From an uncultured Flavobacteriales bacterium (GTDB lineage: Bacteria; Bacteroidota; Bacteroidia; Flavobacteriales_G; Salibacteraceae), in NCBI GenBank assembly GCA_905479105.1, contig CAJQLE010000004.1, positions 496,001 through 560,000 on the forward strand: 64,000 nt of DNA, read 5' to 3'. Positions 1-64,000 of this stretch are shown here, piece by piece. The notes beneath the pieces were generated by a model that had not been told where the DNA came from, did no database searches, and saw only the letters and a list, made by a program, of their open reading frames with translations. Both the position numbers and the translations under genes were made by a program. Positions within the stretch are counted from its first letter, which is position 1. Each line of letters opens with the position of its first letter.

Positions 1-660
1 AAGCGGGACATCTGAATATCGCTTCTTAATTTCAGTCATTTCGTAGCCCTTTTGCACAAAGCCAATATGAAACTCTCTTCCTTTGCCAATTTTTTTGATG
101 AGTGTATTGTCAATGTTGGATATCGCGTTCCCGTATTTGTCTACGTAAATCACAGCACCCTTTATGTAGTCATGTCCTGTGGTTGGTTTGACAGAAATAC
201 GTTCAACCAGTTTGTCAGTCCTTCTGCCAATTACTTCAAGCGTTCCTCCATTAGCTAGAAATACTGCAGCAGGCGCATATAAGTCTCTCGCAGGGAAGAT
301 AAGAACGTCCGATTCAATATTCATTTGAAGTTCAACAATCAAGTCAGCATGTTGATCAGCGATTAAGCTAAACAGCCCGGTATCCGCGGTTAAAATATAG
401 CGGTCTTTGTATCTAATGCCGATATGTCGTATGTCATCTACCGCTTGAGTTCCCACCGCTACAATGTGTATGGTGTCTTTAGGGAATTCTTTCAGGATAG
501 TTTTCAACACAAATGCAGCCTCAGCGATGTCAAAGGGGTTGATGGAGTGACTTATGTCAATTATTTGAGCATCAGGTAATTGTGACAATATTTTTGCCTT
601 TACTAGTGCTAAGTAGTAATCGTCTAATCCGAGGTCTGTTGTTAAGGTTATTACGGGCAT
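1..660 (-). CDS. SAM hydroxide adenosyltransferase (DUF62 family), 3' end cut by window
   Basis: The reverse strand is open from an ATG at 660 to the window edge, giving about 220 residues without a stop, so the C-terminal end is missing. The product starts MPVITLTTDLGLDDYY, which carries the TDxGxxD signature of the DUF62/fluorinase-like family; later segments such as HSINPFDIAEAAFVL and the stretch PARDLYAPAAVFLA also fit. Family members hydrolyse S-adenosylmethionine to adenosine and methionine. The gene is divergent from the phoH-like gene, with about 90 bp between them, where TACTTTCG (minus strand, 709-716) is a near match to a -7 element. Function is inferred from family resemblance. 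Confidence 0.85.
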   Translation of the reverse strand, partial: MPVITLTTDLGLDDYYLALVKAKILSQLPDAQIIDISHSINPFDIAEAAFVLKTILKEFPKDTIHIVAVGTQAVDDIRHIGIRYKDRYILTADTGLFSLIADQHADLIVELQMNIESDVLIFPARDLYAPAAVFLANGGTLEVIGRRTDKLVERISVKPTTGHDYIKGAVIYVDKYGNAISNIDNTLIKKIGKGREFHIGFVQKGYEMTEIKKRYSDVPL

Positions 661-753
661 AATTTCACCTGAAAAATCACCGAAAGAAATTTATTTCTTT
701 GTGTAACGCGAAAGTAGGAAATCCTATCCGCCACATATTTTATTCATAGCAAT

Positions 754-1710
754 TTGCACGAAATAATTATTCTTTTTGAGGATGTCCACCCAGTAGATCT
801 GCTTGGAGTGAATAACGCGAATCTTCAGATTATCAGAAAGCATTTCTCTTCTCTCAAGCTTGTAGCTCGCGGAGATCAATTAAAAGTGCTTGGAACGGAA
901 GAGGAACTATCCAAATTCGAAAACAAATGGAAAGAGTTGGTCGCGTTTTTAAATCAATACAATCGCTTGGATGTTTCTGATGTTAAGAACATTATTAATT
1001 CTGATAATCCTGAAATAAAGGGTGATTCATCGGTTTTGCTTTACGGGAATAATGGAAAAGTAATCAAGGCACGAACACCTAATCAGCTGAAAATGGTGAA
1101 GCTGATGAGTGATAATGATATGCTTTTTGCAATCGGACCAGCGGGCACGGGTAAAACATACACAGCTGTGGCACTTGCTGTAAAAGCCCTAAAAGAGAAA
1201 GAGGTGCAGAGAATTGTGCTCACCAGACCAGCTGTTGAGGCAGGAGAAAGCCTCGGTTTTTTACCGGGAGACTTAAAAGAAAAAATGGATCCATACTTGA
1301 GGCCGTTATATGATGCCTTATTCGACATGATTCCTCATGATAAACTCGTCAAGCACCTTGAGCGGGGAGTAATTGAGATTGCTCCTCTTGGTTTTATGCG
1401 AGGAAGAACGTTGGCCAATGCATTTGTGATTCTCGATGAAGCTCAGAATACGACTGAAAATCAAATGCGGATGTTTTTAACCCGAATGGGCCGAGGTTCA
1501 AAGTTTATTGTCACCGGTGATTCTAGTCAGATTGACTTGCCTAAACATGTGAAAAGTGGTCTTTTGCATTCAGTGGATATTCTAGCCGATGTGCCAGGAG
1601 TAGAAACTATTAAGTTGGATAAACGAGATGTAGTTAGACATCGTCTTGTTGAAAGTATAATAGATCGATATGAGAAGGCTGATGCCGCTCAAGAAAAGAA
1701 AAAAGACTGA
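754..1710 (+). CDS. PhoH-like ATPase
   Basis: A 318-residue protein of the PhoH/PhoL family, cytoplasmic P-loop ATPases linked to RNA metabolism and stress. The N-terminal 100 residues form the usual PhoL lead domain. Walker A GPAGTGKT is at residues 128-135 and the Walker B FVILDEAQ near residue 225, followed by the family segment RMFLTRMGRGSKFIVTGD. The start is TTG at 754; no ATG lies in a suitable position, and length and N-terminus match the family. The stop is 16 bp before purC, so the two may be co-transcribed. Confidence 0.9.
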   Translation: MHEIIILFEDVHPVDLLGVNNANLQIIRKHFSSLKLVARGDQLKVLGTEEELSKFENKWKELVAFLNQYNRLDVSDVKNIINSDNPEIKGDSSVLLYGNNGKVIKARTPNQLKMVKLMSDNDMLFAIGPAGTGKTYTAVALAVKALKEKEVQRIVLTRPAVEAGESLGFLPGDLKEKMDPYLRPLYDALFDMIPHDKLVKHLERGVIEIAPLGFMRGRTLANAFVILDEAQNTTENQMRMFLTRMGRGSKFIVTGDSSQIDLPKHVKSGLLHSVDILADVPGVETIKLDKRDVVRHRLVESIIDRYEKADAAQEKKKD

Positions 1711-1726
1711 TTGATTAAGAGAAATT

Positions 1727-2680
1727 ATGGCTGAAGCATTAAAAGAGACCAACTTCCACTTTCCTCATCAAACAAAGATGTACCGCGGAAAAGTGCGTGA
1801 TGTTTATCATATAGGAGATCACTATCTAGTGATGGTGGCAAGTGATCGTATATCGGCATTTGATCATGTATTGCCGAAAGGGATTCCTTTTAAGGGACAA
1901 GTCTTGAATCAGCTTGCAGCTAGATTTTTAGATGCTACCAGCGATATTGTTCCGAATTGGTTGGTCGCAGTGCCCGACCCTAATGTTACCATTGGCGTTA
2001 AATGTGAGCCGATTAAAATTGAAATGGTGATCAGAGGCTATTTGAGTGGTCATGCTTGGCGTGAGTATCGATCAGGAAAGCGCATGATATGCGGAGTTCC
2101 TATGCCCGATGGGATGAAAGAGAGTGATGCTTTTCCTGAACCAATCATCACTCCTGCCACAAAGGCAGATGAAGGTCATGATGAAGATATCTCTAGAGAA
2201 GACATCATAAAGAAAGGCATAGTTGATGAGTCGATGTACCTCAAACTGGAAGATTATACGCGCAGAATTTACCGCAGAGGCTGCAAAATTGCTGCTGAGC
2301 GAGGTTTGATTTTAGTAGATACCAAGTATGAGTTTGGACTCGATTCTGATGGCAATATTCTACTTATTGATGAAATTCACACCCCGGATTCTTCTCGATA
2401 TTTTTATGCTGATGGCTATGAAGAACGTCAGGCTCGAGGTGAATCTCAAAAGCAATTGAGCAAAGAGTTTGTTAGACAATGGTTGATTGAAAATGAATTC
2501 CAAGGGTTAGATGGTCAAACGATGCCAGAGATGCCAAATGATTTTGTTCAGACGGTAAGTGAACGATACATTGAGCTTTACGAGAAGATAACAGGAGATA
2601 AATTCTACGAAGCGGATACAGATCGCATCAATACTAGGGTTGAGTCTAATATCATGTCTTGGATTCAAGACAACATGTAG
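1727..2680 (+). CDS. purC: Phosphoribosylaminoimidazole-succinocarboxamide synthase
   Basis: SAICAR synthase, the ATP-dependent step joining aspartate to CAIR in purine synthesis. The family motifs YRGKVRDVY (residues 19-27) and SDRISAFD (39-46) are present, as is the [13 protein letters not shown] segment. At 317 residues it is the long form common in Bacteroidota and yeast rather than the short form of about 240 residues. ATG at 1727 directly follows the phoH-like gene. Nothing unusual is seen. Confidence 0.97.
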
Positions 2681-2683
2681 TTC

Positions 2684-3184
2684 CTAGTTTTCAGTTGTTT
2701 TAATCTCCTCAAAGTAACTTTTGGTGTAATTTTTATCGTAAGTAAATTCCTTTTTCTTTTGATCGAAAGCAATGAGGGCAGAAGGATACTCACTTAAAGC
2801 AGGGTCATATTTTTCTTCTTCTTTTGAAGTCATACCTATGTCAAATTCAAACTTGCTGAAATCAGTATATCCTTCCGGAAGTTTAGTATTTACAGAGATG
2901 CGCTTATTGTAATAGCCGCTTTGAGAGAGTTGTATGGTGTATAGATGTTCATTGTAAAGCGATAACTTGAACTTCCCGTTTTTCTTTGTCTCTGTTTCGT
3001 GAACTAAGTGATTTCCCTCAAAAAGTTGCACTAAGACACCTTCCATAGTGCCTTCTGCATTGGAAATAGCACCGCCAATTTCTAGGGCTTCAAAGACTTC
3101 GACTGCCGTTGTGTCTTGAGCTGCGCTTGGCATGCTCATTGAAGATAGGATTGCAATTGAAAATATAAGTGATAAGGTTTTCAT
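2684..3184 (-). CDS. Secreted protein with carboxypeptidase-regulatory-like beta-sandwich
   Basis: The start was set at 3184 because MKTLSLIFSIAILSSMSMPSAAQ from there is a clear signal peptide; the longer frame from 3223 adds 13 residues of non-signal sequence. The mature part has a segment (GGAISNAEGTMEGVLVQLF, then KKNGKFKLSLYNEHLYTIQL) resembling the CarboxypepD_reg/Cna-B-like fold used in Bacteroidota surface proteins, where a parameter string is followed by strand-rich sequence. No sorting domain or enzyme motif is visible. Specific function unknown. It converges on purC, with 3 bp between stops. Confidence 0.75.
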   Translation of the reverse strand: MKTLSLIFSIAILSSMSMPSAAQDTTAVEVFEALEIGGAISNAEGTMEGVLVQLFEGNHLVHETETKKNGKFKLSLYNEHLYTIQLSQSGYYNKRISVNTKLPEGYTDFSKFEFDIGMTSKEEEKYDPALSEYPSALIAFDQKKKEFTYDKNYTKSYFEEIKTTEN

Positions 3185-3307
3185 AGAAACAGGGTTTATC
3201 TTAGACTTGTCTAAAATCAACAAAAAATCAATAAGAATTTAAAATATAGTCTTTCAGTTTCAACATTTATAGTTGGAATACTTTGGATTGTCTTCGGAAT
3301 TGACCTT

Positions 3308-3919
3308 TTGGTGAGTGTCGATTTGCGTTCTTTTGGATTGAGGCCTAGAGAACTACAAGGACTGATAGGAGTAATTACTTATCCATTGCTTCATGCGGAT
3401 TGGAAGCATATTACTGATAACTCAGTTTCTGCATTTGTTCTGTTGCTAGGTCTGTTCAGTTTTTATGGTAGAATAGGTTGGTCTGTGGTTGGATGGAGTT
3501 GGGTTATGAGTGGAATTTGGATTTGGATTGCTGCCCGTGGCGGTAATCATATTGGGTTTAGTGGAGTCATCTATGCGCTAGCATCCTTTATATTTTTCTC
3601 TGGAGTTGTCAGAAGGCATTATCGATTGATGTCACTATCTCTTGTGGTTGTATTCCTGTATGGATCGATGATTTGGGGAGTGTTACCTATTCAACCAGGT
3701 ATCTCTTGGGAAGGACACTTGTTTGGCGCAATTGCTGGAATGATTCTAGCGTATTATTATCGCAATGAAGGACCTCAAAGACCCAAGTATAGCTGGGAGT
3801 TGGAAGAAGAATTAGAAGATCCTTGGGAAGAAGAAATAGAATATGAAGAAGTTGAAAAACCTGAGGATGAAGACGGCCAACCGCGGGTAGTTTATAATTT
3901 CAAAAAGAAAGAGGATTAA
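3308..3919 (+). CDS. Rhomboid family intramembrane serine protease (true start probably upstream)
   Basis: Multi-pass membrane protease of the rhomboid family. Visible signatures are HADWKHITDN (the conserved HxxxxHxxxN helix), GFSG containing the GxSG serine nucleophile, and GHLFGAIAG with the catalytic His. The acidic cytoplasmic tail, rich in E/D, fits Bacteroidota homologues. The listed start is TTG at 3308, but the frame is open back to 3215 and encodes a typical first membrane segment (STFIVGILWIVFGIDLLV) that the family needs; no ATG, GTG or TTG exists in that extension. So either a rare start (for example ATC 3227 or ATA 3269) is used or the annotation loses TM1. The end overlaps the glucanase gene tail to tail by 4 bp. 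Confidence 0.85.
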   Translation: MVSVDLRSFGLRPRELQGLIGVITYPLLHADWKHITDNSVSAFVLLLGLFSFYGRIGWSVVGWSWVMSGIWIWIAARGGNHIGFSGVIYALASFIFFSGVVRRHYRLMSLSLVVVFLYGSMIWGVLPIQPGISWEGHLFGAIAGMILAYYYRNEGPQRPKYSWELEEELEDPWEEEIEYEEVEKPEDEDGQPRVVYNFKKKED

Positions 3920-5157
3920 TCCAAGATTTTAAAACTGCGCTCTATCGATCCATCCTCAAATCGATAGATCAACAATTGACCGTTTTGAGCTTTTACCTTT
4001 CGTCCTATCATATCATACACTTCAACAACTTTCTTTGACTGAGATTGATGCCGTGGATATATAGATAAAACCGATTCACAAGTTCTGCAATCCTTCCAGC
4101 ACACCGTATCCATAACAATAGGGTCAGAATCATCATTGACGATCACTCCATAGTTCAACCATTCATCGCATGGATTAAAGTCACAGGAGCTTCCTTCGGG
4201 CGCACCACCATTTTCTTCCCAAAAGTTTTTGGTGAAGAGGTATTCATATTTGCCTGGAAGAAGCGACAGCGTGGTTGACCAAACATCTCCATCTTTAGTC
4301 ATGGGTGTGCATGTTCCGCACCAATCGTTGAAACTTCCATTGAGGTAAATAACATCCGAAGCTTCCATTGCTTCTAGTGACATATCTACTGTAAACGTCA
4401 CAGCAACAGTTGGTTGATTAGAATCGGGCTCCAAGATACTTAGTGTCAATAAACCATTCTCTACAGCTACTCCAGCTGGTTTAAAAGTGCAAAAGTTACC
4501 GCTAAAACCGCCAAATTCTTCAATCTTCCACAGGCTCTCATCATAACTGTCAAAGTCATCTTGCCATTTGAATGTAAAGTTGTTGTTCGTCCCAGTATTT
4601 CCTGCACCTGGCGTGTATTCGTAATAGCGCACATAATCATAGCTCGAAGTCACTGGCATGATGGAAGGATCCCATTGTCCAGCCCAATTTACATTATCTA
4701 CTGCCCAAAGGTTCATCATTAATCGCATTGGGTGAATAAGGCCATCCACAAAAGCTTGGTCTTGAACAAATGCTAATGCTCCATCAACAAACCACCTGAC
4801 GATTCCTGGTTCCCACTCAATGATATAATTATGCAGAGAGTCGTGCGGATTGAATGCTGGGCTAAAAGCACTTGTATAGTAAATGGGGCCAGGGTAGTGT
4901 GTCGTGAAAAGAACGTTTTCACTGTTGCCCGTCATCTCTATGTCTATTTCATTGTTCTGTTCAGGCCAGTTACAACCAAGGTCTACATTGTAAAGAAAAA
5001 AGGACGAGATAACACCATCTCCGGCTTCCGACTGCATGGATACTTCAAAACGACCATACAAAAATGCCTCGTGACTGCGGATTTCTCCACCTGTGCATTC
5101 TTGACTATGCAGATGAGATGAGATGAAAAGTAAAAAGAGAAATACAGCGGTTTTCAT
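3916..5157 (-). CDS. Secreted GH16 beta-glucanase with reversed halves, CBM-like module and T9SS tail
   Basis: A 413-residue secreted enzyme with signal peptide MKTAVFLFLLFISSHLHSQ. Residues 20-182 correspond to the later two thirds of a lichenase fold, including the GH16 catalytic motif EIDIE (E70, D72, E74) and the segment VRWFVDG. Residues 194-242 (FTFKWQDDFDSYDESLW onward, ending GLLTLSI) correspond to the strands that normally come first in GH16. This order matches the naturally permuted Fibrobacter succinogenes 1,3-1,4-beta-glucanase, including a YTPGxGxxG linker. Residues 250-355 resemble a glycogen-binding/CBM48-like sandwich (VIYLNGSFNDW). The C-terminus (about 363-413) looks like a divergent type A sorting domain (VEVYDMIGRKV). 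Likely substrate: mixed-linkage or 1,3-beta-glucan; inferred. Confidence 0.88.
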   Translation of the reverse strand: MKTAVFLFLLFISSHLHSQECTGGEIRSHEAFLYGRFEVSMQSEAGDGVISSFFLYNVDLGCNWPEQNNEIDIEMTGNSENVLFTTHYPGPIYYTSAFSPAFNPHDSLHNYIIEWEPGIVRWFVDGALAFVQDQAFVDGLIHPMRLMMNLWAVDNVNWAGQWDPSIMPVTSSYDYVRYYEYTPGAGNTGTNNNFTFKWQDDFDSYDESLWKIEEFGGFSGNFCTFKPAGVAVENGLLTLSILEPDSNQPTVAVTFTVDMSLEAMEASDVIYLNGSFNDWCGTCTPMTKDGDVWSTTLSLLPGKYEYLFTKNFWEENGGAPEGSSCDFNPCDEWLNYGVIVNDDSDPIVMDTVCWKDCRTCESVLSIYPRHQSQSKKVVEVYDMIGRKVKAQNGQLLIYRFEDGSIERSFKILD

Positions 5158-5206
5158 AGCAAATACTTAAACGGCTATAAAAGTGCTAAATCTAAATGAG
5201 TTTATA

Positions 5207-6328
5207 TTATTGACTAAGCATCACTGGCATTACCAGCATTACAATATCTTCACTTGCCTCTTTTTCAGAAGGAGATAAAAGTCCGGCTCTATTTGGCGCA
5301 CTCAATAAAAGTTTCACTTCATCTGACTCGAGGTTATTCAGCATCTCAATGATGAATCTACTGTTGAATCCTATGGTGATATCTTCTCCTTTGTAGTTGC
5401 AGTTTAATCGCTCGGTTGCTTCATTGCTATAGTCTAAATCTTCAGCAGAAACCTGAAGGTCACTTCCTTTAATAGCCAATCGAACTTGATGTGTTGTTTT
5501 GTTTGAGAAAATTGAAACCCTTCTAATGCTGTTCAAGAACAACTGACGGTCAATCAACATTTCGTTTGGATTCTCTTTCGGAATAACAGCATCGTAGTTT
5601 GGATACTTTCCATCGATCAACCTGCTTACCAATTTATAGTTCTCAAATGTGAAGGAGGCATTCGTCTCATTGTATTCAATCTCCACATCAGTCGACATGT
5701 TTGAAACCAATGACTTGATTAAGTTCAGAGGCTTCTTTGGCATGATAAAGCTTGCTGCCTTTCCAGACTTGCAGTCGCTTCTTCTATACTTTACTAATTT
5801 GTGTGCATCAGTGGCAACGAACGTGATACCATCTTTTTCTAACGAGAAGTACACGCCACTCATCACAGGTCTCAACTCATCATTACCGGTTGCGAAAACA
5901 GTTTTATTGATAGCATTGAAAAGGATTCCGCTATCAATTTTCAATGAAGAAGAAGATTCCATTTCTGGAAGTCTTGGGAACTCATCTCCGTTTGTTCCAG
6001 CTAATTTGTACTTACCCGTATCAGAAGAAACTTCAATACCGAAAGACTTAGCATCAACGGAGAAAGTAAGAGGTTGGTCTGAAAACGTTTTAAGCATATC
6101 AAGAAGAAGCTTCGCAGGAATACAAACCTTCATGTCATCATCTGCTTTATCCAGATTGATCTCTGAAATCATTGTTGACTCCAAATCTGAACCAGAAACG
6201 ACTAATTTTTTATCCTTTACATCAAATAAGTAATAGCCCAAAATAGGCAAGTTGCTACTTGTGTTCAGAACCCCACTGATGGAGGTCAGTTGTTTCAATA
6301 AATTGCTGCTAGAAACGATGAATTTCAT
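5207..6328 (-). CDS. dnaN: DNA polymerase III beta subunit (sliding clamp)
   Basis: 373 residues, the usual length for the ring-forming clamp that tethers replicative polymerase to DNA. Three repeated clamp folds are recognisable; landmarks include FVATDAHKLVKYRR in the middle domain and the C-terminal VMLVMPVMLSQ, a conserved ending. Start is ATG at 6328 with N-terminus MKFIVSSSNLLKQL typical of the family. A TAnnTTTG match lies at 6378-6385. It lies downstream of gldF-gldG-DUF4340, 110 bp past the DUF4340 stop, so it may be read both from its own promoter and from the operon. Confidence 0.97.
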   Translation of the reverse strand: MKFIVSSSNLLKQLTSISGVLNTSSNLPILGYYLFDVKDKKLVVSGSDLESTMISEINLDKADDDMKVCIPAKLLLDMLKTFSDQPLTFSVDAKSFGIEVSSDTGKYKLAGTNGDEFPRLPEMESSSSLKIDSGILFNAINKTVFATGNDELRPVMSGVYFSLEKDGITFVATDAHKLVKYRRSDCKSGKAASFIMPKKPLNLIKSLVSNMSTDVEIEYNETNASFTFENYKLVSRLIDGKYPNYDAVIPKENPNEMLIDRQLFLNSIRRVSIFSNKTTHQVRLAIKGSDLQVSAEDLDYSNEATERLNCNYKGEDITIGFNSRFIIEMLNNLESDEVKLLLSAPNRAGLLSPSEKEASEDIVMLVMPVMLSQ

Positions 6329-6377
6329 GCTAAAAGATTAAGGTTTGTTAGAAGGTTAGTGATCTTCTTGATAATGG

Positions 6378-6385
6378 CAAATATA
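6378..6385 (-). promoter_or_regulatory. -7 promoter element for dnaN
   Basis: The minus strand reads TATATTTG, an exact fit to the Bacteroidota TAnnTTTG element, 49 bp ahead of the dnaN ATG. No clear TTTG -33 box sits at the expected 19-21 bp spacing, so only the -7 half is supported. Confidence 0.5.
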
Positions 6386-6438
6386 GATGTTTAGCCAAAA
6401 GAAGTAAAGCTACTTTCTATCAGTTAATAAGCAAGTTT

Positions 6439-7437
6439 TTAACGGCTTTTAAAGAATGAAACACCCTTAGTGAGCTTGTCGAATATTGCGTACTGGCCAA
6501 CTACGACTTCACCTGAATCAATCCATAAGTATAGGCGGTCTAGGTCAAATTCAATTTCATTCCCAACGGGGTCGTAGCCTTCCTTTATCGGTTTTTTAAA
6601 GGCAGATACAGTTTTCGAAGTGCCCTCATTGTTAACAACGGTGATTGAAAATATGGGTGAGCTCTGTTTTACAGAATCGATAAATGCTTCTGATTTAGTT
6701 TCTTCAAAGCTTTCATAATGAATCATTTTGTAGTTGGCGATGTATGCACTAAGCATAAATGAGTCAATTGCTGCAGTGGACGTGAGATCTTTACCGACTA
6801 AGACAGAATATTTTTGATTTCCTTCTGAGTTAATTTTGAAATTCCTCTCCTCTAAACCATGATATTCTACGGTTATACTCTCAATTTGTGAAGGATTATA
6901 TTCAAAAAGCCCTCGATGTCTCCATTCTAATGGATTGGTGAAGAAGCGAGGAGTGAGAAAACCGTGAAAGCCTTCCATGTGTATAAGAAAGGGGCGCTGC
7001 GAACCCTTCATCAACATATATGTTCCGCTATGTTCTTTATCTGGACTACCAACATAAAAAGACTTAATCAAACCGGCTTGATCATATAATTCGACCTCGC
7101 AATGGCTTGAAATTATGGTTTTCAGAACGGTGTTCATTTGCACCTGACTTACCGGTGCCTTCACTGACATTTTATTAATCGTAGACAATAAAATGTCAAT
7201 GCCGTCTGGCCTTGCTTTGTAGGTTTCGTTGAGTAACCATTCACTCCCATCTCTGGTTAAGTTCACAAATTCCCCAGATTCGTCTCTTAAAACTATACGC
7301 TGAATTGCAGCTGTATCTTTCACAGCAAAGTCTGAAAGTTCGCCTTTCATTGTATTTGTAGTTTCTTCCTTGGTTGCCCAAATAGCCAAAAGCGTGAGTA
7401 TTATAAGAAGTACTACTCCTAATCCTATTTTTTTCAT
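6439..7437 (-). CDS. DUF4340 membrane-anchored protein downstream of gldG
   Basis: Start chosen at 7437: MKKIGLGVVLLIILTLLAIWA from there is one N-terminal membrane anchor, and this leaves a normal 11-bp gap to the gldG stop; the longer frame from 7542 would overlap gldG by 94 bp. The remainder, about 300 residues, is soluble and outside the inner membrane, with repeated DUF4340-type units (SEWLLNETYKARPDGIDILL and FYVGSPDKEHSGTYML). DUF4340 proteins commonly follow GldG/IFT-like ABC components. A role with the GldFG transporter is inferred from position only. Confidence 0.85.
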   Translation of the reverse strand: MKKIGLGVVLLIILTLLAIWATKEETTNTMKGELSDFAVKDTAAIQRIVLRDESGEFVNLTRDGSEWLLNETYKARPDGIDILLSTINKMSVKAPVSQVQMNTVLKTIISSHCEVELYDQAGLIKSFYVGSPDKEHSGTYMLMKGSQRPFLIHMEGFHGFLTPRFFTNPLEWRHRGLFEYNPSQIESITVEYHGLEERNFKINSEGNQKYSVLVGKDLTSTAAIDSFMLSAYIANYKMIHYESFEETKSEAFIDSVKQSSPIFSITVVNNEGTSKTVSAFKKPIKEGYDPVGNEIEFDLDRLYLWIDSGEVVVGQYAIFDKLTKGVSFFKSR

Positions 7438-7448
7438 GACCTGATTCT

Positions 7449-9161
7449 TTAGCGTCCGTAAATTCTCTTTCTGAAATACATTCTTAACCATCCAAACAAA
7501 AGCACAAGTGCTATAGGGAAAGCGGTATTGAGGCTTTGCCAAAATATACGATCCCTGTCAATTTTGCTTTGATCGAGCATTCGGATTTTGAAGTCTTTAG
7601 ATCTAATATTTAATAAGCCGCTGTCGTCCAGCAAATAATTCATTGCGTTTAACAGGAATTCCTTGTTGCCATAAGTTTCCTCAGTATACTTATAGAACCC
7701 TAAGGCGTAATAGATCTCTTCTTTTCTATTGACTTCATTCGCGATGATATTCCCATCACTAAGAACGATCATTTTGTTGCTGGCACTTTGTTCTTTAAAG
7801 TCAATACCATCATCATCTAAAATCTTTTTAGGCAGTCTGTTTTTAAAGACAGAAGTGAAGTTTCCTTCCAAAAGCAACCCTACATTATGCGGACCTGAGC
7901 TATACATTTCATAACGTGGCTTTTCACGAAGAACATTAAAGCTGATGCGGGTAGGGGCGTTTACTATACGTGATTTCTCGCTAGAACTTAATAGTGTAGT
8001 GCTCTTTATACCATCAAGTTCGATGGCTTCTAACGAACTCGAAAACTCCCCTTTAACACGCTCAAGACCCATTGAAATCGGATGGTTTTGATTGCCAATG
8101 AGTAATGGCATGTAAAACCACGCAAACATTTCATAATTGGGCTGATTCCCAACCATACCAGTTACTATAGGTATTGGAACAGCCTCCAAATCCATGATGA
8201 GATCGTTATTCAGCCTTACGCCATATTTAAAGAGTTGATCGGTTAAGTTATGATCAAGAGCAAGACCCATCGTAAATTGACTTTGCTTTAAGCTGTCCAT
8301 TCTGGCAAATACAGGATCAATGCACCAAAGTACCTTGCCGCCATTCATCACGAATTGATCTATAACGAACTTATCTTTTTCACTATAAGCACTGTCTGGG
8401 CGTGCTATTATGATCGCGTCTAATCCATCTAGTGCGTGCACTTGCTCATTTATGGTTACACGTTCAACATTGTAAAACTCAGAGAGCGCTTTTTCAGCAT
8501 CAGCCGTCATCAACTTATCCATTTCACCATGTCCCTCAATAAAGGCAACCCGCTTTGCTTCGTCATTGGATAGTTTTTTCAAAGCGCTCATGAATTCATA
8601 TTCCAATTGCTGAATAGAATTGGCGATCATTTCTTGCTGGGAAATTCCTTTTTGTCCTTTTAAGATCTGAATTGGCGTTTCCTTTCCATTAAAAGTTAGA
8701 ATGGCCCCAGGGAAAATGATTTGCTCAGAAAGTTTATCTCCTGTGCGCATCCTTATGTTAGAGTATTGAAGACCTTGACGAGTTAGTTCTTTATAAACTT
8801 CTACGCGCTCTTCCTCATCTGTGCTCGCTGACGGATTTATAAATTCATACTCTAGATTACCACTAGAGTATGCTCTCAACTCATCAAGCATTTCTTTGGT
8901 AGCATCCCTCAGTTCTCGAAATTCTGTAGGAAGATTTCCTTCCAAGTAAACCCTGACGAAAACTATATCCTCCAAGTTTTCAAGATTGTCAATGGTTGCA
9001 TCGGACAGTGTGTAGCGTTTTTCAGCGGTCAGGTCATATCTTCCAAAAAAGAATGATCCAACATAGTTCAGCAGAATAATCGCGAAAAGGGCTATGATAA
9101 GCGAACCCAGATCAATCCACTTCTTTCCTTTCAGATTCTTATTTGATTGATTTTTTACCAT
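7449..9161 (-). CDS. gldG: Gliding-motility-associated ABC transporter subunit GldG
   Basis: 570 residues, usual GldG length. An N-terminal membrane segment (DLGSLIIALFAIILLNYVGSFFF) is followed by a large extracytoplasmic domain starting DLTAEKRYTLSDATIDNL, a GldG hallmark, and a C-terminal membrane helix before the final basic residues. GldF, GldG and the ATPase GldA form an ABC transporter required for gliding in some Flavobacteria; no gldA is in this window. Its ATG overlaps the gldF stop by 7 bp, implying translational coupling. T9SS cargo elsewhere in the window agrees with the gliding/T9SS theme, although presence of gldFG alone does not prove motility. Confidence 0.93.
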   Translation of the reverse strand: MVKNQSNKNLKGKKWIDLGSLIIALFAIILLNYVGSFFFGRYDLTAEKRYTLSDATIDNLENLEDIVFVRVYLEGNLPTEFRELRDATKEMLDELRAYSSGNLEYEFINPSASTDEEERVEVYKELTRQGLQYSNIRMRTGDKLSEQIIFPGAILTFNGKETPIQILKGQKGISQQEMIANSIQQLEYEFMSALKKLSNDEAKRVAFIEGHGEMDKLMTADAEKALSEFYNVERVTINEQVHALDGLDAIIIARPDSAYSEKDKFVIDQFVMNGGKVLWCIDPVFARMDSLKQSQFTMGLALDHNLTDQLFKYGVRLNNDLIMDLEAVPIPIVTGMVGNQPNYEMFAWFYMPLLIGNQNHPISMGLERVKGEFSSSLEAIELDGIKSTTLLSSSEKSRIVNAPTRISFNVLREKPRYEMYSSGPHNVGLLLEGNFTSVFKNRLPKKILDDDGIDFKEQSASNKMIVLSDGNIIANEVNRKEEIYYALGFYKYTEETYGNKEFLLNAMNYLLDDSGLLNIRSKDFKIRMLDQSKIDRDRIFWQSLNTAFPIALVLLFGWLRMYFRKRIYGR

Positions 9162-9886
9162 TTCCTACTTTCTAATCTGGTCTTGCTGAAAAGGAGAAAA
9201 GCACCGATAAGACTGAAAAAATACAGTAGGTCTCGCGTGTCTACAACGCCTCTGCTTATCGAGAGGTAATGTTCATTGATTCCAAGATTTATGAATAATT
9301 GTTCTGCCGCTCCCATTGGAATAAAACCACTCACTGAATCAAAGCCTATGAACATGAAGAAGCTTAGGAATACGGCAACGATAAACGAAACGATTTGATT
9401 GTTTGTAGTGGAGGATGCAAAAAGTCCAATAGCTACGTAAGCTCCGGAAAGGAATATTAGCCCAATATATGAACCTAAAATCCCCCCTGTATCTAAGTTT
9501 CCTTCTGGGCTACCCAATTTATAAACGGAATAGAAGTACACCACAGTAGGAATAATTGCGATGATGGTTAAAATCCATCCAGCTAAGAACTTCGCTATAA
9601 TTATTTGCCAATCAGTTAAAGGTTTGGTCATCAACATTTCCATTGTGCCTGTTCTATGCTCTTCGGCAAAGAGCCTCATCGTTACTGCAGGACAAAGGAA
9701 TAAAAACACCCAAGGACCCAAGGTGAATAGGGCATCAAGATTGGCGTATCCACTATTGAGAACGTTGATGTCTATAGGGAAAACCCACATAAATAAGCCT
9801 ACTGCGGTAAGAAATACGGCAATAACGAGATAACCTATTAAGGATGATAGGAAATCACTTATTTCTTTTTTTAATAGGCTAAGCAC
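9155..9886 (-). CDS. gldF: Gliding-motility-associated ABC transporter permease GldF
   Basis: 243 residues with six predicted membrane helices, starting MLSLLKKEISDFLSSLIGYLV. The segment FAEEHRTGTMEMLMTKPLTDWQII is the conserved cytoplasmic loop of the ABC-2 type permease family. It is the first gene of a minus-strand operon with gldG and a DUF4340 gene. A TAnnTTTG match at 9915-9922 lies 28 bp before the start. The length is normal for GldF and no defect is seen. Confidence 0.93.
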   Translation of the reverse strand: MLSLLKKEISDFLSSLIGYLVIAVFLTAVGLFMWVFPIDINVLNSGYANLDALFTLGPWVFLFLCPAVTMRLFAEEHRTGTMEMLMTKPLTDWQIIIAKFLAGWILTIIAIIPTVVYFYSVYKLGSPEGNLDTGGILGSYIGLIFLSGAYVAIGLFASSTTNNQIVSFIVAVFLSFFMFIGFDSVSGFIPMGAAEQLFINLGINEHYLSISRGVVDTRDLLYFFSLIGAFLLFSKTRLESRKW

Positions 9887-9914
9887 AGATAAATATTGAT
9901 TTTTAAGAGTGGGC

Positions 9915-9922
9915 CAAATATA
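9915..9922 (-). promoter_or_regulatory. -7 promoter element for the gldF operon
   Basis: The minus strand reads TATATTTG, an exact TAnnTTTG match 28 bp upstream of the gldF ATG, which predicts a short leader. No convincing -33 box was found. Confidence 0.5.
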
Positions 9923-10028
9923 AGAGCCATAGTAGCTCCATAAAGTGAAAATGAGTTATTGGTTTTAAACTGTATAATGTGATTAGCAGATAATGGGCTA
10001 ATGGTCAGTTATTCTGGTGATTCGAAGT

Positions 10029-10036
10029 TAACTTTG
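10029..10036 (+). promoter_or_regulatory. -7 promoter element for lysC-lysA
   Basis: TAACTTTG matches TAnnTTTG and ends 18 bp before ATG 10055. If used, the message would begin about 10 bp ahead of the start codon and the longer frame from 10001 could not be translated, which supports the chosen start. Confidence 0.45.
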
Positions 10037-10054
10037 CCGACTTATTTTTCAATA

Positions 10055-11377
10055 ATGATCGTACAAAAATTTGGAGGCACATCGCTTGGCACCGCTGAGA
10101 GGATCAAACATGTAGCTCAGCTCATACAGGATGGGAAGAAGAAAGTGGTTGTTCTGTCTGCTGTTTCCGGAACAACGAATAAGCTAGTTGAGATTGTCAA
10201 TTCACTTTATCGAAATGAGAAAGAGGCAGTGGATGAAAGGATAACTCAACTGGAAGCTGAATATGTTGATTTAGCAGATGCCCTCTTTGGTACTTCAGAG
10301 ATCAAAGCAAAAGCAATAAAAATGCTTGAAAATCATTGGACTCATATCCGATCGTTTACGCTGGATATGTTTACAAGGTTTGAAGAAAGGTCAATTCTTG
10401 CCCAAGGTGAATTAATCTCTTCAATGCTCATGCAGTTATACCTAGATGAATGTAAAGTACAGGCAATGACAATACCTGCATTGGACTTTATGCGAGTAGA
10501 TCAGCAAGGTGAGCCTGATATGTGGTATACCAAAAGTAACTTGGAACGAATTATTGGCGAAAATGATGAGATCGAGCTATTTATTACCCAAGGATTTATT
10601 TGCAGGAATCATTTTGGAGAAATAGACAACTTAAAACGTGGAGGCAGCGATTATACTGCAAGTATTGTTGGGTCTGCGATTGAAGCGGAGGAAGTTCAGA
10701 TTTGGACAGACATTGACGGTATGCATAATAATGACCCCAGAGTGGTAAAAAACACGCGTCCCATAGCTCGGTTGACATTTGATGAAGCCGCAGAACTGGC
10801 ATATTTTGGTGCTAAAATCCTACACCCAACAAGTATAGTTCCTGCACGCAATGCAGGAATTCCTGTTGTGTTGAAAAACACGATGAGTCCTGAAAAACCA
10901 GGAACAATAATATCAAATGAACCTTCTGGAAATCACATTAAGGCCCTTGCTGCGAAGGATGGAATTACAGCCATTAAAATTAAAAGCGATCGCATGCTTT
11001 TGGCTTATGGCTTCTTGCGTCAAGTGTTTGAGGTTTTTGAGCGGCACAAGATTTCAATAGACATGATTACAACCAGTGAGGTGGCTGTTAGTCTAACAAT
11101 TGATTATGATGGAGATATTTCAGCGCTCATTGAGGAATTGAGGCAGTATGGCAAAGTGGAAGTGGATCGCAATCAGACCATAGTTTGTATTGTCGGGCAC
11201 ATGCTTCAATCTGAGCCAGGGCATGCTGCAAAGATTTTCAGCTCGTTGAAAGAAATTACGTTGCGAATGATCTCTTATGGAGGGAGTAAAAACAACGTAT
11301 CCATATTAATTGACTCAGAGTACAAGGAACAAGCCCTGAAAAAGCTGAATAAAGGACTATTTAATCTAGAAGGATGA
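10055..11377 (+). CDS. lysC: Aspartate kinase
   Basis: Phosphorylates aspartate, the first step towards lysine, threonine and methionine. Start set at ATG 10055, giving MIVQKFGGTSLG, where KFGGTS is the kinase signature; the frame extends to 10001 but those 18 residues do not belong to the family. The catalytic domain includes FITQGFICRN and GGSDYTASIVG. Two ACT regions follow (about residues 300-440) for allosteric control. It is monofunctional, with no homoserine dehydrogenase domain. The stop overlaps the lysA start by 4 bp (ATGA), a sign of coupling in the lysine pathway. Confidence 0.95.
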   Translation: MIVQKFGGTSLGTAERIKHVAQLIQDGKKKVVVLSAVSGTTNKLVEIVNSLYRNEKEAVDERITQLEAEYVDLADALFGTSEIKAKAIKMLENHWTHIRSFTLDMFTRFEERSILAQGELISSMLMQLYLDECKVQAMTIPALDFMRVDQQGEPDMWYTKSNLERIIGENDEIELFITQGFICRNHFGEIDNLKRGGSDYTASIVGSAIEAEEVQIWTDIDGMHNNDPRVVKNTRPIARLTFDEAAELAYFGAKILHPTSIVPARNAGIPVVLKNTMSPEKPGTIISNEPSGNHIKALAAKDGITAIKIKSDRMLLAYGFLRQVFEVFERHKISIDMITTSEVAVSLTIDYDGDISALIEELRQYGKVEVDRNQTIVCIVGHMLQSEPGHAAKIFSSLKEITLRMISYGGSKNNVSILIDSEYKEQALKKLNKGLFNLEG

Positions 11378-12528
11378 TTAGCGCACAGCATATTCGCGAA
11401 TTTGAAGAGAGAGCAACACCGTTCTATTTTTACGATTTAAAGACGCTTTCAGACATTGTTGATAGAGCAAAAGCATCCTCAGATCGATTTGGCTATCACC
11501 TGCATTATGCATTGAAGGCAAACTCCAATGATCCGATTCTTAAACTAATGAAGGAAAAAGGATTGGGTGCAGATTGTGTGAGTGGAGGTGAAGTGTCAAA
11601 AGCCTTAGAAATCGGTTTCAATTCCAATGATATTGCTTTTGCAGGAGTAGGGAAGACCGATAAAGAGATCAACTTAGCCATCGAGAATAATATTTTTTCA
11701 ATTAATGTTGAGTCAATTGAAGAACTAAGAGTCATAGAGCATTTTGCCGCACTCAAGAATAAAAAAGTTAGAATCGCACTTCGATTAAACCCTGATGTGG
11801 ATGCACAAACGCATCATTATATAACAACAGGACTCGAAGAAAACAAATTTGGAATCAGTGGTTGGCAAATTAATGAGGTATTGGAATTCATGCAGTCATC
11901 AAGCTTTCTATTGCTAGAAGGATTGCACTTTCATATTGGATCGCAAATAAAGAGTCTTGAACCTTTCAGGAATTTGTGCGGGAGAATAAACAATATACAA
12001 GAGCTGTTTGAAGAAAAAGGCTTTAGAATCAAACATATTAACGCTGGTGGTGGCTTAGGTATTGATTATCAAAGCCCTGATAGCAGCACCGATCCAGATT
12101 TTGAACGATTTTTCAGTGTCTTTAACGATTTATTAGAACTCAGACCAGGGCAAGAGCTTCATTTTGAATTGGGAAGATCGTTAGTGGCCAATTGTGGAGA
12201 TTTAATTTCTCGCGTATTGTATGTAAAGCAAGGTCTGAAAACGAATTTTTTAATCCTTGATGCCGGAATGACAGAATTGATTCGGCCTGCTTTATATCAA
12301 TCGGTTCATAGCATAGAGAATCTTTCAGAAAGAAGTTCGAAATCTGAAGCTGTTTATGATGTTGTAGGTCCAGTTTGCGAAAGCAGCGACTGTTTCGGGA
12401 AAGCTTTTCGATTAAAAGAAAGCAAGAGGGGAGACTTAATAGCTATACGCTCGGCTGGGGCATATGGTGAAACCATGTCTTCTCATTATAACTTGACAAA
12501 GTTAGAGGAAAGCTTGTACATCGATTAA
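11374..12528 (+). CDS. lysA: Diaminopimelate decarboxylase
   Basis: PLP enzyme making lysine from meso-diaminopimelate. 384 residues. The PLP lysine is K48 in YALKANSN; HFHIGSQI, NAGGGLGIDY and the cofactor/active-site cysteine region GPVCESSDCFG follow in the family order, and GAYGETMSSHYN is the C-terminal active-site segment. The start overlaps the aspartate kinase stop by 4 bp, so the first and last enzymes of lysine synthesis are translated together. Confidence 0.96.
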   Translation: MISAQHIREFEERATPFYFYDLKTLSDIVDRAKASSDRFGYHLHYALKANSNDPILKLMKEKGLGADCVSGGEVSKALEIGFNSNDIAFAGVGKTDKEINLAIENNIFSINVESIEELRVIEHFAALKNKKVRIALRLNPDVDAQTHHYITTGLEENKFGISGWQINEVLEFMQSSSFLLLEGLHFHIGSQIKSLEPFRNLCGRINNIQELFEEKGFRIKHINAGGGLGIDYQSPDSSTDPDFERFFSVFNDLLELRPGQELHFELGRSLVANCGDLISRVLYVKQGLKTNFLILDAGMTELIRPALYQSVHSIENLSERSSKSEAVYDVVGPVCESSDCFGKAFRLKESKRGDLIAIRSAGAYGETMSSHYNLTKLEESLYID

Positions 12529-12581
12529 ACCTATCAGAGGAAAAAAAATACTGAATTTGTATTGTAAGTTACTAGATACCT

Positions 12582-12589
12582 TATATTTG
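12582..12589 (+). promoter_or_regulatory. -7 promoter element for the RRM gene
   Basis: TATATTTG is an exact TAnnTTTG match, 41 bp before the GTG start. A TTTG at 12556-12559 lies 22 bp upstream and an ATTG at 12561-12564 lies 17 bp upstream, close to the 19-21 bp expected for a -33 box. Confidence 0.55.
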
Positions 12590-12630
12590 GGCTTGAATTT
12601 TTTTTTATACTTACTTAATTTTTATTTCCC

Positions 12631-12873
12631 GTGAATATTTTTGTTGGCAACCTTAATTACAGGTTGGATGTTGAAGCCTTAGAGCAAGCATTTGCTCAGT
12701 ATGGACAAGTTGATTCTGCTAAGATCATTACTGATAGAGAAACTGGCCGAGCCAAAGGCTTCGGTTTTATTGAAATGTCTAATGACGATGAAGCGAGAGC
12801 TGCAATCGAAGGACTTAACGGTGCTGATTTAATGGATCGTGAAATCGTTGTAAACGAAGCGCGTCCAAGATAA
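12631..12873 (+). CDS. RNA-binding protein with single RRM domain
   Basis: An 80-residue protein that is one RRM fold and nothing else. RNP2 (NIFVGNL, residues 2-8) and RNP1 (KGFGFIEM, 42-49) are intact, so it should bind single-stranded RNA. Bacteroidota and cyanobacteria carry such small RRM proteins, often cold-induced; the direct role here is unknown. The start is GTG, with the N-terminus exactly at the first strand. It is a single-gene unit with its own promoter and terminator. Confidence 0.93.
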   Translation: MNIFVGNLNYRLDVEALEQAFAQYGQVDSAKIITDRETGRAKGFGFIEMSNDDEARAAIEGLNGADLMDREIVVNEARPR

Positions 12874-12901
12874 TTAAAGAAATATTAGTTCAACTAATAA
12901 G

Positions 12902-12936
12902 AAATCCCGGTCACTTGTGGCTGGGATTTTTTTATT
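12902..12936 (+). terminator. Rho-independent terminator after the RRM gene
   Basis: AAATCCC pairs with GGGATTT around a short inner stem and loop, followed by a run of T. It sits 29 bp after the RRM stop. Confidence 0.8.
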
Positions 12937-12968
12937 TTCAATGTTTTGATTTAACCCAAAGCCTATTA

Positions 12969-13496
12969 ATGTCTGATTTAACCTTTCGTCCTCGCTTTAA
13001 ATTTCATTCTGATATGTCTATCGATGAAATTGCTGATCGTCTCTCGCAGTATGCTATTACGAATGGATCAGATCAAATCAAGCTCAAAAAGACCTACGGT
13101 CATTTCGTACTTGATATTAAAGAGCCTTTCAAGCATTTTTGGTCACCACATATGGATGTGAATATTGAGAACGATAAAGAGGAGGGTAAGTCTTTGGTTC
13201 GATGCATGATAGGCCCGACCCCCACAGTTTGGACAATGTTTATGTTTTTTTATGGCTTCTTTGGATTTCTAGCCTTTATTGGATTAACGCTTGGAATGGC
13301 TCAATGGACTTTGAAGAAGGATATGTGGGGACTTTGGCTTCTTCCTGTTTCATTAATCGGAATGTTGATGATGTATTTTATTTCATATGAAGGGAAGAAG
13401 CTTTCAAAGAATGAAATGATAGCGATGAAGACTTTCTTGGACGGAGCGTTGGAATGTGATTGTTTTAAGTTATCAAGAGATCAAGGGCATATATAA
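12969..13496 (+). CDS. Small membrane protein, function unknown
   Basis: Start set at ATG 12969 (MSDLTFRPRFKFHSDMS), since the longer frame from 12915 runs through the terminator. 175 residues: a soluble N-terminal part of about 85 residues, then two membrane helices (MFMFFYGFFGFLAFIGLTLG and LWLLPVSLIGMLMMYFI) and a short cytoplasmic tail. It was not recognised. Its end overlaps the extended frame of the VWA gene, and it lies 31 bp before that gene's chosen start, so co-expression is likely. Confidence 0.75.
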   Translation: MSDLTFRPRFKFHSDMSIDEIADRLSQYAITNGSDQIKLKKTYGHFVLDIKEPFKHFWSPHMDVNIENDKEEGKSLVRCMIGPTPTVWTMFMFFYGFFGFLAFIGLTLGMAQWTLKKDMWGLWLLPVSLIGMLMMYFISYEGKKLSKNEMIAMKTFLDGALECDCFKLSRDQGHI

Positions 13497-13527
13497 TCAA
13501 AGTGCTCAGCATTCAAGTTATAGCATT

Positions 13528-14625
13528 ATGAAAGGTTTTAGTTTTTCTCAATATCAAAATGAAGATGGTAAAACACCATTCGAAAAACTACTTGATATTT
13601 TCATGGAGTTGCTCACGCATACGAGTGGAGATGCTGATGAGGCAATTGATTGGTTGCGTGAACTTGATAAGGAGTATAATCTCACTGATGACAGCTACAC
13701 GATAGATGATTTTATCGAAGAGCTGAGAAGGAAGGGGTTTGTTTCAAAAGATCAAAGTGGCGCTGGAATGTCCATTACTTCAAAATCTGAACAAGTCATT
13801 AGAAAGCGCTCTTTAGATCAGGTGTTTGGAAAAATGAAGAAGAGTAAGGCAGGCGGTCATAAAACCAATAAAACAGGCAGAGGAGATGAGGTTATTCCAG
13901 ATACTCGCCCATTTCAGTTTGGAGATAGCACTGACCAAATAGCTATAACTGAGAGTATTCGCAATGCGCAAATAAATCGCGGAATTGATGACTTTACACT
14001 TCGTGAGGAAGATTTAGTTATTCAAGAAACAGAGCATAAGGCGTTAACTTCTACGGTACTTATGATTGACCTTAGTCATTCCATGATTTTATATGGTGAG
14101 GATAGAATTACGCCAGCGAAAAAAGTGGCCATGGCGCTTGCTGAATTGATAACGACAAGGTATCCTAAGGATACGCTGGATATTATTGCTTTTGGAAATG
14201 ATGCTTGGAAAGTCAGTATCAAAGAACTGCCATACTTACAAGTGGGGCCTTTTCACACAAATACTGTGGCAGGATTGGAATTAGCGCTCGACATTCTCAA
14301 AAAGAAGAAAAATCCGAATCGTCAGATTTTTATGATTACGGATGGCAAGCCATCTTGTTTGAAAGAGAAAGACGGAACTTACTACAAGAACAGCTTTGGC
14401 TTGGACCCTAAAATAGTTAATAAAACATTGAATTTAGCTGGGGCAGCAAGGAAGTCGAAAATCCCAATTACCACGTTCATGATTGCTCGAGATCCTTATT
14501 TGCAAGAATTTGTTCAGCAGTTCACGGAGGCCAATAAAGGCAAGGCTTTTTATACAAGCCTAAAAGGACTGGGAGATTTTGTTTTTGAGGACTACGAATC
14601 AAATAGGAAAAGAAACGTGCGTTGA
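13528..14625 (+). CDS. VWA domain protein, likely partner of the AAA+ protein at 16072
   Basis: Start set at ATG 13528 (MKGFSFSQY), inside a longer open frame from 13456. 365 residues, no signal peptide or membrane segment, so cytoplasmic. The C-terminal half is a von Willebrand factor A domain with a full MIDAS motif DLSHS (D181, S183, S185) and a later IFMITDGKPS segment. The N-terminal half is charged and helical. VWA proteins of this type usually work with MoxR/chelatase-like AAA+ ATPases as metal-dependent complexes; the AAA+ gene on the same strand 1.4 kb downstream is the obvious candidate, inferred from context. Confidence 0.88.
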   Translation: MKGFSFSQYQNEDGKTPFEKLLDIFMELLTHTSGDADEAIDWLRELDKEYNLTDDSYTIDDFIEELRRKGFVSKDQSGAGMSITSKSEQVIRKRSLDQVFGKMKKSKAGGHKTNKTGRGDEVIPDTRPFQFGDSTDQIAITESIRNAQINRGIDDFTLREEDLVIQETEHKALTSTVLMIDLSHSMILYGEDRITPAKKVAMALAELITTRYPKDTLDIIAFGNDAWKVSIKELPYLQVGPFHTNTVAGLELALDILKKKKNPNRQIFMITDGKPSCLKEKDGTYYKNSFGLDPKIVNKTLNLAGAARKSKIPITTFMIARDPYLQEFVQQFTEANKGKAFYTSLKGLGDFVFEDYESNRKRNVR

Positions 14626-14630
14626 TATTC

Positions 14631-15269
14631 TTATTCAGCGATCAGCTCTAGACCCAGCAATTCATCGATTGAACTTGCTGTGATGGTATAGAATCCCTTG
14701 GGAACTGCAGTAGTCGACTTTACTGAAAGTTTATTACCGTTTACAAAGAGCATTTCATGGATATAATACTCAACACCTTGAGTATCTCTAGCAACCATTA
14801 GGACTTTTTCTTGATTGAACTTAGCAAGGTTAACCTTTGTTGTTCCCGGATCATTCGGATTTTTCGCGACAATAACAGCACCCTTTCTTAATCTATCCAT
14901 TCCATAAAAAATCGGAGCGATTTCAGAGAATGCATAATCACCATTGGAGAAACCCTGTCCTATTCTATAATAGGACCAACCAGGCAAAGGTTCGTTGTCA
15001 ACTTCAAAAAATTCCATTGAAGTTGGATTTACACCATCATCTCCAATTTTTTTGAGGACTTCGAAATTTTTACCGTCTCTACTTCGCTCGATAGTGCAAT
15101 CTATTATATCCTTTCGAGATTTCGTTTTCCATGTGATTTTCACATGGTCGCCTTTACTGTAGACGGTGAACTCCGGGAGTTTAGAGGGTTTTAACCCCAT
15201 ATAATCAACACCAGCAGCAAGATTAATGAACGATAAAACACAAAAAAAAATTAAACTCTTTAGTCTCAT
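14631..15269 (-). CDS. Secreted protein of unknown function, intact paralogue of the adjacent pseudogene
   Basis: 212 residues with signal peptide MRLKSLIFFCVLSFINLAAG. The body resembles a fibronectin-III-like fold (HVKITWKTKS, IERSRDGKNFEVLKKI, GWSYYRI), a pattern often seen ahead of T9SS sorting tails, and the end (PKGFYTITASSIDELLGLELIAE) is only loosely like one. It lies on the strand opposite to the flanking VWA and AAA+ genes. The broken neighbour at 15308-15934 shares GWSYYRI, KV(N/S)L, and the SGPYTISASS/KGFYTITASS ending, so the two arose by duplication. Function unknown. Confidence 0.75.
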   Translation of the reverse strand: MRLKSLIFFCVLSFINLAAGVDYMGLKPSKLPEFTVYSKGDHVKITWKTKSRKDIIDCTIERSRDGKNFEVLKKIGDDGVNPTSMEFFEVDNEPLPGWSYYRIGQGFSNGDYAFSEIAPIFYGMDRLRKGAVIVAKNPNDPGTTKVNLAKFNQEKVLMVARDTQGVEYYIHEMLFVNGNKLSVKSTTAVPKGFYTITASSIDELLGLELIAE

Positions 15270-15307
15270 TTACTTATTAAGAAGTACTTCTAGACGCTAT
15301 TTTACGA

Positions 15308-15934
15308 TTAATTTACGAATATGGTTAGACCAATCAATAAATCTAATGATGATGCAGAGATTGTATAAGGTCCAGAAGGCATTCCTGTTCCATATTCAAT
15401 ATAAAGTCCTGCACTATTCACTCTTATTGGTTTGTCATATAAATATTCATAACCATCTCTATCTCGGATCACTAAAATAAAGCTCTTTCCGTCATAGTCT
15501 GACAAAGATACCTTTTGTCTTTTACCAAAGATTTTGGAGCAATCCGCATAGCTTTTTTCAACTGTTCTATGCCAATAAATACTGGAATTGACGGTGTGTA
15601 GTTTGTTTTTCCGTTGTTCAACTCTTCACGTATTCGGTAATAAGACCATCCCTTTAATGGTTCAAAGTCTAGTTCAAACAGCTTTCTACTCGCTGAATTA
15701 TCTTCAATTCCTTTCGTTTTTTTTCCAAACTGTAAATTCAATATTATCACCCCTCTTTTCGAGATAATAGTTTTTCACCCCTACATTTTCCTTCGGTGTC
15801 CATGTAACTTTTACTTGGTCGTGTGCATCATCAGGGAGTACAAAGAATTCTTTGAAATTCTCCATATTCATACTGAAAGCCATTGAAAGTAGGCAGACAG
15901 TCATTAGAATAATATGCAAAAAACGTGGTTTCAA
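15308..15934 (-). pseudogene. Frameshifted paralogue of the 14631-15269 secreted protein
   Basis: Three minus-strand pieces together rebuild one secreted protein: MKPRFLHIILMTVCLLSMAFS (signal) to WKK, then TKGIEDN to KDKR, then VSLSDYDGK to the end. The first break is in a run of eight T on the plus strand (15717-15724); taking one base out restores the frame. The second is at CCTTTT (15511-15516), where one base is missing. Compared with the neighbour, the order and spacing of GWSYYRI and the ISASS ending are kept. Both breaks are single bases in homopolymers, so either real decay or sequencing error is possible. Confidence 0.75.
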
Positions 15935-16071
15935 AATGGGCTCAAAAGAACATAGTTTCAGTCTATTTTCCTATACATTAATATGTTATTCAATAATTTA
16001 ATATTCCTAAGAAGTAAAACTTTTATCTCATTCTTTGTTAGTGTATAATTGATCATAAATCACAGTTTTAA

Positions 16072-17520
16072 ATGGAATTATCAAAGACGTTAGGAGAGCT
16101 AAAAGCATCAGGTTACAAATCGATTAGTATCAAAGATGAAATGCGAAAAAATCTAATCGGCATTTTGAAAAATGGAGAGCAACCTTTTGCAGGAGTTATA
16201 GGCTATCAAGACACAGTAATACCTCAACTGCAAAGAGCGATTTTAGCGAAGCATAACATTAGTTTATTAGGGTTGCGGGGACAAGCCAAAACAACAATTG
16301 CTCGTTTGATGGTAGGATTGTTGGATGAGTTTATTCCATCAATCGCAGGAAGTGAACTCAATGAAGATCCTTTTCACCCGATTACTAAAAAGGCTAAAGC
16401 TATTTTGGCTGAGCAAGGTGATGAGACTCCCATTAGTTGGATACATCGCAGTGAGAGATACACAGAAAAGCTTGCGACACCTGATGTTTCGGTTTCTGAT
16501 TTAATTGGTGATTTAGATCCAATTAAAGCCGCGCACTTGAAACTTAGCTTCTCAGATGAAGAAGCCATACATTATGGATTAGTTCCTCATTCCAATCGAG
16601 GAATTTTCGTTATTAATGAACTCCCTGATTTGCAGCCAAGAATTCAAGTGTCATTGTTCAATATTTTACAAGAAGGTGACATTCAAATTCGAGGTTTTAA
16701 AGTAAGACTGCCTTTGGATATACATTTTGTGTTTACATCAAATCCAGAAGATTATACCAATAGGGGTTCAATTATCACTCCATTGAAGGATCGAATTCAG
16801 AGTCAAATCATCACCCATTATCCGATGAATATATCTGAGTCAAAGATTATCACAAGACAAGAGGCTCAAATCGAGGATGATCAAAAATCATTGGTTTCTG
16901 TTCCTGGACTCTTGGATGATATGATTGAAGAACTCAGTTTTGTCGCGAGAGAAAGTGAATTGATTGATCAAAAAAGTGGTGTTTCTGTGAGACTAAGCAT
17001 TACAGCCTTCGAAAATCTTATCGCTACAGCTGAATTGCGTGCTTTGAAAAACAATCAAAAAAGCACTACCGTTAGAATAAGTGATTTGATCGGAGCAATT
17101 CCTGCAATAACAGGGAAGGTAGAATTAGTTTATGAAGGAGAACAGGAGGGAGCACTGCAAGTAGCGCATCAAATTATTAGACAGACTATCCGGAAGGAGT
17201 TTTTGAAGACTTTCCCGAGTCCAGAGCGATTATCAAAGCGGGAGTCGCCATCGCCTTATGACCCGATTGTAGAATGGTTTGGTAATCATTCGTTAGATCT
17301 TGACAACGATGCGTCTGATGAAGACTATGCACAAAAACTGCTGTCCATTAAACCTCTGGTTTCCTTTATTAAAGATTTTATGCCTGAAATTCAGAAAAGT
17401 GAGGTACCGCTTTATGCTGAATTTGTGCTGCATGCCCTAGCAGAATATTCTTTGATCAGCAAGAAAAGCTATCATGGCAAAGTTAACTTTAACGACATGC
17501 TCGGGTCAATGCTTTCTTAA
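16072..17520 (+). CDS. AAA+ ATPase of the MoxR/magnesium-chelatase-like type
   Basis: 482 residues, cytoplasmic. P-loop GLRGQAKTT at residues 67-75 and Walker B-like GIFVINELPDL near 177-187 are followed by a sensor segment (HFVFTSNPEDYTNRGSIITPLKDR) typical of chelatase I / MoxR proteins. Such ATPases act with VWA proteins to remodel or metallate targets; the VWA gene at 13528 on the same strand is the likely partner. Walker B ends in NE rather than DE. ATG at 16072 gives the expected N-terminus. The stop overlaps the convergent subtilase by 4 bp. Confidence 0.87.
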   Translation: MELSKTLGELKASGYKSISIKDEMRKNLIGILKNGEQPFAGVIGYQDTVIPQLQRAILAKHNISLLGLRGQAKTTIARLMVGLLDEFIPSIAGSELNEDPFHPITKKAKAILAEQGDETPISWIHRSERYTEKLATPDVSVSDLIGDLDPIKAAHLKLSFSDEEAIHYGLVPHSNRGIFVINELPDLQPRIQVSLFNILQEGDIQIRGFKVRLPLDIHFVFTSNPEDYTNRGSIITPLKDRIQSQIITHYPMNISESKIITRQEAQIEDDQKSLVSVPGLLDDMIEELSFVARESELIDQKSGVSVRLSITAFENLIATAELRALKNNQKSTTVRISDLIGAIPAITGKVELVYEGEQEGALQVAHQIIRQTIRKEFLKTFPSPERLSKRESPSPYDPIVEWFGNHSLDLDNDASDEDYAQKLLSIKPLVSFIKDFMPEIQKSEVPLYAEFVLHALAEYSLISKKSYHGKVNFNDMLGSMLS

Positions 17521-19088
17521 ATCTTGGGCACTTGCTGAAGGGCAGAAAAAGCGTTAATAACACTCCCTGATTTGCAAAGGTTTTGGAAGCTTTCTTTGCT
17601 TTTTTGGCCAGGAATTAGAACTTTCTTATCACCCAAGTCAGTGGCTGAATTGATCAGTAACTCTTGAAGCTCAATAGCAGTTAATTCTGGATGCAACGAC
17701 CATACAAGAGCTGCTGCTCCGCTTGCTACAGGTGCCGCCATGCTGGTTCCACTTCTATAGCCGTATTTGTTTCCTGGAAGAGTTGAGTAGATATCTTCAC
17801 CGGGCGCAAATAGCGCTACACTTTCATTACCATAATTTGAAAATGAAGCGAGTAGTTTTTTTCCTTTAGTTGGAGATGTTGCCCCTATACATAGAAAACT
17901 TTTCTTGCCTGCGTCATCCAATCCATCATCGTTGGGATAGTTATCTGTAACGTCAATATCTTCTGAATCGTTTCCTGCAGCATGGATGATTAAAACATTT
18001 TTTGTTGCAGCATATTCCATGGCATCATAAACGAGTTTTTTACTGGGAGAAATACCTTTTCCAAAACTCATGTTTATGATATTGGCACCATTGTCAGCAG
18101 CATAGCGTATAGCGTTCGCTACATCTAGATCTCTCTCGTCACCATCAGGAACGGCACGTAAAACCATTATTTCGGCAGAACCATAAGCAACGCCTTGAGC
18201 TCCAATGTTATTCTCTCGTGTTGCCGCAATAATTCCAGCTACATGTGTGCCATGCTCTGAATGTTCACCGCCATAATGATTGTTACCATATTCTGATCCA
18301 CTAGAGGGCATGCCTGCTTTGGGATTGAAATCAAAATTCAACCAATAAGCAGAGTATTTATCAGATTGACTGCCCATTTCTTGTAGATCAGACTTTTCTA
18401 TTCCTAACTTATGGAATATTGAAAATACCCTCTTTGTTATTTTAATGTCCTCATTTTCGCCTTCGAGATTTTTCACATCCTCAAATGTGTAATCATCCTT
18501 GCCTATTTCAGCCCGTGCTGTTGAGTCTATTTTCTTAAAAACCATGCTAAACTGACCTAATCCACTCATTTCTTGGCTACTTTCATTATAAATATCTGCC
18601 GCTTTTTTTAATATATCCTCGGTTAGCCAATCTGGATACGGTTGCTCATCTTTTTTAAGTTGTCGACTTAACCTCAAGACTCGAGTGGCCTCCATATTGT
18701 CATAGATCACATCATTTCCACTAGAGTCTACTAAAAAGTTCCATCCATGAACGTCATCAATGAAGCCGTTTTTGTCATCATCTATGCCATTTCCAGCAAT
18801 TTCATCATCGTTTCTCCAAATGCTTCCTTTTAAATCTTCATGCTCTGTATCAACGCCTGAGTCAATTACTGCGACCACAATTTTTTTCTTGGGTTTTGAC
18901 GATTCTAATATTTCAGCGTACACTCTGTTTGCTTCGGTTCCGTAAACTTTGTCTGATTTAAATGAAAGATTGTGCCATTCTTTTTTTGCTTCTGACCTAA
19001 GCTTTTTAGTGCTTTCACTTGTTGATTGATTTGATTGGCCAAACGAGGTACTTACAATCAAACAAAGTATAATACTTAATAATTTCAT
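17517..19088 (-). CDS. Secreted subtilisin-like serine protease (S8)
   Basis: 523 residues with signal peptide MKLLSIILCLIVSTSFGQ. The full triad is visible: D76 (VVAVIDSGVD), H282 (GTHVAG) and S449 (GTSMAAP). An insertion of about 170 residues lies between Asp and His, rich in charged residues, longer than in classic subtilisin but common in Bacteroidota homologues. No T9SS sorting domain is present at the C-terminus, so it is likely periplasmic or outer-membrane rather than T9SS-exported. Predicted active general protease; substrate unknown. Confidence 0.93.
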   Translation of the reverse strand: MKLLSIILCLIVSTSFGQSNQSTSESTKKLRSEAKKEWHNLSFKSDKVYGTEANRVYAEILESSKPKKKIVVAVIDSGVDTEHEDLKGSIWRNDDEIAGNGIDDDKNGFIDDVHGWNFLVDSSGNDVIYDNMEATRVLRLSRQLKKDEQPYPDWLTEDILKKAADIYNESSQEMSGLGQFSMVFKKIDSTARAEIGKDDYTFEDVKNLEGENEDIKITKRVFSIFHKLGIEKSDLQEMGSQSDKYSAYWLNFDFNPKAGMPSSGSEYGNNHYGGEHSEHGTHVAGIIAATRENNIGAQGVAYGSAEIMVLRAVPDGDERDLDVANAIRYAADNGANIINMSFGKGISPSKKLVYDAMEYAATKNVLIIHAAGNDSEDIDVTDNYPNDDGLDDAGKKSFLCIGATSPTKGKKLLASFSNYGNESVALFAPGEDIYSTLPGNKYGYRSGTSMAAPVASGAAALVWSLHPELTAIELQELLINSATDLGDKKVLIPGQKSKESFQNLCKSGSVINAFSALQQVPKI

Positions 19089-19210
19089 GATTCTTGATTA
19101 CGCTTCAAACAAAAGCATTATTCAGCATTCTTGTTTATACAAAGTGATGAGATATCGTTAAATGTTTTAAATAGAATGATCATAATGCATGATAGATTAA
19201 TTTTAGAAAC

Positions 19211-20590
19211 TTGAAATTTGCCATTGTCGATATTGAAACCACAGGAGGAAGCGCTAAAACAAATGCGATTACTGAAATTGCTATTATCAGAATGGAGGAT
19301 GGCAAAGAAATCGATCGATATGAAACCCTAATCAATCCTAATCGATTGATTCCTCCTAAGATTTCTTCTTTGACTGGAATTACGAATGAAATGGTAGCGG
19401 ATGCTCCAGAGTTTCATGAAGTTGCACAAGTCATTTGGGAAAAGACACACGATCATGTATTCGTAGCTCACAATGTAAATTTTGATTACAGTTTTATTCG
19501 AGAACAATTTGCACTTCTCGGATCTCAATGGAGGCCGAAACGCTTGTGTACGGTTCGTCTTTCTAGAAAATTAATTCCGAATCTGTATTCCTATAGTCTT
19601 GGGAAAATAGCGGATCAACTTGGGTATAAGATTTTGGCTAGGCACAGAGCAATGGGCGATTGTGAATTTACTGCCGTATTGTTCCAACTGCTTTTAGAAA
19701 AGGATAATGAAGAACATATATTGTTTTCATTAAATGCTCGGTCCAGAGAAGCCACAATGCCGCCACACTTAAAGCGAGATAGATTCGATAAAATGCCTAC
19801 GACCCAGGGTGTTTACATATTTAAGGGACCAGGAGGGAAGGTAATTTATGTTGGGAAAGCAAATAATTTAAAAGACCGTGTAGCAGATCATTTCCGTGGA
19901 AATACCCACACAGGATTAAAGAGCCGCTTTAGCGAGAAAATTGAAGATCTTGAGTGGATCGAATGCCCCAATGAAATGATTGCTTTGCTAACAGAGGCAA
20001 ATCAAATTAAGAAGCATTGGCCTCCATATAACAGACTGATGAAAAGGGTTACACTGAATTGGGGGATTTATTCCTACACGGATCAGAAAGGATATAAGCG
20101 CTTTAACATTGGTAGAGTAGGGAAGTGGGACAAGCCAGTGTTTTCATTTAAAAATAAGTTTGAGGCTAGAACTCGTCTAGAATTTTTATGCGCCAAGCAT
20201 GATTTATGCGCAAGATTCTGCGGTCTTCAAGATCAAGGAGTAGAGTGCTTAGATGGGTTTTATGGCGAATGCCGAAAAGCGTGTCTTGGTAAGGAAGAAT
20301 CAAGCGATTATAATGAACGATTTAATAATGCTCTTGAAGAATTATCTCAATTGGGGAAAACGATGATAATCAAGGGGAAAGGATTTAAGGAGGATGAAAG
20401 TAGCATTGTTCTTTTAGAGGATGGCAGATATAAAGGACACGGCTTAGCCCCTAATTCGATTGATTTTGAAAGTTTGATCGAAATCAAGAATTGGATTGAT
20501 ACTGGTTATGATGATCAAGATATTCAGTCTGTAATTATGAGCCAATTATCCAAGAAATCATCTGAATTAGAATTACTTATTCTTCAGTAG
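19211..20590 (+). CDS. DEDD exonuclease fused to a UvrC-like GIY-YIG nuclease
   Basis: 459 residues, cytoplasmic. The N-terminal part is a DnaQ/epsilon-like 3'-5' exonuclease: DIETTG (D7, E9), HNVNFDYSF and the closing HRAMGDCEF. From about residue 198 a GIY-YIG domain follows (GVYIF at 201-205, VIYVGKA near 211-217), as in the N-terminus of UvrC and Cho. A cysteine cluster follows (CARFCGL, ECLDGFYGECRKAC). The fusion suggests DNA repair, incising and trimming in one polypeptide; known in Bacteroidota as a domain pairing. Start is TTG at 19211, directly at the first strand. It overlaps the convergent patatin gene by 14 bp. Confidence 0.88.
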   Translation: MKFAIVDIETTGGSAKTNAITEIAIIRMEDGKEIDRYETLINPNRLIPPKISSLTGITNEMVADAPEFHEVAQVIWEKTHDHVFVAHNVNFDYSFIREQFALLGSQWRPKRLCTVRLSRKLIPNLYSYSLGKIADQLGYKILARHRAMGDCEFTAVLFQLLLEKDNEEHILFSLNARSREATMPPHLKRDRFDKMPTTQGVYIFKGPGGKVIYVGKANNLKDRVADHFRGNTHTGLKSRFSEKIEDLEWIECPNEMIALLTEANQIKKHWPPYNRLMKRVTLNWGIYSYTDQKGYKRFNIGRVGKWDKPVFSFKNKFEARTRLEFLCAKHDLCARFCGLQDQGVECLDGFYGECRKACLGKEESSDYNERFNNALEELSQLGKTMIIKGKGFKEDESSIVLLEDGRYKGHGLAPNSIDFESLIEIKNWIDTGYDDQDIQSVIMSQLSKKSSELELLILQ

Positions 20591-22829
20591 ATTTAAGAAG
20601 TTCGTTTAATCGCACAAATGCCTTGGTATTTTGTGGACTATCTAATGATGATTGAATCCTGTCTTTTTCCTTTCGGGTCAAATGCCAACTCAGGCTTATT
20701 GGATTCAAATCAGACCTCTCGAGAATAAAATCTACCACTTCAATATCGCCTTCATACCATTCGTACGCTTGCCGAATTTGGTCTTCCATGGCATAGTCTT
20801 GAACGTCCAAGAATGTGCTGTAAAAAGTGCCGAATGGCTGCGTTAGTGATTCCCATAAGCTCCTCTTAGAACTTGGTTTTAGATCAATAAACTTCTCTCG
20901 ATCTCTTATTTGAATGATCACAACTTTCTCCGTATTGTCTTCCAACCAATTCCTAAATGAATACATATATTTCAATGTATTGCTGAAGCCGTAGTTATCT
21001 CGAATACCAGCATCTAGAATTTCTATTGACGGATTACTCGGCAGTTTAGTAGCTGGAAAGACATATGGAAATGTGGCACTCATCCTTAGAGCTGAAAGAA
21101 AGCTCAAGTCTTTGGCTCCTTGCTCCTGAAAAAACCTTGAAAATTCTATGTTTTCATTAATTTGATTGAGTGCCGTATTGTGTGCTAAATATGAAACACC
21201 TTGGGAAGAAATAATCAATTTACGGCCATCATTGCTTATGGTTGGAGCCATTAACATTAAGGGCATCTTCGCTTCAAACTCCAGTTGCGTGTAGTCGCTA
21301 ATTGACCTATCCATCCAACCTCTGGTATCTTTATTGAGTTGAACTTCAAAGGCCCGTGATCTATCTTTTCGATAGTTAAAACTGCCAAATTCGAATGTTT
21401 TGAATCGCAAGAAAATATCATTCAAAACAGCAGTTACTGCCACGGGGTTCAGTTTGTCTCTAGAGATGTCATCCATGATGTAGCTGAACGAAGGGACAGA
21501 ATCTTGGTGATTTTTTCTATACAGATATTCTCTTAAATAGGCTGCTCCTACAACGCCACCTGATGATCCAGAAATAAGAATGGTGTTTTTCCAAAGCTTG
21601 TTCCTGCTTATGTCGTTTGCTTCATTTAAAGAAAGCATAGTCCAAAGCGCAGATCTCAACCCTCCTCCTGGTACGTTTATAAAAACTGCGATTGGTCTTT
21701 CATCATGGGTTGAGTCTTTCCAATTTTCAAGAAGTTTTAATCCTCGTGTAATATCAATCTTATATGCTTCATCGTCTTCTTGGACCGAGCGAATGTGCGA
21801 CTGGGAATACTCTACTTTTACGGTGTCATAGTTTAAACCATAAGCTTGACTTCCATATTGAAATGTCTCTTGTTTAGAGACTAAATTGAGTAAAATAATG
21901 ATTGACACGATGATCACCGTGGTCCAACCTTTGAACCAAGAATAAAAAGCTGAGGTGAGCATTATGAGTATCGTGAAGAAGAGAAGAATGCTCGCAGCGG
22001 CAGGAATCATGAGCCATTTCGAGTCACTGAACCAACCAACAATGAAAAGCGTGATGATAATCCCTGCTTGAAATAACGAGGCATTGATGCGGTTTTGCGT
22101 AAAGACTTTTTCTAAAGTTTCTGGCTTGTAATGACTGCATTCTCTTGCTAAAGCTATTTTACCCCGATTGCTAATATAGGTTGAAACTGTCCATTGTTTA
22201 CCTGACTTTTTGGGTAAACTCGACCATTTCTTCCTATTACTGAATAGGTCGTTTACTGGATTGAAGATTCCGTCTTCTTGCTGCGACTTATAAGAGACAC
22301 CCCCTTTATTAGTGATTAAGAAGTAACCTAAAGTGAAAAAGATAAATAGAAGGTTGCCAGCTAAAAAACCGCATGCGTTTAGGATGGTCTGTAAATATTC
22401 AATTTGTTCGTACTCGATCTGAAACGTGATCATCGAATACAAGTAAACGATAGAGAAGGTGAGTGGGATTAAAATATTGTTTTGACAATATTTGATGAAA
22501 GGCCTGCTGAGCGTGGCTAAAAAAGGAAAGCGAAAACCATTTACAACATAGCTCGAAAGGTTGAAAGCCATAATGAAACCACCCAATGAAACGCCCAATA
22601 TAAGGTGGGAAAGAAAATTGATTTTTCCGAGATATTCAGGTTGAAGAAAAAGATAAGGCACACCATATTTGAGTGTGACTATTTTGAGGACAATTCCAAA
22701 CAGAATCAACCAAAATATAAGAAGGATTAGATTTTTCTTAAGATGAACGAAAAGCAATTGAACGGGAAAGAAATACACGATTCTTTCCCATGTTTTAATC
22801 TGCGACTTTCGATCAATAGATACTGCCAT
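20577..22829 (-). CDS. Membrane-bound patatin-like phospholipase
   Basis: About 750 residues. The N-terminal 330 residues carry several membrane helices; the C-terminal half is a patatin domain with the oxyanion stretch VPGGGLRSALW, nucleophile S423 in GSSGG, and the dyad Asp D606 in LDAGIRDNYGF. Predicted lipid acyl hydrolase with its catalytic domain attached to the inner membrane. Start taken as ATG 22829; GTG 22835 is an alternative two codons upstream. Larger than most bacterial patatins because of the membrane half. Function in lipid turnover is inferred from the fold. Confidence 0.87.
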   Translation of the reverse strand: MAVSIDRKSQIKTWERIVYFFPVQLLFVHLKKNLILLIFWLILFGIVLKIVTLKYGVPYLFLQPEYLGKINFLSHLILGVSLGGFIMAFNLSSYVVNGFRFPFLATLSRPFIKYCQNNILIPLTFSIVYLYSMITFQIEYEQIEYLQTILNACGFLAGNLLFIFFTLGYFLITNKGGVSYKSQQEDGIFNPVNDLFSNRKKWSSLPKKSGKQWTVSTYISNRGKIALARECSHYKPETLEKVFTQNRINASLFQAGIIITLFIVGWFSDSKWLMIPAAASILLFFTILIMLTSAFYSWFKGWTTVIIVSIIILLNLVSKQETFQYGSQAYGLNYDTVKVEYSQSHIRSVQEDDEAYKIDITRGLKLLENWKDSTHDERPIAVFINVPGGGLRSALWTMLSLNEANDISRNKLWKNTILISGSSGGVVGAAYLREYLYRKNHQDSVPSFSYIMDDISRDKLNPVAVTAVLNDIFLRFKTFEFGSFNYRKDRSRAFEVQLNKDTRGWMDRSISDYTQLEFEAKMPLMLMAPTISNDGRKLIISSQGVSYLAHNTALNQINENIEFSRFFQEQGAKDLSFLSALRMSATFPYVFPATKLPSNPSIEILDAGIRDNYGFSNTLKYMYSFRNWLEDNTEKVVIIQIRDREKFIDLKPSSKRSLWESLTQPFGTFYSTFLDVQDYAMEDQIRQAYEWYEGDIEVVDFILERSDLNPISLSWHLTRKEKDRIQSSLDSPQNTKAFVRLNELLKSTEE

Positions 22830-22871
22830 TAGCACAAGATAGTGCGCTTATTTGAAATACAGTTCAGAGAA

Positions 22872-24569
22872 TTAGATCTTGGACATAACCAATTCGAGAA
22901 TTTCATTTTCAAGTTCTTCTGCCTTTGCTAAAATCATGTCTGATTCTTTATATAAATCATTGACATAACTCTTTTCATTTAAGCCTGCAGCGTTTATTTT
23001 CACATTTAAATGGGCACCTCTAATTGCAGTTCTCGCGCAAAGAGCGCCAACACCAGCATCACTAATAGAGGCAGGAAGACCCGTTTTAGCCATTTCAAGC
23101 ATTACCTCCATACTGTCTAAGGTGGTTTTCATCACAGACAACGGAACTTGAATTGCCCCTTTGGTAGCAGCTGTAATTGCTTGCTTGCGTGCAGTTTTTT
23201 CTGATTCATTTCCCTTTGGCAATCCGAATGCGTCCATGATTTTCGTAAAAGCGTTTGTATCCTCATCAACAAGATACATGAGGTGGTCTTTATAGGATTG
23301 TCCTTTGGCCGCCCATTCAGAATAGTATTCCCATTTGTCGTCCCAGCCTCTTTTGTGAGAAGACAGGTTCGCTACCATTGTCCCAAGCGAAACACCCAGT
23401 GCACCGACATACGCAGATATTGATCCACCGCCAGGAGCGGGCGATTCAGAAGCAGTTTCGTTTGCAAATTCTGTTAAAGTCATTCCCATTAGTTTCTTAG
23501 AAGAGTTCATTCTGTCTTCAAGAACATATTCAATGACTCTTTCACGGAGATTGAATGGAGCCAGCTCATCAAGGCCCAGTGACTTAATGGCAATTTTCAT
23601 AATCTCCTCTTCATGAACACCAGTTGATCGCTCTTGCTTAAGTAGGAAATATTTCCCAGCGTCTAATAATGCTTTTTTGGGAACGAGGCCTATCAATTCA
23701 GATCCAGTAACACGAATTCCTCTAAGTTCTGCTCTTTCGCACGTTTTATCGAAAGCAACATGGATAGGAGTGATAGAAATATTCGTCAAATTGTAACTAA
23801 TTTGAGCGACTCCATACTCTTCAATGAACCAACCAATTCCTTTGACGCACTTTAAAAGACCAGGCTCGTTTACTGGGTTTCCTTTTTCATCTTTAATGAT
23901 CTTGCCAGTCAAAGAGTCTCCTTCGCGTTTTGCTCTTCCTCTTTCTCGGATATCAAATGCAATAGAGTTAGCTCTTCTTGTACTTGTGGTATTCAAGTTG
24001 ATATTATACGCAACTAAAAAGTCTCTTGCACTAACGGCAATTGCTCCAGTTTTTTTAACCAGTGCAGAATAGGTAGAGCTTCCAAAGTCAGGTTTCCAAT
24101 TACTATCTGAAAGTTTATCCTTTAATCCTTCATACTCTCCAGAGCGCACTGTAGCTAAGTTTCTTCGATTCTCAGAGGTAGCGGCATTTTCATAAAAGTA
24201 GGTTGGGATTTCAAGTTCCTCACCAATTCGTTTTCCTAATTTACGAGCACATTCAATGGCTTCTTCCATTGAAATATTAGCAATAGGAACGAGCGGGCAA
24301 ACATCTGTAGCTCCAAAACGAGGGTGCTCTCCTTTGTGCGAGCTCATGTCTATGACCTCACTTGCTTTTTTTACCAATCTGAATGCAGCCTCAATAACTG
24401 CGTTTGGCTCGCCAGCAATAGTAATTACTGTTCTATTCGTTGCTTTACCGGGGTCGACATTAAGAAGCATGGCTCCTTCAACAGTTTCCACCACATCGGT
24501 TATTGCCTTGATTTTTATGGGATCGCGTCCTTCACTTATATTAGGAACACATTCTATGATCTTGTTCAT
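22872..24569 (-). CDS. ftcD: Glutamate formimidoyltransferase / formimidoyltetrahydrofolate cyclodeaminase
   Basis: 565 residues, the two-domain form. Residues 1 to about 310 are the formiminotransferase (starting IIECVPNISEGRD, with SSHKGEHPRFGATDVCPL); residues about 355-560 are the cyclodeaminase (SESPAPGGGSISAYVGAL). It moves the formimino group from histidine breakdown to tetrahydrofolate and releases ammonia. hutI lies on the same strand 4.5 kb upstream with two unrelated T9SS genes between. hutH and hutU are not in the window. A TAnnTTTG match precedes the start. Confidence 0.96.
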   Translation of the reverse strand: MNKIIECVPNISEGRDPIKIKAITDVVETVEGAMLLNVDPGKATNRTVITIAGEPNAVIEAAFRLVKKASEVIDMSSHKGEHPRFGATDVCPLVPIANISMEEAIECARKLGKRIGEELEIPTYFYENAATSENRRNLATVRSGEYEGLKDKLSDSNWKPDFGSSTYSALVKKTGAIAVSARDFLVAYNINLNTTSTRRANSIAFDIRERGRAKREGDSLTGKIIKDEKGNPVNEPGLLKCVKGIGWFIEEYGVAQISYNLTNISITPIHVAFDKTCERAELRGIRVTGSELIGLVPKKALLDAGKYFLLKQERSTGVHEEEIMKIAIKSLGLDELAPFNLRERVIEYVLEDRMNSSKKLMGMTLTEFANETASESPAPGGGSISAYVGALGVSLGTMVANLSSHKRGWDDKWEYYSEWAAKGQSYKDHLMYLVDEDTNAFTKIMDAFGLPKGNESEKTARKQAITAATKGAIQVPLSVMKTTLDSMEVMLEMAKTGLPASISDAGVGALCARTAIRGAHLNVKINAAGLNEKSYVNDLYKESDMILAKAEELENEILELVMSKI

Positions 24570-24587
24570 GAGCTAAAAGTTGTTCCG

Positions 24588-24595
24588 CAAATCTA
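24588..24595 (-). promoter_or_regulatory. -7 promoter element for ftcD
   Basis: The minus strand reads TAGATTTG, an exact TAnnTTTG match 18 bp ahead of the ftcD ATG. No good -33 box is seen. Confidence 0.45.
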
Positions 24596-24713
24596 TATGT
24601 TGGTGAAATAAGAAGTTATAATATTAATCAACCAATTAGGATTGCAATCTAGTCGCACACTGATTTAAGTGTTTTATAAATTATTGTCATTTTTAAAGTA
24701 TATCTTCAGCATT

Positions 24714-26735
24714 ATGAAAAAAATTTTACTCGCGACTATTAGTCTTGCATATATAGGACTTGGACACGCACAGACATATATGTCTGAAGATTTCTCAAGT
24801 GGTATTCCTGCTACATGGACTCAATCTACCCTTGCAAATGACGGTGGTTGGATTGCCGGAACAGCTGCTTCTCTATCGTCCGGTTCATTCCCGTATTCTG
24901 ATCATGGTGATTTTATCGGATCAAATGATGACGGTTGTAACTGTGATAAGTCTGCGGATTCGCTAATGACAGATTATATTGATTTAACTTCAACTGGTGC
25001 AACTGTTGTTTCATTAAATATTGACATGTATTATGTTGAAGGAACGTATCAAGGAGTGACCGAGTCTTTCGATGTATATGCTCAAAGTCAATCCACAGGA
25101 GCTTGGACATTGATTTATGATGCTCCACTTGCTCTTATTTTAGAATGGCAAGATGGTTTAACATTTGACCTTTCAAGCTATATTGGGGATCAAGTAAGGT
25201 TATTGTTTCTCTATGGTGATGGAGGTGGATGGTTATTTGGTGTTGGTGTGGATAACGTAAGAGTATTTACTCCTGCTGCTGATGATGCATTCAATCAGGC
25301 CATCACAAACAGTCCTTTCCATGAAGTAAATACTGCGAATTCAATTGCTGGCACTATTAAGAACGTTGGTTCTGAAGCTATTACAAGCTTTGATGTGTCT
25401 TATACCACTGATGGTGGTGCTGCAGTTTCTGGATCAATTACTGGTTTGAACGTTGCTCCAGGTGCATCTTATGCTTTCACACATCCAACCCCTTGGACTC
25501 CAACTACGGTTCAAACGTTTGAGGTTCAAACAGAAGTTACAATGGTAAATGGTAATGTTGATGGTGATCCATCAAATAACATTACTTCTATGGATATCAT
25601 AGTTCATCCTCCAGCGGTTGCTAGAACTCCGGTACTTGAAGCCTTCACAAGTTCAACATGCGGACCTTGTACACCTGGAAATATTAATGTTGGTAATGTA
25701 TTGTCGGCTTTTCCTGATGAATACTCTAAGGTAAATTACCAAATGAGCTGGCCAGGAGCTGGTGATCCTTACTTCACTAATGAAGGAGGTGATCGAAGAA
25801 CATATTATGATGTGAATTCAGTTCCTAACATCTTCACTGATGGAGCAAATGGAATTAACAGTAACTCATATACAGCAAATGATTTCACATCAGCTAAAGC
25901 AGTTCCTGCTTTTATCTCAATGGAAGCGGAAGCAACAGTGAATAAGGATGTTGTTTATGCAGTGGTGAATGGTCAATTGGAGATGGAATCATCAAAGTGG
26001 GTATTGAATTCATCTTCTTGGTATACACCTATCATCGATCTTCCTGGAAACCTAGTTGCTCATCATGCTATCAATGAGAAGCAAACATTTCTTAATGTGG
26101 AAAGTAATGGCGAAACTGAATTCGAGCATGTGATGAAGAAAATGATGCCAGATGCATCAGGTGAGTTCTTGAATGCAGTTACAGCAAACGATACTGTGAT
26201 GTTAACAAACTCTCACGATTTTGTAGGAGAATACAGACTGTCTAATGACGCTGGTGATCCAATCATCCATTCTTCAGAGCACTCAGTAGAGGAGTTTTCT
26301 GATTTAGAGATTGTGTTTTGGATTCAGAACCCAACAACAGGTGAAGTATGGCAATCATATCATCAAGATGTAGAGTTAACAGAAGAGACTTCTAACTTGA
26401 CAGTAGTTGTAGAGGATGGCGATTCAATTTATGTAATCGGAACTGACTCATTTGAAATGACGGGAACTGATGGAAGTTTAGTGCCTCTTTCTGTGGAGGG
26501 AACTTCTAAAGCTTCTTTCCGTGTTTACCCAAATCCAGCAAAGGATATGGTTTACATCAGCGGAGTAGAAGGTTTTGCTAATGTTACTGTTTTTGACGTT
26601 CAAGGAAGAACAGTTAAGCAAGTGTCTACAGATGCTAATACACTTCGAGTTTCAGATCTTAATGCAGGAATGTATATGATCAGAATTGAAAATAATGGTG
26701 TTGCATCAAACACTCGTATTTCGGTGACGAAATAA
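24714..26735 (+). CDS. T9SS-exported Omp28-like surface protein, copy 1
   Basis: Start set at ATG 24714 (MKKILLATISLAYIGLGHAQ, a signal peptide), not 24669. 673 residues. Residues about 22-185 look like a cleaved-adhesin/MAM-like beta sandwich (YMSEDFSSGIPATW to GVGVDNVRVF). Then a CARDB/FN3-like sandwich, then an Omp28-like thioredoxin-fold domain with a CGPC motif in EAFTSSTCGPCTPGN, and finally a type A sorting domain (VYPNPAKDMVYIS to the terminal TRISVTK). Probably anchored to the cell surface. The CxxC may be redox-active; that is inference. It is a duplicate of the next gene apart from the N-terminal domain. Confidence 0.9.
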   Translation: MKKILLATISLAYIGLGHAQTYMSEDFSSGIPATWTQSTLANDGGWIAGTAASLSSGSFPYSDHGDFIGSNDDGCNCDKSADSLMTDYIDLTSTGATVVSLNIDMYYVEGTYQGVTESFDVYAQSQSTGAWTLIYDAPLALILEWQDGLTFDLSSYIGDQVRLLFLYGDGGGWLFGVGVDNVRVFTPAADDAFNQAITNSPFHEVNTANSIAGTIKNVGSEAITSFDVSYTTDGGAAVSGSITGLNVAPGASYAFTHPTPWTPTTVQTFEVQTEVTMVNGNVDGDPSNNITSMDIIVHPPAVARTPVLEAFTSSTCGPCTPGNINVGNVLSAFPDEYSKVNYQMSWPGAGDPYFTNEGGDRRTYYDVNSVPNIFTDGANGINSNSYTANDFTSAKAVPAFISMEAEATVNKDVVYAVVNGQLEMESSKWVLNSSSWYTPIIDLPGNLVAHHAINEKQTFLNVESNGETEFEHVMKKMMPDASGEFLNAVTANDTVMLTNSHDFVGEYRLSNDAGDPIIHSSEHSVEEFSDLEIVFWIQNPTTGEVWQSYHQDVELTEETSNLTVVVEDGDSIYVIGTDSFEMTGTDGSLVPLSVEGTSKASFRVYPNPAKDMVYISGVEGFANVTVFDVQGRTVKQVSTDANTLRVSDLNAGMYMIRIENNGVASNTRISVTK

Positions 26736-26790
26736 GAATTGAAACATTAAATATGGAAGCCCGGATGCGAAAAGCATCCGGGCTTTTTTT
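25317..26790 (+). repeat. Tandem duplication, copy 1 (C-terminal domains plus terminator)
   Basis: From the common sequence TTCCATGAAGTAAATACTGC onward this stretch matches 27651-29120 at high nucleotide identity, through the stop codon, the short 3' tail and the terminator hairpin. Identity is strongest at the sorting-domain end: about 95 bases from 26598 differ from 28929 onward at about one position. Confidence 0.85.
26757..26790 (+). terminator. Rho-independent terminator after T9SS gene copy 1
   Basis: A perfect 12-bp stem (AAGCCCGGATGC with GCATCCGGGCTT) around a GAAAA loop, then seven T. The same hairpin follows copy 2. Confidence 0.95.
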
Positions 26791-26900
26791 ATTGCGAAAA
26801 TCGTTTGGATTACAAGAGTGGAGGGTAAATAAAATCCGCGTTCAAGTATTATTATTCCTAATTTTAACCTTTACTTCGTTCATTAACAATAAAACTAATT

Positions 26901-29066
26901 ATGAAAAAACTTTTATTTACTGCCTCATTGGCATTGTCCGTTTTTTTCACACAGGCTCAGTACTATTCGCTGTCGTTTATTTCAGCTGGTCAGAATCCTG
27001 GAGGGATCAATACGGAAGATGAGCAGCCTTATGGCTCATTATCAACAACGTATACAGGGTATACGGAAGTATTCACTCCAGGTTCAACGGCCTGGTCTCC
27101 TGTTCAAACACTACCTTTCAGTTTTGAGTTTGATGGAGGTGTTGTGACAGACTATTATATCGCTCCTTCCGGGGTGCTGACTTTTTCATCTAATCTAGGC
27201 ACAGTTCCTTCTTCGTCAAATGCTGCTTTGCCAACTGCAATGATTCCAGACAGCTCGATTTGTGCTTGGGGAATGAATTTATCTGGGGGTAATGACGGTG
27301 TGGTTACTAAGACTTTTGGTACGGCTCCGAATCGTCAGCAATGGATTATTTGGGCATCTGCTTCTGCCGCAGGGATATCTGGTGGATGGACATACTGGGG
27401 TATTGTTTTAGAAGAAACTACAAACAATATTCATGTAGTGGACATGCGTACTTACAATGGAACTACAGCATTGACAGTAGGAGTTCAAATTGATCAGTCA
27501 ACTGCTTTCTCTATTGGTTCATCTGTTAACTCAACAAACAGTGCAACTGGTGGTGGCGTATTTGATGCTTCAGATAACACTTACTATACATTCATTAATG
27601 GGGTGCAACCTCAATTTGATGTGCAAAATGCTTCTATCGATAATAACGTGTTCCATGAAGTAAATACTGCGAATTCAATTGAAGGTACAGTAAGTAACTT
27701 AGGTTCTGCAACTATAACTAGCCTCACTGTAGAGTATACAATTGATGGCGGTTCAGCTGTTTCCGCAAACATTACTGGATTAAACATTGCTTCAGGTACT
27801 AGCGCTTCTTATACTCATCCTACGCCATGGACTCCTTCGGTAACTGCGACTTACGATGTTCAAACTCTTGTAACGGCTGTAAATGGAAATGTAGATGCTA
27901 ACCCATCTGATAATTCAGCTTCTATGGATGTGATTGTTCATCCTACACCGGTTGCAAGAACACCATTGTTAGAAGCGTTCACAAGTTCAACGTGTGCTCC
28001 ATGTACTCCTGGAAATATTAATGTTGGTAATGTATTAGCAGCTTTTCCTGGTGAATACTCTAAGGTAAATTACCAAATGAGCTGGCCAGGTTCAGGAGAT
28101 CCATACTTCACCAATGAGGGAGGTGATCGAAGAACATATTACGGAGTGAATTCAGTTCCAAACATCTTTACTGATGGACTTGACGGAATAAATAGTAATA
28201 GTTATGCTGCAAATATTTTCACTTCAGCACAAAATGTTCCTGCCTTTATCTCAATGGAAGCAGAAGCTACAGTGAATAAGGATGTAGTTTATGAAATTAC
28301 AAATGGTCAATTAGAAGTGGTATCATCCAAGTGGGTTTTGAATTCATCTTCTTGGTTTACTCCAGTTATTGATCTTCCAGGAAACCTTGTCGCACATCAT
28401 GCAATAAATGAGAAACTGACTTTCCTAAATGTTGAAACAAATGGAGAGACTGAATTTGAGCATGTCATGAAGAAAATGATGCCAGATGCATCAGGTGAGA
28501 GCTTAAATGCTGTAACAGCAAACGATACTGTGATGCTTTCTAATTCTCACGATTTTGTTGGAGAGTACAGATTGTCTAATGATGCTGGAGATCCAATCAT
28601 CCATTCTTCAGAGCACTCAATTGAAGAGTTTTCTGATCTAGAGATTGTATTCTGGATTCAGAGTCCTGCAACAGGAGATATTTGGCAATCATATCGTGAA
28701 GATGTAGAGTTAACAGAAGAGACTTCTAACTTGACTGTTCTTGTCGAAAATGGTGATTCAGTATATGTTATTGGAACTGACTCATTTGAAATGACAACTA
28801 CAGGAACTCTAGTGCCTTTATCTGTTGATGAAAGATTTAATAAGTCTTTCAAAGTGTATCCAAATCCAGCGAAGGATGTAGTTTACATCAGTGGAGTAGA
28901 AGGTGTTGCTAACGTGACTGTTTATGATGTTCAAGGAAGAACAGTTAAGCAAGTTTCTACAGATGCTAATACACTTCGAGTTTCAGATCTTAATGCAGGA
29001 ATGTATATGATCAGAATTGAAAACAATGGAGTTGTATCAAGCACTCGTATTTCGGTTACGAAATAA
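26901..29066 (+). CDS. T9SS-exported Omp28-like surface protein, copy 2 with different N-terminal domain
   Basis: 721 residues with signal peptide MKKLLFTASLALSVFFTQAQ. The first 230 residues are unlike copy 1: a distinct beta-rich domain (PFSFEFDGGVVTDYYIAPSGVLTFSS) resembling those found in other T9SS cargo. From NVFHEVNTANSI onward it matches copy 1 closely: sandwich, Omp28-like domain with CAPC in place of CGPC, and the type A sorting domain. So a shared C-terminal part carries two different front domains. ATG at 26901 is clear. Role unknown; probably surface adhesion or binding. Confidence 0.9.
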   Translation: MKKLLFTASLALSVFFTQAQYYSLSFISAGQNPGGINTEDEQPYGSLSTTYTGYTEVFTPGSTAWSPVQTLPFSFEFDGGVVTDYYIAPSGVLTFSSNLGTVPSSSNAALPTAMIPDSSICAWGMNLSGGNDGVVTKTFGTAPNRQQWIIWASASAAGISGGWTYWGIVLEETTNNIHVVDMRTYNGTTALTVGVQIDQSTAFSIGSSVNSTNSATGGGVFDASDNTYYTFINGVQPQFDVQNASIDNNVFHEVNTANSIEGTVSNLGSATITSLTVEYTIDGGSAVSANITGLNIASGTSASYTHPTPWTPSVTATYDVQTLVTAVNGNVDANPSDNSASMDVIVHPTPVARTPLLEAFTSSTCAPCTPGNINVGNVLAAFPGEYSKVNYQMSWPGSGDPYFTNEGGDRRTYYGVNSVPNIFTDGLDGINSNSYAANIFTSAQNVPAFISMEAEATVNKDVVYEITNGQLEVVSSKWVLNSSSWFTPVIDLPGNLVAHHAINEKLTFLNVETNGETEFEHVMKKMMPDASGESLNAVTANDTVMLSNSHDFVGEYRLSNDAGDPIIHSSEHSIEEFSDLEIVFWIQSPATGDIWQSYREDVELTEETSNLTVLVENGDSVYVIGTDSFEMTTTGTLVPLSVDERFNKSFKVYPNPAKDVVYISGVEGVANVTVYDVQGRTVKQVSTDANTLRVSDLNAGMYMIRIENNGVVSSTRISVTK

Positions 29067-29120
29067 GAATTGAAACACTAATCATTGAAGCCCGGATGCG
29101 AAAAGCATTCGGGCTTTTTT
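27651..29120 (+). repeat. Tandem duplication, copy 2
   Basis: Second copy of the unit at 25317-26790, about 2.3 kb downstream, same strand, including the terminator. The upstream parts of the two genes are not similar, so the duplication boundary falls inside the coding sequence at the domain junction. Confidence 0.85.
29088..29120 (+). terminator. Terminator after T9SS gene copy 2, shared with hutI end
   Basis: The same hairpin as at 26757 with one G-U pair (GCATTCGGGCTT). The convergent hutI stop codon (29119-29121, minus strand) falls at the end of its T tract, so the hairpin may slow polymerases from both sides. Confidence 0.9.
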
Positions 29121-30363
29121 ATGCGCTAAACTTTTCTCCGTTGATATATACGGAATCAATATGGTTGTTGCCGAAAGCGTACGGAAGGAAAGATAGAGAC
29201 TTGATCTTGTCTGTGAGAATGAAGTTAGCAAGCTTGCCTTTTGTAATCGAACCACATTCATGCGCAAGTTCAATGGCTGCGGCACCGTTAATGGTCATCG
29301 CATTTAAAGCTTGTTCTGGCGTCATCTTCATTTTAATGCAAGCCAAAGAGAAAACAAAGTTCATATTGCCACTTGGAGTAGACCCCGGATTGAAATCGGT
29401 AGCGAGGGCTACAGGAATGTCATTATCCATAAGGTCCTTAGCTGGGGTGTATGGAATCTCCAAGAAGAAAGAACAGCTTGGTAAAGCCACAGCAATCGTT
29501 GAAGAAGACTTTAAACAAGTGATATCTGCTTCATTGATTAACTCAAGGTGATCTACACTGATCGCATTGTTCTTTACGCTGGTCTCAATCCCACCAATGA
29601 TATTAAACTGGTTTACATGAACCTTAGGCTTTAAACCATAATTCGCTCCAGCCTTTAAAATGCGGTCGGTTTGCTCAACATTAAAATAGCCTTCTTCGCA
29701 AAACACATCAATGTATTCGGCAAGATTATCCTCTGCCATTTTCGGGATCATCTTTTCGATGATCTCATTGACATAATCGTCCTTCCGATGCGCATAACCT
29801 TCAGGAAAAGCATGTGCGCCAAGAAATGTGGATTTGATTGGAATGGGAGAAACTTCTTTAAGTCGCTTGATGACACGAAGCATTTTTAACTCAGCCTTTA
29901 GGTTTAATCCATAACCAGATTTTATTTCAATCGCGCCAGTTCCTTGATAGATCACGTCATTTAATCTCAGTAATGCAGCATCATACAAATCATCTTCAGA
30001 TAACTCATTGAGTTTTTTAGCAGAATTGAGAATACCTCCACCTCGATTGGCTATCTCTTGATAAGTCATGCCATTGATTCTATCCTCAAATTCTTGATTT
30101 CTCCAATCAGCAAAAACCAAGTGAGTGTGACTATCGACCCAAGTAGGTAATATGTATTTACCAGACACGTCCGAAACTTCATAGTCATTGAAATGATCTT
30201 TATTAAAATCACTCATTGGTCCCATGTCTTCAATCCTGCCATTTCTAACGCTCATCCATGCGTTTTCTATGCTCGGAAGGTTCTTCATATCTTTTCCTTT
30301 AACCACTAGGCATTCTTCGCTTCGGGTTTGCAACAAGGATTTAATATTGATGAATACTTTCAT
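29119..30363 (-). CDS. hutI: Imidazolonepropionase
   Basis: 414 residues, amidohydrolase superfamily. It opens the imidazolone ring in histidine degradation to give formimino-glutamate, the substrate of the ftcD product. Metal ligands H79 and H81 are visible in WVDSHTHLVF, then LGAHAFPEGYAH, and a later ATDFNPGS segment. ATG 30363 gives the family N-terminus. It ends inside the terminator of the convergent T9SS gene. It is on the same strand as ftcD, so the two may once have been adjacent. Confidence 0.95.
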   Translation of the reverse strand: MKVFINIKSLLQTRSEECLVVKGKDMKNLPSIENAWMSVRNGRIEDMGPMSDFNKDHFNDYEVSDVSGKYILPTWVDSHTHLVFADWRNQEFEDRINGMTYQEIANRGGGILNSAKKLNELSEDDLYDAALLRLNDVIYQGTGAIEIKSGYGLNLKAELKMLRVIKRLKEVSPIPIKSTFLGAHAFPEGYAHRKDDYVNEIIEKMIPKMAEDNLAEYIDVFCEEGYFNVEQTDRILKAGANYGLKPKVHVNQFNIIGGIETSVKNNAISVDHLELINEADITCLKSSSTIAVALPSCSFFLEIPYTPAKDLMDNDIPVALATDFNPGSTPSGNMNFVFSLACIKMKMTPEQALNAMTINGAAAIELAHECGSITKGKLANFILTDKIKSLSFLPYAFGNNHIDSVYINGEKFSA

Positions 30364-30483
30364 TTCTACTCTTATGTTTCTTTGGCAATATTATTCAAAT
30401 GCAAAGGATCAAACTGAACATTTGGTGGCAATCTTATCTTTATCCTCGCAGAGAAAGTTTCTTTGTAACCAATAGATGAACGA

Positions 30484-31551
30484 ATGGCTGGCAATAGTAT
30501 AGGACAATTATTCAGATTAACCACATTTGGTGAGAGTCATGGACCTGCTATAGGCGGAATAATTGATGGATGCCCTCCTGGATTGGAAATTGACATCCAA
30601 AGGATTCAATCCGAATTGGACAGAAGAAAACCAGGGCAGTCTCACATTACTACTCAAAGAAAAGAATCTGATACCGTAAGAATCCTCTCTGGAATTTTTG
30701 AAGGAAAAACACTCGGGAGCCCAATTGGGTTTACGATCGATAATAGTGATGCTAAATCCAAAGATTACGATCATTTAAAGGATGTGTACCGTCCTTCTCA
30801 TGCTGACTTTACATACGATGCCAAATATGGTATCCGCGATCATCGTGGTGGTGGAAGGTCTTCTGCTAGAGAAACTGCTTGCCGAGTAGTTGCAGGAGCT
30901 ATTGCTCGTCAGTTTTTGGAGAAGACAGGTGTTGATGTTTGGGCCTACGTATCTTCAGTAGGTGAGATAGAATTAGAAAATCAATATCAAAACGTAGATC
31001 GATCGATGATTGAGAAGTCGATCGTTCGCTGTCCTGATCAAGATACATCTGCAAGAATGATCACTTTCATAGAAGACATTCGCAAACTCGGAGATACTGT
31101 CGGTGGCACTGTCTTTTGTGTCATTCAAGGTCTGCCGGCAGGCATTGGCGAACCTGTATTTGATAAACTCAATGCCGATTTGGCAAAAGCATTGGTAAGC
31201 ATCAATGCAGTAAAAGCATTTGAGCTTGGAAGTGGAGTTTCTGCATCGAAGATGCTGGGTTCAGAACATAACGACCAAATAACTTCATTAGGTAAAACCC
31301 TCACCAATAACTCAGGAGGAATTCAGGGAGGTATATCCAATGGAGAGGATATTACGATGCGTGTAACGTTTAAGCCTGTTGCAACAATAATGAGAGATCA
31401 AGATTCTGTAAACGCTAAAGGTGAGACTGCAATCGCCTCAGGAAAGGGCAGACACGACCCTTGTGTGGTTCCTAGAGCAGTTCCTATTGTTGAAGCAATG
31501 TGTTTATTAACAATTGCCGATCATTATTTACGTCAGAAGGCCATTGGTTGA
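30484..31551 (+). CDS. aroC: Chorismate synthase
   Basis: 355 residues. It makes chorismate from EPSP using reduced FMN, the last step of the shikimate pathway (aroE is also in this window at 53756). Family signatures are intact: [12 protein letters not shown] near the N-terminus, RIGHT-length [24 protein letters not shown] and the C-terminal [18 protein letters not shown]. The start is ATG 30484. Confidence 0.97.
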
Positions 31552-31580
31552 ATAGCGCACGCTCGTAAATTCGAGTCATT

Positions 31581-33662
31581 GTGAGGAGTCTCAATTTTAC
31601 ATTCGTTTTTCTTTTAATATCTGTGCTTACATCAGCGCAGCAGGGAGTTAGTACGAGTAGTTTTCGCATTGAGGCATTGGAAGAGTGCCGTGGTTCTGAG
31701 GAGAAAAAAGCACTGAAATACCTTGAGGAAGCCAACGATCGAAAGAATTCCAAAGATGAGAGAGTAGAAGCTCTGAGGAAAGCGATTGAGGAAGATCCTG
31801 ATTGCGCGGAAGCACACTATATGCTCGGGCTGGAACTTCTTAGAACAGCTATTTCCCGTGGAGCGTCCTTCAAGTCGGCAGAAACTGAACTGAAGGAAGT
31901 GGTTAGGATTTGTCCAGACTACCATTTTGAACCCTACTATTATCTCGGCTCTATTGCTTTGGGACGGAAAGCCTATAAAGAGGCATTGGATTATTACAAT
32001 AAGTATTACAAACTCAGCGCGTCCTCTTCTGATCCTTTAGATGATGAGAGAGAAGAACTTATAAAATTGGATTATGAATACGCCAAGTTCTTCAAAGAAG
32101 TTTATGATAACCCGGTTCCTTTTCAGCCGAGTCGAGTATCAGGTGTTTGCACAGATGAAGATGAATTTTTACCCCTTATTTCTCCTGATAACGAAAAGAT
32201 GCTTCTTACCAGGAGATACTCCATAAAGTCTGAAGTGAAAGCGAGTTTAAGAAGTGAAGACGCTCAGGTAACTGAAAAATTTGTCCAAGCGAAACGATTG
32301 CACGATGAAAATTTCGAAGAAGGTGATCCGTTTCCATCACCCTTTAATTTGAGCGATGCATTTAGGTATGGAGGCGCTACTATGACGATCGACAATAAAC
32401 ATGTTTACCTGACTATCTGCAAGCCAGCTAGCATGGGATATACCAATTGTGATATTTACACTGCGACTTTGAAGTATGGTGAGGATCCCAAATCAGGAAT
32501 GAGTGGATATTATTGGTCCGATTTAGAAAATTTGGGAGCTAATGTTAATACCGAAAATGGATTTGAGTCTCAGCCCAGTGTGTCAGCAGATGGCAATACA
32601 CTTTATTTCACGAGTGATCGAGGAGATAATGCAGGCTTAGAAATTTATTTCACGAAAAAGAATGAAAATGGAGTTTGGATGCAGGCTGAAAATATTGGTC
32701 CTCCAATTAACACACCTTATAATGACAAGACTCCTTTTATGCACTCTGATTCGCGCACATTATACTTTGCCTCCGATGGTCATTTAGGTTTGGGAGGCCT
32801 TGATGTTTTTTACACAAAGCAAAAAGAGGATGGTTCATGGGAAAAGCCTGTTAACCTTGGTCATCCAATCAATTCTGAATTTGATGAACAAGCGTTTGCC
32901 GTGTCAACGGATGGTTTAAAGGTCTATTACTCCGCTAAGGACAGAAAGAACCCTCAAAGTATTGATATATGGAGTTTTGAATTATACAAAGAAGCCCGAC
33001 CAGATAAAGTAGTGTTCGTAAAAGGTAAGTTGACGAATGAAGGTGGAGGTCCAGCCCAGAATGCAAAAGTTGAGCTTAAAACGATGGACTCCAAAAAAAT
33101 CACCAAGGTGGATGTCAATAATGATGACGGTTCGTATGCCGCGGTAATTGTAGTAAAAGAACAAGAAGCCGTGGTCATGAATGTTAAAGGCGATGACATT
33201 GCATTTCAGTCAAAGCTGATTGAAACGGAACCAAAGGGGGAGAAGAAGCAGCGAACGAATGACGAAGAAGTAGATGCTTTTAAGGAAATTGATTTTGATG
33301 TTGCTGAAGTAAAAGAGGGTGGGGTTTATAAACTCAACGACATTTACTACCAGACAAATGCTTCAGAAATTTCAGAAAAGTCAAAATATGTTCTTGCTGA
33401 GTTTGCCGAGTATTTGCTTGAAAATGAAAATATGCGGATTGCTATTCATGGGCATACAGATGACGTGGGAAAGGCGGAAGACAACTTAGCGCTGTCCTCA
33501 GATCGTGCCTTTTCAGTGAAGCAGTTTATAGAATCATTCGGTGTGCAAGGCAACAGATTGGAGTATCAAGGATTTGGAGAAAGTGTGCCTTTTTCGTCCA
33601 ACGAAACGGAGGAGGGTCGGGCATTGAACCGAAGAACAGAGTTTCTTATTCTGAATAAGTAG
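31581..33662 (+). CDS. PorE-like TPR / PD40 beta-propeller / OmpA-domain protein
   Basis: 693 residues from GTG 31581, with signal peptide MRSLNFTFVFLLISVLTSAQ. Domain order: TPR-like helices (about 35-160), a PD40/WD40-like propeller (about 187-470; repeats such as NTLYFTSDRGDNAGLEIYFT and RTLYFASDGHLGLGGLDVFY), a carboxypeptidase-regulatory-like sandwich (about 476-550), and an OmpA peptidoglycan-binding domain (about 586-693; HGHTDDVGKAEDNLALS). This is the order described for PorE, which links T9SS to peptidoglycan. Unlike PorE there is no lipobox Cys, so it may be a paralogue. Location: periplasm or outer membrane. Confidence 0.85.
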   Translation: MRSLNFTFVFLLISVLTSAQQGVSTSSFRIEALEECRGSEEKKALKYLEEANDRKNSKDERVEALRKAIEEDPDCAEAHYMLGLELLRTAISRGASFKSAETELKEVVRICPDYHFEPYYYLGSIALGRKAYKEALDYYNKYYKLSASSSDPLDDEREELIKLDYEYAKFFKEVYDNPVPFQPSRVSGVCTDEDEFLPLISPDNEKMLLTRRYSIKSEVKASLRSEDAQVTEKFVQAKRLHDENFEEGDPFPSPFNLSDAFRYGGATMTIDNKHVYLTICKPASMGYTNCDIYTATLKYGEDPKSGMSGYYWSDLENLGANVNTENGFESQPSVSADGNTLYFTSDRGDNAGLEIYFTKKNENGVWMQAENIGPPINTPYNDKTPFMHSDSRTLYFASDGHLGLGGLDVFYTKQKEDGSWEKPVNLGHPINSEFDEQAFAVSTDGLKVYYSAKDRKNPQSIDIWSFELYKEARPDKVVFVKGKLTNEGGGPAQNAKVELKTMDSKKITKVDVNNDDGSYAAVIVVKEQEAVVMNVKGDDIAFQSKLIETEPKGEKKQRTNDEEVDAFKEIDFDVAEVKEGGVYKLNDIYYQTNASEISEKSKYVLAEFAEYLLENENMRIAIHGHTDDVGKAEDNLALSSDRAFSVKQFIESFGVQGNRLEYQGFGESVPFSSNETEEGRALNRRTEFLILNK

Positions 33663-33667
33663 AGAAA

Positions 33668-33699
33668 AAAAAACCTTGTCATTATTACAAAGGTTTTTT
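33668..33699 (+). terminator. Terminator of the OmpA-domain gene
   Basis: AAAACCTTGT pairs with ACAAAGGTTTT with one bulged base, followed by six T, starting 6 bp after the stop. Confidence 0.8.
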
Positions 33700-33702
33700 G
33701 AG

Positions 33703-33719
33703 GCGGAGAGTGAGAGATT
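33703..33719. repeat. 17-bp copy of the tRNA-Ser 3' end
   Basis: GCGGAGAGTGAGAGATT is identical to 33875-33891, which covers the 3' acceptor strand and part of the T arm of tRNA-Ser. The two copies are 172 bp apart in the same orientation. No integrase gene lies nearby. Confidence 0.8.
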
Positions 33720-33784
33720 ACTTTGGGATCTCTTGTTGGGGGAGGTTCAGAGCTTACAAATCCTTACTTCGCTTCGCTCATCAT

Positions 33785-33843
33785 GGGATTTTTATTATCA
33801 CCCAAGCTCAAGCAAGCTTGGCTTAGGCTCAAAAAAAAATCCC
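33785..33843. repeat. Nested inverted repeats beside tRNA-Ser
   Basis: An outer 9-bp arm pair, GGGATTTTT (33785-33793) with AAAAATCCC (33835-33843), encloses a 7-bp pair CCAAGCT (33802-33808) with AGCTTGG (33815-33821). The AAAAATCCC arm is also part of the tRNA terminator hairpin, so the two structures exclude one another. Confidence 0.6.
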
Positions 33844-33868
33844 ACACTTTACAAGTGAAGGATTTTTA
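33831..33868 (-). terminator. Terminator of tRNA-Ser
   Basis: On the minus strand AAAATCC TT CACTT pairs with AAGTG TG GGATTTT, then a T run. It lies just past the tRNA 3' end. Confidence 0.75.
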
Positions 33869-33875
33869 AGCTCTG

Positions 33876-33960
33876 CGGAGAGTGAGAGATTCGAACTCTC
33901 GGTACCTTGCGGCACGCTAGTTTTCAAGACTAGTGCATTCGACCACTCTGCCAACTCTCC
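33876..33960 (-). tRNA. tRNA-Ser (UGA anticodon)
   Basis: The minus strand folds as a class II tRNA: acceptor GGAGAGT/ACTCTCC with discriminator G, D arm GGCAGAGTGGTCGAATGC, anticodon stem CTAGT/ACTAG with loop CTTGAAA (anticodon TGA), a long variable arm (CGTGCCGCAAGGTACC) and T arm with GTTCGAATC. CCA is not encoded. The long variable arm and anticodon agree on serine. Confidence 0.95.
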
Positions 33961-34372
33961 GCTGCAAAAGTAAAAATGTATTGGATTTCCAATCAATATC
34001 CATAAAGATTAGTTGTTGAAGGGGTTTAAGCGATTGATATACAAGGATTAAAAATCGAATTTAGAGCAATTGACAGCTCGATTTAGATTGATTTTTTTAT
34101 CTAAAATGATGCGTTCAACCTTTTAAAAAAGTGTTTTTCATGTTTATGAGGTTTTGATTTGATCATAAAACATGATCACGCTTCTTTTTGCCTCGCTCTT
34201 TGACTACTCTGGTCAAACATTTATTTTGTTTATCTTTAAATCCGTTGATTTAGAGGTGCACGAAATGTTCTTAATTCGCTGGTAAACAGAGTATTTACAA
34301 TGAATTACAGCTTGTTAGCATAGCCCTGTTTAAAAAGTTGGTTTATAAGCACTTCTTTACAAGAAAGATGCT
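33961..34372. other. AT-rich intergenic region without a gene
   Basis: No coding frame is convincing. It contains two inverted repeats: CATGTTTATGA (34139-34149) with TCATAAAACATG (34163-34174, one bulge), and TTTGAC (34199-34204) with GTCAAA (34212-34217). In many Bacteroidota rpmB (L28) precedes rpmG here, but no L28-like sequence was found. The repeats could be operators or attenuator elements for the ribosomal-protein operon. Confidence 0.6.
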
Positions 34373-34380
34373 TATTTTTG
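34373..34380 (+). promoter_or_regulatory. -7 promoter element for rpmG operon
   Basis: TATTTTTG matches TAnnTTTG and lies 29 bp before the rpmG ATG. The longer frame through it (from 34338) is therefore unlikely to be translated. Confidence 0.45.
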
Positions 34381-34409
34381 CGCCCCTATTTTACAAAGAC
34401 AAGGTAATC

Positions 34410-34592
34410 ATGGCAAAGAAAGGAAGCAGAGTTCAGGTAATTCTAGAGTGCACAGAGCACAAGGAGAGTGGTAAGCCAGGAACTTCTCGTTACATAACTA
34501 CGAAGAACAGAAAGAACACTCCAGATAGGATTGAGGTTAGGAAGTATAACCCAATTCTACGTAAAGTGACTCTTCACAAAGAGATCAAGTAA
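34410..34592 (+). CDS. rpmG: 50S ribosomal protein L33
   Basis: 60 residues from ATG 34410: [18 protein letters not shown], standard L33. The single cysteine (ILECTEH) means it is the zinc-free type, lacking the paired CxxC motifs. First gene of a run with the DUF4295 gene, ftsY and rimO. The 72 bp of open frame upstream contain the promoter and are not part of the protein. Confidence 0.96.
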
Positions 34593-34612
34593 AACCATTA
34601 AAGCATTGAGCC

Positions 34613-34768
34613 ATGGCTAAGAAAACAGTAGCAGGATTAAGAAAACAAGGAGCAAAGGATTATACCAAAGTAATTAAGATGGTAAAATCAGAGAAGACGG
34701 GCAATTACAGCCTTCGTCAAGAAGTTATGCCAAAGGACTTGGTTGATGATTTCTTGAAGTCAAAATAA
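34613..34768 (+). CDS. DUF4295 protein, small basic, ribosome-linked by context
   Basis: 51 residues (MAKKTVAGLRKQGAKDYTKV... ending DDFLKSK), starting 20 bp after rpmG. It is lysine-rich and belongs to DUF4295, a short family found in Bacteroidota between L33 and FtsY. The charge, size and position suggest a lineage-specific ribosomal or ribosome-associated protein; that is inference. It is intact. Confidence 0.93.
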   Translation: MAKKTVAGLRKQGAKDYTKVIKMVKSEKTGNYSLRQEVMPKDLVDDFLKSK

Positions 34769-34848
34769 TTGTTCCTCAATGATATTTTGAAAGCTTCTTT
34801 CTTCTTTAGAAAGAGGCTTTCTTTGTTTAAACCAAAGCAGCAATAACA

Positions 34849-35811
34849 ATGGCACTATTCGGTTTATTTAAGTCTAAAAAGGAAACTCTTGATAAAGGTT
34901 TGGAGAAAACACGTGAAAGTGTTTTTTCGAAATTGTCCCGCGCAGTTGTCGGAAAGTCAAAGGTCGATGATGAGGTTCTCGATAATTTGGAAGAAGTTTT
35001 GGTTACCTCAGACGTTGGCGTAACTACTACATTAAAAATCATTGGTCGTATTGAGGAGCGTGTTTCGAAAGATAAATTCGTCAATGCCACAGAACTCAAC
35101 GATATTTTAAGAGAAGAGATCACATTACTACTAGAGGAGAACAAAGCAGGCGAGGTCAAAAACTTTGAAGAAGAGCTTAATCGAAAGCCTTACGTTATGA
35201 TGGTTGTGGGTGTGAATGGAGTGGGCAAAACAACCACCATCGGAAAGCTTGCACATCAATTTTCGAAAGCAGGAAAGAAAGTAGTAATAGGCGCGGCAGA
35301 CACTTTTAGAGCAGCCGCTATCGATCAACTAAAAGTGTGGGGAGAACGAGCAAATGTTCCTGTTATAGCGCAGCAAATGGGTTCTGATCCAGCAAGTGTG
35401 GCCTATGATACATTGGAGTCGGCAATGAAGACGGGTGCTGATGTAGTAATCATAGACACTGCAGGAAGACTTCATAATAAGGTTGGACTCATGAACGAGC
35501 TGACCAAGATTAAGCGAGTGATGCAAAAAGTGGTGCCAGATGCACCTCATGAGATCCTTTTAGTATTGGATGCTTCAACTGGGCAAAATGCCTTTGAACA
35601 AGCAAAACAGTTTACAGCGGCCACAGAAGTGAATGCCCTCGCATTGACCAAACTCGATGGAACTGCAAAAGGAGGAGTAGTAATAGGAATAAGCGATCAA
35701 TTCAAAATCCCAGTTAAATACATTGGTGTTGGAGAGAAAATTGAAGATTTGCAATTATTTGAGCGCAGAGCATTCGTTGACTCTTTATTTGGAGCACCAA
35801 AATCAAATTAA
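34849..35811 (+). CDS. ftsY: Signal recognition particle receptor FtsY
   Basis: 320 residues. The SRP GTPase receptor docks ribosomes making membrane proteins at the translocon. NG domain: P-loop GVNGVGKTTT (121-130), DTFRAAA, DTAGRLHNK and TKLDGTAKGG are all present. The acidic A domain of E. coli FtsY is missing; the N-terminus is short and basic (MALFGLFKSKKE), as in other Bacteroidota. The stop is 3 bp before rimO. Confidence 0.97.
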   Translation: MALFGLFKSKKETLDKGLEKTRESVFSKLSRAVVGKSKVDDEVLDNLEEVLVTSDVGVTTTLKIIGRIEERVSKDKFVNATELNDILREEITLLLEENKAGEVKNFEEELNRKPYVMMVVGVNGVGKTTTIGKLAHQFSKAGKKVVIGAADTFRAAAIDQLKVWGERANVPVIAQQMGSDPASVAYDTLESAMKTGADVVIIDTAGRLHNKVGLMNELTKIKRVMQKVVPDAPHEILLVLDASTGQNAFEQAKQFTAATEVNALALTKLDGTAKGGVVIGISDQFKIPVKYIGVGEKIEDLQLFERRAFVDSLFGAPKSN

Positions 35812-35814
35812 TTC

Positions 35815-37131
35815 ATGCGAACGAAAGGAAAGAGGTCTGAGAAGATCAATGTAGTTACTCTTGGTTGCTCCAAAAACATTTATGACTCTGAAGTCCTGAT
35901 GGCTCAGCTTAAGGCGAATGATTTTTCAGTAGAGCATGAGAGTGAAAAAGAAGATTTCGATACGGTAATCATCAATACGTGCGGATTTATTGATAATGCG
36001 AAAGAAGAGTCTATCAATACAATTTTGCAATTTTCTGAGGCTAAGAAAAATGGCTGGGTTGAGAAAGTAATTGTTACTGGATGTTTGTCAGAGCGATACC
36101 GCGATGAATTAGAAAAAGACATTCCAGAGGTTGATGCATGGTTTGGAACGCGAGAATTACCTCGATTGCTGAAAACCCTGAAAGCAGACTATAAGCATGA
36201 ACTGGTAGGCGAACGATTCCTTACTACGCCTATTCATTATGCCTACTTAAAAATAAGTGAAGGGTGTGATCGTCCATGTGCATTTTGCGCAATTCCTTTA
36301 ATGAGGGGCAAGCATATATCAACACCGATAGAAGATCTAGTTAAGCAAGCCAAATCATTAGCAGCTCAAGGAACGAAAGAATTGATTTTAATTGCTCAGG
36401 ATTCAACCTATTATGGATTAGACATCTATGGTAAGAGAAATCTTGCCGAGTTGCTAAAGGCCTTAAGCGAAGTAGAAGAAATTGACTGGATTAGATTGCA
36501 TTATGCTTATCCGGCTGGCTTTCCAATGGATGCTATTGAAGAGATGGCTAGAAATCCTAAAATCTGCAATTACTTAGACATTCCATTACAGCACATCAAT
36601 GATGAAATGCTTAAGCGGATGCGCAGAGGAACAACACGCGCTAAAACAGATCGGATCATTGAAGAAATGAGAACCGTAAACCCTGAAATGGCCATAAGGA
36701 CAACCTTAATAACAGGCTTTCCAGGCGAAACCGAAGCTCACTTCCAAGAGATGTATGATTGGGTTGCTTCTATGAAGTTTGATCGACTAGGAGTGTTTAC
36801 CTATAGCCATGAGGAGAATACGCATGCGTTCCAGTATGAGGATGATGTGTCTGCAGAGGTGAAGCAAGAAAGAGCAAATGCAATAATGAACTTGCAAGAA
36901 GAGATTAGCTTCGAGCGCAATCAATCTCGCATAGGTACTGTGGAGAAGGTTTTAATAGATCGAAAAGAAGGAGGCTTCTTTATTGGACGTACTCAATATG
37001 ATTCGCCTGAGGTAGATAATGAGGTGGTGATTGATGCCAGTGAGAATTATTTAAGATTAGGAGATTTCGTTAATGTTCGAATCACTGGAAATACAGCGTT
37101 TGACCTTGAAGCCGAAGTTATTCAGTCTTAA
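35815..37131 (+). CDS. rimO: Ribosomal protein S12 methylthiotransferase
   Basis: 438 residues. A radical SAM enzyme that adds a methylthio group to Asp of ribosomal protein S12. Two iron-sulfur clusters are predicted: N-terminal UPF0004 cysteines C18, C56 and C90, and radical SAM CxxxCxxC at C151, C155, C158 (EGCDRPCAFCAIP). A TRAM domain closes the protein. It completes the translation-related run rpmG-DUF4295-ftsY-rimO. Confidence 0.96.
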   Translation: MRTKGKRSEKINVVTLGCSKNIYDSEVLMAQLKANDFSVEHESEKEDFDTVIINTCGFIDNAKEESINTILQFSEAKKNGWVEKVIVTGCLSERYRDELEKDIPEVDAWFGTRELPRLLKTLKADYKHELVGERFLTTPIHYAYLKISEGCDRPCAFCAIPLMRGKHISTPIEDLVKQAKSLAAQGTKELILIAQDSTYYGLDIYGKRNLAELLKALSEVEEIDWIRLHYAYPAGFPMDAIEEMARNPKICNYLDIPLQHINDEMLKRMRRGTTRAKTDRIIEEMRTVNPEMAIRTTLITGFPGETEAHFQEMYDWVASMKFDRLGVFTYSHEENTHAFQYEDDVSAEVKQERANAIMNLQEEISFERNQSRIGTVEKVLIDRKEGGFFIGRTQYDSPEVDNEVVIDASENYLRLGDFVNVRITGNTAFDLEAEVIQS

Positions 37132-37184
37132 TTATGTTCTTTACTTTGAACAATGTTTTCAATAGTGAATTACTGTAGATATTA

Positions 37185-38780
37185 ATGCCCAGAGAATTGA
37201 AACTTCATTCAAAACTTAGACCGTCTTTACCCAAACTCATTTCTGATTATTTAGATGATACGTCTGAATTAAGTGACTTCTATTCCTTCCGTCCAAGTGT
37301 GGCTGGAATTAAGAAGGCCGCTGCTAGTCGTCCTTCTTTCCCAGTGAATAGAAAGGTATTGGTTGATTCCTTATCTCGTCAAGCAGAGCAATCTTCGTTC
37401 TCTACAAAACAGACTAAAGCTCAAATAGCTAGGCTGTCATCTGAAGATGTCTTCACAATAACTGCGGGCCATCAGTTATGTATTTATGGAGGTCCCATGT
37501 TTTTTCTCTATAAGATTCTGAGTGTTATCAAAACATGTGAAATCTTAAAAGAAGAGAATGTTACTGCGGTCCCAATTTATTGGATGGCGTCTGAAGATCA
37601 TGATTTTGCTGAGGTTAATCATATCTTTTTCAAGACAGATAAAGCTTCTTGGGATGTTGAGGCAAATGGCCCAGTAGGGCGCATGAAGCTCGATGATTTG
37701 GATGCTTTTAAAAAGCACTTGGTTGAAATCGTTGGGAATGATCCACTTAAGTCGGATACGTTGATCAAGATGGATCAGATCTTTAGCGCTGAAAAGACGT
37801 TGTCGGAAGGAATAAGAGACTTTGTTTATTGGTTGTTTGCAGATAGAGGAGTGGTGGTGTTGGATGCTGATGACAGAGAGCTAAAGCGCTTGTTCATTCC
37901 TGTGATGAAAGAAGAGCTTCACTCTTCAAGTTCGCATAACGGAGTGGATCAATCAACGAATAGTTTGATTGATTTGGGCTATGGTGGACAAGTAACTCCC
38001 AGAGAGATCAACCTTTTTTGGATGGCGAATGGTTATCGAGACCGCATAGAAAGGGTTGAAAATGGGTTTAGAACTGTTGATGGAGTTAATTCATGGACAG
38101 CTTCTGAAATGATTGAAAAATTGGATGAAAAACCAGAATGTTTTAGTCCGAATGTCGTTTTAAGGCCGGTATATCAAGAGGTTATTCTACCAAACCTGGC
38201 TTACATCGGAGGGCCTGGTGAATTGAGCTACTGGCTCCAGTTAAAAGGAGTATTTGATACGTTTAATGTTTTTTATCCTGCAGTCATATTGCGGGACATG
38301 GCTCTTATTATTGATGCCAAAACAATAAAGAGATTATCTCAATTAGAGGTTCAGATCTCAGATATCAATGAACCGTTCATGGAGCTATTCACATCCTTGG
38401 TTCGAAGAAATGGATCTCACGAACATTTGGTGGAGGATAAAAGAGAATCGATTGAAACTTTACTTTCTGAATTATCAGAATTAATCGGTGATTTTGACCC
38501 TTCTTTACAGCAAAGCGCTGATTCTGAGAAGACCCGGATTTTAAAACGATTGTCTACACTTCAGAAGAAAGTCTTGCGCAGTGATCGAAAGAAGAATGAA
38601 ACGATAGAAAGGCGCTTGACAGAGCTATACGCGAGCATAAAGCCTCAGGATGCCCCACAAGAAAGGATAGAAAATTGGATGGTGTTTTCTGACTCCGTTC
38701 ATATCAATGATTTTCTAGACGCTTTACAAGGTCATTTTGATCCATTTGAGACGAAGATCACCGTTTTTGAGACCGACTAA
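37185..38780 (+). CDS. bshC: Bacillithiol biosynthesis cysteine-adding enzyme
   Basis: 531 residues, normal BshC length. It couples cysteine to GlcN-malate in the last step of bacillithiol synthesis, so the organism probably uses bacillithiol as low-molecular-weight thiol. Recognised by TAGHQLCIYGGPMFFLYKI, YWMASEDHDFAEVNH and the later YIGGPGELSYWLQLK. A coiled-coil segment lies near residues 425-490. bshA and bshB are not in this window. Confidence 0.95.
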   Translation: MPRELKLHSKLRPSLPKLISDYLDDTSELSDFYSFRPSVAGIKKAAASRPSFPVNRKVLVDSLSRQAEQSSFSTKQTKAQIARLSSEDVFTITAGHQLCIYGGPMFFLYKILSVIKTCEILKEENVTAVPIYWMASEDHDFAEVNHIFFKTDKASWDVEANGPVGRMKLDDLDAFKKHLVEIVGNDPLKSDTLIKMDQIFSAEKTLSEGIRDFVYWLFADRGVVVLDADDRELKRLFIPVMKEELHSSSSHNGVDQSTNSLIDLGYGGQVTPREINLFWMANGYRDRIERVENGFRTVDGVNSWTASEMIEKLDEKPECFSPNVVLRPVYQEVILPNLAYIGGPGELSYWLQLKGVFDTFNVFYPAVILRDMALIIDAKTIKRLSQLEVQISDINEPFMELFTSLVRRNGSHEHLVEDKRESIETLLSELSELIGDFDPSLQQSADSEKTRILKRLSTLQKKVLRSDRKKNETIERRLTELYASIKPQDAPQERIENWMVFSDSVHINDFLDALQGHFDPFETKITVFETD

Positions 38781-38822
38781 AAAAATAAAAGATTAAGACA
38801 TTAAATGTAGGTACATCTTTTC

Positions 38823-38830
38823 TATATTTG
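38823..38830 (+). promoter_or_regulatory. -7 promoter element for the YceI lipoprotein
   Basis: TATATTTG is an exact TAnnTTTG match, 22 bp before the ATG. Confidence 0.5.
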
Positions 38831-38852
38831 CACGAAATAACTTATTAATATT

Positions 38853-39488
38853 ATGAAAAAGAATTTACTATTTGTTGCTGCTATTTCTGTTTCTGTAGCC
38901 TTGGCATCTTGTGCTGGAGGTGGCGAAACTGCTACTGAAGAATCTACAACTCCAGAAGAGGTTGTTGTTGAATCGAACACTTGGACTATTGATTCTGCTG
39001 CTTCTAGCGTTCGTTGGGAAGGTGGAACTGCTGGTGCTCAAGTTTATTCTCACTTTGGTACTATTGGTGTTCAATCTGGAATGGTTACTACAGAAGGTGG
39101 TGCAATCACTGCTGGTAAGTTTGAAATTGACATGACGTCAATCTCTCCTAAGGATGAAAACTATAGCGAAGAGAATCCAGCATCTAAGTTGGTAGGTCAC
39201 TTAGCTAGTGATGATTTTTTCAGTATTGAAACATACCCAACTGCAACATTCGTTGTTAAGTCTGCTGAAGGCAATGCAGTTACAGGCGATTTGACAATCA
39301 AAGGAAAGACTCATGAAGAAACAATCAATGTGGAAAGCATGAACATCAGCGAAGATGGCATGACTGCTGCTGGAACGCTTGTTTTCGATCGTCAGAAATA
39401 TGACGTTGCTTGGGCTCATTACTTGAAAGATGTTGTTCTTTCTGATGACATTACTTTAAACATTACCCTTTCTGCGAAGAAGGGATAA
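38853..39488 (+). CDS. YceI family lipoprotein
   Basis: 211 residues. A lipoprotein signal peptide ends in LASC with C20 as the lipidated residue, followed by a Gly/Glu/Thr-rich linker. The rest (about 47-211) is the YceI lipocalin-like barrel (NTWTIDSAASSVRWEGG, DFFSIETYPTATFVVKS, GDLTIKGKTHEETI) that binds a polyisoprenoid or similar lipid. Likely outer-membrane anchored. Single-gene unit with promoter and strong terminator. Confidence 0.94.
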   Translation: MKKNLLFVAAISVSVALASCAGGGETATEESTTPEEVVVESNTWTIDSAASSVRWEGGTAGAQVYSHFGTIGVQSGMVTTEGGAITAGKFEIDMTSISPKDENYSEENPASKLVGHLASDDFFSIETYPTATFVVKSAEGNAVTGDLTIKGKTHEETINVESMNISEDGMTAAGTLVFDRQKYDVAWAHYLKDVVLSDDITLNITLSAKKG

Positions 39489-39514
39489 TTCATCATTTTA
39501 GATGGATCAATTTT

Positions 39515-39542
39515 AGCCCCGCTTTTGCGGGGCTTTTTTTTT
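39515..39542 (+). terminator. Terminator after the YceI gene
   Basis: 8-bp perfect GC-rich stem AGCCCCGC/GCGGGGCT with TTTT loop and nine T. Confidence 0.95.
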
Positions 39543-39621
39543 GCCCTGAAATTTGATCTTTTCAACAAGAAGGTTTCGTAATAATCCCACATTTATCGTG
39601 TCGTTTAACTCTTTGAACTTC

Positions 39622-39629
39622 TACATTTG
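39622..39629 (+). promoter_or_regulatory. -7 promoter element near guaA
   Basis: TACATTTG fits TAnnTTTG but is only 3 bp before ATG 39633. If used, the transcript would start near 39636 and translation would begin at the next in-frame ATG, 39642. This leaves the guaA start uncertain by three codons. Confidence 0.35.
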
Positions 39630-39632
39630 CGC

Positions 39633-41162
39633 ATGCAAGAAATGATTCTAATCCTTGACTTTGGTTCTCAGTATACTCAGCTTATAGCACGCAGAATAAG
39701 AGAGTTAAATATTTACTGTGAGATTCATCCCTTTAATGAGATTCCTGCTTTAGGTGATCATATTAAGGGTGTGATCCTTAGCGGAAGCCCGTTTTCAGTT
39801 CGTCAAGAAAATCATCCCGAACCAGATTTATCACAGATTAAGGGTAAGCTTCCACTACTAGGAGTTTGCTATGGAGCGCAATATCTTGCGCATAACTATG
39901 GAGGTGAGGTGCAGGCTTCATCTAAGAGAGAATACGGAAGAGCGAATTTGACTTTTGTTGATCACAATGCCTCTATAATGAAAGGTGTTGCGGAAGAGTC
40001 TCAAGTGTGGATGTCACATGGTGATACCATTTTTTCCCTTCCTGAAGACACCTCAATTATATGCAGTACTAAAGATGTAAGTATAGGTGGTTATATGTTT
40101 GATAATGAGGACACTTATGCACTTCAATTTCACCCTGAGGTTTTCCATACTACAGATGGCTTAACGGTAGTAAGAAATTTTGCAGTTGGAGTATGTGGAT
40201 GTGATCAATCTTGGACTCCAGAGTCTTATGTTGAAACTTCGGTAGCTCAATTGAAAGAGCAGTTGGGAGACGATAGAGTAGTCCTTGGACTTTCTGGTGG
40301 AGTAGATAGTTCAGTAGCAGCAATGCTCCTTCATCGTGCTATTGGAAAGAACCTCTATTGCATTTTCGTGGATAATGGTTTACTGAGAAAGCATGAGTTT
40401 GAAGGCGTACTTCATCAATATAAAGACCTCGGACTTAATGTGAAAGGAGTGGACGCATCTGCTGCTTTTTACAGAGAATTGAAAGGGATATCTGACCCAG
40501 AGGAGAAAAGAAAAGTTATTGGAAGGGTTTTTATAGAGGTGTTTGATGAGGAATCGCACCTCATTTCTGATGTGAAGTGGCTGGGTCAAGGAACCATCTA
40601 TCCGGATATAATTGAATCTAAATCGGTGAAAGGTCCTTCTGCCACTATTAAATCGCACCACAATGTGGGTGGTTTGCCTGATTTTATGAAACTGAAAATA
40701 GTGGAGCCACTTAGCGCCCTCTTTAAAGATGAAGTGCGCGAAGTAGGTGCAACCTTGGGATTGCCACATAGCATATTGAGTAGGCATCCATTCCCTGGTC
40801 CTGGGCTGGGAATAAGGATTTTGGGAGATGTTACTGAAGAGAAAGTGAGGGTGCTTCAGGAGGTTGATTATATCTACACGGAAGGCTTGAAGGAAGCTGG
40901 ATTGTACGATCAAATTTGGCAAGCAGGTTCCATTTTACTCCCAGTTCAGTCTGTAGGTGTGATGGGCGATGAAAGAACATATGAAAATGCTGTAGCTTTA
41001 AGGGCTGTTACTTCAACCGATGGAATGACGGCAGATTGGTTTCACTTTCCGCATGAGTTTTTAGCAATGATTTCAAATAAAATCATCAATAACGTAAAAG
41101 GAGTTAATCGTGTGGTGTATGACATCAGTTCAAAACCACCAGCAACTATTGAATGGGAATAA
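39633..41162 (+). CDS. guaA: GMP synthase (glutamine-hydrolysing)
   Basis: About 509 residues. It converts XMP to GMP. Class I amidotransferase half: Cys nucleophile in [15 protein letters not shown] and HPEV. Synthetase half: PP-loop [13 protein letters not shown], and the C-terminal dimerisation domain ending [12 protein letters not shown] 39633 ([17 protein letters not shown]) fits the family; TTG 39627 and ATG 39642 are alternatives. The stop overlaps the next gene by 10 bp. Confidence 0.97.
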
Positions 41163-43000
41163 TTCGAGCGTACATATCAATTTGCTTCTTTTTAATCTTA
41201 AGTCTTTCTGGGTTTGCTCAAAAAACTCCTGACGTTCATAAGATAAATGGCAATAAATACTATTTACACGTTGTTGAAGCTGGAAATACGCTTTACGGTA
41301 TTTCTAAGATTTACAACTTAGGCATTGAGGCGATAGAGAATAGCAACCCCATTCTCAAAGAAGAAGGCCTTAAGGTTAATCAAACACTTCTCATTCCAGT
41401 TACCAGTGAAAACAAGAAGGATCTCGGTGCGGTAATAGATCAAACCAGTCAGTTTATAACCCACGAAGCTCAGGTGAAAGAGACCCTTTACGCCATAAGC
41501 AAGAAGTACAATACCACTGTAGCTGAGTTGTTGAAAGTAAACGACTCCATCAAGGTGAATGGGCTGAAGGTGGGTGATCAAGTGCGCATTCCAATATCAA
41601 AAGTGGATGCAAAAGAAAAATATACGGTTACGGCACAAGCAGATTCGCTTAAAAGCCATATCATCCTAAAAGGAGAGACGTTTTATAGTTTGAGTAAGCT
41701 CTACAACACCACAGTGGATGAGATTGTAAAAGCGAATCCAGATGTTTCAATGCAGGAGGGAATGGCAATTCGAATTCCTGGAACTAGGGTAGTGGTCAAG
41801 AAAGACACCTTGGATAGGTTGATGCAAACCCTTCCTGATTTGATAGAAAAGCACCGGCCTGACTCAGGAAAAGTTCTAAGCATCGGCTTGCTTCTTCCTT
41901 TATCTCCAAGTTTTCCGGATTCAGCCAATCCGAGTTCATTCCGAATTAACGAAGCAAAGAGGGTGGCGTTGAGCTTTTACAGAGGATTTGAGTATGCGAT
42001 AGACTCTTTGGCAACCAATTCAGGAGTTTCTTTTGATATTTCACTGTTTGATGTAGGTCAGGATACGTTTGTTGTTGCTGAATTGATAAAAAAGGAAAGT
42101 CTTAAAGGATTTGACATTTTAGTAGGTCCGTTTTATACGGATCAATTCGAAATGGTGGCTGACTACACCAAAAGTCTTGGTATTCCAACTATTTGTCCTA
42201 TCCCAAAGCCCTCTAAGATCCTCTTTAAGCGCCCTAATGCCATTAAGATCACACCAAGTGAGTCGATGCAGATTGACGCCATTGCCGAGCTGCTGGCCGC
42301 CAAGTATCGAGATTCTAACCTGATATTGGTGAATAGCAACAAGTTTCAAGACGTTTCGAATATTGAGTTCTTTAAATCTCGGTATGCGCAAGCCATCAAT
42401 CTTCCTGACACCTCGAGCAAAGAGATTATCAGAGAAATGAAATTGTGGGATGTCAATCACGAAACTCTTTCAATGAGGTTAGGAGATTCTGGCTCATTTA
42501 CCTTATTTGTCCCTTCTACCAATAAAGTGTTTGTTACCAAGCTGCTGGGAGAGCTGTATGATTTGAAGTTTGAATCGAAAGGAAAGTTTGATTTCAGAGT
42601 GATTGGTTTGGAAGAGTGGCAGCGTTATGAAAATGATCTAGATGTAAAGCAGCTGCACGAGTTACATGTCACTATACCCATTGTGGGTTACCTAGACTTT
42701 TTCGATTATCGTGTCAAGTCGTTCTTCAAGCATTACTATGCATTGAAAGGCTACGAACCGGAAAGGTTTACTGTTATTGGGTTTGATCTGGCACATTATA
42801 TCATAAACCAAGTTGCCTATAATAGCGAGCAATGGTTTGCAAAACCAGAGCAGTTTCAATTTTCAGGGGTCTTGATGGATTATCATTTTCATAGAGTTAT
42901 CGCTGAAAGTGGGATTGAAAATCAGAGTATTCAATTGTACGAGTACAAAAATTATAGACTGAAGGAGTTTGAAAGATGGCCCATACAAGAGACGAAATAG
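41153..43000 (+). CDS. LysM repeat protein with periplasmic-binding-protein (PBP1-like) domain
   Basis: 615 residues with signal sequence [23 protein letters not shown]. Three LysM peptidoglycan-binding repeats (about 36-82, 102-147, 164-210; each with TLYGISK/TLYAISK/TFYSLSK) are followed by a type I periplasmic-binding fold (about 240-560; [17 protein letters not shown]). The combination is common in Flavobacteriia beside guaA. Probably periplasmic, bound to peptidoglycan; ligand unknown. It overlaps guaA by 10 bp and hemF by 25 bp, so the three genes are likely one unit. Confidence 0.92.
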
Positions 43001-43878
43001 CAGATTGGTTTAGAGTACTTCAAGATGCTATTTGCAATGAAGTGTCAAATGCGGATGGCGGAGCCAGCTTTACCTCTGAATCTTGGAGCAGACCAGGTGG
43101 AGGAGGTGGAGACACCAGAGTTATTCAAAATGGCAAGATCATCTCAAAAGGTGGTGTCAACTTTTCTGCGGTGTACGGTGAGCTTCCAGACAATATCAAA
43201 TCAGCTTTAAACGTAGATTCCAATTCCTTTTTTGCCACCGGAGTTTCTATCGTCATGCATCCTGATAATCCTTTTGTGCCGATCATTCATATGAATGTGC
43301 GCTACTTTGAGATGAATGAAGATGTGTGGTGGTTTGGTGGCGGTATTGACCTTACGCCTCATTATGTAGATGAAGAGCAAGCCTCTTGGTTTCATGCACA
43401 ATTGAAAAAAGCCTGCGATGCACACGATATGGATTATCATCCTCGATTTGCTAAATGGGCGAATGATTACTTCTACATCAAGCATAGAAAAGAATCTCGC
43501 GGAGTAAGCGGCATTTTCTTCGACCGATTGAATGAGAAAACCGAAGGAAAACCAAAGGCAGACATTTTTTCTTTTGTGCAAGAAGTCGGCAATGCGTTTG
43601 CACCTATCTACACGCACCTGATGCGCATCAATGCTGAGCGTTCGTTTACTGAACTGAACAAAGCATGGCAAATGCACCGCAGAAGCCGTTATGTTGAGTT
43701 TAACTTGGTATTAGACAAAGGCACCAAGTTTGGGTTGGACACCGATGGACGCATAGATTCCATCTTGATGAGCTTACCGCCAGAAACAGGATGGAAATAC
43801 AACCAAGAATGGCCGGCCGATGGCGAAGAGTTGAAAACCCAGCACATCCTGCAAACAACCTACGTTCCTCAAGCATAA
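42976..43878 (+). CDS. hemF: Oxygen-dependent coproporphyrinogen III oxidase
   Basis: 300 residues. It makes protoporphyrinogen IX from coproporphyrinogen III using O2, so the organism can make haem aerobically. Family motifs are intact: SWSRPGGGGGDTRV, HMNVRYFEMNEDVWWFGGGIDLTPHY, and RRSRYVEFNLVLDKGTKFGL. ATG 42976 lies 25 bp inside the previous gene. Confidence 0.97.
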   Translation: MAHTRDEIADWFRVLQDAICNEVSNADGGASFTSESWSRPGGGGGDTRVIQNGKIISKGGVNFSAVYGELPDNIKSALNVDSNSFFATGVSIVMHPDNPFVPIIHMNVRYFEMNEDVWWFGGGIDLTPHYVDEEQASWFHAQLKKACDAHDMDYHPRFAKWANDYFYIKHRKESRGVSGIFFDRLNEKTEGKPKADIFSFVQEVGNAFAPIYTHLMRINAERSFTELNKAWQMHRRSRYVEFNLVLDKGTKFGLDTDGRIDSILMSLPPETGWKYNQEWPADGEELKTQHILQTTYVPQA

Positions 43879-43951
43879 GCAGGTAGAGGCGAGGTTGAAT
43901 TTTCTTCTATTTCTTTTTTATTTTGTGTGATCTTAATGTGACTATTAAAGC

Positions 43952-44332
43952 ATGTGTATCAGAGGCTTCTTTATCAGTTTATTTTTTGTTATAAGTGTTG
44001 GATCATTCGCTCAATGCGATCAACTGATCAGTGATAAGCTTTTAGCTGTAATGGATGCACACAAGGCATTTATGACGGATGGCGCTTTGGATGCTTGTGA
44101 GTTTGAAAAGCTCGAGGTATCCTACTTGGCCTATTTGAAAAAAGAAAAGAATTCACTGGTTGCAACGCTTAACCTCGGAAAGGCTTACCGCGAATACGTC
44201 TTTTACTTATATCGAAGTTCGAAAGATGCAAATGGAGATTCAAAAAGTACAAAAGATAGAAAGCATATAAAGTCTTTTGAGAAGAAAGCTCAGAAATACA
44301 TTGATAGAGCCAAGGAAATGGCTGAGATGTAA
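43952..44332 (+). CDS. Small secreted helical protein, function unknown
   Basis: 126 residues with signal peptide MCIRGFFISLFFVISVGSFAQ. The mature part is helical and basic at the end (TKDRKHIKSFEKKAQKYIDRAKEMAEM), with two Cys. No motif is recognised. A weak 8-bp hairpin GCACAACA/TGTTGTGC lies after it but has no T tract. The 200 bp to the next gene hold nothing else supported. Confidence 0.65.
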   Translation: MCIRGFFISLFFVISVGSFAQCDQLISDKLLAVMDAHKAFMTDGALDACEFEKLEVSYLAYLKKEKNSLVATLNLGKAYREYVFYLYRSSKDANGDSKSTKDRKHIKSFEKKAQKYIDRAKEMAEM

Positions 44333-44536
44333 TCGTCAAGAGAAGAGGGTGCTGCCTCAAAACAAAACGCACAACAACAGCTTCAACAGGTTTGATGTTG
44401 TGCAAATGAGAGAAGGGGGAGTGCCACTTGAATTTTTATCTTTCCAATCGAAATTTTGCTGGTGGGGAAGGTTGCGGATTGAAAGCTGCGCTAGCTATAA
44501 CCAGGAAGGTTGGCGGCATAAAAAAAATGAGCGAGG

Positions 44537-45100
44537 ATGATTTACGAATACCTTAAAAAAAATACGTCTCTAACCTCTGAACAAGTCGCTGAATTTGATT
44601 CGAAAATGACCTCCAAATCGGCAGAGGCAGGTGATTATGTTATTCGAGAGGGAGAAGTCTGCAGAAAAATATATTTTTTAGAGGAAGGATGCATGTCCAT
44701 GGTTTACGAAAGAGACAACAAGTCTTTCATTAAAGATTTCATCTTTGAGAACAGTTTTGCCTCCGTGTATGAAAGCTTTATCACGGGAGAACCAGCTCGG
44801 TATTCTTTGAAAGCTATAACCCCTTGTAAATTTCAATCTATTGCTCTTCACGACTTAGAAAAGGCTTATCAAAATATACCACAGCTGAGAGTCTTGGCTG
44901 CAAAGCAAACAGAAGCAGCCTACTTAAACATCACTAGAAGAATGGAATCGTTAATAACCCTGTCTGCGGAACAGCGCTACTTGGAATTGTTGGAACGAAG
45001 ACCAAGACTTCTGACCGAGATTCCTCTTTACCTCATTGCTTCTTATTTAGGCATTACAGATGTTGCGCTTAGCAGAATAAGAAAGAATATTGTCTCATAA
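44537..45100 (+). CDS. Crp/Fnr family regulator
   Basis: 187 residues. Residues about 20-115 form a cyclic-nucleotide-binding-like barrel (AGDYVIREGEVCRKIYFLEEG). The C-terminal HTH is short, with LYLIASYLGITDVALSRIRKNI as the recognition helix region. The cAMP phosphate-binding residues are not clearly conserved, so the ligand is unknown. Two beta-barrel genes lie just downstream in the same direction; they are candidate targets, by position only. Confidence 0.9.
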   Translation: MIYEYLKKNTSLTSEQVAEFDSKMTSKSAEAGDYVIREGEVCRKIYFLEEGCMSMVYERDNKSFIKDFIFENSFASVYESFITGEPARYSLKAITPCKFQSIALHDLEKAYQNIPQLRVLAAKQTEAAYLNITRRMESLITLSAEQRYLELLERRPRLLTEIPLYLIASYLGITDVALSRIRKNIVS

Positions 45101-45176
45101 CATTCATTTCTTAACATAGGTTCAGAAGAACCGGACTATTCTCCTTTCTCTTTGACCCATAATAAAAACAACAATT

Positions 45177-45848
45177 ATGGATTTAAAGAAAACACTATTC
45201 ATTGCATTTGTTCTCTTAGGCACCCTAGAGGCAAAATCACAATCTTTTGCTGGCCTGAGCATAGGATCCAGTAACAATGACAATCACATCGAAACGGTTT
45301 GGTTTCAGCATCAATTAACGGATAGGTTTAGTGCAGGAGTTCAACTCCGGTACAGTCAAATCAGGTATCGTTTTGTAGATGCAATTGCCATAAATGATGG
45401 CAGCACTGCATTTGGTGGATTAGTGCTCGGCTTTAAGCTAAAAGAGACCGAGAAGTATCGATTGAATTTCAACTTAACGAGTAGTTATCGATACTTATCC
45501 AATGATGAAAGAGCAGATTTGGCAGAATCAACAAATGGTTTAGAACTTGACCCTAACATTCTTCTCGATATAAAACTTTCAAACAGAATAAAATTGCATA
45601 CAGGTGCCATGCTTAGAACTGCGATGCAGTTTGGAGATACACCAATCTTAGACGAACAGATGCCCTCAGCCATAGTTGTAGCGGGCTTATCCTACAGTGT
45701 AAATAATCACAGTATCGCCTTAAGAGCATACACAGGACCTATGAACGGGGCTACTGGAGACTCCATGAAATATTTCAATCAGGTTTCATTGGGTTATCAG
45801 TTCTCTTTTGGAGAGCAGTCTAGTCAATTCTCATTTTTCAACTTTTAA
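45177..45848 (+). CDS. Predicted outer-membrane beta-barrel protein
   Basis: 223 residues with signal peptide ending AKSQ (residues 1-21). The body has alternating strands with aromatic turns (YRLNFNLTSSYRYLSND, SNRIKLHTGAMLRTAMQF) and a C-terminal strand ending in F (SSQFSFFNF), a usual outer-membrane signal. No specific family recognised. 76 bp after the Crp/Fnr gene. Confidence 0.75.
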   Translation: MDLKKTLFIAFVLLGTLEAKSQSFAGLSIGSSNNDNHIETVWFQHQLTDRFSAGVQLRYSQIRYRFVDAIAINDGSTAFGGLVLGFKLKETEKYRLNFNLTSSYRYLSNDERADLAESTNGLELDPNILLDIKLSNRIKLHTGAMLRTAMQFGDTPILDEQMPSAIVVAGLSYSVNNHSIALRAYTGPMNGATGDSMKYFNQVSLGYQFSFGEQSSQFSFFNF

Positions 45849-45868
45849 TCCTATCAAAATACAACGTC

Positions 45869-46558
45869 ATGAATATTCAAAAAACTATAACAATCATCAT
45901 CCTAGCCTTTATCAGTGTTACTGGATTTTCTCAGGAAACAACCGAAATAGCAGATCAATCTATTGGATTCTATTTTCAACCCGAATATTCCGCCATGTTT
46001 CTCAATAATCATGTTGGCAATGCCGTGGGCTTTGGACTAGGCATAAGTTCTAAAAACAGAAAGTGGGATGTAGGATTCCGTTATTATGGCAGAAGTGGCC
46101 CTATTAATTTGAATGATGACTACGTGCTCGTATTACCGGCAGGCGAAACCTATAAAGGTGAATCTACAATTATGCTGGGAGCAGATCATGGATACCTTGG
46201 GTTAGAGGCAGCGTACACGATAAGACTGAAAAGTGATCGAGTAGCCATTAGAATACCAATTTCTTTCGGACAATTTGGAGCGGGTTTTTACCTTAGAGGA
46301 GATGATCGCTATACTCCGGATGGAGAAAGAACTAGTGTTTGGGAAGACAAGCTTCAAGGTGGGGAAGACGCGGGCTTTGGGTTTTGTTCGGAATTTGGAG
46401 CGCAACTTCTGTATAAGGTAAGTGCTAAAAATGATCACATCCATATGATGCTGGGGGCAACCTATATGAACACCTACGGTTATGAAAGCTTTTTAGGAGG
46501 TAAAGACTTCTACAACAACAAAGCAAGAGCTTCAGCTGGTTTTCGATTTAGTTTCTGA
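45869..46558 (+). CDS. Predicted outer-membrane beta-barrel protein, second of a pair
   Basis: 229 residues with signal peptide MNIQKTITIIILAFISVTGFSQ. Strand-rich with glycine/aromatic pattern (KWDVGFRYYGRSGPINL, HMMLGATYMNTYGYESF) and terminal strand ending FRFSF. 20 bp after the first barrel gene, so probably co-transcribed. Not clearly homologous to the first by eye. Function unknown. Confidence 0.75.
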   Translation: MNIQKTITIIILAFISVTGFSQETTEIADQSIGFYFQPEYSAMFLNNHVGNAVGFGLGISSKNRKWDVGFRYYGRSGPINLNDDYVLVLPAGETYKGESTIMLGADHGYLGLEAAYTIRLKSDRVAIRIPISFGQFGAGFYLRGDDRYTPDGERTSVWEDKLQGGEDAGFGFCSEFGAQLLYKVSAKNDHIHMMLGATYMNTYGYESFLGGKDFYNNKARASAGFRFSF

Positions 46559-46659
46559 TGGCTTCAAGTATCAGCGTTTTAGTGATTTATAATCGTGCTT
46601 GGGATAAATGGAGTGTGTTTAAGAAAAGAGAAAAGAATGAGCTAGAGCTATTTCTAATG

Positions 46660-49600
46660 CTACACCACGACAATCATAAACTCCTTGCTTCCTGCTTGGC
46701 CCAATACCTGAATGGTATAGATACCCGCAGGCAGCAATGCGACTTGTAAGGTATTGATTCCAAGGCTCATTGTTTGCGTTAATACCCTTCGGCCAGTCTT
46801 GTCAAAAAGGGTGACCTGACTATATCCAGGTTGCTCGAGCATTACATGAATTTCTTGACCAGCGGGATTTGGATATATACGAACTGCATCCGAACCGAGC
46901 TCATCATTGCCATAAAGGGTGTGTTGATATTCCGCTGATGGGGCAGAATTACATCCAAAATCAATGACCTGCACTTGGTATATGCCGCTGGTTAATGCTA
47001 TGATGATTTGAGTGGTGTCAGCCAGTAAGACGGAGTTATTCCACCACATATAGCTGTTCGCAAAAACGGATGCTTCCAAGCTGTCTATTCCGACTGATAA
47101 AATCGAAGGAGTTTGTGGTATTGGATGCACCGTCCATGCTAGGGTGTCTGAAAACCCCATGCAGCCTGTAGAATCGGTAATTGTTACGAATACATTGTCA
47201 CCGTCCATCAATTGATTTGTAAGGTAAAGCGAGTCAGCTCCTGATTGAACAGAAGTGCCGTTGACATTAAAAACATATTGGTCAAAATCCTTCTCCGTAG
47301 AAAATTGCACGGTATCTCCTTCGCAAATAGTTTGGTCAATATCATCAGACCAAAGGGGGGTTCCATTGTGATCGGGCTGCATATAGACCTCTATTGTGTC
47401 GCTGGTTAAGCCGCATGTTGTGTTGATATTGTTTACCACCCAAATCAAATCTCCTGTAGTTGAAACAATGGTTCCCCAATTGTTGCTGTTTCCAGACTGA
47501 ACAAGCCCACTATTTTGGTAAAAGCTATAGGTTGATCCTGTTCCGCTTGCAGTGAAACTGGCTGAATCACCAAAGCAATAGACATCACCAATGGTATTAG
47601 ATGTTAGGGTAGGAGCATCAAAATCGCCTACGTAAAATAAGTTTGGAACCAGTAGTGTGTCACTTCCAGAAGCGTTGGTGGCAATTAGCTGAACATCATA
47701 CCATCCTGTGTCATTGGGCATTATGCTAGGATTTACTGAGTTGTTATTTCCTCCAACAAAAGAGAAGTTACCTGGCGTCACAGTCCAGCTGTAGCTCAAA
47801 CCGTAGGTTGTGGTATTTTGAAGTGGCACGGTTTGTCCTAAGCAAAAGGTGTCATATTCTGTCTCAAATCCTGCCAATGGTAAGGTGGTGAGATTGATGT
47901 CATCGATGGCTAAATCAGCGAGCCAAGACCCTCCCGTTCGCCCGCGAAACCTAAGTACCACCATATTGCCTTCAAACGCGCTTAGGTCTGCATCTTCCTG
48001 CAGCCATTGACTTCCTTGTTCTCCAACAACAGGTGGCCCAATATCTAAATGCCATTGACCTTCAGAGAGCACATCAAGGTGAAGTGAACCAATTCCCCCG
48101 CCATAGGCATGATACCAGTAAGATACAGTAGGCGAGTTGGTGCCGGTAAGGTCAAAACATGGTGAGTTAACTTGTGCTTCGTGATTCTGGCAACCCGATC
48201 CTCCATTGCCACTTCCTTCTAAGTATAAATACTTGCCATTTCCAGTGGTATGATCACCCGCTGGTCCAGTTCCTCCAGATCCTGTAGATCCGTTGTGTGT
48301 TCTCCAATCAATGCTGTCGACATTATTGGCGTTGGGCAAATTGAACCAGCCTGCTGATAGGTTGCAATTGATTGTTTCGCAACCCCAAGCAGTGGAGCAA
48401 TTCGTGAAATTGTCAAAGTTTTGCGAATACGGAATTGTCGCTGAAGTGCCACCGTATCCAATGATGGAAATTTCCATGGTATCATTGGCTGCATTGCCAT
48501 CACCAGGGAAGGTAGACCAAACTTTGAGCTCGTTATTTCCAGCTTGGAGTGCAATTGCGGATGGAACATTGATAACGGTTTGGGCTGCGGAGCTAAGCGA
48601 TGAAAATACCGTGTCGTGCGTGATTAAACCGCCATTGAGCTGATAGGCGAAGGGTTGATAGGGCAGTGTGGTGGTGCCTGTGTTTTGAAGCTTTATTTCA
48701 AGGGGCAGTGTATCACCGATATAGCATGAAGGGTAATAACCTGCTTCTGGACTATTGATTGCCGTTACCGCGAGGTCTTGACCAACGCAATTAAAGTCGC
48801 CCGGCTGAATTGCCATAGCAATGGCGCGCCTGCCAGATCCACTATCTGGAAGCACTGTTTGTACGCTTACCCATTCTGTTTCGGTTGGCGAAAGGTTGTA
48901 AACTTTCACGTAGGTATCGGCAGTGTAACTCACTGTATCCATGTATTTATTTCCCAGTTTGTATGCGCGATACCCCATGGCTCCTGGAACGGAATACCAA
49001 GCGAAAATGGCCGAGTCTGCGCAGCGCCATACCAAGTTTAAGTTGCTTGGTGGATCAACGATGGTGAAGAGGCTATCGCTCAACCCTTCGTTGGCGCCAG
49101 CTTTAACCTTCACCAAGCAATTACCTGAGAGGATGGGTGGTATTGTCCAAGCATATGAACGAATGTTGCTGGCTAATCCCGTGGCCAAACTAGACCAAGT
49201 GGCTCCGCTGTCGCTCGAAAAATCAATGTCGAAGGTATTGCCTGTGTCATAAGCATCCCAGCGTATGCGTCTCGCTTCTCCTGGAACCAAACCTTCACCG
49301 CCACGTGGATAAATTACCACAATGGAGTCATACACAAAGCTGTAAACGATGCGATAAATTTGCGGGCCAAAGGGCACAAGTGATCCCGAAACCTCAATGT
49401 TGTAAGTGCCCGATGAGGGATTGTCAATGGTGACCATTTCCACATTGTTTAGCGTGTCGGTGCCGTGCACAGCAGGCGCATTCAAACTGTCAGGGTGAGG
49501 GAATGAACTCAGTACCCAAGGTTTTAACCAATTGGTGTTCGGGTCTTGTACACGTAAATCTAAATCGTTGACTAAGGTTTTTCCAGTTATTCCAGCGGTC

Positions 49601-51168
49601 GCTTCTTTGTCGTTCCAATAAAGACTGATTTTTACCTGTTTCACTCCACTTGGAACGTTTACAGTGTCGAGCATGACTCCATTATTCGATACACTACTGG
49701 TTTTGAATTGGCTGTTTTTGATCACTTCAGCAGCCCGACTTGCATTGATTCGTCCAAACCCAGTTTTAAAATCGGGGCCTGGGTTTTCGATATCATCTGC
49801 TGTGTTCAAAATAATGGCTTTTATCAATCCTGAATTGGGCCATTGATTTGCATTTGCATTGCGGTATGCCTCCGTGAGTATAGCGTTCACCCCAGCGAGG
49901 TTGGGCGAGGCGTGTGAGGTGCCGCCTGGACCGGTGGCTGTAATGTCAGGAAGAATACGCCCATCCATGGCAGGGCCGCGGCTGCTGAAGCCCATCAGCT
50001 GTTCGTTGGTGTTCATGGCGCCCACAGCAAAAATGTTTTTAGCAGATTTGACCAAACCAGTAATGTTTCCCCAGCCTGGTCCAGCTCCATAGGATGCACA
50101 GCCTGAGTTTCCTATGTTTCCACAAGAATATGTAATCATAAACCGCTCATTATTGCGGACCAAAAAATCGTTGGTAGCAGATCCTGCATTGTAAGTAGAT
50201 CCTGCAGATATGCAGCCATATCCGAAGGAGTTGTTTACAATATTGACATTAGCGTTGGCCGCATTAGTGAAGTTGATTCCTCCAGACATATGCTCTGCTC
50301 CCCAGGCTTGTCCGCGGTGTGTTGGGTTTATATTTCCAGCAGAGGCCATGCGCCAGCTTACTCCCGTTTTATGGCCACTCACAGTGCCAGATTCTAGCGT
50401 GAGGTCCATTCGGTTTTTAAAATCGGGATGATAGGCTGGGTCGATGATGCCTCCTTCATTTACCGCGATGGTAATTCCATCTCCGTTTAATCCATCTAGG
50501 TTATAATAGCCATTGATGTATGGAGCGCGCGTCATGGTCATTTCATCCTCAATCTCCATTTCGGCAGGAGGTTCAGGTAATTCCACATAAATGACAAAAG
50601 GAAAGCTTGCCGCCTCTATTAAGGCCTGTTCCGTTCCTGTTACTTTTATGATGCCCAAAGGATCAAAGCGGTCCTTGATTTCAATATTCAATGCCTCAAG
50701 TTCCAGTATTATTCCCTCGTAATTTAAGGTAGCTGCCACAACCACGGTTGCTTCAACTCCATTTCCTACTTTGGCATAATCGGGGACTTTGCCAAAAAAT
50801 ATGCGCTGATCCATTTTTCGGTTGATTGGCTTTGTATACACCTTTATTACACCGGCAGCTTCGAGCACTGCTGATTGGATGTTGCTCGGCAATGCGGCAA
50901 ACCATTTCAAATCGGGTTGATATTGATAAAGAGCAACACCTGCCGCAGATAGGCTGGCCTTTTGCTCTTCTGAAGGCACATCTTCAAAGTGCAGGTAACA
51001 CCACAGCCGATCTTCAAAAAAAAGGGAAGGCTCTTGCGAATAGAGTTCAGAAAGCTGGGTTTCTACCGATGCGCGCGCTGGTATTGCTGGGGTTGATTGT
51101 TGAGCCCAGCCATAACTTGAAAGCATCATTAGACCAAAACAGATCAAGGAATACAAGATTTTTACCAT
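46660..51168 (-). CDS. Giant T9SS-exported S8 peptidase-like protein with altered catalytic Asp
   Basis: 1502 residues with signal peptide MVKILYSLICFGLMMLSSYGWAQ. Prodomain to about 210; S8 domain about 215-480; then Ig/FN3/PKD-like beta domains and a MAM-like segment (SLHLDVLSEGQWHLDIGP); type A sorting domain at about 1425-1502 (IYPNPAGQEIHVMLEQ, VTLFDKTGRRV). Catalytic Ser S418 (GTSHASP), oxyanion Asn N351 (SCGN) and probably H266 are present, but the strand that carries Asp reads IAVNEGG, with E238 at the Asp position. So activity is doubtful, or changed. Likely cell-surface or secreted. Confidence 0.88.
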   Translation of the reverse strand: MVKILYSLICFGLMMLSSYGWAQQSTPAIPARASVETQLSELYSQEPSLFFEDRLWCYLHFEDVPSEEQKASLSAAGVALYQYQPDLKWFAALPSNIQSAVLEAAGVIKVYTKPINRKMDQRIFFGKVPDYAKVGNGVEATVVVAATLNYEGIILELEALNIEIKDRFDPLGIIKVTGTEQALIEAASFPFVIYVELPEPPAEMEIEDEMTMTRAPYINGYYNLDGLNGDGITIAVNEGGIIDPAYHPDFKNRMDLTLESGTVSGHKTGVSWRMASAGNINPTHRGQAWGAEHMSGGINFTNAANANVNIVNNSFGYGCISAGSTYNAGSATNDFLVRNNERFMITYSCGNIGNSGCASYGAGPGWGNITGLVKSAKNIFAVGAMNTNEQLMGFSSRGPAMDGRILPDITATGPGGTSHASPNLAGVNAILTEAYRNANANQWPNSGLIKAIILNTADDIENPGPDFKTGFGRINASRAAEVIKNSQFKTSSVSNNGVMLDTVNVPSGVKQVKISLYWNDKEATAGITGKTLVNDLDLRVQDPNTNWLKPWVLSSFPHPDSLNAPAVHGTDTLNNVEMVTIDNPSSGTYNIEVSGSLVPFGPQIYRIVYSFVYDSIVVIYPRGGEGLVPGEARRIRWDAYDTGNTFDIDFSSDSGATWSSLATGLASNIRSYAWTIPPILSGNCLVKVKAGANEGLSDSLFTIVDPPSNLNLVWRCADSAIFAWYSVPGAMGYRAYKLGNKYMDTVSYTADTYVKVYNLSPTETEWVSVQTVLPDSGSGRRAIAMAIQPGDFNCVGQDLAVTAINSPEAGYYPSCYIGDTLPLEIKLQNTGTTTLPYQPFAYQLNGGLITHDTVFSSLSSAAQTVINVPSAIALQAGNNELKVWSTFPGDGNAANDTMEISIIGYGGTSATIPYSQNFDNFTNCSTAWGCETINCNLSAGWFNLPNANNVDSIDWRTHNGSTGSGGTGPAGDHTTGNGKYLYLEGSGNGGSGCQNHEAQVNSPCFDLTGTNSPTVSYWYHAYGGGIGSLHLDVLSEGQWHLDIGPPVVGEQGSQWLQEDADLSAFEGNMVVLRFRGRTGGSWLADLAIDDINLTTLPLAGFETEYDTFCLGQTVPLQNTTTYGLSYSWTVTPGNFSFVGGNNNSVNPSIMPNDTGWYDVQLIATNASGSDTLLVPNLFYVGDFDAPTLTSNTIGDVYCFGDSASFTASGTGSTYSFYQNSGLVQSGNSNNWGTIVSTTGDLIWVVNNINTTCGLTSDTIEVYMQPDHNGTPLWSDDIDQTICEGDTVQFSTEKDFDQYVFNVNGTSVQSGADSLYLTNQLMDGDNVFVTITDSTGCMGFSDTLAWTVHPIPQTPSILSVGIDSLEASVFANSYMWWNNSVLLADTTQIIIALTSGIYQVQVIDFGCNSAPSAEYQHTLYGNDELGSDAVRIYPNPAGQEIHVMLEQPGYSQVTLFDKTGRRVLTQTMSLGINTLQVALLPAGIYTIQVLGQAGSKEFMIVVV

Positions 51169-51378
51169 ACACTATTTTTTTAAGGTGATTGGATTAAAGG
51201 CCCAGTACTACCTATTGACTTAAAAGTACCGACAAGATAAGGTGCTATTCTCAAATTAGGGCATTGCTCTTCATATCGAAGTCAAGGCAGTAGTTTTGTT
51301 TCTAATGTGTGCTGGCTGTTGAAGCATTGAAAACCCAACACAGCCTAAGCAAACGTGCTCAGTGAGCGGTAAATGTAA
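51169..51378. other. Intergenic, no supported feature
   Basis: About 210 bp between divergent genes. No TAnnTTTG match, RNA gene or coding frame was found. Confidence 0.4.
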
Positions 51379-51834
51379 ATGTTCATGTATTATCTTTCTA
51401 ACCAACTTAATCACACACTATTGAACAACAGCATCGATTGCCCCGAGTCTGAGTATTTATACAAAAGACAATCTCAAATTGAGGGTGCCGGAGATGGACT
51501 GTTTACCGCAATAGATCTATACCAAGATGAAACCATTACTGTTTTCCGAGGAGAAGTATTGACGGCTGATCAAGCCCAAGAAAGAGCAGAAGCAAAAAAG
51601 GATGCATACTTCATCAGTTTACTAGATGGCAGCATTATGGATTCCATGAAAGTGATGTGCTTTGCCAAATACGCTAATGATGCACAAGGTTCATCAGACT
51701 CTTCCTTTAAGAACAATGCGCGTATTACGTTAGACGATGAAGACAACGTCTGTATTCAAGCCACAAGAGACATCAAAGCCAATGAAGAAGTGTTTTGTAG
51801 CTACGGCAAGAAATACTGGCAAAAGCATGGTTGA
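51379..51834 (+). CDS. SET-domain protein
   Basis: 151 residues, no signal peptide. Compact SET-fold: GAGDGLFTAIDLYQDETITVFRGEVL near the N-terminus, CFAKYANDAQG and NNARI (cofactor and substrate pocket), and ANEEVFCSYGKKYW at the end. SET proteins methylate lysines; in bacteria the substrates are mostly unknown. A start at ATG 51379 or 51385 is possible. No partner gene is obvious. Confidence 0.85.
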   Translation: MFMYYLSNQLNHTLLNNSIDCPESEYLYKRQSQIEGAGDGLFTAIDLYQDETITVFRGEVLTADQAQERAEAKKDAYFISLLDGSIMDSMKVMCFAKYANDAQGSSDSSFKNNARITLDDEDNVCIQATRDIKANEEVFCSYGKKYWQKHG

Positions 51835-51885
51835 GCGATTGTAAATCGCCACTCTTTAGGCTCTCTACTGCAGCTATTCATAATG

Positions 51886-52287
51886 TTATGACAGCCCTTC
51901 TATTTTTCGCTCAGCTTGAATGATGTTGCGAAATGTCGGCTGCTTTTCACTAATGCTGCCCACACCTTTTTTATTGACTTTGAACATGACATCCTTTGTG
52001 GTGGTGAATAACAGCACGGACGAAAAAGACTTAACGAGATGAGATTGCAAAACCACAAAAGCTTCGTCTAAACTAAGCTCGTCTTCTTGATCGTGGGTCT
52101 CAGGCGATCTGTAGCTAAATTTCAGCATAACTTTAAAACCATCGTCAGTGTTGAGTGGTCTTACAAATATGTTCTGCAAGTTTGGTTTTCCAATGGTTTT
52201 GGCCATGGTTAACTTGGCAAAGCGGCCTTCTTGCACACTTTCCTTTACCTGTTCCCAGAAAATCAGAAAGACTTCTTCGTAATGCAT
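51886..52287 (-). CDS. Conserved cytoplasmic protein of unknown function
   Basis: 133 residues, no signal or membrane segment. The sequence (RFAKLTMAKTIGKPNLQNIFVRPL, VMLKFSYRSPETHDQ, FSSVLLFTTTKDVMFKVNKKG) reminds me of the N-terminal domain of a longer Bacteroidota protein that carries a methyltransferase-like C-terminal part. Here it stands alone, so it may be a split or truncated form. This resemblance is from memory and not verified. Confidence 0.6.
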   Translation of the reverse strand: MHYEEVFLIFWEQVKESVQEGRFAKLTMAKTIGKPNLQNIFVRPLNTDDGFKVMLKFSYRSPETHDQEDELSLDEAFVVLQSHLVKSFSSVLLFTTTKDVMFKVNKKGVGSISEKQPTFRNIIQAERKIEGLS

Positions 52288-52519
52288 AAACTAAGGATTG
52301 ATGAGGGTATTTTACTTGACGTTTCAAAAGTATCAAGAATAATTAAATGCTATCAAGCCAGAAAGTGATTCTGCCGTGCGAACTAAGCAAAGGGAACTCA
52401 GTACCTCTATCCGAAAGCTTTCTGAGCAGATTGCTTTGCTTTCAAGCAGTGAGTCATCTTTAAGGTTCAATAAGTTGATTTATCTTTCGAACCAGACTCA
52501 ACCGCTAAACGAACCTCTC

Positions 52520-53734
52520 ATGAAAAAAATAGTCCTGTTAACCTGCCTTATCGCCCTCAACTTCATGAGCAAGTCGCAAACACTGGGCGGCTATCCCATC
52601 ATTGGATATTTGGTAGATGCTGTGCATCCAGATGGTTGTGTTGTTTCTGCAGTCACTGGTCCACCGGATGATTCCACATGGGTAAATCTCACCGTGGGCG
52701 ACACTCTGTCAGGCACTTTCGGCAACCAATGGATTGATTCTACAGGCAATGAACTGCTTTTAGAGACCAGTTTTAATACCGCCAATTATAATGTTCGATT
52801 GAGACTTTCATCGGGTTTATATTCTTCTACACATGCTGTAAGTGTTGGAGATTGGACTGCAATAACTGATACTACTTGGGTGTATGTAGAAACGAATTGT
52901 AACGTCACGGTTTTCTTCCCACACAATCGCTATGTTTTGCCACTGGACTTTAACACACATTTTAGATTGGGTGCTACCGAAGTTGTAGATGGAATTGAAA
53001 TCGTCTTTTTAACTAGCACGAGCGGCCCTGATTTAGCAGGGATTCATATCATTGGTGGAACAGCTTTCGACTGCGGTGCTGTTGATTTAGGGAATGACAC
53101 CACTGTATGCAATGGTCAAGGGCTTGTTCTGGACGCCACTTATCCTGATGCCACATACCTCTGGCAGGATGGTTCTTCCGATCCATCGTTTTTTGCAAAT
53201 GAATCGGGTGAATATTGGGTGAGCGTTACAACAGATTGCGGTGTCTTTACCGATACCATTGACGTGATAATAGCAAATGTTAATCCTATGATTATTGATG
53301 CCGGAGGCAATGTGTTGCAGTGTACCGATCCTTTCTTCAGCTATCAATGGTATTACAACGACACCATAATACCAGGAGCTACTGATCAAAACCATACCAT
53401 TTTGAACAATGGGTCTTACTATGTCATTGTAAGTGATAGCAATGAATGTGAAGGCACTTCTAACACCATAGAACTTGATCTGGTGAATGGAATTCTTGAA
53501 TTATCCAAAACCAGTATGAGCATATTCCCCAATCCGAATGTGGGAAGGTGTACTCTTTCGGCTTCCGTGCTTCCTGATGAAGTGTCGGTTTATAATTCAG
53601 TAGGGCAGATGCTCCTTAACCAAGTTGTAAATGATGAAAAAGAGTTACTCTTTGATTTATCAGAAGCTGGGGTTTACTTTATCCATGCTCGATTTGATGA
53701 TGGAGTAGTGGTGAGGAAAGTGATTGTGAGGTAG
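52520..53734 (+). CDS. T9SS-exported surface protein of unknown function
   Basis: Start set at ATG 52520 for the signal peptide MKKIVLLTCLIALNFMSKSQ; the frame runs back to 52376 without signal features. 404 residues: beta-rich N-terminal region, a PKD/Ig-like pair (DLGNDTTVCNGQGLVLDATY, DAGGNVLQCTDPFFSYQWYYN) and a type A sorting domain (IFPNPNVGRCTLSA to KVIVR). Likely anchored at the cell surface. No enzyme motif. Confidence 0.87.
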   Translation: MKKIVLLTCLIALNFMSKSQTLGGYPIIGYLVDAVHPDGCVVSAVTGPPDDSTWVNLTVGDTLSGTFGNQWIDSTGNELLLETSFNTANYNVRLRLSSGLYSSTHAVSVGDWTAITDTTWVYVETNCNVTVFFPHNRYVLPLDFNTHFRLGATEVVDGIEIVFLTSTSGPDLAGIHIIGGTAFDCGAVDLGNDTTVCNGQGLVLDATYPDATYLWQDGSSDPSFFANESGEYWVSVTTDCGVFTDTIDVIIANVNPMIIDAGGNVLQCTDPFFSYQWYYNDTIIPGATDQNHTILNNGSYYVIVSDSNECEGTSNTIELDLVNGILELSKTSMSIFPNPNVGRCTLSASVLPDEVSVYNSVGQMLLNQVVNDEKELLFDLSEAGVYFIHARFDDGVVVRKVIVR

Positions 53735-53755
53735 CTTTAAAGGCAGGTTGATGAA

Positions 53756-54478
53756 TCAAGCATTCCAAATCTCCCAACTTTTGTCGGCTTGAAACTCCAG
53801 CATTTCTTGGCCGTTCTTAATGGCAGCGCCAGCTAGGCTGCACTTTCTTAGAAAGGCTGTTTCTGATGGATTGTAGATGAGATCAATCGCAAAATGATTG
53901 CTAGTAATGGCTTCGTAAGGAATGTCCGGATGTTCTTCCACATTTGGAAACATGCCCAGTGGAGTAGTGTTGATGATGAGTTGGTACGTTCTCATCATTG
54001 AAGGAGAAAGATTGTTGTAATTCAAGTCACCAGATCGAGAAACAATACTATAATCTATTTTCATCTGCTTCAAAGCATATTGGACGGCCTTTGCGCTTCC
54101 GCCATTGCCTAGAATGATGGCTTTTTCAATAGTCTTATCTCCAATCAAATGGATTAATGAAGTCTTGAATCCAAATGCATCGGTATTGTAGCCGATTAAC
54201 TTGCCTTCAACCACTTTAACGCAGTTCACAGATCCAATGGCGTTGGCTTCTGGTGTGAGTTCATCTAAGTATGGAATGATACTTTGCTTGTGAGGGATTG
54301 TGACGTTAAAACCGGATAGGTCCTTCGTCTTTACTAGCTTCTTTATTGAGTTTAAGTCATGTATTTCAAATGACTTATAATCAGCATGTTTAACTTCTAT
54401 TGATTCAAACTTATTTTTAAAATAATTGGGCGAAAAGGAGTGGGTGAGTGGATAGCCGATTAATCCAAAATGCCTCAC
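53756..54478 (-). CDS. aroE: Shikimate dehydrogenase
   Basis: Start set at GTG 54478 (MRHFGLIGYPLTHSFSPNYF); the frame from 54553 adds residues inside the previous gene. 240 residues. Substrate loop LTHSFSP, NVTIPHK (catalytic Lys), SVNCVK, the NADP site ILGNGGSAKAVQYAL and NTTPLGM are present. GTG overlaps the DUF368 stop by 4 bp, so the genes are coupled. Acts in the same pathway as aroC. Confidence 0.95.
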   Translation of the reverse strand: MRHFGLIGYPLTHSFSPNYFKNKFESIEVKHADYKSFEIHDLNSIKKLVKTKDLSGFNVTIPHKQSIIPYLDELTPEANAIGSVNCVKVVEGKLIGYNTDAFGFKTSLIHLIGDKTIEKAIILGNGGSAKAVQYALKQMKIDYSIVSRSGDLNYNNLSPSMMRTYQLIINTTPLGMFPNVEEHPDIPYEAITSNHFAIDLIYNPSETAFLRKCSLAGAAIKNGQEMLEFQADKSWEIWNA

Positions 54479-55446
54479 TTTGCTTGCAGTTTTTTTGAGA
54501 TCATCTCTGCACCAAATACAGTAAAGAATCCCAATGCCATAAGCGCTATGCAAGCGATAATTTGAGGATCATTTCCGTACAAGAAATTGTCTTCCAATCC
54601 AGAAAAGGTAGTGGGTAGTACACTTTTACTAAAGATGATTTTCTCCTCACCATCTTCTTTAACCATGGTTTGCAATACTTCTTGCCACGGCCATATCTTG
54701 TTCAATGACCCAATTAGAAAGCCTGTGAGCACAGAAAGCGTCATGTCATGGTAGTTCTTAAACGTCCAACTCAAAACCCTGGAGAATACCACCATTCCAA
54801 ATAGCATTCCTGATCCGAACGTGATGAGAATGATCAATTTATCCAGTTCAAAGGTTTTTAAAGCTTCCTTGACTGTAGGAATTACGTAAGAGTACATTCC
54901 CATCAACAGCAGGATGAAACTGCCTGAAATGCCGGGTAAGAGCAATGCGCTAATTGCAATGGCTCCAGATATAAAGACATAGTACAGAGCTGGATTGCCC
55001 AGAGCCGGAACGCCCACTGTAATGAGGTATGCCACTGCAGCGCCCAAAACGATGGCGAAGAACTTTTGGCCATCCCAAGATTTCACTTCTTTGCCCACAA
55101 ACAGAGCACTCACAATGATGAGTCCGAAGAAATAAGACCAAACGAGCAGAGGGTAGGTTTCAAGCAAATAGGTGATCAAGAAAACGCCAATCACAATACC
55201 GACTACCATTCCGCCAATCAATGAGCTCAAAAAGACTCCATCCAGTGTTTTCCAAACGCCTTTGATTCCGTCTTTTTTAAAACTCACCCAAAGGTCTGGA
55301 CCGATTGATTTTATAACATCCAACAGGCGCTCGTAAATTCCAGTAATGAAGGCTATGGTGCCGCCTGAAACTCCAGGAATCACTTCGGCCATTCCCATTG
55401 CAGCGCCTTTAGCTGCGTTTAAAAGAATAGATTTCGATCCCTTCAT
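54475..55446 (-). CDS. DUF368 integral membrane protein
   Basis: 323 residues with about eight membrane helices. The N-terminal GAAMGMAEVIPGVSGGTIAFITG is the DUF368 signature, and a second copy, LLLPGISGSFILLLMGMY, gives internal pseudo-symmetry. DUF368 members have been linked to recycling of the lipid carrier undecaprenyl phosphate; assigned by family. Its ATG overlaps the rhodanese stop by one base (TAATG). Confidence 0.93.
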   Translation of the reverse strand: MKGSKSILLNAAKGAAMGMAEVIPGVSGGTIAFITGIYERLLDVIKSIGPDLWVSFKKDGIKGVWKTLDGVFLSSLIGGMVVGIVIGVFLITYLLETYPLLVWSYFFGLIIVSALFVGKEVKSWDGQKFFAIVLGAAVAYLITVGVPALGNPALYYVFISGAIAISALLLPGISGSFILLLMGMYSYVIPTVKEALKTFELDKLIILITFGSGMLFGMVVFSRVLSWTFKNYHDMTLSVLTGFLIGSLNKIWPWQEVLQTMVKEDGEEKIIFSKSVLPTTFSGLEDNFLYGNDPQIIACIALMALGFFTVFGAEMISKKLQAK

Positions 55447-55760
55447 TAGTATTTTGGAATGCTTGGGTCAATTTCATCTGACCATGCAAGGATACCTCCT
55501 ACAAGGTTTGACACATTATCAAAACCTCTAGCTGTCAAAGCATTGACCACGTTACCTGATCTACCGCCTGATTTACAGTGGATGATCACTTTTTTATCTC
55601 TAGAAAGTTGATCAGATTTTTGAATGATCTCTCCCATAGGAATCAGCTCAGCACCTATGTTGCAGAATTCATACTCGTTGAGCTCTCTTACGTCAATTAA
55701 TTGAATGTCTTCTCCAGAGTCCAACATTGCTTTTAGTTCTCTTACAGTAGTTTCTTTCAT
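55446..55760 (-). CDS. Rhodanese-like protein
   Basis: 104 residues, single rhodanese fold. DVRELNEYEFCNI is the N-terminal motif and the active-site loop is HCKSGGRSG, with an intact catalytic Cys. Probably a cytoplasmic sulfurtransferase. First gene of a three-gene coupled run: rhodanese, DUF368, aroE. Confidence 0.93.
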   Translation of the reverse strand: MKETTVRELKAMLDSGEDIQLIDVRELNEYEFCNIGAELIPMGEIIQKSDQLSRDKKVIIHCKSGGRSGNVVNALTARGFDNVSNLVGGILAWSDEIDPSIPKY

Positions 55761-55814
55761 AAATAGGTAGGGTTAAGATGGTTTATCTCAACTGATTTTT
55801 GAATGGTAAAAATA

Positions 55815-57230
55815 TCAGTGCTTTTGATTTAACGATTGAATGAGGAATTGAACATCCTTACTTTCCACTGCTTTAGGGTAATACAAGACAAACTCTTCAA
55901 TAAGAGCTGGTTCTTGAATCAATAGTTCCACAAGTTTTTCAAAGGCTTCCTCGTCCTTTCCAATGCTGTATCTGTAAATGCATTGATAAAGCATTAGTAG
56001 ATTATTGTCAGGGTAATGTTCTAATCCTTTGTGAACTACTTCACCTATGAGATCGTTATTTTTTAATGTCAATGCTAGTTGACTATAGTCTTCCCAAAGG
56101 TCTTCTTCTATGTAATCGTTTTCGATCGCTTTCTCAAATGATGCAGCGCTGTCAATTAACAAATCGTACTTCATTTGAAGTCCAGCCAAAAAGCAGTAAT
56201 AATCGCCATTGGTTGGCTCAATTTTCAGCGCTTTGTTGGCGTATTCTAACGCTTCAATCTCTCTTCCGAGCTCGTCCATTGAACTGCTGGCTCCAATCCA
56301 AGCTTCGGCCATTGTATCATCTTTCCGAATGGCTTTTTCAAAATAAACCAAGGCAGATTTTGGTTCATTGATATGGTCATAGCAATCTCCAATGTAGAAG
56401 TAAATCAGGGAGTCTAGAATTTCGAATGCTAAAGCCTTTTTGTAAAGATCAATGGCTTCTCCATGTCTTTCAAGTCTAACTAAAACATTGGCCTTGTTGA
56501 AATATGCCGCATGAAACTCTTCGTTGATGACAATAACATAGTCAAAAGCAGTAAGTGCTTTTTCAAACTCTCCTAATGCTTGATAAGCTGCACCTAGGTT
56601 AAACCACGCATGTGAATTATAGGGGTGCTTGTCTATTATTTTCTTGAAGAAGATTACCGCAGAAGAGTAAGACTTTGTAAGCTCATAGCAATAAGCTAAC
56701 TCATAAAGGGCGTCTTCATTCTCAGGGTTTGATTCCAATGCCTTTTGAAGAAATCCTATGGCTTGATCGTATTGTTCAAGATTCTGGTGCTCTATGGCCA
56801 AATTCATATAAATCACGTCTGGCTCGTCACTTGAGCACTTTAATGCTTGATGAAGGCTTCGGATCGCCTTATCGTAATGCCCAGTCTGACTTAGTATACT
56901 TGCTTTTGTAATGTGAAAATCGGGGTTGGAATTTTCTAAAGTTTCCACAGAGCTAAGAAGTTCTAGTGCTTCGCTGTGTTTTTCAGCTAAAGACAATAAT
57001 TCGGCTTCTCTTATGCTCAGTTGATGATTATTTGGATGCTGAGAGTGAACTGTTTCAACAACTTTAAACGCAAGGTCAAGATGATGGTGGACTATGAAAT
57101 GATCCAATAGAGATTCTAGGTCATCCACCTCATAGTATGAGGATGAACCGTCTTTCACCATTTGCTCAAACCGATTAACTAAGTCTGTTAGATCGCTTTC
57201 GCTAAAGAAATTATCATCAAATTCTTCCAT
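55815..57230 (-). CDS. TPR-repeat protein
   Basis: 471 residues, no signal. About ten TPR units by eye, such as AWFNLGAAYQALGEFEKALTAFDYVI and LIYFYIGDCYDHINEPKSALVYFEKAI. Cytoplasmic scaffold of unknown partners. A promoter-overlapping palindrome lies just before the start and might control it. Confidence 0.9.
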   Translation of the reverse strand: MEEFDDNFFSESDLTDLVNRFEQMVKDGSSSYYEVDDLESLLDHFIVHHHLDLAFKVVETVHSQHPNNHQLSIREAELLSLAEKHSEALELLSSVETLENSNPDFHITKASILSQTGHYDKAIRSLHQALKCSSDEPDVIYMNLAIEHQNLEQYDQAIGFLQKALESNPENEDALYELAYCYELTKSYSSAVIFFKKIIDKHPYNSHAWFNLGAAYQALGEFEKALTAFDYVIVINEEFHAAYFNKANVLVRLERHGEAIDLYKKALAFEILDSLIYFYIGDCYDHINEPKSALVYFEKAIRKDDTMAEAWIGASSSMDELGREIEALEYANKALKIEPTNGDYYCFLAGLQMKYDLLIDSAASFEKAIENDYIEEDLWEDYSQLALTLKNNDLIGEVVHKGLEHYPDNNLLMLYQCIYRYSIGKDEEAFEKLVELLIQEPALIEEFVLYYPKAVESKDVQFLIQSLNQKH

Positions 57231-57243
57231 AAATCAACAGTAT

Positions 57244-57264
57244 CATCAAATTTATAATTTGATG
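57244..57264. promoter_or_regulatory. Perfect palindrome over the TPR-gene promoter
   Basis: CATCAAATT, 3-bp spacer TAT, AATTTGATG: 9-bp perfect arms. The minus-strand -7 element TAAATTTG (57247-57254) lies within it, 17 bp before the TPR gene start. Candidate operator site for a dimeric regulator; no T tract, so not a terminator. Confidence 0.5.
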
Positions 57265-57402
57265 TACGCGTTCTTTTTATTGCCCATTAACGTTTTCAAC
57301 AAGCTTCTGAACATAAGTGCAAAAGTGCTTATAATTCGCAGAATACAGCTCTAAATTCAACTATATTCAACACCAGTTGAAATACTCATTCTTCGGGAAG
57401 TC

Positions 57403-57410
57403 TATCTTTG
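57403..57410 (+). promoter_or_regulatory. -7 promoter element for the phosphohexomutase gene
   Basis: TATCTTTG is an exact TAnnTTTG match, 15 bp before ATG 57426. A TTG lies 23 bp upstream (57377-57379), near to but beyond the usual spacing. Confidence 0.5.
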
Positions 57411-57425
57411 CGGTTTTTAAAATAA

Positions 57426-58811
57426 ATGACACTTATATCTTCTATTTCAGGCACACGTGGAACCATTGGCGGAAAGCCGGGTTCAAACCTTACGCCTATT
57501 GATGCAGTGAACTTTGCTGCTGCATTTTCAACCTTTATTATTCATACGTCAGGAAAAGACAATCCAACCGTGGTAATCGGTAGAGATGCGAGGCCTTCAG
57601 GTGGGTGGCTTTCGGGCATTGTGAGTGCTACACTTCAAGCTTCGGGCGTGAATGTTGTTGATTTAGGATTGAGTACAACACCTACCGTTGAAATTGCTGT
57701 TCCGGGACTCAATGCAGATGGAGGGATAATTTTAACGGCAAGCCATAACCCTGTAGAGTGGAATGCTCTGAAACTTTTAAATAGTGCGGGAGAGTTTATT
57801 TCTGCCGCTGAAGGCAAGGATCTCCTTGATACTATCACTAAAGCGGACTTTGATTTTCCAGATGTTTCGAAAACGGGTTCTTACCGAAAAGAAGAAGGCT
57901 GGATTGAAAAGCACATAGACCAAGTGTTGGCTTATTCGATGGTTGACATTGAAGGAATTCGAAATGCAAATTTGAAGGTTGCTGTCGATCCGGTGAATTC
58001 AACGGGCGGGATAGCTATTCCTGTGCTGTTGGAAAAACTAGGTGTGAAACGGGTTGAAATGATCAATGGTGATGTTTCAGGGAAATTTGCACATAATCCT
58101 GAGCCTTTGAAAGAGCATTTGACTGAAATATCTCAAATCGTAGTAGATAGGCGTTGCGATATGGGGATTGTTGTTGATCCAGACGTTGACCGATTAGCGC
58201 TGATATCAGAGAATGGTGAAATGTTCGGAGAGGAATATACGCTGGTTGCTTTAGCTGACTATTACATGAGAAACAAGCCAGGCGCCACTGTTTCAAACTT
58301 ATCTTCTTCTCGCGCATTGAGAGACGTGACAGAGTCTGCGGGGCAGAGCTACAGCGCAAGTGCTGTTGGTGAAGTGAATGTGGTGGTAGAAATGAAAGCT
58401 AAAAATGCTGTCATTGGAGGTGAAGGCAATGGTGGAATTATTGTACCAGACTTGCATTATGGACGAGACTCTTTGGCTGGAATTGCACTGTTCTTAAGTC
58501 ACTACGTTCAAAAGGGACAGAAAATGTCTGAAATGAGGGCAAGTTACCCGCATTATGAAATGGCTAAAAACAAGATAGCACTGAGTCCAGGCATGAACCC
58601 TGATGTTCTTATTGAAAAGATGAAGGCGAGATACGCTGATCAAAATGTGAATACCATTGATGGTTTAAAGATTGACTTTGCAGATGAATGGGTTCATCTG
58701 CGAAAGAGCAATACAGAGCCAATCATTAGAATATATACTGAAAGTAAGAGTAAGGATGCGGCTGAGAAGCTCGCGAAAAGAATTGAAAACGAACTGTCAT
58801 CAATGATATAA
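57426..58811 (+). CDS. glmM: Phosphoglucosamine mutase / phosphohexomutase
   Basis: 461 residues, alpha-D-phosphohexomutase family. Phosphoserine S106 in TASHNPVEWN, metal site DPDVDR, sugar loop GEGNGGII and phosphate loop SNTEPIIRIYTES. The NTEPI form of the last loop is seen in Bacteroidota proteins annotated as GlmM or as phosphomannomutase, so substrate (GlcN-6-P or mannose-6-P) is not certain. Cell-wall precursor role is likely. 4 bp before the next frame. Confidence 0.9.
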   Translation: MTLISSISGTRGTIGGKPGSNLTPIDAVNFAAAFSTFIIHTSGKDNPTVVIGRDARPSGGWLSGIVSATLQASGVNVVDLGLSTTPTVEIAVPGLNADGGIILTASHNPVEWNALKLLNSAGEFISAAEGKDLLDTITKADFDFPDVSKTGSYRKEEGWIEKHIDQVLAYSMVDIEGIRNANLKVAVDPVNSTGGIAIPVLLEKLGVKRVEMINGDVSGKFAHNPEPLKEHLTEISQIVVDRRCDMGIVVDPDVDRLALISENGEMFGEEYTLVALADYYMRNKPGATVSNLSSSRALRDVTESAGQSYSASAVGEVNVVVEMKAKNAVIGGEGNGGIIVPDLHYGRDSLAGIALFLSHYVQKGQKMSEMRASYPHYEMAKNKIALSPGMNPDVLIEKMKARYADQNVNTIDGLKIDFADEWVHLRKSNTEPIIRIYTESKSKDAAEKLAKRIENELSSMI

Positions 58812-58821
58812 CTGTTTGATT

Positions 58822-59961
58822 ATGGGAATTTATTTAGACAATGCCGCAACCACAGCACTTGATGAGGAAGTAATTCAGGAAATGCTGAAATATATGAGAG
58901 AGGATTATGGAAACCCTAGTTCTACTCATTCTTTTGGCCGTAAATCCAGGGCCTCCATCGATTTAGGTAGAAGGAAAGTTGCTCAACACATCAATGCCGA
59001 GCCCGGTGAGATTGTCTTCACGAGTGGAGGAACAGAGGCCGATAACATGGCCATTCTCTGTAGTGTCGAAGATTTGGGTGTTAAGCATATCATTACTTCC
59101 TCCATTGAACACCATGCTGTGCTCTATCCGGTGGAAAAGTTAGCGGCAAACGGAAAGATTAGAATGTCTTTGGTAAACCTTGACGAAAAAGGGCATATAG
59201 ATCTTGATCATCTTGAAGAGTTACTGAAAACAAAGGATAAAACGCTGGTTACTTTATTGCATGCTAATAATGAAATCGGAAATCTACTTCCATTAAAGCA
59301 GGTGAGTGATTTGTGCAAAAAGTACGATGCATTGTTGCATGCGGATACTGTTCAGACCATTGCACATTACAAACTAGATGTGAAAGAGTTGGGATTGCAT
59401 TTCATGACGTGTGCTGCGCATAAATTTCATGGTCCCAAAGGCATAGGTTTTTTATACATCAGCAATGATGTGAAGGTTAAGCCACTTATTCTAGGTGGTG
59501 GTCAAGAGCGTAATATGCGCGCTGGCACTGAGAATGTTTATGGAATCATGGGCTTAGTGAAAGCATTGGATTTGGCATATGAACACCTCGAAGAGCATAC
59601 TAATTATATTAAAGACTTGAAGTTTTATATGATTAAGCGATTGCGAGAGGAGATGCCTGGTGTGGAGTTTAACGGAGATGCTGAAGGGGATTGTCTTTAC
59701 ACGGTTTTGAATGTGGCATTGCCAGAAACTGATAAAACTGAAATGTTGCTTTTCAACCTTGATATTGAAGGTATTGCAACATCAGGAGGAAGTGCATGCA
59801 GCTCTGGTTCCAGCGTGGGTTCTCATGTTGTTGCAGAGCTTAACGTTGCCAAAAACAGACCTGTGGTGCGATTCTCATTTAGCAAATACAACAATAAGGA
59901 AGAAATTGACTTTACGATAGAGAAGCTCAAACTGATCTATGAACTTCCCTTGGTGAGTTAA
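58822..59961 (+). CDS. Cysteine desulfurase (NifS/IscS family)
   Basis: 379 residues from ATG 58822 (MGIYLDNAATTALDEEVI); TTG 58816 is an alternative. PLP Lys in CAAHKFHGPKG, HADTVQTIAHY and the mobile-loop catalytic Cys in SGGSACSSGS are present. It supplies sulfur from cysteine for iron-sulfur clusters or tRNA thiolation. The rhodanese at 55446 is not adjacent. The stop directly abuts the next gene. Confidence 0.94.
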   Translation: MGIYLDNAATTALDEEVIQEMLKYMREDYGNPSSTHSFGRKSRASIDLGRRKVAQHINAEPGEIVFTSGGTEADNMAILCSVEDLGVKHIITSSIEHHAVLYPVEKLAANGKIRMSLVNLDEKGHIDLDHLEELLKTKDKTLVTLLHANNEIGNLLPLKQVSDLCKKYDALLHADTVQTIAHYKLDVKELGLHFMTCAAHKFHGPKGIGFLYISNDVKVKPLILGGGQERNMRAGTENVYGIMGLVKALDLAYEHLEEHTNYIKDLKFYMIKRLREEMPGVEFNGDAEGDCLYTVLNVALPETDKTEMLLFNLDIEGIATSGGSACSSGSSVGSHVVAELNVAKNRPVVRFSFSKYNNKEEIDFTIEKLKLIYELPLVS

Positions 59962-60738
59962 ATGGCTGCTCCAATTAGAATAACTTTTTTAGGCACTGGC
60001 ACTTCAATGGGAGTTCCCGTTATTGGATGTCCATGTGAGGTTTGTCAGAGCATCGATCCAATGGATAATCGCTTGAGGTCAAGTATTTTGATTCAAAGTG
60101 AAAACACCAATATTATTATTGACAGCGGCCCTGATTTCAGGTATCAGGCATTAAGAGCGCGCGTTAAGAGTTTGAGCGCTTTAGTTTTCACACATGAGCA
60201 CAAGGATCATACTGCGGGAATGGATGATGTGCGCGCGTTCAATTTCATTCAGAGAAAACCGGTAGAGGTTTATGCCTCAACTGCGGTGGAGAAAGCACTT
60301 AGAAATGAGTTTCATTATGCCTTTGCTGAAACTAAATACCCTGGCACTCCAGATATAACGATTCATAATATTGATGTTGATTCAACTTTTGAGATTGAGG
60401 GGATCAAAATTCAGCCTATTCAAGTTTTTCACCACAAGCTGCCTGTTCTTGGTTTTAGGGTAAATGACTTCACATACATTACAGATGCGAACTACATTCC
60501 TGAAGCTGAAATGGATAAAATACGAGGTAGTAAGGTGTTGGTGCTAAATGCTTTAAGAAGGCAGACACATATTTCGCATTATACTTTGGAGGAAGCATTG
60601 ATTGTGATAGATGAATTAAAGCCAGAAAAAGCCTATTTAACGCATATCAGTCATCAAATGGGTAATCATAAGGATGTTTCGGCAGAATTGCCTGAAAACG
60701 TATTTATAGCTTATGATCAGCTCTCAATAGAAGTTTAA
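59962..60738 (+). CDS. MBL-fold metallohydrolase (PhnP-like)
   Basis: 258 residues. Metallo-beta-lactamase fold with HEHKDH (the HxHxDH zinc motif) and a short FLGTGTSMGVPVIGCPCEVC start, which includes Cys ligands used in PhnP-type phosphodiesterases. Downstream metal ligands ITDANY and HISHQMG are visible. Likely hydrolyses a cyclic phosphodiester; substrate unknown. It starts 1 bp after the cysteine desulfurase stop and overlaps the convergent gene by 4 bp. Confidence 0.9.
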   Translation: MAAPIRITFLGTGTSMGVPVIGCPCEVCQSIDPMDNRLRSSILIQSENTNIIIDSGPDFRYQALRARVKSLSALVFTHEHKDHTAGMDDVRAFNFIQRKPVEVYASTAVEKALRNEFHYAFAETKYPGTPDITIHNIDVDSTFEIEGIKIQPIQVFHHKLPVLGFRVNDFTYITDANYIPEAEMDKIRGSKVLVLNALRRQTHISHYTLEEALIVIDELKPEKAYLTHISHQMGNHKDVSAELPENVFIAYDQLSIEV

Positions 60739-61973
60739 ACCTCTATTACTTTTCCCTTCAAGGTTTGATTTAAAAATGGAGAATTTGTCGATTTAGATTG
60801 TGCAGATTCCGCATCATAAACCCACTCTTTGCTTGGGTCAAAAAGCGCGAAATTAAAATCACTTCCAGCTTCTAGTTCTGGCATGGCCATATCGAACCTC
60901 TTTCTAGGATTGATGCTGAATGCATTGATGAATGCTTCAAAACTTAATTGATCCTTCAGGTTGGTATTATAGGCGGCTAAAGCTGTCTCAAGCATAGTCA
61001 TACCGTGTTTCGCTTGGTCAAATTCTACATCCTTGTCTTCTATTACTTCAGGACTATGATCAGAGTGGATTATATCAATGGTTCCAGATTTCAATCCTTC
61101 AATCAATGCTTGCCGATCAGACTCAGAACGCAATGGTGGGTTTGTTTTGTAGTTTGTGTTGAAGGTGTTAAGTTGGTTCTCACTGAACAGTAAGTGACTT
61201 AATGCCACAGAACAAGAGATGTCTAAGCCTTTCTGCTTTGCAGTTTCTATTAATGAGATACTGTCTTCCGAAGAAATAGAAGAAACATGCATTCTAGACT
61301 CGCAATAGTTTAAAAGGTATATATCTCGGTTCAGTAAAAGTTCTTCAGCGAGCTTAGGAGTTGACTTAAGGCCGAGTGCCGTATTCAAAGGACTTTCATT
61401 CACCATTCCGCCTGGCGAAACCCTTTCATCTAGTGGGAATGAATAAACAATGCCATTGAAACTCTTCACATAATCCAATGCACGCTTCATCATGTTCACA
61501 TCGCCAATGGGCCTTTTAGCATCAGAGAAGGCTTTAGCACCTGAAAGATGCATATCGTACATCTCGCTCAATTCTTCGCCTTTTAAGTTCTTTGAAACAG
61601 CACCTATCGCGTGTAATCTTATTCCATTCTTTCCTGACGCATGCTCGATATACCGCACTGAGCTTTTCGTCTCTATGGTGGGTGAGGTGTCTGGCATGAT
61701 GAATAAATCACTGAACCCACCTGATTTTGCAGCGCGCGTTAAACTCTCAAAGTCTTCTCGATCTTCGTTTCCCGGTTCGCCACTGAAGCATTGAATATCC
61801 ACCAAACCAGGAAAAAGCAGCATGTTTTTTGCGTCTATTTCGTGGTCAAAGGTGTTGGGGTTATTAGGATTTATTGACTCAATTAAACTGTTGTTTACAA
61901 GTAAGTTAACTACCTTGTTGTGAAGCTTGTGTTCAGGGTAGATAATTGTCGCGTTTTTAATATAGGTTCTCAT
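60735..61973 (-). CDS. Dihydroorotase-like protein lacking the metal-binding HxH
   Basis: 412 residues, amidohydrolase fold. In normal dihydroorotase the strand-1 motif is DxHxHxREPG; here it reads DIQCFSGEPG, with Q61 and F63 at the two His and G65 at the Arg. MPDTSPTIETK is near normal and DHSP is kept. So it is probably the catalytically inactive PyrC-like type found as a structural partner of aspartate transcarbamoylase in some bacteria; this follows from the missing ligands, not from a partner seen here. It overlaps the VWA gene stop by 4 bp. Confidence 0.88.
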   Translation of the reverse strand: MRTYIKNATIIYPEHKLHNKVVNLLVNNSLIESINPNNPNTFDHEIDAKNMLLFPGLVDIQCFSGEPGNEDREDFESLTRAAKSGGFSDLFIMPDTSPTIETKSSVRYIEHASGKNGIRLHAIGAVSKNLKGEELSEMYDMHLSGAKAFSDAKRPIGDVNMMKRALDYVKSFNGIVYSFPLDERVSPGGMVNESPLNTALGLKSTPKLAEELLLNRDIYLLNYCESRMHVSSISSEDSISLIETAKQKGLDISCSVALSHLLFSENQLNTFNTNYKTNPPLRSESDRQALIEGLKSGTIDIIHSDHSPEVIEDKDVEFDQAKHGMTMLETALAAYNTNLKDQLSFEAFINAFSINPRKRFDMAMPELEAGSDFNFALFDPSKEWVYDAESAQSKSTNSPFLNQTLKGKVIEV

Positions 61974-63979
61974 CCACTAAAGAGTTTGAGTAAGAGCGTT
62001 TCGAAAAGTAATAATATCAATGCAGCCACTGCAAATATTGGCCATAATTCTGTTGCCAAATCTCCTTGTGCAATGCTTTCTGATAATTGAGAATTGTCAA
62101 GATCAAGTTTTCCAGTGCTTATACCTCGGGATTCAAAATAATTTTCAATATCCTCCAATTTTACAGCTCCAACGGAACTTTCATTTCTGCTATAGTTGAA
62201 AGAAAGAATTGCCTCGACAGTTCCATTGTCATTTACGATCTCATAGGTGCCAGCTTCCTTTATTTGCCCATTTATCAAAATTCCATCATAGGTAAGGGCA
62301 GGGACGAATGAGGTTGAATCACCTATCGCTGACATTTTGATCTTCTCGTCATCTATTGACACTTTGATTCTGTTCGTCTCAATTGATCTGCTCAATGATT
62401 GACTCAGCCCAGAGGCGGCAGAGACATTCATTAGAAAAGGAACAAATAACGAGTGACGATGCAGGTTGGTGTACTTGTCATCGAGAGGTGTTGTAATAAT
62501 AAATACTTCGCCCTTTTCAATATTGTTAGAAGCAATGAGTGGCTTTTGGTTGAACAGGCCGGCAATGACATGATCAAAGGATTGCTTGTTCAGCGAATAG
62601 TATCCGTTTGTATGAGGATAATTAATGTTTTCTGGATGCGATTCGAAAACTCCTTTGAACGCATAATGATCTTCGTTGATCGAATTCACCGTTAGCATGG
62701 TCGTGTCCCAGCTCTGAATGTCAAACCCGAAGGCTTCCTTCATCTTGGAGTAATAACCGGTTGTTTCGGCATCAGCAGGCAGAACAATTATAACGTTGTT
62801 TCCGATTTTGAGCTTTTCTAAGCACAAGGCTTCAATGCCGCTATTCCAATTCTCAACTTGATTGATAACGAGAAGGTTTAAGGCCTTTAATGAATCTTGA
62901 ACAATTTCGCTCTCATCGAAAGAAAGGAAATCAAAACGATCGCTTTTAAAGAATTTCTCGAACGGACTTAATTTGGAAAGAGAGTTGCCTCTTATTTCAG
63001 CGACATTGATTTTTTCAGCGACATTAATAGTGAAGTAATAATCATTGTCATACGTAATAGGGTAATCATCTATGCGTATTTGACCGATAAGATAGTCCGT
63101 GTTTTCAGGAGTTACAATTAGGAAGGTGTCCAGATAGCTTTCACCTTCTATGGTAACGAAAACGGAGGAGGAGACCTGGTCATTGATATCAACTTCAACT
63201 GGAATGTCATATACTTTTTGTGAACCATGATTATGAATTCGGAAGAATACGCTCATTTCTCGGCCTGTCTGAATAATTGGAGATTCAATCCATGCAGAGT
63301 CAATAGAAATATTCTCTTCAATTGCAGCGTTTAAAGGCACAACTGTTATTGAATAGTTAGAGTCAATATTCGCAAAACTTGAATCAAGAGTGTTTTTGAA
63401 ATCGGATAGAAGGTAAACTTGATGATTAAGCCTTAACTCTTGAGATTTACTTTGACGAATAAAATTGAAGACTTGATCGATTGACTTGTGAAGTGGGCTA
63501 GGAGCTACATTATCTAATTGCGTTGAAAAATCAGCTAAGTCAGAAAATCTCTTTTGTGCAGCTGTGAATTCGTTAGTGATTAATTGAAGTTTTATGCCTT
63601 GTGGGAAAGAGGATGCAATTTCGAACGCTATTCTAGAAGCTTCTTGCAAAAGCTGACCTCGTTCAGTCTCTGCTTGCATACTGAACGAATTGTCTATGTA
63701 GATTGAAACAACCTCTGCTTCTTCCGCATTTCCATTGGATGATGGAATAATTGGTTCGCTAAACGCCAGCACTAGAAGTGCTATAATCCCAATTCTCGAA
63801 ATTAATATGAGTAGGTGCTTAAGTTGGTTTTTGGTCTGTGATTTTGATTTCACTTCCTTCAATAGACTTATGTCTGAGAAGTAAAGCTTCTTGTAACGCC
63901 TAAATTGAAATAGATGTATTGCGATTGGTATCAAAACCAAACTCAGTGCCCAAAGTAGGAAAGGAGAGCTAAAAACCAT
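61970..63979 (-). CDS. BatA/VWA membrane protein
   Basis: 669 residues. N-terminal BatA-type start (MVFSSPFLLWALSLVLIPIAIHLFQFRR), a second helix (LILISRIGIIALLVLAFSEPII), then a VWA-like domain with MIDAS-like DNSFS (D96, S98, S100), a long extracytoplasmic beta-rich part and a C-terminal helix (LWPIFAVAALILLLFETLLLKLFSG). Known relatives sit with aerotolerance or chelatase-like operons. Here it is followed by the dihydroorotase-like gene. Start ATG 63979. Confidence 0.88.
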   Translation of the reverse strand: MVFSSPFLLWALSLVLIPIAIHLFQFRRYKKLYFSDISLLKEVKSKSQTKNQLKHLLILISRIGIIALLVLAFSEPIIPSSNGNAEEAEVVSIYIDNSFSMQAETERGQLLQEASRIAFEIASSFPQGIKLQLITNEFTAAQKRFSDLADFSTQLDNVAPSPLHKSIDQVFNFIRQSKSQELRLNHQVYLLSDFKNTLDSSFANIDSNYSITVVPLNAAIEENISIDSAWIESPIIQTGREMSVFFRIHNHGSQKVYDIPVEVDINDQVSSSVFVTIEGESYLDTFLIVTPENTDYLIGQIRIDDYPITYDNDYYFTINVAEKINVAEIRGNSLSKLSPFEKFFKSDRFDFLSFDESEIVQDSLKALNLLVINQVENWNSGIEALCLEKLKIGNNVIIVLPADAETTGYYSKMKEAFGFDIQSWDTTMLTVNSINEDHYAFKGVFESHPENINYPHTNGYYSLNKQSFDHVIAGLFNQKPLIASNNIEKGEVFIITTPLDDKYTNLHRHSLFVPFLMNVSAASGLSQSLSRSIETNRIKVSIDDEKIKMSAIGDSTSFVPALTYDGILINGQIKEAGTYEIVNDNGTVEAILSFNYSRNESSVGAVKLEDIENYFESRGISTGKLDLDNSQLSESIAQGDLATELWPIFAVAALILLLFETLLLKLFSG

Positions 63980-64000
63980 TAAAGACCAAAGGTAAACTTT

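Follow-up and report, generated by a model that had tools for sequence, protein, structure and literature searches.

A circularly permuted GH16 protein of an uncultured Flavobacteriales bacterium belongs to a large permuted family

The 413-residue protein described here is encoded in the window, a stretch of 64,000 nucleotides from the 2.79-Mb genome of an uncultured Flavobacteriales bacterium, and is very probably a secreted, naturally circularly permuted GH16 endo-β-glucanase. Its permuted segment order, its predicted fold, its E-x-D-x-E centre and its kinship with a family of permuted proteins were demonstrated computationally. The permutation itself is not new: it is already known from the 1,3-1,4-β-D-glucanase of Fibrobacter succinogenes (PDB 1MVE, 1ZM1), a natural circular permutant (Tsai et al. 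2003, cited in PMC2395249 and PMC4606783). Rather than an isolated counterpart of the Fibrobacter enzyme, the window protein is one of many in a large permuted family. It matches Pfam Glyco_hydro_16 over residues 16–159 with 91.2 bits (gathering score, 22), and its closest named relative in the collections searched is from the Flavobacteriales MAG UBA4422 (83% identity over the domain). The features of the gene and its neighbours are collected in Table 1.

Table 1. Features of the permuted GH16 gene and of the adjoining genes, in window coordinates
Feature	Coordinates	Strand	Basis
Permuted GH16 - CBM20/48-like - short C-terminal tail gene, 413 aa	3916..5157	minus	ORF and Pfam
Signal peptide, residues 1-19	5101..5157	minus	By eye: charged start, hydrophobic stretch, SQ/EC; without lipobox; AF2 helix 2-13
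GH16 catalytic core, residues 21-181 (second part in normal domains)	4615..5097	minus	Pfam, PDB alignment, fold comparison
Catalytic motif E70-I-D72-I-E74	4936..4950	minus	Invariant in all sub-groups
4-residue insert P65-N68, just ahead of the catalytic strand	4954..4965	minus	Alignment
Linker TPGAGNTGTNN (182-192), old C-terminus to old N-terminus	4582..4614	minus	Family alignment
Relocated segment, residues 193-242 (start of a normal GH16 domain)	4432..4581	minus	Profile and structure alignments
CBM20/48-like β-sandwich, residues 247-361, Cys-rich	4075..4419	minus	Pfam, fold, alignment
Short C-terminal tail, YDMIGRKV...LLIYRFEDGSIERSFKIL; sorting-tail variant	3919..4074	minus	Profile comparison
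Rhomboid-like membrane protein, neighbour, convergent	3308..3919	plus	Context only
dnaN, neighbour, named from its own sequence	5207..6328	minus	Context only

Are the halves of this GH16 domain truly reversed, as a preliminary description of the gene had proposed? The residue numbers given there (EIDIE at 70–74, YTPGAGNTG at 181–189 and FTFKWQ... from 194) are correct, and PDB alignment, profile order, an in-silico swap and the AlphaFold fold all confirm the reversal. Along the chain, the core (residues 21–181) is followed by the linker YTPGAGNTG and then by the normally first segment (193–242). In its native order, the protein aligned in one piece (residues 19–242, E = 4e-31) to the F. succinogenes enzyme, and Bacillus-type lichenases in the PDB matched the core only. 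With the segment placed first in silico, the Bacillus structures aligned nearly end to end. Likewise, the NCBIfam lichenase model covered profile positions 79–236 in the native order and a single stretch, 27–236 of 237, once the halves were swapped back. A profile of permuted proteins gave the reversed order as well: on normal-order GH16 proteins, positions 185–246 of the permuted-protein profile matched first, followed by positions 15–183. In the closest lichenase-like normal-order proteins (L167–L170), positions 185–246 matched with E values of 3e-8 to 3e-9.

Structure prediction, a check suggested in the preliminary description, also matched the permuted fold. The AlphaFold model had a mean pLDDT of 86, exceeding 90 across most of the GH16 part, and residues 18–246 superposed on 1ZM1/1MVE (226 aligned residues, Z = 33.6, 1.6 Å rmsd, 29% identity). 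Natural normal-order GH16 structures covered the core alone, up to residue ~181–193, with Z scores of 19 or less. The permutation site is identical in the window protein and the F. succinogenes lichenase, and both carry the linker YTPGxGxxG, in which P183 and G186 are invariant among 29 sequences. The protein thus has the hallmark of the family, i.e. a normally N-terminal segment that follows the core and is joined to it via this linker. The chain start is also equivalent to that of the engineered permuted Bacillus glucanase (1CPM/1CPN), with residue 21 of the window protein corresponding to residue 1; unlike the window protein, that enzyme is man-made and has no CBM.

A chance resemblance, with residues 194–242 forming an unrelated domain, deserves practically no credence. 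The relocated segment is matched in normal-order proteins at profile E values of about 1e-8, the structural alignment runs through residue 246 at 1.6 Å rmsd, and W198, F202 and W210 are conserved across phyla. The profile matches and the alignment of the predicted fold contradict this reading, nothing was found in its favour, and neither a normal strand order nor an unrelated domain was found.

From these data, we conclude that the protein is most likely a secreted, retaining endo-β-glucanase. The E, D and E of the E-x-D-x-E motif, which lies on the jelly-roll, are invariant across the family; by homology to E56, D58 and E60 of the F. succinogenes enzyme, E70, D72 and E74 are the nucleophile, the assisting Asp and the acid/base, respectively. 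The jelly-roll would fold as in normal GH16 domains, with the YTPGxGxxG linker bridging the old ends and a chain start ~50 residues further on. E70 would attack and E74 would serve as acid/base in the retaining hydrolysis of β-glucan, as part of an extracellular pathway; the CBM20/48-type module may keep the enzyme attached to this polymer. The oligosaccharides released would presumably pass to a GH3 β-glucosidase and sugar transporters, which are encoded beside the gene in many relatives. We regard the chances that the substrate is mixed-linkage β-1,3-1,4-glucan as evenly balanced; laminarin or another β-1,3-glucan would be a lesser candidate, and some other substrate carries the same small weight.

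The preliminary description had implied cell-surface or secreted glucan degradation. The assignment to GH16 stands, but lichenase activity cannot be assumed, because cleft residues are changed in the sub-clade to which the window protein belongs. The insert P65–N68 is present in all 20 sub-clade members and absent elsewhere in the alignment. According to the same alignment, N72 and I74 of the F. succinogenes enzyme are replaced by T85 and H87 in 20/20 members; W203 is replaced by G216 in the window protein, and Gly occupies this position in 60% of the sub-clade. Retained are E70, D72, E74 and most of the cleft Trp positions. Relative to the F. succinogenes enzyme, then, the window protein shares the cut site, a similar linker, the fold and the E-x-D-x-E centre; it differs in the 4-residue insert, in having T, H and G in place of N72, I74 and W203, in the CBM20/48-type module and in the short sorting-like tail. 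With the GH16 subfamily 21 licheninases (PMC6827312), it shares the fold family and the catalytic motif; in that subfamily, unlike here, the halves are in normal order. A licheninase of this type would cleave mixed-linkage glucan at its β-1,4 bonds only. The curated NCBIfam BglS model, an equivalog with a cut-off of 300 bits, was missed in both arrangements (108 bits native, 112 bits with the halves swapped).

It is a serious possibility, albeit one that we do not favor, that the sub-clade is not of the lichenase type and, having been retuned, acts on a different polysaccharide or trims the bacterium’s own exopolysaccharide. The insert and both replacements (Asn by Thr, Ile by His) are clade-wide and lie close to the catalytic motif, the gene occupies an isolated position in the window’s genus, and the CBM fold is of the α-glucan type. 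Against such retuning, the catalytic centre is kept, as are most of the cleft tryptophans (W141, W148, W186 and W198 in F. succinogenes numbering), and one sub-clade relative (L068) is placed in a β-glucan locus with the gene order GH3, normal GH16, permuted GH16, GH2-like.

The CBM48-like sandwich proposed earlier is upheld, marginally by Pfam and more clearly by fold. CBM48/AMPK-type Pfam matches lie at residues 267–312, with CBM_48 itself barely over its cut-off (23.3 vs. 22.4 bits); modelled alone, the module forms a CBM20/48 sandwich with Z scores of up to 10.4 to CBM20 and CBM48 structures. Its solved structural neighbours are mostly α-glucan-binding. W279 and W313 are invariant in 19/19 sequences, and we take them to sit at the ligand-Trp positions of the AMPK glycogen-binding domain. 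In its fold and these two Trp positions, the module thus resembles the starch- and glycogen-binding modules of CBM20/CBM48; it departs from them in having seven cysteines, invariant in the same 19 sequences, and in being fused to a β-glucanase. The module follows GH16 in all 20 sub-clade members. In a sister group from Neomarinimicrobiota (L074, L075, L091, L100), it comes before GH16 (E = 1e-10 to 1e-16). The module order therefore differs between the sister groups: before the permuted GH16 in Neomarinimicrobiota, after it in Bacteroidota. The same module also occurs in secreted proteins that adjoin normal GH16 laminarinase-like genes (window’s genome, G051; L176, L040).

Secretion of the enzyme is likely and its delivery to the surface is plausible, but its proposed type IX secretion system (T9SS) tail is a divergent one and not proven. 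PF18962, the C-terminal domain of T9SS type A cargo, found no match to the window protein’s tail down to an E value of 0.1, and more than 90 other tails of the same genome scored above the cut-off. Instead, the last ~50 residues constitute a shortened variant of the type YDxxGRxV...LIYxYxDGSxEK, to which only three proteins of the genome match well. Apart from the window protein, the same short tail is carried by an LxxLDLSxN-repeat protein and an endonuclease-like protein with such repeats (L178 and L181, contig C4).

Might this tail nevertheless be a shortened but working T9SS sorting domain that directs the enzyme to the cell surface? We see the arguments on the two sides as equally weighty. 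The genome encodes the translocon component SprA (2511 bits) alongside its more than 90 standard tails; the corresponding region of sub-clade relatives is either a tail of standard appearance (YPNP, L063) or a set of dockerin-like repeats (L067, L069, L070, L072, L073); and the pattern YDxxGRxV is kept in the window protein. On the other hand, PF18962 fails to match, good profile matches are confined to the three proteins, and ~50 residues is short beside described C-terminal domains, which are seven-stranded (PMC11285876).

The gene has no local polysaccharide locus: its neighbours are dnaN, gldG/gldF-like and rhomboid-like genes, which rules out such a setting. Within the window’s genus, the GH16 gene adjoins dnaN in 4 genomes; in 7 others it is missing there and no gene separates dnaN from the rhomboid-like gene, and 2 further genomes could not be judged. 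One of the genomes lacking GH16 encodes a DnaN that is 98% identical. Because it is present at this site in 4 genomes of the genus and absent from it in 7, the window GH16 is an accessory gene that was gained or lost recently. A phage origin was considered and rejected, as a tblastn search of a phage collection gave no match; IMG/VR yielded just two relatives, both distant and of normal order. Separately, one related genome seemingly has its dnaN split between two frames (L199/L200; G384:C6:153061-154180), probably through an assembly error. Elsewhere in the window’s own genome (C1:388000-393000, L175), a separate glucan locus comprises a sugar transporter, a normal-order GH16 lipoprotein and, judged by eye, a GH30-like enzyme.

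How widespread is the permuted arrangement? A scan of the genomes of 84,980 species returned 272 related stretches, the best 80 of which (L055–L134) come mostly from Bacteroidota, Ignavibacteriota, Calditrichota, Neomarinimicrobiota (Fidelibacterota) and KSB1. Records titled as other phyla are few and probably mis-binned, e.g., the “Euryarchaeota” L064, which is near-identical to Crocinitomicaceae L068. In an even sample of the window’s phylum, 36/395 genomes contained a full-length permuted match (at least 212 bits, extending to model position 244 or further); the next-best matches scored 132 bits and less and ended mostly near position 183. Permuted GH16 was rarer in a class-level sample.

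Many of the relatives have recurrent partners. Among 48 Ignavibacteria-type loci with enough flank, a PorV-family outer-membrane protein is encoded upstream in 35 and a GH3 β-glucosidase downstream in 26 (directly adjacent in 22); MFS or SSF transporters occur in some. A malectin domain is typically present in Ignavibacteria-type proteins, together with a T9SS tail of the standard kind. Other architectures were also encountered: a Neomarinimicrobiota protein (L118:4968-7580, plus strand) with a GH5 cellulase domain and CBM6/35 after the permuted GH16, and ~700-aa proteins (L017:1-2034, plus strand; L171; L174) that combine glycosyltransferase family 25, a weak sulfotransferase-like match and a normal-order GH16. 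A GH16 related to that of the latter proteins is encoded within a 758-aa frame of viral contig L135.

The breadth of the permuted family appears to be new, as do the association of many permuted GH16 genes with PorV-family and GH3 genes and the insert, Asn-to-Thr change and CBM20/48-type module of the window sub-clade. No permuted GH16 outside Fibrobacter was found in the open-licence literature, which is weak evidence, and the main text of the GH16 subfamily paper contains neither “permut” nor “Fibrobacter” (PMC6827312).

A tree was calculated from an alignment put in normal order, including 57 permuted rows. These rows formed one side of a branch with support of 95/95, or 98/97 with the relocated segment left out. 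As drawn, the tree places the F. succinogenes enzyme inside the permuted family, with L011–L014. Among normal-order branches, that of the Paenibacillus macerans lichenase (1MAC) lies nearest (95/99). For the F. succinogenes group, AU tests rejected neither a placement outside all remaining permuted sequences (p = 0.51) nor one next to the P. macerans enzyme (p = 0.37). A single permutation event is favoured, though not proven, by the one-sided branch, the shared junction and the linker.

The AU results would also accommodate more than one permutation, with independent cuts in the same loop for the F. succinogenes lichenase and for the window family. In addition, the engineered Bacillus permutant 1CPM/1CPN, with the same cut, folds normally, and the site therefore tolerates cutting. 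We nonetheless judge recurrence unlikely, given that one branch sets every permuted row apart from the others, with or without the relocated segment, that the junction is identical and that the YTPGxGxxG linker is similar throughout. A broader scenario may be offered tentatively, as possible but rather doubtful: one ancient permutation would have founded a large secreted GH16 family of the FCB group, the F. succinogenes lichenase would be a late offshoot, and the window sub-clade, with its insert, Asn-to-Thr and Ile-to-His changes and CBM20/48-type module, would be a new GH16 subfamily with its own substrate.

For natural permutation in this fold, the standard example is the lichenase of F. 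succinogenes; the same rearrangement is now found in a large uncharacterised set of proteins from several phyla, with recurrent partners. In these permuted proteins, Pfam annotation is limited to the core and overlooks the relocated segment. With this family, one can ask at what point and for what reason a permuted enzyme took the place of the normal one. The moved chain ends now carry CBM, malectin, GH5 and sorting domains: was moving them the advantage?

Follow-up and report, generated by a model that had tools for sequence, protein, structure and literature searches.

How do two neighbouring genes with quite different beginnings come to have nearly the same end? The question is raised by a tandem pair on the forward strand of the 64,000-nt stretch of DNA analysed here (the whole stretch is called the window, and its genome is labelled G000), for which the initial annotation had offered two explanations, domain shuffling by partial duplication or gene conversion keeping the tails alike. 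Both open reading frames on the + strand are present, and their common C-terminal domains and hairpin were confirmed. In gene A (24714..26735, +, 673 aa) a signal peptide, recognised by eye, is followed by a head related to choice-of-anchor J domains (24771..25301), a CARDB-like domain (25305..25613), a putative Omp28/HBP35-like thioredoxin-fold module (25614..26507) and a T9SS type A sorting domain, or CTD (26523..26720). The start first given for this gene, 24669, is a GTG lying 45 bases upstream of the likelier ATG at 24714, which opens the signal peptide seen by eye; the gene itself stands. Gene B (26901..29066, +, 721 aa) likewise shows a signal peptide by eye, then an unnamed beta-rich head (26961..27614), a CARDB domain (27618..27947), the Omp28/HBP35-like thioredoxin-fold module (27945..28838) and a T9SS type A sorting domain (28854..29054). 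The CGPC and CAPC motifs that had been noted for the two modules are found as TSSTCGPC in A and TSSTCAPC in B.

The pair is flanked by ftcD (glutamate formimidoyltransferase, 22872..24569, −), an array neighbour in the genus, and by hutI (imidazolonepropionase, 29119..30363, −), an array neighbour in most congeners read; aroC (chorismate synthase, 30484..31551, +) forms the flank beyond hutI. By array we mean the A/B-type genes in the ftcD-hutI region. Beside ftcD, 20577-22835 encodes a 752 aa protein for which no NCBIfam match was obtained at E 1e-5; its GSSGG stretch presumably hints at a patatin-like lipase. An open reading frame of 151 aa on the + strand (29096-29551), antisense to the 3' end of hutI and overlapping the B terminator, is probably spurious. 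Promoter-like sites numbered 12, against an average of 14.1 in shuffles.

The first domains of the two proteins had been described as unrelated, and this was borne out by the profile comparison, in which the heads showed no similarity (hhalign probability 0.1%) and are not homologous. The A head of the window scored 23.3 bits against the choice-of-anchor J family (NF038128), below the curated cut-off of 30, which is exceeded by its homologues in three relatives (G013A 49.6, G025A 37.8, G039A 31.6), and its sequence places it near this family. For the window copy of the B head no family match was found in Pfam or NCBIfam. The AlphaFold model of B reached a mean pLDDT of 89 with a 49-row alignment; in a Foldseek search with the whole model many rows were long alignments of high rmsd, and the VIA rows lay mainly over residues 237-350. 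The model of gene A was poor in the head, with large parts below pLDDT 50.

Behind the heads the proteins are of one kind. The CARDB family (PF07705, cut-off 22.7 bits) is passed by B with 27.2 bits and failed by A with 17.4, yet the A domain is 64% identical to that of B; residues 234-349 of the B model match a CARDB domain (3idu_B, Z 13.4). Residues 349-720 match HBP35 (5y1a) with Z 23.3 over 281 of 314 residues at 16% identity, the overall rmsd of 15.7 indicating that the domains are probably oriented differently in the two structures. A sequence profile also connects the B tail with HBP35 (E 8.9e-4). Judged by the model, the B tail is HBP35-like across the whole module, a predicted thioredoxin fold with CxxC followed by the CTD, and the same fold is assigned to A by homology with B. 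The Omp28 family (PF11551, gathering cut-off 34.9) was missed by both proteins (A 17.7, B 12.7 bits). The sorting domains were detected with E 2e-14 in A and 3.2e-14 in B (Por_Secre_tail) and lie above the cut-offs of PF18962 (54.1 and 53.4 bits vs 27) and TIGR04183 (48.8 and 53.9 vs 23). A and B are thus predicted T9SS type A cargo, for which secretion and surface anchoring may be expected from the sequence.

Divergence along the pair, followed by dS, is not uniform. In the shared part the amino acid identity rises from 64% in the 100 residues that precede the tail to 87% in the tail itself (364 residues). In the heads synonymous sites are saturated or nearly so; dS is 1.15 in CARDB and 0.61 for the whole tail, and in windows of 40 codons it ranges from 0.15 (A residues 632-671) to 2.5 (431-470). 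The initial annotation had put the difference near the 3' ends at about one base in 95; this is exact for 26598-26692, with a single difference at 26624, but does not hold for the 3' ends at large, since 26465-26764 is 86% identical to its counterpart. Third-position differences number 4 in the last 43 codons and 103 in the other 321 tail codons (Fisher p 0.0012, with the boundary chosen post hoc), while a permutation test on the longest run of identical third positions between A and B was marginal (p 0.038).

That the pair is old can be seen in its relatives. B was used as query on 60 genomes, the window's own included, of which 31 gave a match at E 1e-30 or better; the relatives are mostly draft MAGs. 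The array lies between both flanks, ftcD and hutI, in G011, G001, G006, G004, G005, G009 and G007; in G003 it stands beside ftcD, with no hutI in the 7 kb that were read past B, and in G010 and G012 one flank each is present, where the contig ends. The order A-B is kept in G011, G003, G001 and G006, with A-C-B in G004 and A-B-C in G010 (whose contig starts inside A), C being headless. G012 holds A and the start of B, which runs off the contig; at the site in G005 and G009, B is present but the A head is missing; the G007 array consists of B, another gene of B type and a headless tail. In G006, G010 and G004 the B heads belong to a distant subtype, at the same site as an A head. In another genus, G013 carries the A-B tandem with the ftcD/hutI flanks absent in the 10 kb read, and in G016 another anchor-J-type head (Pfam Cleaved_Adhesin) precedes B. 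In a search of 35 family genomes with an A-head profile made from G000, G011, G003 and G013, 10 had a strong A head (E 1e-50 or better). Within the trio formed by the window genome and its closest relatives here, G011 and G003, the A heads are 65-83% identical, that of the window being 74% identical to the G011 head and 64% to the G003 head.

Several irregular genes were met in the course of this survey. In G004 (L087 4816-6879 and 8677 onward) the frames of A and B are interrupted, A into pieces of 472 and 213 aa and B at the cysteine motif, and the headless gene between them is open; this is either decay or an assembly error. Outside the array, seven congeners (G001:C15, G005:C40, G006:C87, G007:C12, G008:C84, G009:C3, G010:C18) have HBP35-like genes that lack a head and whose open frames measure about 370-406 aa, and the one in the G007 array is 397 aa long (L042 2537-3730). 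In the window genome, G011 and G003 none was found at E 1e-30, with 18 candidates scored per genome. Three genes stand in tandem in another relative (L100 6998-12597): B, a headless tail gene with 62% identity to the B tail, and one more gene of B type.

Comparison of the tails among these genomes gave a picture opposite to that of the heads. Within a genome the A and B tails are 87% identical in the window, 87% in G011, 78% in G003 and 97% in G013, while corresponding tails of different trio genomes are 71-76% identical and crossed A-B pairs 69-78%; the trio tails are 37-42% identical to those of G013. In a tail tree of 23 rows, six of the nine genomes with at least two array tails paired them by genome (window 100/100, G011 95/93, G013 100/98, G016 98/96, G025 100/100, G001 99/100), G003 was unresolved (67/63), and in two, G006 and G010, the tails grouped by gene and not by genome, so that homogenisation of the tails is not universal. 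A 16-row tree had the window, G013 and G025 pairs starred, with 93/93 for G011 and 93/92 for G016; there the G003 A and B tails were not paired (AU p 0.123). The AU test rejected the grouping of window A with G011 A tails (p 1.1e-12), of window B with G011 B tails (p 3.9e-41), of all three A tails (p 1.9e-25) and of all three B tails (p 7.8e-47). Where they pair in this way, the tails thus resemble each other more than their counterparts in other genomes, even though the duplication predates the split, which is concerted evolution.

The homogenised stretch begins at a sharp border. Nucleotide sites that back grouping by genome or by gene were counted before and after the tail motif. Given as genome:gene, they were 7:17 before and 104:11 after it for G000/G011 (Fisher p 1.4e-9), 17:19 and 116:12 for G000/G003 (p 8.3e-8), and 7:29 and 92:21 for G011/G003 (p 2.3e-11). 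The best cut fell 7-20 residues upstream of the tail motif in all seven genome pairs for which it was computed, those with G013, G016 and G025 included; in the latter pairs CARDB also leans to the by-genome pattern (30:14 for G013/G016), less so than the tail. In G001/G006, where no cut was computed, the site patterns had no clear change at the CARDB border. For the window the G000/G011 comparison would put the 5' border of the tract at 25584..25610 (+), codons 291-299 of A, and in the trio the CARDB-like domain in front of it follows gene orthology. The A-head and B-head genes of G025 lie about 178 kb apart (G025:C138, near 45 kb and 224 kb) and their tails still pair by genome with 100/100; thus the tandem position is either not required or was lost later, and homogenisation may not depend on adjacency. 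The events themselves are not datable, since synonymous sites between the relatives are near saturation.

At the other end the tract includes the terminator. A hairpin with a T run follows both A (26755..26790, +) and B (29087..29121, +), the two almost identical and the latter overlapping the stop codon of the convergent hutI. The duplicated terminator hairpin of the initial annotation was confirmed by folding, at -26.6 kcal/mol for A and -22.7 kcal/mol for B, with 0 of 200 shuffles as good. A consensus scan listed the A hairpin and missed that of B, which has the shorter T run; terminator-like sites numbered 6 against 2.6 in shuffles, the B hairpin not being among them. With up to three mismatches allowed, the stem sequence occurs at exactly two places in the whole genome of 2.79 Mb, which rules out a common genomic terminator sequence. 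An earlier spacer comparison by global alignment without a control separated the spacers poorly, while its repetition with shuffles did so, using local scores and the number of 1000 shuffles that reach them. From the stop codon to the T run, window A scored 44 against window B (0/1000), 31 against G011 B, 20 against G003 A and 14 against G011 A (1/1000), and window B scored 34 against G011 B. In the 100 nt past the T run, window A scored 21 against G003 A (0/1000), 20 against G011 A (1/1000) and 11 against window B (132/1000); window B scored 42 against G011 B (0/1000), this stretch being hutI. Since the A terminator resembles that of window B and the spacer beyond it resembles the A orthologues, the tract takes in the terminator and leaves out the spacer. 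The borders are thus sharp on both sides: a 5' cut before the tail motif, with CARDB by gene in the trio, and a 3' end after the T run, with the spacers by gene.

The terminator sequence also suggests that B was the donor, with exchange from B to A, in the window's last event at the 3' end. This reading is weakened by the G003 A terminator, which also resembles the B type. Coding tail sites common to window A and B match G011 A at 50 and G011 B at 59 sites, and G003 A at 77 and G003 B at 58; compared with these two genomes, coding-tail sites gave no signal of direction.

Some of the arrays carry a second type of tail. The A and B genes of G001 have ordinary heads (51% and 54% identity), although both end in another Omp28-like tail, marked by CGWCPRG (type II); the two tails are 67% alike, and their identity to their window counterparts is 31-32%. 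Type II proteins of G001 and G006 pass the Omp28 cut-off with 48.1-55 bits. The same tail is present on the arrays of G006, G010, G004 and G012, and since the B heads of the first three are of the distant subtype, G001 is the cleanest case. The A and B tail types agree in all nine readable genomes (five I/I, four II/II) out of the ten with a strong A head, the B gene of G012 running off its contig and the interrupted genes of G004 and G010 being typed from pieces. Two genomes go against a strict rule. In Salibacter halophilus (L141) an anchor-J head with a type II tail lies near a B gene with a type I tail; in G039 an A head has a type II tail, and no B match was found in that genome at E 1e-30.

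In our reading, to which we give a probability of roughly 85%, the tails of an old tandem pair undergo recurrent ectopic gene conversion, or some equivalent form of non-reciprocal exchange, and this keeps the 3' module alike in each genome. A and B would be T9SS-type surface proteins, long paired, whose heads differ while the kind of tail is the same, and the window's tract would run from the end of CARDB through the HBP35-like module, the sorting domain and the stop codon to the terminator. The tails are homologous and could recombine, while the unrelated heads could not and would stay distinct; ectopic conversion or repeated non-reciprocal 3' exchange is preferred because it therefore needs the least machinery. 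The recombination mechanism itself is one that we infer, and swaps of tail type would require at least one larger replacement event. The gene conversion alternative of the initial annotation is thus supported, as the tandem predates the split from several relatives, the heads and the trio CARDB follow orthology, and the tails follow the genome. Some ancient event must have placed the two heads on one kind of tail. The other alternative, a recent partial duplication in which B was copied and the copy received another head, would make the tails young, and their 87% identity together with the duplicated terminator agrees with it. As the cause of the present similarity it fails: the A and B heads stand in tandem beside ftcD in G011, G003 and G001 and elsewhere in the genome in G013, and the window A head is 74% and 64% identical to its G011 and G003 counterparts, yet the tails of these proteins group within the window genome. 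A single recent duplication is contradicted by the tandem in relatives, which leaves just an ancient version possible, and we regard the recent event as very improbable. Slightly less credible still is that no recombination took place and that shared constraint or convergent composition makes the tails alike within a genome. The tail is indeed a conserved domain with near-invariant residues, but the by-genome signal is seen at the nucleotide level, spans the non-coding terminator and ends at borders on both sides; the CARDB domains of the same trio genes show the opposite pattern, and the further matches to B in the genome, 14 in number (13 around the sorting domain, one in CARDB), are no more than 23-45% identical. 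Composition or constraint alone is ruled out by the terminator being included and by the CARDB domains and spacers of the trio, which lack the by-genome pattern.

A more substantial competitor, although we think it probably does not describe the process as a whole, is repeated replacement of whole tails by crossing-over or module capture instead of short-patch conversion, with some tails coming from another gene. The type II tail on both genes of G001 and on the arrays of G006, G010 and G004 cannot arise by point-wise conversion of type I, its CARDB-like region has diverged too (32% and 29% identical to those of the window), and genes with a tail and without a head are found in the arrays of G007, G004 and G010. 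The type I tails of the window, however, are a mosaic of near-identical and diverged stretches that suggests several overlapping tracts, with the permutation test marginal. Conversion could also be the route and compatibility the reason: the array would then consist of exchangeable surface heads on one matched tail, the type being common to A and B because the two cooperate, for instance in an assembly that, by analogy, may handle redox or hemin, and conversion would spread a new type to the partner. If true, this would explain the agreement of tail types in nine of nine genomes, including type II on the ordinary heads of G001. We consider such selection for matching tails unlikely, as the independent type changes are few (two on each head tree), three of the four II/II genomes have the distant B-head subtype, S. 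halophilus combines both types, and the site lacks an A head in G005 and G009 although B is there.

Conversion confined to one domain is already known between paralogues in bacteria, and the A/B pair is a new, well-delimited example of it. In the release factors RF1 and RF2, domain 3 is described as converted in opposite directions across lineages, one of them in Bacteroidia (PMC4530459); the kind of process is the same, the present case differing in that tandem predicted surface proteins are affected in several lineages and the terminator is inside the tract. The P. gingivalis gingipains and HagA, which are T9SS surface proteins, share identical repeated domains between genes whose N-terminal parts differ; domain rearrangement is reported for these adhesin modules, and gene conversion is discussed (PMC5266723). 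The repeated adhesin domains there belong to large polyproteins, whereas in A and B one HBP35-like module with its terminator is shared by a tandem pair. In the meningococcal tpsA/tpsC system the 3' end of a secreted protein gene recombines with nearby related cassettes; this exchange was reported to be rare and tied to growth inhibition, while that between A and B homogenises two full genes (PMC3848433). Among the matches listed by a literature search of partial open-access coverage, which is no proof of absence, no paper dealt with this pair or with tail conversion in T9SS cargo.

With regard to function, HBP35 of P. gingivalis (PDB 5y1a) is a hemin-binding protein of 35 kDa; it binds hemin and reduces insulin, its thioredoxin activity requiring both cysteines (PMC2907840). 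HBP35 stands alone, whereas the module of A and B follows a head and a CARDB domain, and thioredoxin activity and hemin binding could be ascribed to it only by analogy. From what is known of the families, A and B are likely both anchored at the surface, each joining a binding head of its own to the thioredoxin-fold module that they have in common; the tail would supply a thioredoxin-like or hemin-binding function and the heads would bind different targets.

The relatives thus provide a natural series of one gene pair in which head, linker and tail have different histories, and in which the start and the stop of recombination can be followed down to the terminator. The pair is also a warning that, when trees or annotation of T9SS cargo rely on the tail, paralogues may be grouped by genome and orthology misjudged. 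If the matching of the tails is functional, it would show gene conversion keeping partner proteins compatible.
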